DNA from: a virus
DNA: 40,441 nucleotides
IMG/VR virus record: IMGVR_UViG_3300047550_001415
Span: 1-40,441 of that record
Strand: one strand, 5' to 3'
A program made the translations under genes and the position numbers. Below are positions 1-40,441 of the stretch, in pieces. Numbering within the stretch: position 1 is the first letter of the stretch; the number at the start of each line of letters is the position of its first letter. The notes under the pieces were generated by a model that was not told the origin of the DNA, did no database searches, and worked only from the letters and a program-made list of their open reading frames with translations.

Positions 1-1
1 C

Positions 2-1327
<1,326 letters not shown>

Positions 1328-1338
1328 GGGGGTAACAT

Positions 1339-4236
1339 ATGAGTGCTCCTATTTGGACAACACCAGCAGGATTATTAGGCGTCGCGCCAGTATTAGTTAA
1401 TAGAAATATTCAAGTTGTTGCGGAACCCGTATTGCCTGCGGTTACTATTTCATATAGATTAATAAGCGGATCTGTACCTGCAGGTATGACCTTTCAAAAT
1501 GTGGGTATTATAACAGGTGCCCCGGCTGTACAAACAGCAAACACTACAAGCACATTTGTTATAAGAGTCACAGACAATCTAGGTAATTTTGCTGATAGAA
1601 CATTTAGCATAAGTGTATCAGGCTCACTAGTTCCTACATTCACTACACCTGAAGGTCCTATATTAGAGACATTTGATAGTTTATGGGTAGAGCAGGCTAT
1701 AGTTTACAATAACCCATTATCTACAAATCCAGTAAATATTCGTGTATTACAAGGTTCATTGCCACCAGGCCTAGAAATCAACGAGTTTGGTCTTATAAGA
1801 GGTTATCCTGAAGCGCCAGTTAATATCGTTAACTTGACAGAAGTTACTACAGTATCAAACGCTACAGATTTTACTACAAGCAGCATAACTGTATTAAGCA
1901 CAGTAGATTTTTTAATCAATAGACCTGTAGTGTTTACAGGTACTGTATTAGGTGGATTAGTTGCCGGCACTGTTTATTATATTAAAGAAATACTTAATTC
2001 AACACAATTTACAATTAGTGCTATACCAGGCGGCTCGACATTAGTGTTAAATACCGACACAGGCTTGATGGATGTGACACTACCTGCTATAGTATCCGGA
2101 CAACCTACAAAAAGACAATATAATTTTACTTTGATATTAAGCAGCCCATTAGGTAATGATCTTGCACAATATAATATCACTGTCATCAATCAGCAATTAC
2201 CTATCAGTCAAGGTGGTCAGGGAAAACCTCCTAATAACAGAAATCCTGTAATCTTCAATACAAGACCGCAGACATACGATATTGAGCCATTACCTGATTT
2301 TAGATATTATGTGTTGCCTCCTGACGATGCTGTGTCGATACCTGGTACTACATATACACCAGGAAGCAAAGCATATATAGGACAATTCTTATCAGGAAAC
2401 TTTTTTGCATTCAAGATTTTAGGTTACGATTTTGATCAACAAGAATTGACTTACACCTTCAATGAATTACCATTATGGATGACGGGAGATTCTAGCACAG
2501 GTTGGGTATACGGTACTCCTACTGTAGACCCTAATACTATAGAAGAATTTGATTTCGTTGCTTTTGTACAAAAAACCGTGAGTTCAGAGTTGGGTAGTTT
2601 GACTTTTAGATTTAGTTTGCGTGTAGCAAATAATATTGAAGGTCAAGTGACTTGGTTGACTGACAATGATCTAGGCAATATATTTAATGCTAGCGAGAGC
2701 AATAAGAAAGTAGAAGCCACATCTGATGTTTCGTTACAATATGATTTTGTTAGCGGAACATTACCCCCTAATCTTACTTTTAACGGAACAACAGGTACTA
2801 TAGATGGTATAGTATCATATCAACCTACAACTAATTATAAAGAAAAAGGCACAAGTTCAACTTGGACATTTACTATCAAGGCATATAATCCTGACATATT
2901 AGATGAAGACGATCAACCATTGATTTCAAGTCAAAGAACATTTACTTTGACTGTGCTACAAGAATATGATATACCAACTGATAATCTCTATATCAAATGC
3001 ACTCCGAGTTTGTATGACAGAGATATCATAGCGTCATTGTTAGACAATACTACTTTGATTCCCGACAGTTATATCTATAGACCCGAAGATGATAACTATG
3101 GCAAGGCAACAAGCGTGATCTACGCACATGCTTATGGCATATATTCTAGCGATATCGAAAAATATATTGAAGCAGTAAAGAAAAATCATTATTGGCGTAG
3201 CATAATATTAGGTCAACTAAAAACTGCTGTTGCTAAAGACGAGAATGGATTACCATTGTATGAGGTTGTATATTCAACGGTAATAGACAATCTACAAAAA
3301 TATGATCCTAACTATGATTATGATTATAGATATAGCACAAGCATAAACGAAGAAATATTCTGGCCAAGATTTATAGACTTAAATCTAGGTCCGTGGTATA
3401 CTAGTAGCTCAGACATTTATACTAGTTACATCTTTAACCAAGAAGCAAAGATTATCACCAATTATTTTGAATATGATTTGTTGACGCAGACTGGATTACC
3501 TATATTGATGCAGCAGGGCGTTCCTACATTCTATACTAGTTTGACTCCAGGTTATGCTAGAGTATTATATCCAAATAGTTTAGAGAACATGCGTAAGCGT
3601 GTAGAGCAAGAATTAGGTGTAGACTTTAATTTCAGACTGCTGCCATTATGGATGACAAGTCAGCAGGCTGATGGCAACACATTAGGTTTTACCCCTGCAT
3701 GGGTAATAGCATATACGAAGATACCAGAACCCGTCACAACAACTGCCACTGCTACATTTAATCTTACAAGTGAAGTGCAAATGTCTTCAGTAGATGGTTT
3801 CATAGTAGGTGGTAAGATAGTATTCACTGGTGATAGCATAGGTAGTTTGAATCAAGGACAAGTATATTATGTCAATGAGATAAACACTATCACTAACCGT
3901 ATAAAACTTAGCCTCACACAGTATGGAACTAATATAACTTTAGTTTCAGGTACAGGAAGCATGACAGCAGTATATGATGCTATGTCATATGCTGATATCA
4001 TCAAGCATAATATTGAAACAGAATGGCCATATACATTGAACAAGATCAATTTCCAGATAGACAGATTTACTGTTAATAAAGAATTGACATATGACCTATC
4101 TACTCAAGTCACTCCTAGCAGTTGGACTAGATATCCTAGTGGGGTGCCTGTACCAGATCCTACAGACAGCAAAGACTTTTATGTGCTGTTTCCGAGACGC
4201 ACTATATTGCCGGATAAGACGCAGTATAATTTGTGA
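1339..4236 (+). CDS. Large structural protein with Ig-like (He_PIG type) domains
   Basis: 965 residues, starting at ATG after a strong GAGGGGGT ribosome site, 11 bases after the fibre gene. The N-terminal half holds several putative-Ig (He_PIG/cadherin-like) signatures of the form G-S-x-P-x-G-[ML]-x-F/I...G-x-I-x-G-x-P: GSVPAGMTF...ITGAP, GSLPPGLEI...IRGYP and GTLPPNLTF...IDG. Between and after them lie copies of a Val-Gly-Tyr-Tyr-type module (GGLVAGTVYYIKEI near 1950-1995, NQGQVYYVNEI near 3855-3885) that also occurs in the next gene (GQVYYVKT). The C-terminal third is Tyr/Asp rich and ends after a PTDSKDFYVLFPRR stretch. He_PIG domains are common in phage adhesins, so a tail or baseplate-associated host-recognition role is inferred. 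No enzymatic motif was seen. Confidence 0.7.
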   Translation: MSAPIWTTPAGLLGVAPVLVNRNIQVVAEPVLPAVTISYRLISGSVPAGMTFQNVGIITGAPAVQTANTTSTFVIRVTDNLGNFADRTFSISVSGSLVPTFTTPEGPILETFDSLWVEQAIVYNNPLSTNPVNIRVLQGSLPPGLEINEFGLIRGYPEAPVNIVNLTEVTTVSNATDFTTSSITVLSTVDFLINRPVVFTGTVLGGLVAGTVYYIKEILNSTQFTISAIPGGSTLVLNTDTGLMDVTLPAIVSGQPTKRQYNFTLILSSPLGNDLAQYNITVINQQLPISQGGQGKPPNNRNPVIFNTRPQTYDIEPLPDFRYYVLPPDDAVSIPGTTYTPGSKAYIGQFLSGNFFAFKILGYDFDQQELTYTFNELPLWMTGDSSTGWVYGTPTVDPNTIEEFDFVAFVQKTVSSELGSLTFRFSLRVANNIEGQVTWLTDNDLGNIFNASESNKKVEATSDVSLQYDFVSGTLPPNLTFNGTTGTIDGIVSYQPTTNYKEKGTSSTWTFTIKAYNPDILDEDDQPLISSQRTFTLTVLQEYDIPTDNLYIKCTPSLYDRDIIASLLDNTTLIPDSYIYRPEDDNYGKATSVIYAHAYGIYSSDIEKYIEAVKKNHYWRSIILGQLKTAVAKDENGLPLYEVVYSTVIDNLQKYDPNYDYDYRYSTSINEEIFWPRFIDLNLGPWYTSSSDIYTSYIFNQEAKIITNYFEYDLLTQTGLPILMQQGVPTFYTSLTPGYARVLYPNSLENMRKRVEQELGVDFNFRLLPLWMTSQQADGNTLGFTPAWVIAYTKIPEPVTTTATATFNLTSEVQMSSVDGFIVGGKIVFTGDSIGSLNQGQVYYVNEINTITNRIKLSLTQYGTNITLVSGTGSMTAVYDAMSYADIIKHNIETEWPYTLNKINFQIDRFTVNKELTYDLSTQVTPSSWTRYPSGVPVPDPTDSKDFYVLFPRRTILPDKTQYNL

Positions 4237-4249
4237 CGGTTTTAATTTA

Positions 4250-4257
4250 CATAAATA
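4250..4257 (+). promoter_or_regulatory. Putative T4-like late promoter (CATAAATA)
   Basis: CATAAATACTT lies 20 bases upstream of the ATG at 4278 in the 41-base gap between two structural genes. It matches the NATAAATA core of T4-like late promoters (T4 consensus TATAAATA) and shares the downstream CT with other copies in this window. Confidence 0.5.
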
Positions 4258-4277
4258 CTTAGGGAAACATACAAGAT

Positions 4278-5351
4278 ATGAGTACGATTAATACAAACGG
4301 CATCGATGTAAATTATCCAATTCCTGGACAAAATAACAGCACTCAGGGGTTCCGTGACAACTTTACTGCCATCAAGACAAATCTTAACACAGCAGGCACT
4401 GAGATCACAGACCTACAGAACAAAGTCGTACTAAAGTCAGCATTAGCGAATACTGTATTGAATAACGACATGGCGAATACATTGATCGCCAACTGTAGCA
4501 CATTGCAGTTCCGTGCTACAACATATAATCTAGGTAACGCATTAGTAGATAATGTCACTGTAGATTGCAGTCTAGGTGATCTACAATATGGTAATCTAGC
4601 AGGTAACATCGTATTAAATTTTGGAAGTTGGGCTCCAACCAATACACAAAGCACAGTAAAACTACAATTAGGCAGACCAAACAACTTAGCAAATTATAAT
4701 ATTACATTCTCAGGGAACGCACAGATTAATCAAAACTCAGGTTGGAGCCTGCTGGAAAACAGTGGATCAAATGGTGGGCTGGCTACACTATCCTTTCCCT
4801 ATGATACGACAAGATTAGATTTAACTATCACATCAACAGATTGCGGTGTGTCATTATATGTCCAACCAACCAACAGACCGTTTAAGACTACACAAATACA
4901 AGAACGCACTCCAAGTCCGGTTGGATATCTAGGAGATGTAGCAGGCACAGCAGCAGTCGATGCTAATTATTTTTATGTATGTACAGGAAATTTTGATGCG
5001 ACTACATTTTCAGGCAACGCAATTTCTACAACGACGGGTACAAATATAATTAGTTTTGATGCCGCATTAAGTGCAAATGTTGTAGCAAACATGCCTGTAG
5101 TTTTTGATACGATGTTTATTAACGGTGTGAGCGTGACTTCATTTGCCGGTATAGAATCGGGTCAAGTATACTATGTTAAGACGAAGCCCACATCTCAAAC
5201 CATCACTATCAGTGATACAAGATCCGGCGGTGTGGCAGGTACTACTTTAGCCATAAGCACCGTTGCTGCAAATGCAGGTCAGACTTACATGGATGCGACT
5301 TTCTATGAGGGTAGCAACATATGGAAAAGGGCATCACTATCAACTTGGTAA
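4278..5351 (+). CDS. Phage structural protein, likely tail-fibre associated
   Basis: 357 residues. The N-terminus (NGIDVNYPIPGQNNSTQGF followed by RDNF) is a block I associate with structural proteins of T4-like pelagic phages; it probably docks the protein to the virion. A short polar helical stretch (ITDLQNKVVLKSALA) follows, then a beta-rich body. Residues about 235-345 contain the Gly-Gln-Val-Tyr-Tyr-Val-Lys module also present twice in the 965-residue protein upstream, suggesting shared adhesin building blocks. It sits behind a late-promoter-like element, as expected for a virion gene. The exact location in the particle cannot be told. Confidence 0.6.
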   Translation: MSTINTNGIDVNYPIPGQNNSTQGFRDNFTAIKTNLNTAGTEITDLQNKVVLKSALANTVLNNDMANTLIANCSTLQFRATTYNLGNALVDNVTVDCSLGDLQYGNLAGNIVLNFGSWAPTNTQSTVKLQLGRPNNLANYNITFSGNAQINQNSGWSLLENSGSNGGLATLSFPYDTTRLDLTITSTDCGVSLYVQPTNRPFKTTQIQERTPSPVGYLGDVAGTAAVDANYFYVCTGNFDATTFSGNAISTTTGTNIISFDAALSANVVANMPVVFDTMFINGVSVTSFAGIESGQVYYVKTKPTSQTITISDTRSGGVAGTTLAISTVAANAGQTYMDATFYEGSNIWKRASLSTW

Positions 5352-5354
5352 TAA

Positions 5355-5582
5355 ATGGAACATCCATTCATTAATGATCTAAGCGATAAGTCCATAGAGC
5401 AACTTCAGGAGACACTCACAGGTCTATATTCGAAGTTGACATTCGCACAACGAACAGGTAATCAACCGTTGACTCAACAGATTAATATGGTCATAGAGAG
5501 TTACAAAAAAGAGTACAAGAAAAAGATCGATGCTATGATCAAGAAACAAAACATTGAGGGACAAGTTAGAATCAGTAAATAA
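5355..5582 (+). CDS. Small helical conserved phage protein
   Basis: 75 residues starting 4 bases after the previous stop. The sequence is highly charged and helical (LSDKSIEQLQETLTGLY, then a Gln/Lys-rich stretch ending KKKIDAMIKKQN), consistent with a short coiled coil. I recognise the general type as a small protein found near structural genes in T4-like marine phages but know no function. No cysteine pair, membrane segment or catalytic motif is visible. Confidence 0.55.
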   Translation: MEHPFINDLSDKSIEQLQETLTGLYSKLTFAQRTGNQPLTQQINMVIESYKKEYKKKIDAMIKKQNIEGQVRISK

Positions 5583-5586
5583 GTCT

Positions 5587-6135
5587 ATGTCTCACAGCAA
5601 GGTACATAAAAGTTTTACATTTCAATCTGCTATCCATTTTAATGATAGATTCATGGTCAATCTGTATGAGATGGACGCAAAATTTGAGATTTACACAGAA
5701 GACACTAGAGAGCAAAATATTGCGATAGAAAGGGTCGCACACTTTTTAGGTACAGAAATCGAAGATTGCTTGTTCATATCGATTGAAGAAAAGGATATGA
5801 TCAACAAATATAGTGTTGCTGGAATAAAAGTTTGCACAGTTCCCGAAGATCCATATGATCAGATCATTGGGTTAATATTGCTAAACAAATGCAATGCTAT
5901 AATGGAAGGCAAAATCATTATGACGGAAATTGTATTGGGCAGCAAATTAAGCAATCTGATTAAATTTGAATTAAATCATGAAGTAGCCGCAGCAGAATTC
6001 GATGGCAAAAATTGGTACAATGATTCATCGTTAAGAATGGTAGACAAATTCAGCAAAAAGGACAAGATCGTAAATCTATTTGACCACAAATATGATAGTT
6101 GGGAAGATTTAGGATTGACTTGGGAAGAAAAATAA
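5587..6135 (+). CDS. Conserved hypothetical phage protein
   Basis: 182 residues from ATG 5587, five bases after the preceding stop. An ATG at 5554 in frame would overlap the previous gene by 29 bases and is less likely. The protein looks mixed alpha/beta and soluble (EMDAKFEIYTEDTREQN, then IAIERVAHFLG) and is acidic at its C-terminus. No known catalytic motif is apparent. It sits directly before the short DnaE-like gene, so they may be co-transcribed. Function unknown. Confidence 0.5.
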   Translation: MSHSKVHKSFTFQSAIHFNDRFMVNLYEMDAKFEIYTEDTREQNIAIERVAHFLGTEIEDCLFISIEEKDMINKYSVAGIKVCTVPEDPYDQIIGLILLNKCNAIMEGKIIMTEIVLGSKLSNLIKFELNHEVAAAEFDGKNWYNDSSLRMVDKFSKKDKIVNLFDHKYDSWEDLGLTWEEK

Positions 6136-6149
6136 AGTATCATGTTAAT

Positions 6150-6656
6150 ATGCGAACTGATACATTTGGTCAAATTATATTAACAGAAGATGACCTCTGC
6201 GACATCTATCTAACTGATCCGGACAAAATTTTTAAAGAAGTTTTGTCAGAAGAACGCATACAGATATCTGACATACTTGATTTAACAAATAAGCCAAACA
6301 TCAAACAATACATAGAACCGGCATCTAATGTCGAGGCATTTGATGTTAGTAATCAGACAAATTGGTACATGCCTAAATCTTATAAAGAGTTGGACATAGC
6401 CAAATATGTGTTAGAGTTATGTAGTACTGAAGAAGAATTACAAAGGGTAGGCGAAGAATTGCTCTTGTTTCAAGAGCGCGGTATGTTTGATCTATTGCGC
6501 TACATGAAATATCTTGTTGATACTATGCGTGAAAATAACATAGTGTGGGGTGTAGGTCGGGGCAGCAGCACAAGCAGTTTTGTTTTGTACCTTATAGGGA
6601 TCCACAAAATAAATAGTCTTTATTATGATTTGTCGATAGACGAATTCTTAAAGTGA
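6150..6656 (+). CDS. Short protein resembling a fragment of DNA polymerase III alpha (DnaE)
   Basis: 168 residues from ATG 6150, just after the previous stop; earlier in-frame codons overlap the upstream gene. The last 70 residues (ERGMFDLLRYMKYLVDT...GVGRGSSTSSFVLYLIGIH...DEFLK) align by eye with the DnaE segment that reads YFLIVWDFIRWA...GPGRGSAAGSLVAYALGI...ERFLN. In DnaE this Gly-Arg-Gly-Ser loop lies in the palm and precedes the catalytic PDxDxDF motif. Here the protein stops just before that motif, so it lacks the catalytic aspartates and cannot polymerise alone. The N-terminal 95 residues are not recognisable. It may be a nucleotide- or DNA-binding relic turned regulator. The GRGSS match is seen; the role is inference. 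Confidence 0.5.
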   Translation: MRTDTFGQIILTEDDLCDIYLTDPDKIFKEVLSEERIQISDILDLTNKPNIKQYIEPASNVEAFDVSNQTNWYMPKSYKELDIAKYVLELCSTEEELQRVGEELLLFQERGMFDLLRYMKYLVDTMRENNIVWGVGRGSSTSSFVLYLIGIHKINSLYYDLSIDEFLK

Positions 6657-6665
6657 GGAAATAAA

Positions 6666-7019
6666 ATGAAACAATATCGTTCAGCACAGGGCAAGACAGT
6701 TGATATGGCAGCATTGGCAGCAAAGAACGAGCGCGTCCGTGCAGTTGGAAACATGAAAGCAAATGCTAGGGGTGACACTATCGATAGCCATGGCAAAGTA
6801 GTCGTGCCAGTAACTCAGAAAGTAGGACAGCAATATCAAGCTACTGTAGGCAATAGATCAGCGCAGCCACAAAAAAATAAACCACAAGTAGACAAACCAA
6901 TTCCACCGGTGCCTGCTTCAGCGTCCCCTGCATTGACTAAAGAAGAAGTCGAATTGGATAGTTTTAGCATAGACGATTTAGAAGTAGAACAAATCAAAGC
7001 AAAGGAAACTAAGAAGTAA
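6666..7019 (+). CDS. Conserved T4-like phage protein, basic and proline-rich
   Basis: 117 residues with a GAGGAAATAAA ribosome site before ATG 6666. The N-terminal half (KQYRSAQGKTVDMAALAAK, then NERVRAVGNMKANARGDTID) is a well-ordered basic block that I associate with a conserved protein of T4-like marine phages. The second half is a Pro/Ala/Lys linker ending in an acidic stretch (DSFSIDDLEVEQ). No enzymatic motif is visible. A virion or assembly role is plausible from company but not shown. Confidence 0.5.
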   Translation: MKQYRSAQGKTVDMAALAAKNERVRAVGNMKANARGDTIDSHGKVVVPVTQKVGQQYQATVGNRSAQPQKNKPQVDKPIPPVPASASPALTKEEVELDSFSIDDLEVEQIKAKETKK

Positions 7020-7020
7020 T

Positions 7021-7374
7021 ATGGCAAATATCAACGCATATAAAGTAGGTAGCCTGAAACCATTGAATGATACGATCATAGTATCAGATATGCATTTCGG
7101 GGAAAGATTGAGTCAAGGTGGTATCATACTCAGAAACGATGACACAAAGAGTGTTGGTATCAGACCGCGATGGGCTAAGGTCTATGCTGTAGGTCCTGAA
7201 CAGAAAGATGTGCAGGTAGGACAGTATATCATGATCGCACATGGTCGTTGGACTCGCGGTATTAAGATTGAAGACACAAATGGTGAACAGATCATTCGCA
7301 AAGTTGATCCGAATGATGTATTGTTAATCAGCGATGAAGAGGTCAACGACTACACTATTAGCGATAAGGAGTAA
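7021..7374 (+). CDS. GroES-like co-chaperonin
   Basis: 117 residues, one base after the preceding stop. The core reads LKPLNDTIIVSDM...GGIIL...WAKVYAVGPEQKDVQVGQYIMIAHGRWTRGI, the Cpn10 pattern: N-terminal strand, mobile-loop region with a Gly-Gly-Ile-Ile-Leu hinge, then the beta-barrel. Cpn10 proteins are about 95-100 residues, so this one carries a short acidic C-terminal extension. In T4 the unrelated-sequence gp31 replaces GroES on host GroEL to fold major capsid protein gp23. A phage GroES-like protein probably does the same here, letting host GroEL accept a large capsid subunit. That substrate is inferred. Confidence 0.8.
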   Translation: MANINAYKVGSLKPLNDTIIVSDMHFGERLSQGGIILRNDDTKSVGIRPRWAKVYAVGPEQKDVQVGQYIMIAHGRWTRGIKIEDTNGEQIIRKVDPNDVLLISDEEVNDYTISDKE

Positions 7375-7377
7375 TTC

Positions 7378-8058
7378 ATGTATACTATCTCACACCCATA
7401 CAAAACAGCAAGCGAAATTAATATCGCTATGGCCCGTGTTTATCAAAATATGAGCCTTGCTGTATTAACATCTATGATTGTTAGTTACCTTGTAGGCACA
7501 AGCCCAGAACTACTGCAATTCTTTTTCACAGGATTTGTAAAATGGATTGTTATATTTGCCCCATTAGCGGCGGTTTTTGCTGTATCCTTTGCCTTAAATA
7601 GTAGACCCAGCAGAAATGTTGCTTTGATATTGTTGCATGGATTTGCAGCATTGATGGGTCTTAGTTTCGCTACTATCTTTGCTGTATTTCAGATGGGCAG
7701 CATTGTAAGTGCATTTATGGGTGCAGCCATCTTATTTGGAGTAATGAGTTTTTATGGATACTTTACTAAAAAGAGTCTTGATAGTGTTGGGCGTTTTATG
7801 TTTGTGGGCCTTATTGCCATTGTTATTGCCAGTATTGTTAATATTTTCATTGGTAGTAATGTTTTTACCATGGTTATTAGTGCTTTGGCTATTATCATTT
7901 TTCTTGGTTTGACTGCATACGATACCCAAAATATCAGAGAGACAGTTCAGCGTAGCACTACCGATCATGTCGAGGAAGTCCAGGGTGCATTGACATTGTA
8001 TCTGAATTTCATTAATATATTCTTATCATTGCTACAACTCTTTGGTGATAGGAAATAA
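7378..8058 (+). CDS. Bax inhibitor-1 / YccA family membrane protein
   Basis: 226 residues with about seven hydrophobic segments and almost no polar loops. The C-terminal signature FLGLTAYDTQNIRE, followed by LTLYLNFINIFLSLLQLFG, is characteristic of the BI-1/YccA/YbhL (UPF0005) family, which normally runs 220-235 residues, so it is full length. Family knowledge: E. coli YccA is a substrate and inhibitor of the membrane protease FtsH, and other members are pH-sensitive calcium leak channels. A phage copy could protect phage membrane proteins from FtsH or alter ion balance; this is inference. It overlaps the clamp-loader gene by one base (TAATG). Confidence 0.85.
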   Translation: MYTISHPYKTASEINIAMARVYQNMSLAVLTSMIVSYLVGTSPELLQFFFTGFVKWIVIFAPLAAVFAVSFALNSRPSRNVALILLHGFAALMGLSFATIFAVFQMGSIVSAFMGAAILFGVMSFYGYFTKKSLDSVGRFMFVGLIAIVIASIVNIFIGSNVFTMVISALAIIIFLGLTAYDTQNIRETVQRSTTDHVEEVQGALTLYLNFINIFLSLLQLFGDRK

Positions 8059-8981
8059 TGAAGAACAAACTCTGGGTAGAAAAGTACAGACCTAACAAGG
8101 TCGAAGAATATGTTTTCGTTGACAGTCAGCAGAAGCAGACTGTTCAACATTGGATCAAGGATGAGAGTATTCCTCATCTATTGTTGAGTGGCGATCCAGG
8201 TACTGGTAAGACCACTCTTGCAAAAGTATTGATTAACGAACTGAACATAGAAGATTTTGATGTGCTTGAGATCAACGCAAGCCGTGAGAATGGTATCGAC
8301 ATGCTCAGAGAGAAGATCAACAGTTTTGTGCAGACTATGCCTTTTGGCAAGTTCAAGGTAGTGCTGTTAGACGAAGCGGACTATCTCACACCTCCGGCGC
8401 AAGCCGCCTTGAGAAATGATATGGAAGCGTATCACATGACTGTGCGCTATATCCTTACTTGTAATTATAGACACAAGATCATTCCTGCACTAAAGAGTCG
8501 CTGTCATGAATTCCATATCGCTAAGACCGATATGACTGAATTCACAGCAAGAGCAGCGACGGTATTGGTAACAGAGAACATCGAATTCGACTTAGAAGTG
8601 TTGGATTTATATGTTCGTGCGACTTATCCCGATCTACGCAAATGCTTGAATCAACTTCAGGCTAATAGCATCACAGGTAGTTTAACTCGTCCTAACAACG
8701 AAGCAAGCAGCGAAGATGCATTGTTAGTCAAGGCAGTTGAATGTTTCAAGGGAGGTGATGTGTTGGGCGGTAGGCAGGTGTTGCTTGAGTATATTGCAAC
8801 ATATCCAACACGAATCGAAGATGTCTATAAATGGATGTATGATAATCTAGAACTATGGGGACAAAATAATTTACAGCGCGACACAGCCATCATACACATC
8901 CGTAATGGTCTAGCGCAGTTGCCACTAGTAGGTATTCCTGAGATTTGTCTGGCTGCAACATTAATTGAGTTGACTTCTTGA
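8058..8981 (+). CDS. 44: Sliding clamp loader large subunit (T4 gp44-like AAA+ ATPase)
   Basis: 307 residues. Walker A GDPGTGKT lies at residues 45-52, Walker B VVLLDEAD at about 105-112, sensor 1 TCNYRHKIIPAL and the clamp-loader SRC arginine-finger motif (LKSRCHEF). The N-terminus WVEKYRPNKVEEYV is the usual RFC/gp44 opening. It forms the ATPase ring that opens the sliding clamp (gp45) and loads it for gp43 polymerase, which is also in this window. In T4-like phages the small subunit gp62 usually follows; here the next genes do not look like gp62. Its start overlaps the BI-1 stop, so the two are translationally coupled. Confidence 0.92.
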   Translation: MKNKLWVEKYRPNKVEEYVFVDSQQKQTVQHWIKDESIPHLLLSGDPGTGKTTLAKVLINELNIEDFDVLEINASRENGIDMLREKINSFVQTMPFGKFKVVLLDEADYLTPPAQAALRNDMEAYHMTVRYILTCNYRHKIIPALKSRCHEFHIAKTDMTEFTARAATVLVTENIEFDLEVLDLYVRATYPDLRKCLNQLQANSITGSLTRPNNEASSEDALLVKAVECFKGGDVLGGRQVLLEYIATYPTRIEDVYKWMYDNLELWGQNNLQRDTAIIHIRNGLAQLPLVGIPEICLAATLIELTS

Positions 8982-9012
8982 TATATTAAATAGAACATAG
9001 GAGAACACTATC

Positions 9013-9393
9013 ATGGCATGGCAAGCAACATTAACGATTCACAATAATACAGATTACAACATCACTGTAACACACAACACTACCGGTGATTTGACTACAA
9101 TCAGTCCCGGACAGAGTTGGTTAAACACAACTAGTGACCCTAACAATACTAACGCATTAAAGTTCTGGCAGCAACCTAATGTATGGTTCATGCAGGGCAG
9201 CGCAAGTTTTGGGCCTACTGCTGGGGTATGGGTTGATCGTGGTTGGATGGATCCAAACGGTCAGACTATCAGTATGAATGCAAATGCAAATGGAACTGTC
9301 TTTGTTCAGACTAGCAACGGCGGTAAAGAAATCCTTGCTTGGAATGAATTTGAAGACGGCGGTACTATCGAGTTGACATTCGATAAACAGTAA
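9013..9393 (+). CDS. Hypothetical beta-sandwich-like protein
   Basis: 126 residues after an AGGAGAAC ribosome site. The sequence is rich in Asn, Thr, Gly and Trp with alternating hydrophobic pattern (WQATLTIHNNTDYNITVTH, GTIELTFDK at the end), suggesting an all-beta domain. There is no signal peptide and no cysteine. The overall organisation recalls small beta-sandwich pore or lectin-like proteins such as aegerolysins, but the match is too weak to assign. It lies between the clamp loader and a small conserved gene. Confidence 0.5.
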   Translation: MAWQATLTIHNNTDYNITVTHNTTGDLTTISPGQSWLNTTSDPNNTNALKFWQQPNVWFMQGSASFGPTAGVWVDRGWMDPNGQTISMNANANGTVFVQTSNGGKEILAWNEFEDGGTIELTFDKQ

Positions 9394-9394
9394 T

Positions 9395-9673
9395 ATGCGT
9401 TATTTGTTGATAAGTTTTTATCGCAAGCCAGGTGGACAGATCGATGAGCAAGCACGATTCGTAAAGCGTGTTCGCGGCAGCGATAGTTCTACCGCCAACA
9501 TCATCATGGATTATGGTTTGCGTAAGGTAGAGAAATGTGTTGTCGAAGGTAATAAACTAGATAGAACCTTCGATCAATTGCATGAGTATTATAAAAAAAT
9601 CTATCCTGCTATGGTGGCCCAACTTGAGAAAGAAGGGCCAGCATTAGCAAAACAACGAGAGATTAAATCTTAG
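9395..9673 (+). CDS. Small conserved phage protein
   Basis: 92 residues beginning one base after the preceding stop. The order is beta strand (RYLLISFYRKPGGQIDEQ), a middle block with TANIIMDYGLRKVEKCVVEG, then a helical tail (LHEYYKKIYPAMVAQLEKEG). I recognise the pattern from T4-like aquatic phages as a protein of unknown function. It ends tail-to-tail with phoH on the other strand; the two stop codons overlap by four bases (cTTAGt). Confidence 0.55.
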   Translation: MRYLLISFYRKPGGQIDEQARFVKRVRGSDSSTANIIMDYGLRKVEKCVVEGNKLDRTFDQLHEYYKKIYPAMVAQLEKEGPALAKQREIKS

Positions 9674-10440
9674 TTGTTGTTATATAGATGTAGAACATGT
9701 TCTATGATTCTATGTCTCCTTATATCTTTTAATTCAAATTCACATACACCGATGCTATAGACAGGGTTCTGTTTTAGCCTTGCAGTTAAATCTAGTAGGC
9801 CATTGTCAGCGGTTCGTCTGTCTGTTTGTTCGATGTCACCAGTCACAACTATTTTGCTACCCTCGCCTATGCGAGTCATCAACATTTTAAGTTGACTCGG
9901 TGTAGCATTTTGTGCCTCGTCCAATATAACCCATGCGTTCTTAAAGTTTCTACCACGGCAAAATGCCAATGGAGTGATTTCAATGATTTGCTCATTTAAC
10001 ATGTGTTCTAATTCTTTAGTGCTATAGTATTCCCTTAGCACATCAAGTAATGGACGAACCCAAGGTTCCATCTTACTATTAAGATCACCAGGCAAGAATC
10101 CATGCTTCTCATCATCGACCGCTACCGCAGGTCTAGTCAATATGATCTTATCGCAGTCTCCGTTCCTTAGGGACTTGATCGCGGCTAGCATCGCCAAGTA
10201 TGTCTTGCCGGTGCCAGCGGGCCCGGATACAACTACGATGTCTAAGTCTCTGTCGATTAGTGATAGGATATATTTTTCTTGATTGACTGACTGCGGTAGC
10301 AGTTCGATCGGTTTGCGATTACGTTTGTAATGCTCTTTGTTGAAGTCTATTGTTTCTGTAACATATAGATTTTGATTTTTATGATTTTGCATGTATCTGT
10401 TCTGTTCTTTCCTTAAAGCACCTGTTTTTCTCTTGCTCAA
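9670..10440 (-). CDS. phoH: PhoH-like ATPase
   Basis: 256 residues from a TTG start at 10440, chosen because AGGAG lies 9 bases upstream on the - strand. The frame could extend to a TTG at 10482 but that has no such site. Walker A GPAGTGKT is at about residues 73-80, Walker B VILDEAQNATPSQ at about 171-183, followed by VTGDIEQTD and the C-terminal FELKDIRRHRIIEHVL typical of PhoH. PhoH is a P-loop ATPase related to superfamily 1 helicases and is very common in aquatic phages. Its role in infection is unsettled; RNA or phosphate-stress functions have been proposed. It is the only - strand gene in the first 35 kb and must have its own promoter. Confidence 0.88.
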   Translation of the reverse strand: MSKRKTGALRKEQNRYMQNHKNQNLYVTETIDFNKEHYKRNRKPIELLPQSVNQEKYILSLIDRDLDIVVVSGPAGTGKTYLAMLAAIKSLRNGDCDKIILTRPAVAVDDEKHGFLPGDLNSKMEPWVRPLLDVLREYYSTKELEHMLNEQIIEITPLAFCRGRNFKNAWVILDEAQNATPSQLKMLMTRIGEGSKIVVTGDIEQTDRRTADNGLLDLTARLKQNPVYSIGVCEFELKDIRRHRIIEHVLHLYNNN

Positions 10441-10539
10441 GCGTAAATCTCCTGTACTGTTATGAGATAAAATCAATCTCAAAACTATTTAAGGACTGTT
10501 TCATATGTAAGATATCAGACACTTTACTGACACTAAGGG

Positions 10540-10547
10540 GATAAATA
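10540..10547 (+). promoter_or_regulatory. Putative T4-like late promoter (GATAAATA)
   Basis: GGGGATAAATATAA lies in the gap between the divergent phoH and the gene at 10608. It is the first of two GATAAATA copies here, 56 bases apart, and gives an ordinary leader length to the ATG at 10608. Confidence 0.45.
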
Positions 10548-10550
10548 TAA

Positions 10551-10566
10551 TGCTCAGCTCTGAGCA
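10551..10566. repeat. Perfect inverted repeat TGCTCAG-CT-CTGAGCA
   Basis: Seven-base arms separated by two bases, directly downstream of the GATAAATA at 10540. There is no T-tract after it, so it is not a typical terminator. It could be an operator or an RNA hairpin near the 5' end of the late transcript. Confidence 0.5.
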
Positions 10567-10595
10567 ACACTCATTTTCAAGACTAGATATATTAA

Positions 10596-10603
10596 GATAA
10601 ATA
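10596..10603 (+). promoter_or_regulatory. Putative late promoter (GATAAATA) close to start codon
   Basis: GATAAATACA ends four bases before the ATG at 10608. If used like a T4 late promoter, with transcription starting 6-7 bases downstream, the mRNA would begin at about the start codon and be leaderless. Confidence 0.4.
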
Positions 10604-10607
10604 CAAT

Positions 10608-11192
10608 ATGACCCATAAAATGATAGCCGATAAGTGGTTCGACAGCATAGATTTCGTCAGTATTATTGACACCGTTAAGGGAGTCATGACCAGCGACGGA
10701 ACTATGTCGATATTACTTGATTTTGAACGAGTATTAGATGAATGTGATGTTTATGCATTTAAAAATTGGTTGCTAGGTGAACTAGTATCAGGTCCAAATA
10801 TAGGCCGTTATGATGTCAGTTGCACCTTCATGTGGCCATATAAGTTGATGCCAGACCCAAGAGCATGTAAGAGATTATGGGCCGTTAATTGTGATGTTAA
10901 ATGGATAGAGACTGAGATCAAGGTTCCTGTAGAAGTCACTAATTATGATGATTTTGTTCCAGGAACAAACTATCCAAAAGGCGTCAAGAAAAAAGTCTGG
11001 CTTGTAAAGATCACTATTCCTATGTCATTGATGGACGACATCAAAGAAGGTAGTATCGACTTGCAAGGTTCTACTATAGACCTCAATGAACTAGATGATG
11101 CATACGCTGAAGATTTAGATAAAGAAAGTGTGCAGAATACTGATGCGGGTCAAGCAGCACCTGGTGCAGATCAAGCGATACCAACAGCCTAG
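10608..11192 (+). CDS. Conserved T4-like phage protein, probably structural
   Basis: 194 residues. The central block (MPDPRACKRLWAVNCDVKW...PGTNYPKGVKKKVWLVKITIP) is recognisable to me from T4-like aquatic myophages, where equivalents carry a PDPRG...KPVWIVEI pattern. Their function is not established. The C-terminus is acidic and disordered (Asp/Glu/Ala rich). Two late-promoter-like sequences precede it, supporting a late virion or assembly function. It is the first of three genes (10608-12009) spaced by 9 and 1 bases. Confidence 0.5.
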   Translation: MTHKMIADKWFDSIDFVSIIDTVKGVMTSDGTMSILLDFERVLDECDVYAFKNWLLGELVSGPNIGRYDVSCTFMWPYKLMPDPRACKRLWAVNCDVKWIETEIKVPVEVTNYDDFVPGTNYPKGVKKKVWLVKITIPMSLMDDIKEGSIDLQGSTIDLNELDDAYAEDLDKESVQNTDAGQAAPGADQAIPTA

Positions 11193-11201
11193 GATAAAAC
11201 T

Positions 11202-11738
11202 ATGAGACTTGACGAAGGTTTAGATTACCATGACATGAAGGGACAGATTGATTCTGTGGTCTCTGTAGATGAATATGCGGCCAAGATGGGCGAAGACAGT
11301 CAGATAGTCACATTAACTTTTGTATTAAAAAGCAAAGAAGCAGCAAAAGATTTAGTAAGTTGGCTTGAGATCGGTTATGAGTTTGTATTAGATGCTAGCG
11401 TTAGCGCAGGTGAATTAGAGCCAGGCAAATGGTTAGTATTCGTTGAGATGAAGCGCAGATCAAATGTTCCAGAAAAGATCGTAACTATATTAAAAGATTT
11501 AGAGACATTGACAGATAGACCATTAAAAGATTATACTATTAAAGTGGATGATGATACATTTGATGCAGACCCTGAAGTACTAAAACAAGTCATCATATTA
11601 AGTCCTAATCAATATGAAAAAGAAAAGGGTGAGGGCGAAGAACTCAACGAGATGCGCAACATAGCAGGTCTATCAACAAAGAACAATTATAGCATAGACG
11701 AAGAGATTAAAAAGTACATACAAAACGCAGGTCTGTGA
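11202..11738 (+). CDS. Conserved T4-like phage protein of unknown function
   Basis: 178 residues. A compact alpha/beta domain includes IVTLTFVLKSKEAAKDLVSW and ELEPGKWLVFVEMKRR, a pattern I associate with conserved pelagic T4-like phage proteins. The C-terminal 50 residues (LNEMRNIAGL...SIDEEIKKYIQNAGL) are a separate helical tail, perhaps an interaction peptide. It is paired with the preceding gene, so both may act together in virion assembly. No catalytic motif is visible. Confidence 0.5.
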   Translation: MRLDEGLDYHDMKGQIDSVVSVDEYAAKMGEDSQIVTLTFVLKSKEAAKDLVSWLEIGYEFVLDASVSAGELEPGKWLVFVEMKRRSNVPEKIVTILKDLETLTDRPLKDYTIKVDDDTFDADPEVLKQVIILSPNQYEKEKGEGEELNEMRNIAGLSTKNNYSIDEEIKKYIQNAGL

Positions 11739-11739
11739 T

Positions 11740-12009
11740 ATGTGGGAAAGCATACTACAAAATCTAAAAAGCATGTTGAGCGATAGCCATGATGCTGACG
11801 CAATATCAAGTAAAAGAGTCATTGCGTTTATAGCCTTTTTATGCTGCGTCATAGCATTTTTTGTAGACCTATTTACAGATTACAATGTGACCCAGGGCGT
11901 ATTTGATAGTATGATGTGGATAGTGATAGCAGGTCTAGGTTTCACTGGATTAGAAAAATTCGCAGGCAAATGGTCAATCACTCAGAGTGATAAAGATCAT
12001 ATCGCTTGA
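11740..12009 (+). CDS. Small two-helix membrane protein, holin-like candidate
   Basis: 89 residues, one base after the previous stop. An N-terminal amphipathic helix (MWESILQNLKSMLSD) is followed by two membrane segments (RVIAFIAFLCCVIAFFVDLF and the stretch from VFDSMMWIVIAGLGFTGLE) and a charged tail. This size and topology fit class II holins, which open the inner membrane at lysis. No endolysin gene lies next to it, so the call rests on topology only; it could be another small phage membrane protein. Confidence 0.4.
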   Translation: MWESILQNLKSMLSDSHDADAISSKRVIAFIAFLCCVIAFFVDLFTDYNVTQGVFDSMMWIVIAGLGFTGLEKFAGKWSITQSDKDHIA

Positions 12010-12039
12010 CAACCATATCAATATATTATAAAATAAAGC

Positions 12040-12819
12040 ATGGATCATTACGCAACATTGGGTGTTGCCAAAAACGCCACAGCCGATGAAATCAAAAAAG
12101 CCTATCGTAAACTAGCGAGTCAGCATCATCCTGACAAGGGCGGAGACAAGGTTAAATTCCAAGATATCCAAAAAGCATACGAGATATTAGGCGATCCCGA
12201 AAAGAAGAAGCAATACGATAATCCTTCAAGACCATTTCAATTTCAGGATTTCGGTAGTGATAACATAAATCTTAATGATATATTCAATACCATATTTCAA
12301 CACCAACAAGGACATCAGCAGTTTCATAAGCAATTGTATAGGACGCAGATAGATATCACCTTGCATGAAGCATATAACGGCATTAACAAGTTGCTTGAAT
12401 TAAACTTGATGTCTGGTAAAAAAGTCATGGATATTAAAGTACCCAAAGGTGTCAATCAAGGTGACCAATTACGATTTGATAACATCATAGATAACGGCGT
12501 TTTGATGGTCACATTCAATGTATTGCCCGATCTACGATTTGAGCGTAGGCAGCATGATCTATACTGTAATCACAGTATAAGTGTGTTGGATCTGATTGCA
12601 GGTACGGATTTCATTTTCAAAACCATATCAGGAAAAGAACTCAATGTCACTATAAAACCAAAAACTCAGCCATATGTCAATATCAGATTGCACGGTCATG
12701 GAATGCCTTTAGTGAATTCTGGGTCCTATGGAGACCAATATATCTTGCTAAAACCCTACATTCCTGATAACATAGACAGCGATATCATTGATAGTATTTT
12801 ACGCAGTCGCAGTAAATAA
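12040..12819 (+). CDS. DnaJ-like (CbpA type) co-chaperone
   Basis: 259 residues. The J-domain at residues 1-62 has the HPD triad at 30-32 (SQHHPDKGG) that stimulates Hsp70 ATPase. After a short Gln/His/Phe linker comes the two-barrel C-terminal substrate-binding region (IDITLHEAYNGINKLLEL, DIKVPKGVNQGDQLRF, then LHGHGMPLVNSGSYGDQYI). The Gly/Phe-rich and zinc-finger regions of classical DnaJ are missing, so it is a class II (CbpA-like) protein. It would recruit host DnaK to phage clients. It lies 21 bases before the ClpA-like gene, suggesting a joint disaggregation or degradation function. Confidence 0.88.
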   Translation: MDHYATLGVAKNATADEIKKAYRKLASQHHPDKGGDKVKFQDIQKAYEILGDPEKKKQYDNPSRPFQFQDFGSDNINLNDIFNTIFQHQQGHQQFHKQLYRTQIDITLHEAYNGINKLLELNLMSGKKVMDIKVPKGVNQGDQLRFDNIIDNGVLMVTFNVLPDLRFERRQHDLYCNHSISVLDLIAGTDFIFKTISGKELNVTIKPKTQPYVNIRLHGHGMPLVNSGSYGDQYILLKPYIPDNIDSDIIDSILRSRSK

Positions 12820-12822
12820 ATA
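12815..12822 (+). promoter_or_regulatory. Possible late promoter (AATAAATA)
   Basis: AGTAAATAAATAATTTT overlaps the stop codon of the DnaJ-like gene and lies 18 bases before the ClpA-like ATG at 12841, which has an AGAGAGG ribosome site. The sequence is simple and AT-rich, so it may match by chance. Confidence 0.25.
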
Positions 12823-12840
12823 ATTTTTAAAGAGAGGCTT

Positions 12841-15108
12841 ATGAATAGTTCACCAGAAATCGAAAACATCATTGAGCAAGCAATTGCTTATGCTAAGGAA
12901 CATAACCATAGTTATGTGACTACAGAACATTTGCTTTATGCATTAATCACCCATTCTCCATTTAAGAAATGCTTACATAGTTTTGGTGTAGATACCGATT
13001 TGATGGTCGATGAGGTTAAATCATATATCACTAGCCTACATGCGATTGAGAGCAAAACTCCAGACACGATGCCTAAAAAGACAAACAGCATTGAGCGTGT
13101 ACTAAACCGCAGTGTCACACAAGTATTGTTTACTGGTCGCAGACAACTTACTACTATTGATCTTTATCTGAGTATTGTTGCTGAAGCAAATAGCCATGCT
13201 CATTATTTCTTGTTAAAGTATGGTGTGACAAAAAATGAATTCTTCCCACATTGGCAGAAAACTTATAAGGGTGGACAAGGCGTCACGAACATGAATGAAG
13301 GTCAGGCTGACGAGATCCTCGAAGAATACACTATCAATCTGACTCAACTAGCAAAAGAAGATAAACTGGAACCATTAATCGGTCGTCATAAAGAGATTGA
13401 TGATATCATCAATGTATTAGCGAAGCGTTTCAAGAGCAATGTCTTGCTTGTGGGCGACCCGGGTGTGGGAAAGACTGCTATCGTTGAAGGTATCGCAAGG
13501 GCAATAGTGCAAGATGAGGTTCCTAACTTTTTGCAGGGTTATGACTTGTACAGCCTTGAGATCGGCAGTTTGCTTGCTGGAAGTCGCTATCGCGGTGACT
13601 TTGAAGAAAAGGTCAAAAATGTGCTTGAAGCACTCGGTACTAAAAAGAAGGCTGTGTTGTTTATCGATGAAGCACATATGATGCAAAGCGCCGGATCAAG
13701 CAGCAACGGCTCTGTTGACTTTGCTAACATGATCAAGCCGGCTATCACTAAGGGTAATTTAAAAGTAATCGCAAGCACGACATGGGAAGATTTCTACGAG
13801 AGTTTTGAAAAGGATCGTGCATTGATGCGTAGATTCTTCAAGGTAACTGTAGATGAACCTACAGTTGATACTACAGTTCGAATCTTGCGCGGGTTGAGTG
13901 AACGCTTGAATGACTTTCATAGTGTTCGTATTACTGATGAGGCTATCACTGCGGCAGTAGAAAACGCTAGCCGTTATATCCATGACCGCAAGAATCCTGA
14001 CAAGAGCATCGACTTGCTTGATGCAGCCTGCGCTAAACAGCGTGTGCTTGAGAACAAGGATGCTGAGATTACTAAGCAGTTGATTTTTGAACAGGTCGAG
14101 AAGTACACCGGCGTACCTGCTGACAAGTTGAGCGGTGATAATTTTGATCGCATCAACAATCTTGAAAGTAATGTCAAGGATAAGTTGTATGGTCAGGATG
14201 AAGCCGTAAGTAGTGTGCTAGATCGAATCTATGTGAGTTTTGCAGGTATCAACAGCGAAACTAAGCCACTAGCAAGTTTCTTGTTCTTGGGCCCAACAGG
14301 CACAGGTAAGACCGAACTCGCTAAGTTGTTGGGAAAGAATCTTGACATGCCATTGTTGAAGTATGATATGTCAGAGTATAGCGAAAAACATACTGTCAGC
14401 GCATTGATCGGGCCTCCTCCAGGCTATGTTGGATTCAGCGATAGTCAAGTGCAAGGCGGTCGTTTGATCAGTGACCTAAGTAAGAACCCACATGCTATCA
14501 TGTTGTTTGATGAAGTTGAGAAGGCGCATCCAGATATTTTCAATATCTTCTTGCAGATCCTCGATGAAGGTCGTATCACTGGTAGCAACGGTAAGGAAGT
14601 CAGTTGCAAGAATTGCATCATCATTCTTACTAGCAATCTCGGTAGCGCAGATAACGAGCGCAATAACATCGGTTTTGGTGACATGCAGAAGACAGGTGAA
14701 GATGATAAGGCATTCAAGGACTTCTTCAAGCCTGAATTTAGAAACCGTCTAGACATGGTATGTAAGTTTAAGAAGTTGGACATGCTATCCATCAAAAAGA
14801 TCGTTGTCAAGTTTGTCAATGAGTTGAAGACATCTCTGACTGATAAGCATAACATCACTTTAAACTTGACCGAGCCTGTCATCGAATATCTCGCAGAGAA
14901 AGGCTATGACGGCAAGATGGGGGCGAGACCGCTTGCAAGAAAGATTGATGAGTTAGTAAGGGTACCTTTGAGCAAGAAGATATTGTTTGAGCGTATCAAT
15001 CATGCTAACATCACAGCAAACCTTGTAAACAAAAATATTGAATTTATTGTTAACAATAAGGTTGTTGCGAAAGTAGGGGAAGATGGCATCATTGAAGTTA
15101 CAAACTGA
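12841..15108 (+). CDS. clpA: ClpA-like AAA+ unfoldase
   Basis: 755 residues, almost the length of E. coli ClpA (758). A Clp N-domain (about 1-140) is followed by D1 with Walker A GDPGVGKT (205-212), pore loop SRYRGDFEE (about 248-256) and Walker B VLFIDEAH (272-279). D2 has Walker A GPTGTGKT (484-491), pore GPPPGYVGF and Walker B IMLFDEVEK. There is no ClpB middle coiled coil. Between D2 motifs lies NNIGFGD (610-612 = IGF), exactly where ClpA has its IGL ClpP-docking loop. It can thus be expected to unfold substrates into a ClpP chamber. No ClpP gene is in the window, so host ClpP is the likely partner (inference). Confidence 0.92.
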   Translation: MNSSPEIENIIEQAIAYAKEHNHSYVTTEHLLYALITHSPFKKCLHSFGVDTDLMVDEVKSYITSLHAIESKTPDTMPKKTNSIERVLNRSVTQVLFTGRRQLTTIDLYLSIVAEANSHAHYFLLKYGVTKNEFFPHWQKTYKGGQGVTNMNEGQADEILEEYTINLTQLAKEDKLEPLIGRHKEIDDIINVLAKRFKSNVLLVGDPGVGKTAIVEGIARAIVQDEVPNFLQGYDLYSLEIGSLLAGSRYRGDFEEKVKNVLEALGTKKKAVLFIDEAHMMQSAGSSSNGSVDFANMIKPAITKGNLKVIASTTWEDFYESFEKDRALMRRFFKVTVDEPTVDTTVRILRGLSERLNDFHSVRITDEAITAAVENASRYIHDRKNPDKSIDLLDAACAKQRVLENKDAEITKQLIFEQVEKYTGVPADKLSGDNFDRINNLESNVKDKLYGQDEAVSSVLDRIYVSFAGINSETKPLASFLFLGPTGTGKTELAKLLGKNLDMPLLKYDMSEYSEKHTVSALIGPPPGYVGFSDSQVQGGRLISDLSKNPHAIMLFDEVEKAHPDIFNIFLQILDEGRITGSNGKEVSCKNCIIILTSNLGSADNERNNIGFGDMQKTGEDDKAFKDFFKPEFRNRLDMVCKFKKLDMLSIKKIVVKFVNELKTSLTDKHNITLNLTEPVIEYLAEKGYDGKMGARPLARKIDELVRVPLSKKILFERINHANITANLVNKNIEFIVNNKVVAKVGEDGIIEVTN

Positions 15109-15772
15109 AAAACGCAGTTCCTTATTCTTCGGTAAGTATAAGTATAGGGCTAAATGCCGCGTTAATGGCGCGGTGTACACATACTATACTAAAAATCTTG
15201 AAGAGTTTAAGGTCAAGATGGCTAAACGAGCAGAGAGAGCGCCCACGCATATAGAGGTTGTTATGTCAGACTGGCGCAGGCGTGTAGACCAAATTGATTA
15301 CGAGCAGATAGGACGCTATTTTGATTGGCGCGCTAACGCAGATAGTCAAGTCTATATGGCAAGGATACAAGGAGATAGTATCAGCTTTTTCAGCGATGAC
15401 CTAGACCTGCTTAAGACTTTAGATAATATAGATTATGAATTAGAGATAAGTGCAGCAGAAATCATTGGTAAAAATGTGTTATACTTTAAAAAAGAGCCTG
15501 AGTACAAATTTAGAACCTTTTTTAGGGGCAAAAAGATGCCTGATAATTTCCGTCAGGATGTGCTTATGTTTATAGAAAGATATAATAAAACTGCAAATAT
15601 ATGCCCTGCGCTTAAGAAATTAGTCAGCAACGAAAGCGGACGCAGGCACTGGTACAGTTATCTACATAGTTCATATTATGTGGATTATAATGATGAAAGC
15701 ACACTGACATTACTTCACATGTTTTTTGGGTCTATGCTTGCTAAGACATATAGTTTAGAAAAAGAACCGTAA
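15083..15772 (+). CDS. Hypothetical phage protein
   Basis: 229 residues, starting inside the last 26 bases of the ClpA-like gene after a GGGGAAG ribosome site. The N-terminus (MASLKLQTEKRSSLFFGKYK, then YRAKCRVNGAVYTYYTKN) is a beta-rich basic block that I have seen in aquatic phages without a known function. The remainder is alpha/beta and rich in Tyr, Arg and Lys, including RRHWYSYLHSSYYVDYND near the end. No enzymatic motif was found. Overlap with clpA suggests translational coupling, so an adaptor role for the unfoldase is conceivable but unsupported. Confidence 0.5.
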   Translation: MASLKLQTEKRSSLFFGKYKYRAKCRVNGAVYTYYTKNLEEFKVKMAKRAERAPTHIEVVMSDWRRRVDQIDYEQIGRYFDWRANADSQVYMARIQGDSISFFSDDLDLLKTLDNIDYELEISAAEIIGKNVLYFKKEPEYKFRTFFRGKKMPDNFRQDVLMFIERYNKTANICPALKKLVSNESGRRHWYSYLHSSYYVDYNDESTLTLLHMFFGSMLAKTYSLEKEP

Positions 15773-15776
15773 ACTT

Positions 15777-15784
15777 GATAAATA
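15777..15784 (+). promoter_or_regulatory. Putative T4-like late promoter (GATAAATACTCTA)
   Basis: TTGATAAATACTCTAATAG lies 21 bases before ATG 15806, with a GGAG ribosome site between. The same 13-base string GATAAATACTCTA recurs at 18163 and 33467. Confidence 0.6.
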
Positions 15785-15805
15785 CTCTAATAGAATGGAG
15801 TATTT

Positions 15806-15976
15806 ATGGCTAAAATAGTAGAAGATGTCCTTGTTGTAAAATTCAGCAAAATCGTCAAGGACAGTGATAAAGAATCAGCAGTACTCGCTACAAGAGATAT
15901 ACAGCAAGCACTAGAGCAGGTCGCCCAAGAATTAGCAGGTGACGGTATTGTTGTTGAAGTGGTGTCAGCAGAATGA
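15806..15976 (+). CDS. Small conserved phage protein (56 aa)
   Basis: The ORF reads MAKIVEDVLVVKFSKIVKD... and ends ...LAGDGIVVEVVSAE. It has a good GGAG ribosome site and a late-promoter-like element upstream, and its stop overlaps the next start (ATGA). The alternation of beta strand, helix and beta strand suggests a small folded domain. I associate similar small proteins with T4-like aquatic phage structural operons. Function unknown. Confidence 0.65.
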   Translation: MAKIVEDVLVVKFSKIVKDSDKESAVLATRDIQQALEQVAQELAGDGIVVEVVSAE

Positions 15977-16359
15977 GTCAGGTAACTATATTAGAATTGT
16001 TACCTCAGACTACCTATAATGGCGGCGGTACAGGTAATGTTTATACAGTGACAGGAAATAGCCAGCCTGCTGCTGCATATTATCTAGGTAATCAAGACCT
16101 ACAGACTGTCAACATCAAGTTGTCAGGTTGCAGTGCAAATATAGTCATCGAAGCAAGTTTGAATAGTAATAGTTCAAATGCTGAATGGTTCAAGGTCTAT
16201 GAATTAAATGCCAATGCTAATGCAAGCACAGGCAGCGAGACATATGATGCAAGCAACGCAAGCATCTATACTAATATAGAAGGTAATTTCGTTTACATGC
16301 GAGCCAAGATTGTTGATTTTGCAGGTGGCGTGGTTAACTTTGTAAAGTTGAGTTATTGA
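15973..16359 (+). CDS. Putative virion structural protein
   Basis: 128 residues, starting in an ATGA overlap. It is beta-rich with many Asn, Thr, Ser and Gly residues and no charged helices (NIKLSGCSANIVIEASLNS, then a C-terminal VYMRAKIVDFAGGVVNFVKL). This composition is typical of small phage tail or fibre-associated proteins. Transcription from the late-type promoter at 15777 would fit. The particle location is not known. Confidence 0.5.
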   Translation: MSQVTILELLPQTTYNGGGTGNVYTVTGNSQPAAAYYLGNQDLQTVNIKLSGCSANIVIEASLNSNSSNAEWFKVYELNANANASTGSETYDASNASIYTNIEGNFVYMRAKIVDFAGGVVNFVKLSY

Positions 16360-16360
16360 T

Positions 16361-17170
16361 ATGAAAAAAGTAGTCATCATGCCAGGTGGGTTTCACCCTT
16401 TTCACGCAGGTCATTACGCACTATATCAAAGTGCTAAGAAAGCCTTTCCTGATGCTGATGTCTATGTAGCCGCTACTAATGATCAAAGCGAAAGACCTTT
16501 TCCTTTCGCATTAAAAGAGAAGTTAGCGAAGTTAGCAGGAGTCGAGCCAGGGCGTTTCATACAAGTCAAAAGCCCTTTCATGCCTAGAGAGATCACACAG
16601 AACTACGATCCAGAAAACGATGTAGTGATTTTCGTCCGTAGCGAAAAAGATCGCAATGAACAACCTAAGCCGGGCGGCACTAAGAAAGACGGAAGCCCCA
16701 GTTACTTCCAACCATATACAGATAAAGATTTACAACCATTCGGCAAACATGCTTACATGGATTATCTACCTACAGTGGAATTTGGTCCTGGTATCACAAG
16801 CGCAACACAGATTCGCAAAGCATGGCCTACTATGGATGCAAAGGGTAAAGCAGAACTTGTAGCAAGCCTATATCCTGCTGCCGCTAAAAACAATAAACTC
16901 ATACAGACTGTGATCAAGATGTTCGATGAGGTCATGGGAAGTGCTCCAGTCAATGAAGATTTGAAATCATTATATGCTAAGATCAAACCATTGATCAACG
17001 AAGCAAGTCCTGAGCAGAAAGAGAAACTATTCAAATTATTAGAAGCCGCTAAAAAGAAGTATGAAGCAGCCAATCCTGCACAGCAAGCAGCCATTGCTAT
17101 CAACATGAAGAAACAGGGCAAAAAGCCTAAACATGTTGATGAGTCATTAGATTATCTTCCAGAAAAATAA
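16361..17170 (+). CDS. Cytidylyltransferase-like nucleotidyltransferase
   Basis: 269 residues. The N-terminal domain has the nucleotidyltransferase signature GGFHPFHAGH (HxGH = H15-H18) and, at about 145-152, ITSATQIR, equivalent to the ISSTxxR motif. Enzymes of this fold attach NMP to small phosphates (NMN, pantetheine-P, glycerol-P). The insertion at 100-118 (PKPGGTKKDGSPSYFQPY) and the helical, Lys/Ala-rich C-terminal third (after residue 185) are extra to the usual domain. The tail contains PLINEAS and KLLEAAKK stretches that resemble gp21-type cleavage sites, so it might be virion-associated. The substrate cannot be predicted. Confidence 0.65.
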   Translation: MKKVVIMPGGFHPFHAGHYALYQSAKKAFPDADVYVAATNDQSERPFPFALKEKLAKLAGVEPGRFIQVKSPFMPREITQNYDPENDVVIFVRSEKDRNEQPKPGGTKKDGSPSYFQPYTDKDLQPFGKHAYMDYLPTVEFGPGITSATQIRKAWPTMDAKGKAELVASLYPAAAKNNKLIQTVIKMFDEVMGSAPVNEDLKSLYAKIKPLINEASPEQKEKLFKLLEAAKKKYEAANPAQQAAIAINMKKQGKKPKHVDESLDYLPEK

Positions 17171-17220
17171 TTTCACGCCTCTCATAGACAGTAAATATCT
17201 GTACATTTTTGAGAGGATGT

Positions 17221-18108
17221 ATGGCCAACAAGAAAGAAAAAACAGTTCCCGTAGAACAGTTACAAGAGATCGTAGACCAGCAGCAGACTGGTCAAAACAC
17301 AGACCAGAATAATCAGCAAGCAGGACAACAACAGATTCAAGTGAATGTTGATTTCTTGCGTACTACCCGTGTGCATATCGCTATGCCATGCTATGGTGGT
17401 ATGTTGACAGAATCAACTTTCATGAGTTTTATAAAATGGGCGAATACTGCCCGTCAGTTGGGTATCGACTGGACATTGGAAACAATGGTAAATGAGAGTT
17501 TGATTAGCCGTGCGCGTAACACGCTTACTGCTAAATTTTTAGATATGCCCGACGCTACCCATCTGTTCTTTGTTGACGCAGATATCGGCTGGGAACCATG
17601 GCACTTGTTAGTGTTATTGAACCGCGATGTCGATGTTATCGGTGGTCTTTACCCGATGAAGACTATGCCTATCAAGTGGGTCGTTAACGGCTTTGATGGT
17701 GCTGAAGAAGGTCCAGATGGATTGCAGGAAGTAAGCAAAGCAGGTACAGGTTTCTTATTGATGAAGAAGCATGTATTTGAAAAGATGAATGCTCACCCCG
17801 CAGTCAAGCAGTATAAGAACGATATCGGATTAGATCCTAAGTATGACAAGTACCTAAAGACTTATTTCGATACAGCAGTTCGTCAGAACCGTTATTATTC
17901 AGAAGACTGGACATTCTGTGAGAACTGGCGTGATCTAGGTGGTCGCATCTGGGTCGATAAGCGTGTATTGCTACGCCACTCAGGTAGTTATGTTTTCTGT
18001 ATGGAAAACCAGCAGTACTTGCTCGACAATGTTGGCCCTATGTATGTTGATAGCAAGAAACAGCAGGGATTCACATTCAAAGACAAAGACGGCAACGATA
18101 GCCGATAA
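17221..18108 (+). CDS. GT-A fold glycosyltransferase
   Basis: 295 residues from ATG 17221 (GAGAGGATGT ribosome site); the in-frame TTG at 17209 is not needed. After a Gln/Asn-rich disordered start (about 1-40), the core reads RVHIAMPCYGGML..., then HLFFVDADIGWEPW with the metal-binding DxD at 119-121, VDVIGGLYPMK, and an acceptor region with YYSEDWTFCENWRDLGG. This is the pattern of small GT2-like phage glycosyltransferases, which may modify virion proteins, DNA bases or host surface sugars. Sugar and acceptor are unknown. A strong terminator follows directly. Confidence 0.7.
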   Translation: MANKKEKTVPVEQLQEIVDQQQTGQNTDQNNQQAGQQQIQVNVDFLRTTRVHIAMPCYGGMLTESTFMSFIKWANTARQLGIDWTLETMVNESLISRARNTLTAKFLDMPDATHLFFVDADIGWEPWHLLVLLNRDVDVIGGLYPMKTMPIKWVVNGFDGAEEGPDGLQEVSKAGTGFLLMKKHVFEKMNAHPAVKQYKNDIGLDPKYDKYLKTYFDTAVRQNRYYSEDWTFCENWRDLGGRIWVDKRVLLRHSGSYVFCMENQQYLLDNVGPMYVDSKKQQGFTFKDKDGNDSR

Positions 18109-18111
18109 TAG

Positions 18112-18135
18112 AAAGAGCCCCGAAAGGGGCTTTTT
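18112..18135 (+). terminator. Rho-independent terminator
   Basis: The hairpin AGCCCC-GAAA-GGGGCT, with a stable GAAA tetraloop, is followed by TTTTT and preceded by A residues that extend the stem. It begins 3 bases after the glycosyltransferase stop and closes that transcription unit. Confidence 0.9.
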
Positions 18136-18162
18136 CATATCTATCACACCTAAAGATTTTCT

Positions 18163-18170
18163 GATAAATA
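18163..18170 (+). promoter_or_regulatory. Putative T4-like late promoter (GATAAATACTCTA)
   Basis: CTGATAAATACTCTATATTAG lies 20 bases before ATG 18191 and directly after the terminator, so it probably starts the next transcription unit. Confidence 0.65.
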
Positions 18171-18190
18171 CTCTATATTAGGGTTCCAAC

Positions 18191-19354
18191 ATGAAAATCA
18201 AAGACATTTATGAGAGTTCAACTACTGCCGGTGCTATCACTACAGGTAGTCCTGCCACTATAGGCAAAACACAGAAAAGAGCAGGTTCATTGTTCCAGGG
18301 CAAAGTTACTAATAAGCCCTTTTATGAGCAAGAAGAAAGTGAAACTAAAAAGAAAAAGCCAAAAAAAGATTTTGGCAAGATGTTTCAGAAAAAGGTAGAC
18401 CAGTCAAACAAGGCTAAAAAAGATACAGAAGAAAAAGTAAAGGCTCATACAGTAAAAGAAGATGAGATAGTTGAGCAAGATTTAATATTAGTCCCTGGTC
18501 AAATCAAAGGTAAGGATAAGAGTTTCATACCCCATGAGAAAGATCGTAGAGACCATGAAGTTGAGATGGCTCGCAGCGAACTATTCGCAGCAGCAAAAGA
18601 TGCACAGCGTATCTATGCTATGTTAAAGAACCGTACTGAGGACGAAGGTTTGATGGGATGGCAGCAGAGTTACATCACATTAGCCGCTGATTATCTAAAC
18701 AGCGTAGCAGACAGCCTAGAACACCAAGCACATATGAATGAAATGACCGGTGGCGTCATCGCGGGCGGCATGAGTAATTTTGAAGAAGGTTTGGAAGATG
18801 AACCCCCACCAGAAAAAGGCTCGCTAGAATACAGAGCATTGAAAAGAATGAAGGGCCCAACTCAAGAAGATGCGTTAGAAGCATTAGTTATTGAAATTGG
18901 TTTAGACAGATTCAAAAGAGAAAACAAACTTTATAGAGAATACATACCTGCATTAATGCATCATTATAAAAAACAAAGTGTGACAGAAGAACAACTTGAT
19001 GAACTAAAAAAATCAACTATCAATGATTATCTGTCAAAATCTTCAGCGGCAGTCAGGGGCGGTAGACAAGAAGTTCCTAAAAAAGTTCCTAGTTGGAAAG
19101 TAGCCGCAGGCAAAGTTAATCCTAACAGCGAATTGAGCAAGTATGCGAAAATAAAGGCAAGTGATGTTGCTGTACAAGAAGAACAAGCACCTATGTTCAC
19201 TCCAGAAGAAGAACAACTTGATGAAAAGAAAGATGCATGTTATAGTAAAGTCAAGAGCCGTTACAAGGTATGGCCTTCAGCATATGCTAGCGGTGCATTA
19301 GTAAAGTGCCGCAAAGTAGGCGCAAGCAACTGGGGCAACAAGAGCAAGAAATGA
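18191..19354 (+). CDS. Putative internal head protein with C-terminal two-Cys module
   Basis: 387 residues. The N-terminus MKIKDIYE|SS resembles the T4 capsid-targeting sequence (MKTYQEFIAE) and has an Ile-x-Glu site like those cut by prohead protease gp21. Residues about 45-85 are extremely Lys/Glu rich. A helical domain follows (MARSELFAAAKDAQRIYAML...). The C-terminal 45 residues form a basic module (DACYSKVKSRYKVWPS, then AYASGALVKCRK) that I know from many aquatic viruses without an assigned function. Other potential cleavage sites are EIVE|Q and QLDE|L. It is the first gene after a late-type promoter. Packaging in the head is inference. Confidence 0.5.
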   Translation: MKIKDIYESSTTAGAITTGSPATIGKTQKRAGSLFQGKVTNKPFYEQEESETKKKKPKKDFGKMFQKKVDQSNKAKKDTEEKVKAHTVKEDEIVEQDLILVPGQIKGKDKSFIPHEKDRRDHEVEMARSELFAAAKDAQRIYAMLKNRTEDEGLMGWQQSYITLAADYLNSVADSLEHQAHMNEMTGGVIAGGMSNFEEGLEDEPPPEKGSLEYRALKRMKGPTQEDALEALVIEIGLDRFKRENKLYREYIPALMHHYKKQSVTEEQLDELKKSTINDYLSKSSAAVRGGRQEVPKKVPSWKVAAGKVNPNSELSKYAKIKASDVAVQEEQAPMFTPEEEQLDEKKDACYSKVKSRYKVWPSAYASGALVKCRKVGASNWGNKSKK

Positions 19355-19923
19355 GATATCGTCATCTACTTGAAGCATGTTGGAAAGGATACCATAAAGA
19401 AGGTATGAAGACCATGTTTGGTAAAAAATATCCAAACTGTGTCAAAAATAAAAAGACCAACGAAGATCAGATCAGTGATGAGCGTGTTCGCCGTATTCAA
19501 AACTTTTTGAACGACAAGTTCAATGCTAACTTAGATGTTGATGGTGTATTAGGCCCATTGACATTAAAGACTATAGATAAGTTCATGCCTGATGCTAAAA
19601 AGCGTTTAGCACCAGAACCAGACAAGAATACAAATGTTCAAGGTTTAGAAAAGAAATTAACCGAACAGGAATTAGAAGAAGATTTACGCAAGTGGTTCAA
19701 AGAAAAGTGGGTTCGCTTTGGACCAGATGGAAAGATCAAAGGTCCTTGCGCACGTGGTAGCAGTAAAGAAGGTAAGCCAAAATGCTTGCCACAAAAGAAA
19801 GCACATAGACTAGGTAAGAAGGGTCGTGCTAGCGCGGCAGCAAGAAAGCGCAGAGAAGATCCTAATCCAAATCGTAGTGGTGCCGCTAAGAATGTAGCAA
19901 CTAAGAGTAAGAGAGACAAATAA
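19351..19923 (+). CDS. Two-Cys module protein with peptidoglycan-binding-like domain
   Basis: 190 residues from ATG 19351 (ATGA overlap with the previous gene); an earlier in-frame start at 19306 is unlikely. MRYRHLLE|AC is a capsid-targeting-like peptide with Leu-x-Glu. It is followed by a Cys module (CWKGYHKEGMKTMFGKKYP, then NC), a domain matching PG_binding_1 (RRIQNFLNDKFNANLDVDG, then VLGPLTLKTIDKF) and a basic C-terminal module (KWFKEKWVRFGPDGKIKGPC...KCLPQKKA, then RKRRED). The PG_binding fold holds cell-wall peptides in lysins, yet no catalytic domain is present. It might bind peptidoglycan as the injected protein crosses the wall, or act as a DNA-packaged basic protein; both are inference. 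Confidence 0.5.
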   Translation: MRYRHLLEACWKGYHKEGMKTMFGKKYPNCVKNKKTNEDQISDERVRRIQNFLNDKFNANLDVDGVLGPLTLKTIDKFMPDAKKRLAPEPDKNTNVQGLEKKLTEQELEEDLRKWFKEKWVRFGPDGKIKGPCARGSSKEGKPKCLPQKKAHRLGKKGRASAAARKRREDPNPNRSGAAKNVATKSKRDK

Positions 19924-19925
19924 TC

Positions 19926-22868
19926 ATGAGTAGCATATTAGCAGGAATAGACAATCAAGTATTATTAGAACAGCGTACCTACAATTTATGGGAAAGTGCT
20001 GGTCATAAGATCGTAGAAGCACAATTAACTGCTGATCAGATCAAACAATTATTTGCTAATATAGAACAAGGTGCTACTGATGCGGGCGGCAATCGTACTA
20101 TGCTCGGTAAAGGTAAAGATGCTGCCGGCGCTGTTAGTAAAGCATGGAATGATTTAAAAGATAAAGTTTACAATAGCGGACCGATGAGTAACTTTGCCGC
20201 CGCTTATGACAAGCAGGCAGAGAAACTAAAGCAGGCTACTGGTGGTGATCAAGGTGTTTTCAAGTATGTTCAGAAGTATAGAGATTTTGCTGAGAAACAT
20301 CCTATCATTCAAGGTTTCGTGTATTCAGCATTGATCGCCGCTGCCGGTATTACTGGCGCAGGTTTAGGCGGTGCTGCTGTATTGGGTCTATTCAAATTAA
20401 CTGATCAGTTGTTGCAAGGTAAAGATATTCGTTCAGCAATCTATCAAGGTGCTAAAACTGGTGCATTGGCATACGGTGCAAGCAAACTCGGCGATCTTAT
20501 CAGAGGTGATAAGGCGCCGGGCGCGGGCGGCAGCGATGCCGCTAGTGCTGCCGCTGGCAATCTAGGACCTAGAGAAGTCGCTAAGGGAGCATTTGAGATT
20601 GTTAAAGATAAGATACAAAAAGGTGAAGTGACAGATTGGAACTCATATCAACAAGCCGTCAATAGTGCATTAGAACAAGCAGCAGTACAAGGTGGTAAAG
20701 AAGCATCACGCATGTCGCAAGACATAGCCAGAAAAACATTAGACATGTATCTAAATCGTTATGCGTTAGATGCTAGTGGAACTTTCTCAGGCAGTGGTCC
20801 TGAAAAGATTGAGAAGATCATAACAGCATTAGGTGGTCAAGTAGACGCAGAAAAGATGGCAAGGGCACATCAAGCAGTTCGTGCAATGAGCGGTGCTAAT
20901 GAATCTATCGAACTCAATGAAGCCACTATCAAAATATTATTCTCAAAAGTATCATTAGAGCATAGCAAGCGCATCGATGAAGGTATAATGGATACACTCA
21001 AAGGTGCAGCCGGCAAAGCGATGGACTATGCTAAGACAAAAGGACATAATCTAACTACAAAAGTCACAGCCGACAAATTAAACACAGCATGGGAAAAAGC
21101 CGGTAAGCCAACTGATAGCGATAAGATCGCAGAAATATTAAAATCAAGTGGTGTACCGGAAGATGTGATGAATGCGGTATTTACTAAGATGAAAATACCG
21201 ACAACACCTGCAGCAACTCAGCAACCAGCACAACAAGGACAACAAGCACCTGCACAACCGGCGGCAGCACAGCAAACTCCTCAACCTAAAGCACAACCTG
21301 CCCAGCCAGCACAAGCAGCACAAGCAGCACAGCCAGCCGCAACACCGCAACCAACTGCCGTGGCCCCGGCGGCGCAACCTGCAGCACAACCTGCACAAGC
21401 AGCCCCTGCTGCTAAACCAGGCAAGCCTGTGATCAAACAACCATCTACTGCAAACAATCGTACAGCAGGCGTTCGTCAGCAGGGTGGTACTTTCGCATAT
21501 AACCCATTAGCAGAAGATGCTGAAAAGTTAGCACAACTTGAGGCTGCTATGAAGCAAGCACAACAGATCACGAAAGCCATCAAGTATGATGATAGCACTA
21601 CTGAGATCATAGTAAAGATACAACAATTAGCACAACAGTCAGGCATAGATCCTAAATCATTGAAGTGGGCTATCAACGATGTATATGAAGCAAAGAACGC
21701 ATTAGAGTCTGCCGTATATGGTCTAGATGAATTATTCAAAGAGGCATATCAAGAAGCGAAATGGAAGCACGATGACGAGGAAGAAGGTCTAGCAGAAGAA
21801 AGACCTAAAAGTGAGATTGAAATAAATCCAAACGACAACTTCACTATATTAGACATCAAAAAATTAGAACAAATCGATGATTTAGATACATTGAAAAAAC
21901 ATGCTAAGAATCTTATCAAGGGTAAACCTATTCGTAGAATGAAACCTGAAAAGATTGCTTATTTTTATGACCGTGTAGATACATTGACTACACGCATGAA
22001 AGTCATCAAATTGATGTATGATCTATTATTAGCAGGTGAAGGCTTGAAGACGATAGGCAGTTGGAACAGCACAGATCCTAATGCCTATGCGAAAAGATTT
22101 AACGAAGAAGAAAACAAACCGAAAACAGCAAAAGCATTGATATATCAGACTGAAGTATATGGCGCTAAAGGTTATTATGGTCAATGCAAAGAACCAGGAT
22201 GTGATCATAAAACAAAAACATACGATAGAGCAGTACAAGCACAGAATGCTATCAAGAAACACCACCAAGAGCATTTCAAGGTCACAGAGACACATAGCAC
22301 TGGTACTACTATCGGTAGCGCGGGCATAGGTGGAGGCTCAGGATTAGGCATCGACAAAAGTCCTATAGAGAAAGTATTAGAGAAACCATTTGGGTCTTTA
22401 AGCGAAGATGCTATGGCTGATCAATTTTATGATGAATTTTCCAAGAGTTCATTTAAGCCCGATAGTCCATTATACCTTGATAATCTTAAGGGCGTAAAAG
22501 ATTTCTTGACAAGCAAAAATCTTCCTCAAGATAAGTTAAAGTTTTTGTTACGCAAATTAGTTCAAAAGATAAAGCCTGAAATGGAAAGTTCTATCATGCA
22601 GGGTATTCAAACTGAATATAAAGAAGTTCCAACTCAGAGAAAAATTGTATTTGACAAAGAAAATCCACCAGACTTATATTATTTGTATCAACAGTTTATA
22701 CAGCGTATGTTAAACCCTGAAAATACTGTAGAGCCAAATGATTGGATAGATAAAGTAAACAAACATTATGGATTAAACTATACTTGGAAAGATTATCAGA
22801 AGCGTGGACATAATGATCAAACAAATAACTGGCAAAAGATTGTTGACAAATATATTCTTAAAAAGTAA
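19926..22868 (+). CDS. Large (980 aa) putative head-internal or structural protein with zinc-finger-like motif
   Basis: Domains in order: N-terminus with LLE (13-15), LWE (21-23) and IVE (29-31) sites; a helical region; a Gly/Ala-rich hydrophobic stretch at about 130-165 (YSALIAAAGITGAGLGGAAV); a second helical region; a Pro/Ala/Gln linker (about 424-501); helical blocks; a Cys2-His2-like element (C754-x4-C759 ... H779/H780, H783); and a helical C-terminus. SIELNEATIKILFSK near 335 and RIDEGIMDTL also look like gp21-type cleavage contexts, so the product may be cut into several peptides. No enzyme motif was seen. Gene order and these sites suggest an internal virion protein, but a tail protein is possible. 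Confidence 0.45.
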   Translation: MSSILAGIDNQVLLEQRTYNLWESAGHKIVEAQLTADQIKQLFANIEQGATDAGGNRTMLGKGKDAAGAVSKAWNDLKDKVYNSGPMSNFAAAYDKQAEKLKQATGGDQGVFKYVQKYRDFAEKHPIIQGFVYSALIAAAGITGAGLGGAAVLGLFKLTDQLLQGKDIRSAIYQGAKTGALAYGASKLGDLIRGDKAPGAGGSDAASAAAGNLGPREVAKGAFEIVKDKIQKGEVTDWNSYQQAVNSALEQAAVQGGKEASRMSQDIARKTLDMYLNRYALDASGTFSGSGPEKIEKIITALGGQVDAEKMARAHQAVRAMSGANESIELNEATIKILFSKVSLEHSKRIDEGIMDTLKGAAGKAMDYAKTKGHNLTTKVTADKLNTAWEKAGKPTDSDKIAEILKSSGVPEDVMNAVFTKMKIPTTPAATQQPAQQGQQAPAQPAAAQQTPQPKAQPAQPAQAAQAAQPAATPQPTAVAPAAQPAAQPAQAAPAAKPGKPVIKQPSTANNRTAGVRQQGGTFAYNPLAEDAEKLAQLEAAMKQAQQITKAIKYDDSTTEIIVKIQQLAQQSGIDPKSLKWAINDVYEAKNALESAVYGLDELFKEAYQEAKWKHDDEEEGLAEERPKSEIEINPNDNFTILDIKKLEQIDDLDTLKKHAKNLIKGKPIRRMKPEKIAYFYDRVDTLTTRMKVIKLMYDLLLAGEGLKTIGSWNSTDPNAYAKRFNEEENKPKTAKALIYQTEVYGAKGYYGQCKEPGCDHKTKTYDRAVQAQNAIKKHHQEHFKVTETHSTGTTIGSAGIGGGSGLGIDKSPIEKVLEKPFGSLSEDAMADQFYDEFSKSSFKPDSPLYLDNLKGVKDFLTSKNLPQDKLKFLLRKLVQKIKPEMESSIMQGIQTEYKEVPTQRKIVFDKENPPDLYYLYQQFIQRMLNPENTVEPNDWIDKVNKHYGLNYTWKDYQKRGHNDQTNNWQKIVDKYILKK

Positions 22869-23014
22869 TGACACACCTAAGTGACAACAATATAGGATAT
22901 TTTGCACATTTATATAGAGCATGGCGTTGGGCAGTTATATTGATAATACATGGAATATGCCCAGAGATATATAAGACAACAGTAAGTGATGAAATTTGTA
23001 AAGGTAAAAAATAA
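22868..23014 (+). CDS. Small protein (48 aa), DUF6356-like
   Basis: The ORF starts in a TAATG overlap with the 980-residue gene and ends in another with the Dps gene. It reads MTHLSDNNIGYFAHLYRAWR, then a hydrophobic stretch WAVILIIHGICPEIY and a polar tail VSDEICKGKK. The His-Leu...Tyr...His-x5-Trp...Ile-His-Gly pattern resembles small bacterial and phage proteins of the DUF6356 type, probably membrane-associated. The family name is from memory. Exact coupling on both sides supports a real gene. Confidence 0.65.
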   Translation: MTHLSDNNIGYFAHLYRAWRWAVILIIHGICPEIYKTTVSDEICKGKK

Positions 23015-23454
23015 TGTTATCAGAAAGTTTAAAACATTTATTAGCGAATAGTTATTCATTCGTTATCAAAGCACAGCAGTTCCACTGGAACGTCGAGGGT
23101 CCAAATTTCCCTCAGTATCACGAATTCTTCGGTGATCTATATGCAGAAGTATATGCATCACTTGATAAGACTGCTGAATATATTCGCACACTAGATTCAT
23201 ATACTCCAGGTAGTATGGAGCGTTATATAGAACTTAGTGACATCAAAGGTCAGACTTTGATTCCTAGAGCAGAACTTATGTTTAGCGAATTATTGGTAGA
23301 TAATAATAAACTGCTAGATTGTTTGCAAACTTGCATGGAACATGCTAAGGCAGAGAATAATTATGGTATTGAGAACTATATTGCAGAAAGAATGGACGCA
23401 CATGCTAAACATGGCTGGATGATCAAAAGCATACTCAAAAAAGACAGATCATAA
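23014..23454 (+). CDS. dps: Dps-like ferritin-superfamily protein
   Basis: 146 residues, a four-helix ferritin-like protein. The intersubunit ferroxidase residues are all present with correct spacing: H24, H36, D51 and E55 within FHWNVEGPNFPQYHEFFG and the helix up to DKTAEYI. Dps proteins form 12-mers that oxidise Fe(II) with hydrogen peroxide and store iron, and some bind DNA. The length is a little short and there is no Lys-rich N-terminal DNA-binding tail, so DNA binding by that route is unlikely. It could protect phage DNA against oxidative damage, or store iron during infection. Confidence 0.85.
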   Translation: MLSESLKHLLANSYSFVIKAQQFHWNVEGPNFPQYHEFFGDLYAEVYASLDKTAEYIRTLDSYTPGSMERYIELSDIKGQTLIPRAELMFSELLVDNNKLLDCLQTCMEHAKAENNYGIENYIAERMDAHAKHGWMIKSILKKDRS

Positions 23455-23491
23455 GTTCGTAAAGAAGTGTAAAGTTAATGATAAGTATGAG

Positions 23492-24145
23492 ATGATAATC
23501 TCATTAAACCATAAAATATTATTCTTTCATATTAGTAAAACTGCAGGTACAAGCATATCATTGATGCTTGAAAATATCTGTGATGATGCCAAATCTAGTT
23601 TCAACAAAATATTCCTAAATAATATACACAATCAAGCAGTAAGACACATCAAAGACAAATTAGACTTGATGCAAAGTAATCGCTATCCGTTCACACATAT
23701 CACTCAAACCGACGCTAGGCCTTTTCTACAATTATCAAACATAGATACATCAGATTTCAGTGAGTTTATCATAGTCAGGAATCCATATGATAGGCTTAAA
23801 AGTCAGATGATATACCAGGGGCTAAATGAACAATACTCTGTCGATCACTTCTTGAATAGATATGAAAGCCTAAATTCAAGCCCTTCTGGGTATTGGTTCT
23901 GCAGGCAGATGGAATATATCAAGGACCCTATCACTAAAAACCTGCAAATCTATAAGTATGAAGAATTAAACAAATTATGGCCTTTCCTAGCCAATATTAA
24001 AAAAAATAAGCCATTCGTTGTAAAAAGAGTCAATGAGACTGCGAATAAAGATGTGAAGATAGAATTTACATTAGCACAGAAAAAACGCATATATCATATG
24101 TGGCGAGAAAGTTTCGAATATTTGGGCTACCCTAAAGGCTTTTAG
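23492..24145 (+). CDS. Sulfotransferase family protein
   Basis: 217 residues. The PAPS 5'-phosphosulfate loop FFHISKTAGTSIS (residues 11-23) and the 3'-phosphate motif EFIIVRNPYDRLKS (91-104) are both clear, as in Sulfotransfer_2-type enzymes acting on carbohydrates. The C-terminal region (KKRIYHMWRESFEYLGYPK) resembles the end of that family. No signal peptide or membrane anchor is present, so it would act in the cytoplasm, perhaps on host or phage glycans. It needs host PAPS. It sits between Dps and a late-type promoter and looks like an accessory gene. Confidence 0.72.
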   Translation: MIISLNHKILFFHISKTAGTSISLMLENICDDAKSSFNKIFLNNIHNQAVRHIKDKLDLMQSNRYPFTHITQTDARPFLQLSNIDTSDFSEFIIVRNPYDRLKSQMIYQGLNEQYSVDHFLNRYESLNSSPSGYWFCRQMEYIKDPITKNLQIYKYEELNKLWPFLANIKKNKPFVVKRVNETANKDVKIEFTLAQKKRIYHMWRESFEYLGYPKGF

Positions 24146-24160
24146 TATATCCTGATTTGC

Positions 24161-24168
24161 GATAAATA
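24161..24168 (+). promoter_or_regulatory. Putative T4-like late promoter (GATAAATACT)
   Basis: GCGATAAATACTAGTATATT lies in the 124-base gap after the sulfotransferase gene, upstream of an AGGGG ribosome site (24182-24186) and of the genes at 24194 and 24270. Confidence 0.6.
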
Positions 24169-24193
24169 CTAGTATATTGCTAGGGGAACATGC

Positions 24194-24268
24194 GTGTCCA
24201 CGGAATTATATAGAAAATACATAGATGTTGACTATCGCTGTATTGTTGATGGTTGCCTAATATACTAA
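24194..24268 (+). CDS. Possible 24-residue leader peptide or remnant ORF
   Basis: GTG start 7 bases after AGGGG, reading MSTELYRKYIDVDYRC... and stopping at TAA one base before the ATG at 24270. The first ten residues resemble N-termini I associate with aquatic myophage structural proteins, so it could be the decayed start of a lost gene or a translational leader coupling to the methyltransferase-like gene. It is too short to be sure. Confidence 0.25.
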   Translation: MSTELYRKYIDVDYRCIVDGCLIY

Positions 24269-24269
24269 A

Positions 24270-24842
24270 ATGCGAATCCGCGATCTTACTAACGAGGCTA
24301 GCCCTGATACACTAGAAGGAAGTTTCACAGACGATCTGGTGAATAGTAAGTTGTGGCTATGTGACAAGTTAAAGCAAGGCCTCAAAGGTAGATGCGCTAG
24401 AACTATCTATGTTTTAGGTAGTTGGTATGGTAATCTAGCCATGTTACTGCAAAAAGAAGGTATCACTTTTGATGACATCGTGTTAGTAGATATTGATGAA
24501 AAAGTTTTAAGAACTAGTCAGAATATGTTAAAGCCTTTTTTCAAGCCAGGCAAACTCATATTCTTAAACACAGACGCTAAAGATGTGATTTATGACAAGC
24601 CCGGGATTATCATCAATACTAGCGTCAACGATATGAAGACAGATTGGTTTGATGATGTACCTGAAGGTAGGAAGATCATCATACAAGGTCGTGATCAGGC
24701 AAGCGATGCTGTGACTAAGATCGCAGACATGAAACAGTTCGATGATATGTTTCCCATGACTAAAACATATTATCTAGGTAAGCGTGACTTCACTGATCCA
24801 GAGACGGGTTATACAAGATATATGAAGATAGGCGTGAAATGA
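24270..24842 (+). CDS. SAM-dependent methyltransferase-like protein
   Basis: 190 residues. After a capsid-targeting-like start (MRIRDLTNE|AS) comes a Rossmann pattern: glycine-containing motif I YVLGSWYGNLAMLL (about 47-60), an acidic strand end IVLVDIDEKVL (about 70-80), and strands GKLIFLNTDA and GIIINTSVNDM. These fit class I methyltransferase motifs I-III, although motif I lacks the usual GxGxG, so activity is uncertain. The C-terminus (YYLGKRDFTDPETGYTRYM) is conserved-looking. It overlaps the next gene by four bases (ATGA). The substrate is unknown. Confidence 0.55.
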   Translation: MRIRDLTNEASPDTLEGSFTDDLVNSKLWLCDKLKQGLKGRCARTIYVLGSWYGNLAMLLQKEGITFDDIVLVDIDEKVLRTSQNMLKPFFKPGKLIFLNTDAKDVIYDKPGIIINTSVNDMKTDWFDDVPEGRKIIIQGRDQASDAVTKIADMKQFDDMFPMTKTYYLGKRDFTDPETGYTRYMKIGVK

Positions 24843-25603
24843 GAGCAGACGAATTTATACAAGAAGGTGTCAATGATCCTGCTATCTTTAAGGTAGTGTT
24901 CGTTATCGGTGGTCCTGGCAGCGGCAAGAGTTATGTCAGCCGTGAACTAGGACTAAATGCTATGGGTTTCGTAACAGTCAATAGCGATGTGGCATTTGAA
25001 TACCTCATGGGTAAGCATGGTATCGATCCTAAGATGCCTCCTGAAGAAAAAGAAAAGCGTGATGTTGTCAGAGCAAGAGCCAAAGAGATAACAGGTAAAA
25101 AGTCTGACCTAGCAATCGAGGGCAGACTAGGTATACATATAGACGGTACCGGAGATGACTATGATAAAGTAGCGAATCTCAAAAAGAATTTTGAACGATT
25201 GGGCTATGACTGTTACCTAGTAGTAGTCAACACAAAATTAGAAGTAGCAAGACAACGCAATCAAATGAGAGCGAGAACTGTTCCTGATAAGATCGTCACA
25301 AACAGTTGGTATGATGTACAGGACAACATTGGTAGATTCGCTAACATCTTTACATATATGAGCATCATAGATAATAGCGGCGATGCAAAAGCAACGGACG
25401 AACAAATAACAAAAATACACAGTAAATTGCAAAGGTTTGCTGATAGCGAACCTACTAAGCCTGCTGCTAAAGAATGGATAGCCAATCAGAAAAAAGTAAA
25501 TGAGAAATGGAGCGCAAAGTACAAGCGTAGCATCAACTGCAATAATCCAAAAGGATTCAGTCAGAGAGCGCATTGTCAAGGTCGCAAGAAGAAAACAAAG
25601 TAA
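24839..25603 (+). CDS. P-loop kinase (zeta toxin / AAA_33-like) with capsid-targeting-like N-terminus
   Basis: 254 residues. MRADEFIQE|GV is the closest match in the window to the T4 capsid-targeting peptide and its gp21 cut site. Walker A GGPGSGKSYVSREL follows at 24-37, then FVTVNSDVAFEYLMG (substrate-binding strand) and an acidic strand DLAIEGRLGIHIDGTG. Downstream NTKLEVARQRNQMRAR resembles the kinase LID arginines of zeta toxin and polynucleotide kinase relatives. The last 30 residues are a basic two-Cys module (KRSINCNNPKGFSQRAHCQG) known from other aquatic phage proteins. The phosphate acceptor is unknown. Confidence 0.65.
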   Translation: MRADEFIQEGVNDPAIFKVVFVIGGPGSGKSYVSRELGLNAMGFVTVNSDVAFEYLMGKHGIDPKMPPEEKEKRDVVRARAKEITGKKSDLAIEGRLGIHIDGTGDDYDKVANLKKNFERLGYDCYLVVVNTKLEVARQRNQMRARTVPDKIVTNSWYDVQDNIGRFANIFTYMSIIDNSGDAKATDEQITKIHSKLQRFADSEPTKPAAKEWIANQKKVNEKWSAKYKRSINCNNPKGFSQRAHCQGRKKKTK

Positions 25604-25604
25604 A

Positions 25605-27056
25605 ATGAGAGCAAGTGAATTTTCAGTTCCAGAGATTGGTATCAATGTCCGCAGTGATGGGGACATAGGTTATGCCGACCTTATCGTAGACGGACAAAAG
25701 AAACTTGAGACACGAAATACTGATAGCCTGCGACCATATGTAGGCAAGCGTGTCAGCATAGTTAAGACAGGTAAGGGTAAAGCATATGCTATTGGTGTAG
25801 CAACTGTAGGCGAACCTATAGAAGCAGACGAAGAAAAATTCCGTAAACTTGAAAAAGAACATCTAGTACCTGCAGGTAGCAAGTTTGATATACAGCCCGG
25901 ATCTACAAAATTCTTATATCCAATGCTCAATCCTAAACGCTATGACAGACCCAGAGAAGTTGGTCATGGTATAGTCAGTCGTAAAGTGTTTGTTGAAGAT
26001 GAAAATGGTAAACTAGCCTGGCGTATACGATTCCGTCGCTTCAAAGACTTGTCACCATTGATGCCAGAGCGTGAGAACAAAATCTATCTTATGCCTACAG
26101 ATCATTCAGCACTGCGCACATTTGGTAATTTGACAGGCAAAGATGATGAGAAGATTACTAAAATGCCAACAGAAGCATATCTTGTTAGTGGTGATGCTAG
26201 AGTTGGCGACATGAGCATTATCAATGCTATACATCGTGAATTACAAACTACCAAAGATCAAGAGAGAATAGAGAAACTAAAGAAACTATATCTAAACACT
26301 AGCGTGCCTTATAGTCAATATCGTCCAGGTGTATTCAAGTATCCAGAAATACTAGCAGAGCCAAGTCAACTTACAAAGTTAGATAAGACCGTGTCATACA
26401 ATAAAAACACCGGTGAAATTGATATCAAAGACAAGGCAAACGAGAACCTTGCATTTGAAGCACAGATGGATGATGTAGGCAAATTTATCAATAACGCATT
26501 ACAAAAAGCAGGATATAAGTTTATAGGTAGCGGATATGACGCGCAGGTATGGATGAAGGATGAAGGCACGGTTGTCAAGATATTGATGCCCGAAACCCAA
26601 GAGAACGAAGCGATTGACAGTTTCAAGTCCTTTTATAATTTTGTCAAAAAGAATCCTAGCCCTAATCTACCAGTCTTTAAGAAGGTAGATGGTCGTGAAG
26701 TATATAAGTTCACATTGAAAGGCAAGCCATTCATGCAGTTCGGTATGGAACAACTGTATCCTATACAAGAAGGATCACTAGATGAATGGGTAGTATGGAT
26801 GATGGCCGATCTAAGTGCTAAAGGTCTAGATTGGGCAAATGCAAAAAATCAGATGAGTATCGAGGATGATGAACATGCTGAAGAGTTTAAAGCCCAAAAT
26901 GCTAGCAAAATTAATGGATATAAGTCATTATATGAGACATTGCTTAAACTCTACAAAGCAGGTATGAAAAAAGGTTATGGTTGGGACCCACATACAGAAA
27001 ATGTGATGAAGCGTAGTGACGGCACACTAGTCATAACAGATCCATGGTCAGTCTGA
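25605..27056 (+). CDS. ASCH-like domain fused to a protein-kinase-fold domain
   Basis: 483 residues from ATG 25605, two bases after the preceding stop; an in-frame start at 25500 would overlap heavily and is rejected. The N-terminal domain (about 14-95) reads GYADLIVDGQKKLETR...YVGKRVSIV, the ASCH/PUA-like pattern that binds RNA or modified nucleotides. A middle region (120-250) is unassigned. The C-terminal 190 residues look like a kinase fold: glycine loop GSGYDAQVWM (308-317), VVK lysine K325, catalytic-loop-like D461-x4-N466 (WDPHTENVM) and DFG-like D479 (ITDPW). Kinase activity is plausible. The N-terminus MRASEFSVPE is a variant of the capsid-targeting-like peptide. Confidence 0.55.
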   Translation: MRASEFSVPEIGINVRSDGDIGYADLIVDGQKKLETRNTDSLRPYVGKRVSIVKTGKGKAYAIGVATVGEPIEADEEKFRKLEKEHLVPAGSKFDIQPGSTKFLYPMLNPKRYDRPREVGHGIVSRKVFVEDENGKLAWRIRFRRFKDLSPLMPERENKIYLMPTDHSALRTFGNLTGKDDEKITKMPTEAYLVSGDARVGDMSIINAIHRELQTTKDQERIEKLKKLYLNTSVPYSQYRPGVFKYPEILAEPSQLTKLDKTVSYNKNTGEIDIKDKANENLAFEAQMDDVGKFINNALQKAGYKFIGSGYDAQVWMKDEGTVVKILMPETQENEAIDSFKSFYNFVKKNPSPNLPVFKKVDGREVYKFTLKGKPFMQFGMEQLYPIQEGSLDEWVVWMMADLSAKGLDWANAKNQMSIEDDEHAEEFKAQNASKINGYKSLYETLLKLYKAGMKKGYGWDPHTENVMKRSDGTLVITDPWSV

Positions 27057-27062
27057 TAAATA
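27055..27062 (+). promoter_or_regulatory. Putative T4-like late promoter (GATAAATACT) overlapping a stop codon
   Basis: TCTGATAAATACTATATTG: the TGA stop of the kinase-fold gene (27054-27056) is part of the promoter motif. It lies 24 bases before ATG 27087. Confidence 0.6.
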
Positions 27063-27086
27063 CTATATTGTTGAGGAATCTTAATT

Positions 27087-27470
27087 ATGAAAATTTTTGA
27101 AGTTATTGAAGCAAGAAAAGGTCCAGTTGACGACTTTGAGGATGATGATGCACCTGTTCAAGATGCCGATCTTGACAAGATTCCTAACATTCTTGTGCAG
27201 ATGCGCAAGGCAATCGACGTTGATGGTAACTATGATTTTAAGTTTAAAGATGGTAGCAAGCATCAACTCGGCATGGAAGACATCATGAAGTTCGTGAAGA
27301 AATTACTGACTTCTAAACCTCTTGAAAGAGAGAAGATGCAGAACAAGGCTATAGAAAGCCTCGAAGGTTTAATGTCAGTACTTAATGCTGAAGAACCAGC
27401 AAAGCCAGATATGAAAATTAAAGGTGACCGCTACATGTCACACTTCAGCGGAGACTTAGACGATAAGTAA
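27087..27470 (+). CDS. Small acidic protein with capsid-targeting-like start
   Basis: 127 residues. MKIFEVIE|ARKG resembles the T4 capsid-targeting peptide, with Val-Ile-Glu at the expected cut position. An acidic stretch (DDFEDDDAPVQDADLDK) is followed by a helical domain (LVQMRKAIDV..., EDIMKFVKKLLTSKPL) and an acidic tail. No catalytic motif is seen. It has its own late-type promoter and could be a small internal head protein analogous in position, not sequence, to T4 IPI-IPIII. Confidence 0.5.
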   Translation: MKIFEVIEARKGPVDDFEDDDAPVQDADLDKIPNILVQMRKAIDVDGNYDFKFKDGSKHQLGMEDIMKFVKKLLTSKPLEREKMQNKAIESLEGLMSVLNAEEPAKPDMKIKGDRYMSHFSGDLDDK

Positions 27471-27473
27471 TCG

Positions 27474-28145
27474 ATGTTTTGTGTAATCGATGATTTCTTA
27501 CCATTAGATGATTTTCGTGAATTTTCACTAATATCTAAAAAAGCATCAAGTAGTCATTGGGGGACTAGAAGACCATATTCTGATTCCCCAAATTGGACAC
27601 ACCATATTTATAAGTCAGACTATGATGACTTAAGTACTGAGACATCAAAAAGGTTTGGTAGCAAGTTATGGGACATAGCCTGCTTGATAGAAAACAAGAT
27701 GAAGCAGGACATTGATGATCTACCACCTATATTCAGTCTAGGCTTTCTTTTTAGCAAGCATCCTTATGTCATAAGACCTCATTTTGATAACATATATAAA
27801 CATCAAAATTTTAATAGTCCATCAATAGTAGCAGATAGTTATTCTGCGTTCTATTATGGACATGATTCATGGGATCCTAGTTGGGGAGGAATATTAGGTT
27901 TTCATAAAAGCATGGATGTTGATAAAAATAAAAGTGAGGGGTTTGATAGTGATAACTGCTTTTCTATAGAACCTAAACCAAATAGGTTAGTATTCTATAG
28001 CCTAGACACGATACATAGTGTTACCCCTATAGTAAACAAACATGTTATCAGACAAACTCTTAAGATGTCTTTCTTTAGGATTACTAAAATGAGAAGACAT
28101 GTAAGATCAATCGAATCTCAAATCGACCATACTTATGATTTTTAA
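27474..28145 (+). CDS. 2-oxoglutarate/Fe(II)-dependent oxygenase
   Basis: 223 residues. The facial triad is visible: H103-x-D105 (IRPHFDNIY) and distal H181 (DTIHSVTPI), with R193 (HVIRQTLKMSFF) as the likely 2-oxoglutarate-binding arginine. WGGILGFH at about 137-144 and PKPNRLVFYS at about 168-176 are typical of the prolyl-hydroxylase-like double-stranded beta-helix. Such enzymes are common in aquatic phages; they may hydroxylate proteins, lipids or nucleic acids. The gene is 4 bases after the preceding stop, with no promoter of its own visible. Substrate unknown. Confidence 0.75.
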   Translation: MFCVIDDFLPLDDFREFSLISKKASSSHWGTRRPYSDSPNWTHHIYKSDYDDLSTETSKRFGSKLWDIACLIENKMKQDIDDLPPIFSLGFLFSKHPYVIRPHFDNIYKHQNFNSPSIVADSYSAFYYGHDSWDPSWGGILGFHKSMDVDKNKSEGFDSDNCFSIEPKPNRLVFYSLDTIHSVTPIVNKHVIRQTLKMSFFRITKMRRHVRSIESQIDHTYDF

Positions 28146-28169
28146 ATAGTATGATTAAATAGTGTTACT

Positions 28170-28610
28170 ATGAATAAAATTATAATAGCACTTTTAATAA
28201 CACTTATACCTGTAACAGGTCATACTCAAAAACAGAAAGCAGGTGTCACATATGATGCTACCATATTGCGCGTCATCGATGGTGACACAGTTGCTTTTCA
28301 AGCACCTTTCTTACCTGATCCATTAAAGAAAGAATTAAGCATTCGTGTATTCGGTGTCGATACTCCTGAGAAGGGACACCGCGCACAATGCCCTAGCGAA
28401 GACTTATTAGGAAAGGCTGCAACAAACTTCACTAAAGATAGTATAGCCAAAGCACAGAAACTACAGATCGTACTCATGGATTGGGACAAGTACGGTGGTC
28501 GTGTATTAGGTGATGTATTGATCGATAGTCAAAGCCTACGCATGTTACTCATCAATAAGGGCTACGCCCGCGAGTATTATGGTGAAGCAAAAACTAGTTG
28601 GTGTAACTAA
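28170..28610 (+). CDS. Exported staphylococcal-nuclease-like endonuclease
   Basis: 146 residues. A signal peptide (MNKIIIALLITLIPVTGHTQ) precedes an SNase domain. Catalytic residues match: calcium ligands D37 and D39 (RVIDGDT), R59 and E67 (IRVFGVDTPE, eight apart as R35/E43 of SNase) and R111 (DKYGGRV, as R87). The conserved VLIDSQSLRMLLINKGYAR follows. It should be active on DNA and RNA in the periplasm. Because it is exported, it would spare phage DNA in the cytoplasm and attack incoming or extracellular nucleic acid. Cysteines C74 and C145 could form a disulfide. Confidence 0.85.
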   Translation: MNKIIIALLITLIPVTGHTQKQKAGVTYDATILRVIDGDTVAFQAPFLPDPLKKELSIRVFGVDTPEKGHRAQCPSEDLLGKAATNFTKDSIAKAQKLQIVLMDWDKYGGRVLGDVLIDSQSLRMLLINKGYAREYYGEAKTSWCN

Positions 28611-28615
28611 AAATA

Positions 28616-28643
28616 TTGACATCCTCAAGATTTATGATAAAAT
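28616..28643 (+). promoter_or_regulatory. Sigma-70-type promoter (TTGACA-16-TAAAAT)
   Basis: TTGACA at 28616-28621 and TAAAAT at 28638-28643, 16 bases apart, just after the nuclease stop. It would start transcription a few bases upstream of ATG 28650, giving a very short leader. Likely an early promoter for the small genes that follow. Confidence 0.55.
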
Positions 28644-28649
28644 AGTATC

Positions 28650-28868
28650 ATGAATCATAAACCTAAAAAGATGACACAAAAAGTTTACGAGATTGCCCTA
28701 CAGACAGGGGGCAGTTTCTATCCTAGCGTCAATAGTGAATTGACACAGCGTTTCGCTGAAAACATCATTGAAGAATGCGCTAAGATCGCAGAACAGGAAA
28801 GCAGTTACCCTTATCAGGGTTTTGGTGATAAGATCCGCGCACATTTTGGACTAAAGGATTTTGTATGA
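28650..28868 (+). CDS. Small conserved phage protein
   Basis: 72 residues. The pattern YEIALQTGGSFYPSV...LTQRFAENIIEECAKIAEQE...GDKIRAHFGL is a helical arrangement common in small myovirus proteins of unknown function. It sits directly behind a sigma-70-type promoter and overlaps the next gene by four bases (ATGA), so it is probably an early protein. Confidence 0.6.
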   Translation: MNHKPKKMTQKVYEIALQTGGSFYPSVNSELTQRFAENIIEECAKIAEQESSYPYQGFGDKIRAHFGLKDFV

Positions 28869-29062
28869 CAACTATTGACATTCCAGAATTTAAATTTCAA
28901 AACGGCGACCGTGTACGTAAAGTAGGCGGTACTTACCAAGCAGAAGGCATTATTGTAGGCATTGCTGTAACAACTACAGGCGATGTAAGATATGTCTTTG
29001 AGTTTGAGCAATATCCAGGCATGCTACACATTTTTAATGAAGGTCAGTTAGAGCATAGATAA
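28865..29062 (+). CDS. Small SH3/KOW-like phage protein
   Basis: 65 residues. FQNGDRVRKVGGTYQAEGII followed by RYVFEFEQYPGMLHIFNEGQ reads as a small beta-barrel of SH3/KOW type, frequent in large phages. No function is assigned. It is in the cluster of small early-type genes starting at 28650. Confidence 0.6.
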   Translation: MTTIDIPEFKFQNGDRVRKVGGTYQAEGIIVGIAVTTTGDVRYVFEFEQYPGMLHIFNEGQLEHR

Positions 29063-29064
29063 GT

Positions 29065-29160
29065 ATGTTTGACTATAGGGTAAAATATAGGACTTTTGTT
29101 TATGTCATACTGTTACTCACTATAGTATTAACAGGAATAGCCGAGTATGTTGGATCTTGA
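29065..29160 (+). CDS. Possible 31-residue single-pass membrane peptide
   Basis: ATG two bases after the previous stop. MFDYRVKYRTFVYVILLLTI then VLTGIAEYVGS: one membrane segment with a positive N-terminus. It overlaps the following gene by 14 bases. Small toxins and inhibitors of this kind occur in phage early regions, but the ORF is short and could be chance. Confidence 0.3.
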   Translation: MFDYRVKYRTFVYVILLLTIVLTGIAEYVGS

Positions 29161-29338
29161 TAAACAAAAACATGAGTGGGATGACTTAGACATTTATGAC
29201 CGTGAGGCGGCAGACATACGCCGTAATCTTAGAAAAATAGATTTAAAACAGTGGGTTCAAGACCTTTATACTTTAGATCCTGATCTATTTGATAATATGC
29301 AAAAGTTGATGGACGCCGCTAGCGGCCGCCGTCGTTAA
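29147..29338 (+). CDS. Small charged hypothetical protein
   Basis: 63 residues, helical and highly charged (DKQKHEWDDLDIYDREAADI, KQWVQDLYTLDPDLFDNMQK) ending in Arg-Arg-Arg. No known motif. It ends the small-gene cluster that begins at 28650. Confidence 0.5.
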   Translation: MLDLDKQKHEWDDLDIYDREAADIRRNLRKIDLKQWVQDLYTLDPDLFDNMQKLMDAASGRRR

Positions 29339-29366
29339 CTGCTGAGTTTTCAGCACACCGTTCCCA

Positions 29367-29374
29367 AATAAATA
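29367..29374 (+). promoter_or_regulatory. Putative late promoter (AATAAATACTCT) in a structured leader
   Basis: CCCAAATAAATACTCTTG lies 51 bases before ATG 29426, the longest leader of any late-type promoter here. Around it are short inverted repeats: GCTGA/TCAGC at 29341-29354, ACTCT/AGAGT at 29374-29390 and GTTCCC (29360-29365)/GGGAAC (29413-29418). None has a T-tract. Confidence 0.45.
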
Positions 29375-29425
29375 CTCTTGTACCGAGAGTACTAATCTCT
29401 TCGGCAAATACAGGGAACAATAAAA

Positions 29426-30688
29426 ATGATAAGAAAGATCCTTGTGTTGGCCACAATCGCTGCCACTCTAGGCGGCTTGCCAGCATATTCACAAACTACA
29501 AATACAAGCACACAGAGTACGACTGGTGGCACAACCACTAGCACGACTTATCCTATCAATCAAGGCGGTTATACAAGCACTAGCCTAGTTGATACAAACA
29601 GCACTAGCAATAGCACAAGTTCTGTCACTACTAACAATACCACGAACACAAATAGCACTAGTACTAGCACGGTCAATACGACCAATGCTAACACGAACAC
29701 TAGCACTAGCACGAATGTCAATACAAATAACAACATTCAAAGTGGTACTGTGACAAACATCAATCAGAATACCACTAACGGTACTGTGACTTATAACAAC
29801 AATAATGTTAATAGTGGTTCTGTAACATATACTAACAACAATAACAATGTCAACAGCGGAACAGTAACTTATAACAATAATAACAACATGAGTGGAACTG
29901 TGACAAACAATAACAATAATGTTAGTACTAGCACTAGTGTAAACACAAATAACAATATCAATAGTGGTACTATGACTTACAACAACAATAATGTAAGCAC
30001 AGCGACCAATATCAACAAGAACGAGAATACTGGTACCATGACTTACAATAACAATAATGTAAGCACAGCGACCAATATCAATAAAAATGAAAACACAGGT
30101 ACTATGACTTATAACAACAATAACAATAGTACTAGCGCAAGCACAAGCAACAATACTAATACTAATATCAACACCGGTGACATGACTAACCGTAACATCA
30201 ATACAACAACAAGCAATAATGTAAACACCAATAACAATAATAGCACTAGCAGTAACACCAATGTAAACATACAACAAGGTGAGATGACTAACCGCAATAT
30301 CAACGAGACTGTTATCCGTCAGAAGGTAGAGCAACCTCCTCCAACTGCTATAGCACCTCCAATGATGAGCGTGGGTAGCGATCTTTGCGTAGTAGGCGTA
30401 AGCGGAGCCGCACAGACACAGATATTAGGTGCGAGTTTTGGTTCAACGATGCGTGATGAGAATTGCGAAAGAATCAAGATGAGCAAGACATTATATGACA
30501 TGGGCATGAAAGTTGCCGCTGTCGCTATGATGTGCCAAGATGAGCGTGTATTCAAGGCTATGGAGATGGCAGGAACCCCTTGCCCATATATGGGTAAGAT
30601 CGGTACTGAAGCGACTACTGCATGGGTTGACAACAAGAAAGAGCGCCCAGATAGTAAGAAGAAGGGTTTGTTTAGTTGGTTCCAATAA
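29426..30688 (+). CDS. Exported Asn/Thr/Ser-rich repeat protein
   Basis: 420 residues. Signal peptide MIRKILVLATIAATLGGLPA with likely cleavage near AYS-Q. Residues about 25-295 are almost only Asn, Thr, Ser, Gly and Val, in repeats such as NTGTMTYNNNNVSTATNINK that alternate like a beta-solenoid or amyloid-type curlin repeat. The C-terminal 110 residues form a normal domain with four cysteines (DLCVVGVSG, ENCERIKMSK, MMCQDERVF, TPCPYMG). I know similar C-termini from aquatic phage genomes but no function. Export suggests action in the periplasm or on the cell surface. It overlaps the next exported gene by one base. Confidence 0.55.
   Translation: MIRKILVLATIAATLGGLPAYSQTTNTSTQSTTGGTTTSTTYPINQGGYTSTSLVDTNSTSNSTSSVTTNNTTNTNSTSTSTVNTTNANTNTSTSTNVNTNNNIQSGTVTNINQNTTNGTVTYNNNNVNSGSVTYTNNNNNVNSGTVTYNNNNNMSGTVTNNNNNVSTSTSVNTNNNINSGTMTYNNNNVSTATNINKNENTGTMTYNNNNVSTATNINKNENTGTMTYNNNNNSTSASTSNNTNTNINTGDMTNRNINTTTSNNVNTNNNNSTSSNTNVNIQQGEMTNRNINETVIRQKVEQPPPTAIAPPMMSVGSDLCVVGVSGAAQTQILGASFGSTMRDENCERIKMSKTLYDMGMKVAAVAMMCQDERVFKAMEMAGTPCPYMGKIGTEATTAWVDNKKERPDSKKKGLFSWFQ
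29968..30110 (+). repeat. About 66-bp near-perfect coding repeat in Asn-rich protein
   Basis: The block beginning actatgacttacaacaaca and containing gtaagcacagcgaccaatat is present twice in tandem (about 29968-30033 and 30034-30099), followed by a partial third copy. The copies differ mainly at synonymous positions (tac/tat, aag/aaa). Confidence 0.75.
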
Positions 30689-32484
30689 TGAAATATCTAA
30701 TACTGATTCTTTTATTATCATTTAGTAATGTGCTGTCTGCACAAACAGTAGATAGCACAGGCAATCTAATTGATCCAACTAAATGGGGTAATGTTATACC
30801 TATGAATGGCACACAACTAAGTCAGGTAGAGGGTGAAGGCGGCGGTCCTATACCTGCACTAAACACAGATACTAATACAATTAGATTCAGTTTCATGCCC
30901 TATACAGTAAGTCAAGTTATAGCAATCAATTCAGTACTAAGTGGTCAAGGTATAAGTGTAGGTGGATTCAATTACAGTTGGAAAATTTACAATGATTTAG
31001 AGAATTGTTGCGGTACTAGAGGAATGTTGATGGGAAATGTAAGCCTTTATAATAAAGGTGGTAACCTCTTGAATTCATACAATTACGATTATAGTATGAC
31101 TAATACAGGTGCTACATTTCAGACTTTCACAGGTACCGAGACTTTCAACAGTCCTTATCAACTAAATTCGTTAGGAGACATTTCTGTATCTTGGTTTGGT
31201 AGAGATATGAATTTCTGGAGTGGTTATTATGGCCCTAGAGTGCGTGATACTAGCATTACATTAAATTATACTGCGGCACCTCCCCCACCAGCACCTAGTA
31301 CAAACACATCAACTACTCAAAGCACCGCACAGACTACAACTGCCGAGATAATTGCTAAGGCGGCAGAGCCTGTCACAGAACCAACTACTACTAATACAAC
31401 AACTACTCAAAGTTCGCCTACTAATGAGCCCGTTGTTGCTTCAAATACTACAACAACAAGCCCTTCAACAAACACTATAGCCGGTGTCGTTGATCCAAAT
31501 GCTGTATCAACCGCACTTGCAGTCATCAAAGAAGAGCAAACTAAAGAAGCAGTATCAGAAAAACCAGTTGCATCAGGTCCTTCACTATCAAGCATATTAT
31601 CAAATATAAAATCAAATCAAGATAAGCAACAATCAATTGCTATGGCTGCGGTCGCAAGTTCAATCGAAGTAGCAAATAGTGTGACACAAAAAGCAGAACA
31701 ATTAGCAGTAGAGGCAGCACAAACTTCAGCACAACAAGCATTACAGACCGCAGCTAACAGTAGCACGATGACAGGTAGTAACAGATCAGTCAACAACGGC
31801 ATGTCTGTGATGGATAATAACAGACAATCTGCAACTGTCAATAACACACAGATAAATGTATTGCCCGGTGTAAACAATAATAGCGCAGTATTTGATTTGT
31901 TCGCAAGACCAGATTCAAAAAATATCACACCAAGTGCAGTAGCGATGATCGATTATAGTTTGAAACCACAGACTAATATAGCAACATCACAATATGTCGC
32001 TCCGTCAGTATCTTTGATTAGACCAGAGATCAGACAATCAGAAAATGTCATGGATAATCAATTCATCACACCCGAAATAAAACCAATTTTGCGTCAACCA
32101 TCTATTGAGTTATTCAGTAACAATAACAATACAAACACAAGCAATAATACTATAGCATTTGGTAGAAAGGGTGATCCTATACAAGATTACATAGAAGCAA
32201 ATAACGCTATGTTCAACGAGATGAAAACTGAATCAAGACCTACGGCAGTAAGATCAAATGTGCAAGATAATGATATCGCAGGTGGTGTCAAGATAGAACG
32301 CATGGCTGTAGTACCTAACGGGTTCAATGCATATAGCGCATTCATATTGACAAACATAGCATTCTATGAACCAAAAGAGATATACAAAAATAATGTACCT
32401 AAGGACAATGTCCGTAGCATGTATTTTTTAGAGAAAGGTAATACTGATACTTTTAACAAAATGATAGAGGGTCAATACAAATGA
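30688..32484 (+). CDS. Exported beta-domain protein with Thr/Ser-rich linker
   Basis: 598 residues from ATG 30688, overlapping the previous stop (TAATG). Signal peptide MKYLILILLLSFSNVLSAQ. Residues about 20-195 look like a beta-sandwich (FSFMPYTVSQVIAINSVLSG, FNYSWKIYNDLENCCGTRGM) that could bind carbohydrate. Then a Pro/Thr/Ser linker with many TTT/NTT runs, an Ala/Gln-rich helical region, an Asn-rich stretch and a C-terminal domain ending EIYKNNVPKDNVRSMYFLEK. With its upstream partner it forms an exported pair. Function unknown; surface remodelling or superinfection exclusion are guesses. Confidence 0.5.
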   Translation: MKYLILILLLSFSNVLSAQTVDSTGNLIDPTKWGNVIPMNGTQLSQVEGEGGGPIPALNTDTNTIRFSFMPYTVSQVIAINSVLSGQGISVGGFNYSWKIYNDLENCCGTRGMLMGNVSLYNKGGNLLNSYNYDYSMTNTGATFQTFTGTETFNSPYQLNSLGDISVSWFGRDMNFWSGYYGPRVRDTSITLNYTAAPPPPAPSTNTSTTQSTAQTTTAEIIAKAAEPVTEPTTTNTTTTQSSPTNEPVVASNTTTTSPSTNTIAGVVDPNAVSTALAVIKEEQTKEAVSEKPVASGPSLSSILSNIKSNQDKQQSIAMAAVASSIEVANSVTQKAEQLAVEAAQTSAQQALQTAANSSTMTGSNRSVNNGMSVMDNNRQSATVNNTQINVLPGVNNNSAVFDLFARPDSKNITPSAVAMIDYSLKPQTNIATSQYVAPSVSLIRPEIRQSENVMDNQFITPEIKPILRQPSIELFSNNNNTNTSNNTIAFGRKGDPIQDYIEANNAMFNEMKTESRPTAVRSNVQDNDIAGGVKIERMAVVPNGFNAYSAFILTNIAFYEPKEIYKNNVPKDNVRSMYFLEKGNTDTFNKMIEGQYK

Positions 32485-32672
32485 GACAGCCAAAATGGTA
32501 TGAGGGTCTTGAATATAAAGACATGACCCCCGAACAACGAAAAGAATATAAGAAATGTAAGTGGGAAATCATATCAAATTATATGGGAGTACCAGTCACA
32601 AGTGCTGATAGTTTAAGACTACGCACACAAGCATTTTTAGAAGAGACCAGATCAACAAGTATCTGGGATTAA
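32481..32672 (+). CDS. Small hypothetical protein
   Basis: 63 residues in an ATGA overlap with the exported protein gene. Polar, helical, with several aromatic residues at the start (MRQPKWYEGLEYKDMTPEQR). No known motif. The coupling suggests a role with the exported pair. Confidence 0.5.
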   Translation: MRQPKWYEGLEYKDMTPEQRKEYKKCKWEIISNYMGVPVTSADSLRLRTQAFLEETRSTSIWD

Positions 32673-32686
32673 GGAGAAAATAGAAA

Positions 32687-33274
32687 ATGGCGAAAAATAA
32701 AAAGACCGACCTAGATTCTAAAGTAGATGAACTAGAAGCGGCGAAAGAAAAGTATTTAAGTGAGAATACAGTAATCAGCATAGGTGGTTATGACTTCACG
32801 CCTGCTAAACTGATGCTAGCGGGTACTATAGTATCAACTGTGATAGGTGGTTTGTTTGGTGTGTTCCAGTTCTATAAAGATTATATGAACATGAAAGATG
32901 CTATAGCAAACTATGTGAGCCCAGACTTAAGTGCTATTGAGACAAGATTGACTAAGATAGAAAAGAGTCAAGAAGGTATAGTCATATTGGTTCAACAGAA
33001 TCAGGACATGGTTCGTGCTGTCAGAAACGATCTAAAACAAGATATCGACCGTGTTGAAGCCAGCGTAGACGCGGCTGAGCGTAGAGGTCGTGAGTTAGAC
33101 CGCGACACACGCAGTTTCGTCAACAATAGCGACAAGCGTTTGGGTGATACTGAGCGTGATCTACAGAGCAGAATCAGAAATGTAGAGCGTGAGACTGATG
33201 CCAAACTGAAAGAACTTGAGAAGAAAGTAGACGATAAGATCAAGAAAGCATGGGAGAATCCATTGGCTAAATGA
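32687..33274 (+). CDS. Membrane-anchored coiled-coil protein
   Basis: 195 residues after an AAGGAGAAAA ribosome site. A charged cytoplasmic start (KNKKTDLDSKVDELEAAKEK) is followed by one membrane segment (LMLAGTIVSTVIGGLFGVF, about 42-60) and a long heptad-containing coiled coil (about 78-190: IETRLTKIEKSQEGIVILVQ through ERDLQSRIRNVERETDAKLK). This resembles membrane-tethered structural coiled coils; a spanin-like or membrane-organising function is possible but there is no lipobox or partner typical of spanins. Confidence 0.5.
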   Translation: MAKNKKTDLDSKVDELEAAKEKYLSENTVISIGGYDFTPAKLMLAGTIVSTVIGGLFGVFQFYKDYMNMKDAIANYVSPDLSAIETRLTKIEKSQEGIVILVQQNQDMVRAVRNDLKQDIDRVEASVDAAERRGRELDRDTRSFVNNSDKRLGDTERDLQSRIRNVERETDAKLKELEKKVDDKIKKAWENPLAK

Positions 33275-33465
33275 TTGAAGTCTATAAAGATTATCCTAGA
33301 CGATATATAGTGACCAACAAGAATAAAATCTTGTTGGTTACCTATGACCATAGGATCGCAGAAACGCTTGAGCGAGATATAGCAAAAAACGACTATCCTG
33401 CGCATTATATGCTGCGTATAGAAGCAAGGGTAGAAAGCAATGGATTAGTGTACAAGCGAACTTGA
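33271..33465 (+). CDS. Small hypothetical protein
   Basis: 64 residues in an ATGA overlap with the coiled-coil gene. Basic beta/alpha pattern (MIEVYKDYPRRYIVTNKNKI, LLVTYDHRIAETLERDI). No recognisable family. It ends two bases before the GATAAATA motif of the following gene. Confidence 0.5.
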   Translation: MIEVYKDYPRRYIVTNKNKILLVTYDHRIAETLERDIAKNDYPAHYMLRIEARVESNGLVYKRT

Positions 33466-33466
33466 C

Positions 33467-33474
33467 GATAAATA
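33467..33474 (+). promoter_or_regulatory. Putative late promoter (GATAAATACTCTA) giving a leaderless mRNA
   Basis: GATAAATACTCTA runs directly into the ATG at 33480; only five bases separate the motif from the start codon. T4 late transcripts begin about 6-7 bases after the core, which here is the ATG itself. Confidence 0.5.
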
Positions 33475-33479
33475 CTCTA

Positions 33480-33989
33480 ATGCGTTGTTACGAATTCATT
33501 ACCGAGCGCAAGAAGAAGCGCAGCAAAGTTAAACTCAGTAAATACTTTTTTCCTGGGTTCGCTTACTACGGCGGTACATCTGACTCAAGTGACATGGGCG
33601 GTGGGGATGGCGGTGGCGAAAGCATGTATGAAGATGTTGACACCGCTAGTGAAGTCGAGAAATTCAAGGATTGGGCATGTAAGAGATTACATATCAAGAA
33701 GCCGCCCGTGATTGAATTGAGCATGGATACAGAAGAAGCACAGACTAATCATCACACAGGTGGTCATATCATAGGTGACGATAAGATTTGGGTCTATGCT
33801 AAGAACCGCAATCTTGTAGACATACTACGCACAGTATTTCATGAATTGGTTCATGTTCGCCAGGGTGAATTGAACATGGTTAATAATGATGATAGTTATC
33901 CTGGCAGTGCTATCGAATCAATGGCAGATATGCTTGCAGGCAAGTATATTAAAATTTATGGAAAAGAAAATAACAAGATTTTCCAATAA
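33480..33989 (+). CDS. HExxH zinc metallopeptidase with capsid-targeting-like N-terminus
   Basis: 169 residues from ATG 33480; the earlier in-frame TTG at 33462 falls in the previous gene. MRCYEFITE|RKKK matches the T4 capsid-targeting pattern, including Ile-x-Glu. After a basic stretch and a Gly/Asp/Ser-rich linker comes VFHELVHVRQGEL with zinc ligands H121 and H125 and catalytic E122. E146 in AIESMADMLAGKYI is a likely third ligand, giving a gluzincin-type site. The domain is small, like minigluzincin or SprT-type peptidases. If cleaved and packaged, it would be a protease delivered into the cell with the DNA; this is inference. Confidence 0.65.
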   Translation: MRCYEFITERKKKRSKVKLSKYFFPGFAYYGGTSDSSDMGGGDGGGESMYEDVDTASEVEKFKDWACKRLHIKKPPVIELSMDTEEAQTNHHTGGHIIGDDKIWVYAKNRNLVDILRTVFHELVHVRQGELNMVNNDDSYPGSAIESMADMLAGKYIKIYGKENNKIFQ

Positions 33990-34000
33990 GGAGAAAACAA

Positions 34001-34312
34001 ATGGCAATTAAACAGAAACTAACCCTAGTTGCAGCACCGGGCAGCAACCTAATAAACTTAGATGATTGGGCAAAAGCAAGTTTGCCCGAAGAAGAGTTTC
34101 CATTATTTGAAGCCGCCAAAGCAAGGCATAATGCTTTCGTAGCATCAAAGGCGACTTCAGTAGATCATGAAAACGGTGAAGTGATATTCGCTGATGAAAA
34201 TAAAGTAACTGAAGCCAATCCTTTAGACGGGGATATGGATTTCTTATTTTATTGGTATCGTTATCTACAAGAAAATGGTATCACAGTAAACCAGACAACC
34301 GAGACTGTATAA
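34001..34312 (+). CDS. Small hypothetical protein
   Basis: 103 residues after a TAAGGAGAAAA ribosome site. Acidic alpha/beta protein (NLINLDDWAKASLPEEEFPL, GDMDFLFYWYRYLQENG). No motif recognised. It follows the metallopeptidase by 11 bases and could share its transcript. Confidence 0.5.
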   Translation: MAIKQKLTLVAAPGSNLINLDDWAKASLPEEEFPLFEAAKARHNAFVASKATSVDHENGEVIFADENKVTEANPLDGDMDFLFYWYRYLQENGITVNQTTETV

Positions 34313-34315
34313 CTG

Positions 34316-34344
34316 TTGACATTATCCGTTTTTTCTGTTAATCT
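34316..34344 (+). promoter_or_regulatory. Sigma-70-type promoter (TTGACA-17-TAATCT)
   Basis: TTGACA at 34316-34321 and TAATCT at 34339-34344, 17 bases apart, in the gap before the TilS-like gene. The -10 box ends six bases before ATG 34351, so the transcript would be essentially leaderless. Confidence 0.5.
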
Positions 34345-34350
34345 ATCTAC

Positions 34351-34947
34351 ATGATTAGGTTACTGAAAAAACTACCCAGAAAACTTACCGTGGCATTCAG
34401 CGGCGGCGTGGATAGCGTTGCCGCTGTTGACTTTTTGAGGCGTAACCACGATGTTGAATGTGCATTCTTTCATCATTACACCACAAATAGCGAACATGCT
34501 TATAAATTTGTAGAACCCTTTTGTGAAGATGCTAATATTAAGTTACATGTTGGATATATCAGCAATAGCAAACCTGCTAAAAAAAGCCTAGAAGAACATT
34601 GGCGTGATGAACGCTATAAATTTTTAAGTAAGTTCGATACTGTTGTCACCGCGCATCATCTAAATGATTGTATCGAAACATACCTATGGTCTAGCATTCA
34701 TGGTGAAAGTAAGATTATTCCCTATAACCGTAAGAATGTAGTAAGACCCTTTTTGTTGACATCGAAGAAAGAATTAATCGATTGGTGCAAGCGTAAAAAT
34801 TTATATTGGATAGAAGACTTAAGTAATGATGATGATTCTTTCATGCGTAATTATATCCGTAAATATCTTGTACCGCATGCCTATCATGTTAATCCAGGTA
34901 TTGAAAAAGTAATCAAACGATTAATCTTAGATGCTAATAAGCCTTAA
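34351..34947 (+). CDS. tilS: TilS-like tRNA(Ile) lysidine synthase (minimal form)
   Basis: 198 residues. The PP-loop SGGVDS (17-22) begins an N-type ATP pyrophosphatase domain. AHHLNDCIETYLWSSIHG matches the TilS HHxxDxxET motif, and RPFLLTSKKELIDWCKRKN followed by WIEDLSNDD...RNYIRKYLVP matches the second half of the catalytic domain. E. coli TilS has about 430 residues; this has only the catalytic domain. TilS converts C34 of tRNA-Ile(CAU) to lysidine so that it reads AUA and is charged with Ile. The phage genes here use ATA often, so a phage copy would support decoding late in infection (inference). Confidence 0.75.
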   Translation: MIRLLKKLPRKLTVAFSGGVDSVAAVDFLRRNHDVECAFFHHYTTNSEHAYKFVEPFCEDANIKLHVGYISNSKPAKKSLEEHWRDERYKFLSKFDTVVTAHHLNDCIETYLWSSIHGESKIIPYNRKNVVRPFLLTSKKELIDWCKRKNLYWIEDLSNDDDSFMRNYIRKYLVPHAYHVNPGIEKVIKRLILDANKP

Positions 34948-35188
34948 TAAAAATAAATGGCTTTATGACTGGATGCAGGATAAATGGTATGATGAGGTCA
35001 TGCCATTATTTCACGAAGCAGCAGGTAGCGATTTTCCTTATATACCTGACACTAAACCACTATATCAAAAACTGGCCAACTTATTATCATCTAAGGGATA
35101 CAAATCTAAAACTACTAAGGACGGTACGGATTTATTAGTATTCATTCCAGATGAAGAATACACCTTCTTACTGATCAAGTATTGTTAA
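34931..35188 (+). CDS. Small hypothetical protein
   Basis: 85 residues overlapping the end of the TilS-like gene by 17 bases; an internal start at the Met near 34972 is possible. Helical with many aromatic residues (KWLYDWMQDKWYDEVMPLF). It ends tail-to-tail with the - strand amidotransferase-like gene, overlapping it by 14 bases. Confidence 0.5.
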   Translation: MLISLNKNKWLYDWMQDKWYDEVMPLFHEAAGSDFPYIPDTKPLYQKLANLLSSKGYKSKTTKDGTDLLVFIPDEEYTFLLIKYC

Positions 35189-35825
35189 GCAACTTGTGTG
35201 TGAAGTCTAATAGTAATTTATGATGTTGATATCTGTGCCATCTAGGTTTCATGCTTTTGCGATCATACCATGATCTCATGCTTTCAGGATGACAACCTAT
35301 CAATCCTATATTTTCTTGTAACACTGCCATTGGGTCATCATTTTTATACCTAGCGACAGTAGTGAATTTCTTTTCATTACCTATCAGTGCGCATCCATCA
35401 TAGAAATACATGTGAGTATTTTTATCATTCCATGTTACAGGAACTGTAGTGCCGAACGATCTCCGTATACCTGAGTATGGTCTCTTGATGTATTGTACAG
35501 CATCGAAACCTTCTACGATATCGAAATATCTATGAGCCGCCCAATATGCGCCCATGCAGATTCCTAGATATCTTTTACCATAATATACGGCTTCTCTGAT
35601 ATAATCTGCTTTGGGTGCTAGGTACTTGAAGAATGTATCACTATCCCCGATTCCTCCCGGGAACGCTACGATATCTGCTTTTTTAAAAATGTTGTTTTTT
35701 ATCTGATCCGTATGGAACATATCTACCGTGAAATCGCCGGAAAGTGCCTCATACATTCCTACAGCACATTGAGCAGAACACTCGGGGTGATGCAAGAATA
35801 TAGCGATTCGCGGCTTATTTTTCAT
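35175..35825 (-). CDS. Class I glutamine amidotransferase-like protein (BPL_N type)
   Basis: 216 residues. Flavodoxin-like start (KPRIAIFLHHPECSAQCAVG), oxyanion strand IVAFPGGIGDSD, nucleophile elbow GICMGAYWAA with C90, and GCHPES with H179 and E181 complete a GATase-I-like triad. The pattern is closest to the BPL_N (biotin-protein-ligase N-terminal-like) group, which may hydrolyse amides or peptides instead of supplying ammonia. No synthase partner domain is attached. It is the last gene of a three-gene - strand operon led by a DnaE-like polymerase and overlaps the gene before it by four bases. Confidence 0.65.
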   Translation of the reverse strand: MKNKPRIAIFLHHPECSAQCAVGMYEALSGDFTVDMFHTDQIKNNIFKKADIVAFPGGIGDSDTFFKYLAPKADYIREAVYYGKRYLGICMGAYWAAHRYFDIVEGFDAVQYIKRPYSGIRRSFGTTVPVTWNDKNTHMYFYDGCALIGNEKKFTTVARYKNDDPMAVLQENIGLIGCHPESMRSWYDRKSMKPRWHRYQHHKLLLDFTHKLLNNT

Positions 35826-36124
35826 TTCTTCTTTATTTCATCGTATGTTTGTACTATCTTCAACTTATTTAGATCGTGAGATTTATCATAAGGGACGGGT
35901 AGTTCTTGCCACTCTTCTTCAGTAGCGTCACATGTGATCAACACTTCATATTTATGTCCATCGCTTGTGTATAGTTCTACCTGCTCAAGGCCTAACACGC
36001 TGTTACCCGCTTTGGTCAATGCTGTGCCTAATGCTTTTAATGCGGCTCTCTCACCTACGATAATAGCTCTTCCGTTTGGTTCGTTATGGTTCTGTATATG
36101 TAATCTTGCTTTAGCGGTTAGCAT
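35822..36124 (-). CDS. Hypothetical protein between DnaE-like and amidotransferase-like genes
   Basis: 100 residues. It overlaps the end of the DnaE-like gene by 14 bases and the next gene by 4, so translation is coupled. N-terminal RLHIQNHNEPNGRAIIVGER, then AALKALGTALTKAG and QVELYTSDGHKYEVLITCDA suggest an alpha/beta fold. A regulatory or accessory role with the polymerase-like protein is possible. No family recognised. Confidence 0.5.
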   Translation of the reverse strand: MLTAKARLHIQNHNEPNGRAIIVGERAALKALGTALTKAGNSVLGLEQVELYTSDGHKYEVLITCDATEEEWQELPVPYDKSHDLNKLKIVQTYDEIKKK

Positions 36125-37790
36125 TTAATAAATCCCTTAATTTGAATCTCTTATGCTTATTTACTGTCACATATTCGCTGTTATTTTTATATCCCAATTT
36201 ACCTACACCCCATAGTATAGGTTGTTCATGGAAACTTACCGCACGATCTATTATGACATCTAGATAGCGGCCATTACCTGTACCGATAGTCACAAATGTG
36301 ATATATTGTTTGGGGGCAGATTTGAACACACGATAGTTCGCAACCAAGCCGCAAAATTCAACTTCTCCGGGCTTGCGTATCTCGGCACACACAGGCAAGA
36401 ACTTGTCACTATGCCAATGTCCTTGACTCATCATTTCATTGACTTCATTGCCCTCATATGTGACAGGTATAGCACCGGCCAGTTTAGCCTCATGATGATA
36501 TACCCAACGGCTATAACTGCCCTGACAGTGCTTCAATGTTGCAGCCCAAAACTTTGTGGGGTTATGTGCTTTCTGATATGCTATGGCCCATATCAATCGT
36601 CCAAGATTGATAGCATGTGCGCGGCATAGTCCAAAGTTGCTGAGTTCACGCAATGCCGCAAGTATCTCATTCTTATGTTCATGGTTGCCGATCTTTTCCA
36701 TGAACTCATAAATCTTTTCTTCATTCTTTTTAGCAAAGGCACGACGCCACATATCTGCTTCATATTGGCTGCAACCAAGTAACTGGCTGATGAGTATGAT
36801 AGCATCATCTTCAAATACGATAGTGTTATCAAAAGTATCCTTGCTCCAATCACGGAAGAAACTTGCTTTTCTACGACCTTGTGTTGCTACCGGGCGTATC
36901 AATGCTGTAGCCAATACACAATCTTCACGGCTCTTTGGCTTGATCGCTCTTAACAATCTACGCATAGCAGGACTCTCTGCCTGCGTGACCCCAAGCACGT
37001 TGCCACTACTTAACAACTCGGCAGTTTTTTCGTCATGCTCAGGATAATCTAATAAATTTCTTGTATGGTCAATTTCAAATAATTGACTTAGACCACGGTT
37101 AGCAAGTATATCAATCTTGAAATGCTCAAGGTCTTCTATCTCATACTTGTCAAGCAATATCTGATTAGTACCATTAATTAAACTCTTAGGTACTGGTCTA
37201 TCAAATATCAATATACCACCGCAATGTTTGCTGATACAGCGTTTCTTGCCTAATAGTTTCTTAGCAAGTTTCTCGGCATCTTCAACAAACTCCGGTATAA
37301 CCTCTTCAAGTTTGAAGTTGCGTTTGAGTTGTCCTTTAGCCCCAAATCGTTTTGCAGCCTCACGCAAGGCTGACTTCTCTTTGTACATCACATAGTTACT
37401 AACTCTTGCTGATTGACCTTTCCATTTATCAAAGATACGGTTCATGACCGTCTCTTGTTGGAAGTGTGGGAAGTCTAAATCAATGTCTGGTAAGTCATCA
37501 CGCTTTGGATTCATGAATCTTGACAGTGGTATGTTTTCCTTGATAGGATCTACATCTGCTATGCCAAGCAACCAACATAACAAACTACTACCCGCAGATC
37601 CGCGAGTCATATGTGGTATGTCTTTGGTGAGATCAAGTATTTCTACTACACGCAGGAAGTGTTTGGCAAAGCCTAATTTGGCTATGAGTTCAAGTTCTTC
37701 TTCTAATCGTTTTTCATATTCAACACCTTCTGGTAAGGTGCGTACAAATTTACTAATGAGTGTTTCCAACTCTTTATATCGTGAGTCCAT
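36111..37790 (-). CDS. PHP-less DNA polymerase III alpha-like protein (family C core)
   Basis: 559 residues. Motifs in DnaE order: palm loop TRGSAGSSLLCWLLGI (62-77; DnaE GRGSAAGSLVAY), catalytic PDIDLDF with D104 and D106, HCGGILIF (189-196; DnaE HAGGVVI), third catalytic aspartate D227 in HFKIDILA (DnaE KFDFLGL), LGVTQAESPAMRRLLR (266-281; FQLESRGMKDL), ADMWRRAFAKK (346-355), LCRAHAINLGRLIWAIAYQK (388-407; fingers) and an OB-fold-like region (479-520). The N-terminal PHP domain and C-terminal tau-binding region are absent; bacterial DnaE has about 1160 residues. All three catalytic aspartates are kept, so it may be an active polymerase, unusual beside a gp43 enzyme. Confidence 0.8.
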   Translation of the reverse strand: MDSRYKELETLISKFVRTLPEGVEYEKRLEEELELIAKLGFAKHFLRVVEILDLTKDIPHMTRGSAGSSLLCWLLGIADVDPIKENIPLSRFMNPKRDDLPDIDLDFPHFQQETVMNRIFDKWKGQSARVSNYVMYKEKSALREAAKRFGAKGQLKRNFKLEEVIPEFVEDAEKLAKKLLGKKRCISKHCGGILIFDRPVPKSLINGTNQILLDKYEIEDLEHFKIDILANRGLSQLFEIDHTRNLLDYPEHDEKTAELLSSGNVLGVTQAESPAMRRLLRAIKPKSREDCVLATALIRPVATQGRRKASFFRDWSKDTFDNTIVFEDDAIILISQLLGCSQYEADMWRRAFAKKNEEKIYEFMEKIGNHEHKNEILAALRELSNFGLCRAHAINLGRLIWAIAYQKAHNPTKFWAATLKHCQGSYSRWVYHHEAKLAGAIPVTYEGNEVNEMMSQGHWHSDKFLPVCAEIRKPGEVEFCGLVANYRVFKSAPKQYITFVTIGTGNGRYLDVIIDRAVSFHEQPILWGVGKLGYKNNSEYVTVNKHKRFKLRDLLNANR

Positions 37791-37830
37791 TGTTGAGCCT
37801 ATATGTGCCTTAAGTGAAAATATTTATTGG

Positions 37831-37838
37831 GCAAATAC
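37831..37838 (-). promoter_or_regulatory. Possible late promoter (AATAAATA) for the minus-strand operon
   Basis: On the - strand, CCAATAAATATTTTCAC ends about 40 bases before the ATG of the DnaE-like gene. The core matches T4-type late promoters but lacks the CT extension of the other copies, and the region is AT-rich. Confidence 0.3.
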
Positions 37839-37868
37839 CCAATACATAAATTTCCTTACACAAAATGT

Positions 37869-37896
37869 TTGACTTTTTTACAACACTCTGTATAAT
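37869..37896 (+). promoter_or_regulatory. Sigma-70-type promoter (TTGACT-16-TATAAT)
   Basis: TTGACT at 37869-37874 and a perfect TATAAT at 37891-37896, 16 bases apart, followed by a GGAG ribosome site at 37911 and ATG 37920. This is the best host-type promoter in the window and would drive the dsbA-like, SGNH and polymerase genes early. Confidence 0.7.
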
Positions 37897-37919
37897 AACT
37901 ACTTCACATAGGAGATTTT

Positions 37920-38180
37920 ATGTCATCACGTACTTTTAATAATGAAGCCAAACTCAAGTTGACTCAATTGATCAACGAAGGTCTTGCCGTAACTCACGAA
38001 ATTGAAACCCTGCAGGGTGGATTGACCGACACCATCAAGGCTGTCGCAGAAGAACTTGAAATCAAGCCTTCAGTATTGAAGAAGGCGATCAAGGTCGCAC
38101 ACAAGAGTCGTTTGGGCGAAACTAATAAGGAAAACGAAGAACTTAACACTATCCTAGAGACAGTCGGCAAGACTCTTTAA
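37920..38180 (+). CDS. dsbA: DsbA-like double-stranded DNA-binding protein
   Basis: 86 residues. SSRTFNNEAKLKLTQLINEG, then DTIKAVAEELEIKPSVLKKA has the length and pattern of the protein annotated as DsbA (dsDNA-binding, late-promoter-region binding) in T4-like phages of aquatic bacteria. T4 DsbA binds near late promoters. The C-terminal half looks like a helix-turn-helix. It is the first gene behind a strong sigma-70-type promoter and overlaps the next gene by one base. Confidence 0.65.
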   Translation: MSSRTFNNEAKLKLTQLINEGLAVTHEIETLQGGLTDTIKAVAEELEIKPSVLKKAIKVAHKSRLGETNKENEELNTILETVGKTL

Positions 38181-38773
38181 TGGGTAGACTGGTTACTTTT
38201 GGCTGCTCCTATACCTACGGTATAGGATTAGAAGATATATATGGTAGTAAAAAAGTTACTGAGCCTAGTAAATTAGCGTGGCCTACATTACTAGGACAGT
38301 TGTTAGATAAAACTACTATAAATGAAAGTGCACCAGGTTCAGGTAATTTTGAGATTTTTGATAAAATAATTCGCTATAATTTTCAACCAGATGATTTAGT
38401 AATAATCATGTGGTCTCATTTTATACGATTAGGACATTATAAAATATTAGAAAAAAATTATAAAGGACAAAGGAAAGGTAGCATGATGCAGGCAAAACAC
38501 ACGGCTATCTTAATGGAATTCGATAATGCTTATAAAAATTATCAAATTTTTCATCACGCAAATTTGTATTTGGAAAGTAAAAAAATAGATAATTATTCCT
38601 TCATTGCTTTTTTTAGAGATAGAGATAGTTTTCCTTGTCCCAGTTTTTTTGAATTTTCAAAAATGTTAACAATACAAGAAGATTATCATATAGATATGGC
38701 TTTAGATCGTGAACATTTTGGTCACAAAAGTCATGAAAAACTGGCCAATATATTATATAATAAAATTAAATGA
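38180..38773 (+). CDS. SGNH/GDSL-like hydrolase
   Basis: 197 residues. Block I VTFGCSYTYG supplies the candidate nucleophile S10, block III APGSGN supplies N56, and near the C-terminus DREHFGHKSHEKLAN supplies D176 and H179 or H182. This is the SGNH fold (esterase, lipase or acetyl-hydrolase). It is notably AT-rich, with A/T runs, compared with dsbA and gp43 on either side, yet overlaps both exactly (TAATG and ATGA). It looks like a recently acquired gene fitted into a replication operon. The substrate could be an acetylated surface sugar; this is inference. Confidence 0.6.
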   Translation: MGRLVTFGCSYTYGIGLEDIYGSKKVTEPSKLAWPTLLGQLLDKTTINESAPGSGNFEIFDKIIRYNFQPDDLVIIMWSHFIRLGHYKILEKNYKGQRKGSMMQAKHTAILMEFDNAYKNYQIFHHANLYLESKKIDNYSFIAFFRDRDSFPCPSFFEFSKMLTIQEDYHIDMALDREHFGHKSHEKLANILYNKIK

Positions 38774-40441
38774 GTTACGTTGACGCAATTCACGATAGAG
38801 ATAGTGATAGGATATTTGTTGTAGAACGCCAGCCTAACGGTAAGCGTACATACAACGAATTTCCTGCCAACTATACTTTCTACTATACCGATAATAAAGG
38901 CAAGTATCGCAGTATCTATGGCGAGCCACTATCACGCTTCAGCACTCGCAAACGTAGTGAATTTGAAAAAGAAAAACGTATCCATAGTAATAAGAAACTG
39001 TATGAATCGGACATCAACGTGGTGTTCCGTTGTCTAAGTGAAAACTACTTAGGCAAAGAGCCTCCAAAACTCCATACAGTTTTCTTTGACATTGAGGTAG
39101 ATTTCGATCCGGAAAAGGGATTTAGCCCCACTAATGATCCATTCAATCCAGTGACTGCTATCTCAATGTACTTGGATTGGCAAGATACACTTGTCACACT
39201 TGCGATTCCCCCCAAGCACATGAGCGATGAGACTGCCCATGACCTAACTAAAGACTTCCCAAATACAATCTTGTTCCGTAGCGAGATTGAAATGTTTGAG
39301 ACATTCTTTGAATTAATCAAAGACGCAGACATTCTCACTGGCTGGAACTCAGAAGGATATGATATTCCATATATGGTTAATCGTGTCACAAGAGTGATGA
39401 GCAAAGATGATACGCGCAAGTTCTGTTTGCTTGGTCAAGTGCCTAAGCCACGTGAGTATGAACGTTTTGGTAAGACTGAAACGACATATGATCTTGTTGG
39501 TCGTGTACACATGGACTATCTACAGTTGTATAAGAAGTACAACTATGAATCAAGGCATAGTTATAGCCTTGATGCGATTGGTGAAATGGAAGTTGGTGAG
39601 CGCAAGACACAATATGAAGGTACGCTTGATCAACTATACAACAAAGACTTCAAGACATTCTTGGAGTACAACAGACAAGATACGATGTTGCTTGTCAAGA
39701 TACACAACAAACTAAAGTTCCTTGATCTTGCTAACGCACTGGCACATGAGAATACTGTATTGTTACCAACTGTTATGGGCTCGGTAGCTATGATTGAAAT
39801 GGCTGTGATGAATGAAGCGCATGAGCGCGGCATGATGGTTCCCGACAAGAAAAAGAATAGCAGCGATGGCGAAATGGCAGCAGCAGGTGCATATGTCGCT
39901 GTGCCAAAGAAAGGTATACATGAATGGGTAGGTGCAGTTGACATCAACAGTCTGTATCCTAGTGCGATTCGTACACTTAATATGGCGCCAGAAACAATTG
40001 TTGGTCAAGTACGTCAGACACTAACCGAGCAACATCTAAAAGATAAGGCACGTAAACTTGCCAGTGAAAAGGCGCGTTACGATGAAGATGACGAAGTTGA
40101 AATGAGTTCGTTACTCTGGGAAGGCATGTTCGGTACACTTGAGTACGAAGCCATTATGAATCAAGAACGTGGCACTATGCTCACAGTTGATTTTGAAAGT
40201 GGGGATAGCGTAGAAATGAGTGCTGCTGAAGTTTGGAAGATGATCTATGACAGCAACAAGCCCTATATTCTTTCAGCAAATGGTACGATCTTCCGTAGCG
40301 ATAATGAAGGTGTCATTCCCGGTTTGTTGACACGCTGGTATAGTGATCGTAAAGACATGCAGAAGAAACTCAAAGAGTCTACAACTAAGGAAGATATTGA
40401 GTATTGGGATAAACGTCAGTTAGTTCGTAAGATTTTGTTGA
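38770..40441 (+). CDS. 43: DNA polymerase gp43, family B (3' end outside window)
   Basis: 557 codons are visible from ATG 38770, which overlaps the SGNH stop; the frame is open to the window end. The 3'-5' exonuclease motifs are Exo I FFDIEV (D107, E109), Exo II WNSEGYDIPY (D198) and Exo III YNRQDTM (D304). Polymerase motif A is AVDINSLYPSAIR, with D391. Spacing follows T4 gp43 (D112/E114, D219, D324, D408). Motifs B and C lie beyond the window. This is the replicative polymerase, working with gp44 and the clamp. The last visible residues (KRQLVRKILL) suggest motif B follows soon. Confidence 0.95.
   Translation, partial: MSYVDAIHDRDSDRIFVVERQPNGKRTYNEFPANYTFYYTDNKGKYRSIYGEPLSRFSTRKRSEFEKEKRIHSNKKLYESDINVVFRCLSENYLGKEPPKLHTVFFDIEVDFDPEKGFSPTNDPFNPVTAISMYLDWQDTLVTLAIPPKHMSDETAHDLTKDFPNTILFRSEIEMFETFFELIKDADILTGWNSEGYDIPYMVNRVTRVMSKDDTRKFCLLGQVPKPREYERFGKTETTYDLVGRVHMDYLQLYKKYNYESRHSYSLDAIGEMEVGERKTQYEGTLDQLYNKDFKTFLEYNRQDTMLLVKIHNKLKFLDLANALAHENTVLLPTVMGSVAMIEMAVMNEAHERGMMVPDKKKNSSDGEMAAAGAYVAVPKKGIHEWVGAVDINSLYPSAIRTLNMAPETIVGQVRQTLTEQHLKDKARKLASEKARYDEDDEVEMSSLLWEGMFGTLEYEAIMNQERGTMLTVDFESGDSVEMSAAEVWKMIYDSNKPYILSANGTIFRSDNEGVIPGLLTRWYSDRKDMQKKLKESTTKEDIEYWDKRQLVRKILL

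Follow-up and report, generated by a model that had tools for sequence, protein, structure and literature searches.

This locus raises the question of what a viral protein that carries an ASCH domain and a kinase-fold domain on one polypeptide might do. The window, i.e., the whole stretch of DNA analyzed, is a virus record of 40,441 bases (IMGVR_UViG_3300047550_001415), and the protein, here called P0001, is encoded in it by a single uninterrupted ORF (Table 1). The two-module ORF described by the first-pass annotation was confirmed as real, and its remark that no such arrangement had been described also holds: ASCH and kinase were not found together in one protein in any other locus that we fetched, and we found no paper on it. 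A start at a second in-frame ATG, at position 25500, would overlap the upstream gene; the start given in Table 1 is the likely one, because standalone ASCH genes begin at the equivalent position. Annotated phage records held no close relative of the whole protein or of its first 287 aa; the kinase part matched there weakly, in several cases to entries labeled as phage protein kinases. Neither P0001 nor its ASCH part had a match in PDB sequence searches, and the single-sequence structure prediction of the full-length protein was unusable (pLDDT, 35).

Table 1. Features of P0001 and its surroundings (window coordinates)
Feature	Position	Strand	Basis or remarks
Complete ORF, ASCH - middle - kinase	25605..27056	+	483 aa; ATG at 25605, stop codon ends at 27056
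N-terminal MRASEFSVPE, T4 capsid-targeting-like, possible cleavage after E10	25605..25634	+	T4 ipII/ipIII comparison
ASCH domain, aa 10-130, octapeptide G30-x-K32-x-x-E35-x-R37	25632..25994	+	Pfam; 22 relatives; alignment
Middle region, aa 131-286, inside swapped block	25995..26462	+	No relative found in any of several kinds of search
Kinase-fold domain, aa 287-483, T7 gp0.7-like; G308/G310, K325, E382, D461, N466, D479	26463..27053	+	phrog_15752; alignment; AlphaFold2; Foldseek
Swapped block, no homology to L001	25600..26480	+	DNA comparison with L001
Zeta-toxin/polynucleotide-kinase-like ATPase, N terminus MRADEFIQE, C-terminal SINCNNPKGFSQRAHCQGRKKK	24839..25603	+	Upstream of P0001; fused in frame to kinase in L001 (3057-4841)
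DNA of SINCNNPKGFSQRAHCQGRKKK tail region	25514..25599	+	Common to L001, L002, L003, and L009; left boundary of swapped block
Neighbor, N terminus MRIRDLTNE	24270..24842	+	Methyltransferase-like at best (weak Pfam)
Neighbor, N terminus MKIFEVIEA	27087..27470	+	Conserved in synteny

The C-terminal domain resembles the protein kinase of phage T7. The profile phrog_15752, which represents T7 gp0.7-type protein kinases, matched aa 293 to 482 of P0001 with an E value of 2.3e-9 (3.1e-10 for the domain alone); T7 gp0.7 itself matches this profile at 1.7e-46, and the profile of T7's own family, phrog_2828, gave 0.09 against P0001. The kinase motifs of P0001 are the glycine loop IGSGYDAQV, the lysine of VVK325, D461-PHTE-N466, and D479-PW. 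Relatives were collected from IMG/VR by a protein search and then by a degenerate DNA pattern for the catalytic loop WD[PL]HTENVM, which gave 51 stretches. Across 42 aligned kinase domains, residues G310, K325, P356, M381, E382, L384, D461, N466, R470, V476, D479, and P480 were invariant; by analogy with protein kinases, these would correspond to the glycine loop, the ATP lysine, the hinge, the catalytic loop, and the Mg-binding Asp. An AlphaFold2 model of the domain, built on this 42-sequence alignment, reached a pLDDT of 91.5 and a pTM of 0.87, and Foldseek searches of viral models matched it to T7-type "protein kinase" proteins at TM scores of 0.6 to 0.7 (E of 7e-9 at a TM score of 0.69). 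The first-pass annotation would have abandoned its kinase assignment had the C-terminal part adopted another fold or had the motif residues varied in homologues. As a kinase fold is predicted and G310, K325, E382, D461, N466, and D479 are the same in 42 of 42 sequences, that assignment stands.

P0001 had no Pfam kinase match, and a PDB search with the kinase profile returned a Dot/Icm effector (E of 0.002, over about 50 N-lobe residues), followed by weaker matches to other kinases. The dN/dS ratio of the kinase part was 0.075 against L001, the nearest relative, and 0.14 against L002. A search of 84,980 cellular genomes gave no exact match to the DNA pattern for the kinase loop, which suggests, without proving it, that this form of the kinase is viral. 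With the T7 gp0.7 Ser/Thr kinase (PHROG 15752 and 2828), P0001 shares the profile match, the D-x4-N and TDP motifs, and the predicted fold. However, the two are about 21% identical over the aligned part, and T7 gp0.7 has neither an ASCH domain nor a capsid-targeting-like N terminus, while its C-terminal host transcription shut-off domain is absent from P0001. We consider protein kinase activity of P0001 quite probable. That its targets would be host gene-expression proteins, by analogy with those described for the T7 kinase (PMC4858673), is an evenly balanced proposition.

If P0001 is a kinase, the N terminus bears on when it could act. Many genes with kinase or ASCH modules begin M[RK]xxEFIxE, much like the MKTYQEFIAE of T4 IPII/IPIII; in T4, capsid targeting depends mainly on residues 4 and 7 and processing on residues 8 and 10 (PMC9026906). 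The motif M[RKI]xx[EDQN][FILV]x1-3E was present in 23 of the 37 kinase ORFs with a complete 5' end, compared with 0.85% of shuffled kinase N termini, counts that are biased upwards in absolute terms because the script picks among possible start codons. It was also present in 81 of 449 neighboring ORFs, so that it is not kinase specific and might be a common leader with some other role. Standalone ASCH genes have AVPN or AVSN at this place and thus lack the Glu of the possible cleavage site. Like the T4 internal proteins and Alt, which are capsid targeted and injected, the P0001 family appears to combine a short N-terminal M[KR]..EF..E and a common address with diverse payloads. P0001 differs from them in its payload, and its possible cleavage site (SVPE, with Glu at position 10) lies one residue off the FIxE common among its relatives.

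The genomic evidence for a T4-type head comes from the wider family. Full-length gp23 was found in five of the 21 records tested, all five kinase bearing, and a T4-type portal accompanied it in four of these five; S78 prohead protease was found in none of 21 records. The 40-kb window and its four closest relatives, which include one of 150 kb, yielded no gene for a T4-type head, portal, or protease, so that for these fragments the link to a T4 head is by family. The T4-type late promoter TATAAATA occurred once in the window versus 5.0 times expected by shuffling, which lends no support. It is conceivable that the same kinase is made after infection, like T7 gp0.7, and is not packaged, the MRxxEF start serving as another leader (e.g., for translation or scaffold contact). 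In its favor, T7 gp0.7 is produced in the cell early on (PMC4858673), the motif is common across the loci, and the cleavage Glu is inconstant. We nevertheless find this account rather unlikely in view of the close likeness to T4 ipII/ipIII, the presence of the T4-type S77 prohead protease in all five records with full gp23, and the co-occurrence with zeta, GNAT, and nucleotidyltransferase-like domains that injected polyvalent proteins also show. On balance, we lean toward P0001 being packaged and injected, and its capsid-targeting-like N terminus keeps plausible the idea of injection raised in the first-pass annotation. With what appears to be a head-packaging tag on the protein, the virus may supply its bacterial host with a kinase that is already made.

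The ASCH assignment rests on the Pfam profile PF04266 (E of 1.2e-4; 23.2 bits versus a curated cutoff of 21.2), on a length of about 110 aa, and on the octapeptide GQKKLETR, which fits the published GxKxx[ETS]xR and whose fixed positions were invariant in 17 aligned ASCH copies. An ASCH pattern had previously been placed at aa 14 to 95; the domain is there, but its relatives give a wider extent of about aa 10 to 130. These relatives were gathered with a DNA pattern for FLYPMxNP, which led to L220, and with a second search, which yielded 22 loci. L220 encodes an open-ended protein of at least 835 aa, in which a zeta-toxin domain is followed by a P0001-type ASCH domain (50% identity), and L246 carries an 87%-identical copy, MRASEFTVPEIGINV, ended by the contig edge. 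Elsewhere, the domain forms standalone genes of 131 to 135 aa starting MRASEIAVP or MRADEIAVS, or lies within proteins of about 800 to 2000 aa. No kinase was found in the other ASCH-bearing proteins of the 22 loci, L246 ending too early to tell, and the 84,980 cellular genomes held no relative of this ASCH subtype.

The substrates of YqfB-group ASCH proteins are free modified nucleosides (PMC9599836). P0001 has the octapeptide and length of ASCH proteins such as YqfB, but it is fused to a kinase, and the position of the catalytic Thr of YqfB, its nucleophile, is taken by Glu35 (a Glu in each of the 17 copies aligned). As a YqfB-type amidohydrolase uses a catalytic Lys, Thr, and Glu, we rejected such an activity on account of this replacement. 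It is somewhat probable that the ASCH domain of P0001 binds nucleic acid or a modified nucleotide.

The nucleoside chemistry of the YqfB group also enters into another account, in which the substrate of the C-terminal domain is not a protein but a small molecule or nucleotide, as for aminoglycoside phosphotransferases, and the ASCH domain binds a related nucleotide. The best PDB fold matches of the kinase domain were APH(2'') and amicoumacin kinase, and Foldseek gave APH(2'') and PknB E values of about 1e-6 to 1e-5. These matches have low TM scores (about 0.4), however; PF01636 (aminoglycoside phosphotransferase) did not match P0001, and Pfam APH matched just one of the 42 relatives. The sequence profile and the viral fold matches point to T7-type protein kinases, and Glu35 replaces the YqfB Thr. 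We regard a small-molecule kinase as improbable. Among the three comparisons suggested by the first-pass annotation, APH thus found a counterpart in overall fold, whereas HipA and Fic had no Pfam match in P0001 and were absent from the 50 PDB fold matches listed. What that annotation missed is the relationship to T7 gp0.7 and to polyvalent-protein kinases, as well as the exchangeability of both domains within a large family. Its reading is partly supported, and its suggestion that the ASCH domain might guide the kinase to a translation factor or RNA is conjectural.

P0001 stops four residues after D479, and the usual C-terminal subdomain is missing. An end right after D479-P-W would suit a catalytically weak ATP-binding module or a pseudokinase whose role is to bind, such as an antidefense decoy, but D461, N466, and D479 are invariant in all 42 sequences, and T7 gp0.7, with a similar Asp-x4-Asn and TDP, is active (PMC4858673), making such a role very improbable. 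The polyvalent-protein kinases (PF18762; Iyer et al. 2017, PMC5512222) likewise lack the C-terminal subdomain and keep the active-site residues, and like the P0001 family, which includes relatives of >1000 aa, they have varied domain partners beside zeta, GNAT, and nucleotidyltransferase-like domains. They differ in matching PF18762, which gave weak matches in 27 of the 42 relatives (best, 3.9e-5) and none in P0001, and in coming mainly from Verrucomicrobia/Chlamydia and Bacteroidetes elements. Since that work covers truncated kinases and takes T7 gp0.7 as their precedent, this kind of protein is known; the word ASCH is absent from its main text.

How the two domains came together can be read from the nearest relative. 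Compared with L001, the DNA is 94.4% identical from 24271 to 25599, unrelated through the swapped block, and 77% identical from 26481 onward; dS is 0.18 left of the junction and 1.17 in the kinase. The swapped block corresponds exactly to the ASCH domain plus the middle region. In L001, the zeta gene runs in frame into the kinase, and in L002 and L003, the kinase directly follows a short SINCNNPKGFSQRAHCQGRKKK stretch. The breakpoints and the jump in dS indicate that ASCH and middle region occupy an exchangeable slot. These DNA comparisons show that P0001 arose by module exchange, an ASCH-type gene with its own start and a further segment of ~155 aa having been joined to the kinase. That the junction is a chimera of metagenome assembly, as its presence in one record only might suggest, is hardly credible given the unbroken in-frame ORF, the DNA to the left and right that is syntenic with L001, the start-plus-ASCH combination shared by L226, L229, and L246, and the equal GC content of block and flanks. 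For the middle region, a weak match in L011 (E of 0.004), to a short ORF, was judged to be due to chance.

The kinase module itself occurs alone, behind a zeta-toxin-like ATPase, or within proteins of >1000 aa, and other copies are fused to GNAT-like, HAD-like, nucleotidyltransferase-like, and other domains (names mostly assigned by eye; GNAT, in L029 alone, by profile). As in polyvalent proteins, the kinase and ASCH family has several effector domains per polypeptide, shuffled between relatives. Each of the two domains is portable and turns up without the other in many related viruses, and the ASCH-kinase fusion is therefore one reshuffling among many. The largest kinase proteins (L051 7057-10935, L045 1873-5226, L065 2125-5298, and L029 10711-14457) contain GNAT-like, nucleotidyltransferase-like, and other domains, and in some of them, repeated linkers of the GVAE type may be cleavage sites. 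L009 (953-3181 and 4974-5612) has four kinase-family genes in 5 kb, three of which are divergent paralogs lying side by side.

Our best explanation, which we slightly favor overall, is that P0001 is a packaged and injected modular effector, a T7-type kinase acting on host gene-expression proteins with binding supplied by its ASCH domain. The N terminus probably targets the prohead, as in T4 internal proteins, and copies packaged there would reach the host together with the DNA. The C-terminal domain, a predicted compact phosphotransferase of protein-kinase fold and of the T7 gp0.7 or polyvalent-protein kind, keeps the residues expected for ATP binding and phosphotransfer and ends just after the putative Mg-binding Asp479. 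On the T7 precedent, it would most likely phosphorylate host proteins involved in transcription, translation, or RNA decay, and ASCH binding could bring it to its target or to the DNA of the phage itself inside the head. A broader proposal, to which we give somewhat less than even chances, is that a lineage of large T4-type phages has a common pool of effector modules addressed to the capsid (T7-type kinase, ASCH, zeta ATPase, acetyltransferase, nucleotidyltransferase, and others), which recombination places behind one N-terminal address and which reach the host premade. Here, the payload would be an ASCH-guided, T7-like host-takeover kinase that acts before any phage gene expression.

The textbook example of a phage protein kinase, T7 gp0.7, is produced after infection. 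If our explanation is true, a large, apparently virus-restricted family of T7-type kinases with T4-like capsid-targeting sequences in front would imply that in many phages, kinases enter the host alongside the DNA. The N-terminal MRxxEFIxE would then offer a simple sequence rule by which candidate injected effectors could be picked out among environmental phages. In the literature searched, we found neither the ASCH-kinase pairing nor a T4-like address on this kinase family.

Several features of the surrounding DNA are also worth pointing out. The stretch W[ST]xKYKxSI[DN]CxNPKGFSQ[KR]AHCxGRKK (window 25514-25599; L079-L198) was seen in at least 118 distinct ORFs, often just after a hydrophobic-x-Glu that resembles a prohead-protease site. 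A glycine-rich protein with an MRxxEFITERKKK-type start is kept in several of these phages (window 33462-33989, L019 10856-11407, and L229 657-1403). The window has a sulfotransferase-like gene (23492-24145) that is missing at the syntenic place in L001. A low-complexity Asn/Thr-repeat protein with a signal-peptide-like start in L001 (7228-8304) is syntenic with window positions 29426 to 30688, where the DNA aligns repeatedly. Finally, a 559-aa protein encoded on the minus strand (window 36111-37790) covers the middle of a DNA polymerase profile (positions 363 to 828 of 1190) and is possibly a split or shortened polymerase.
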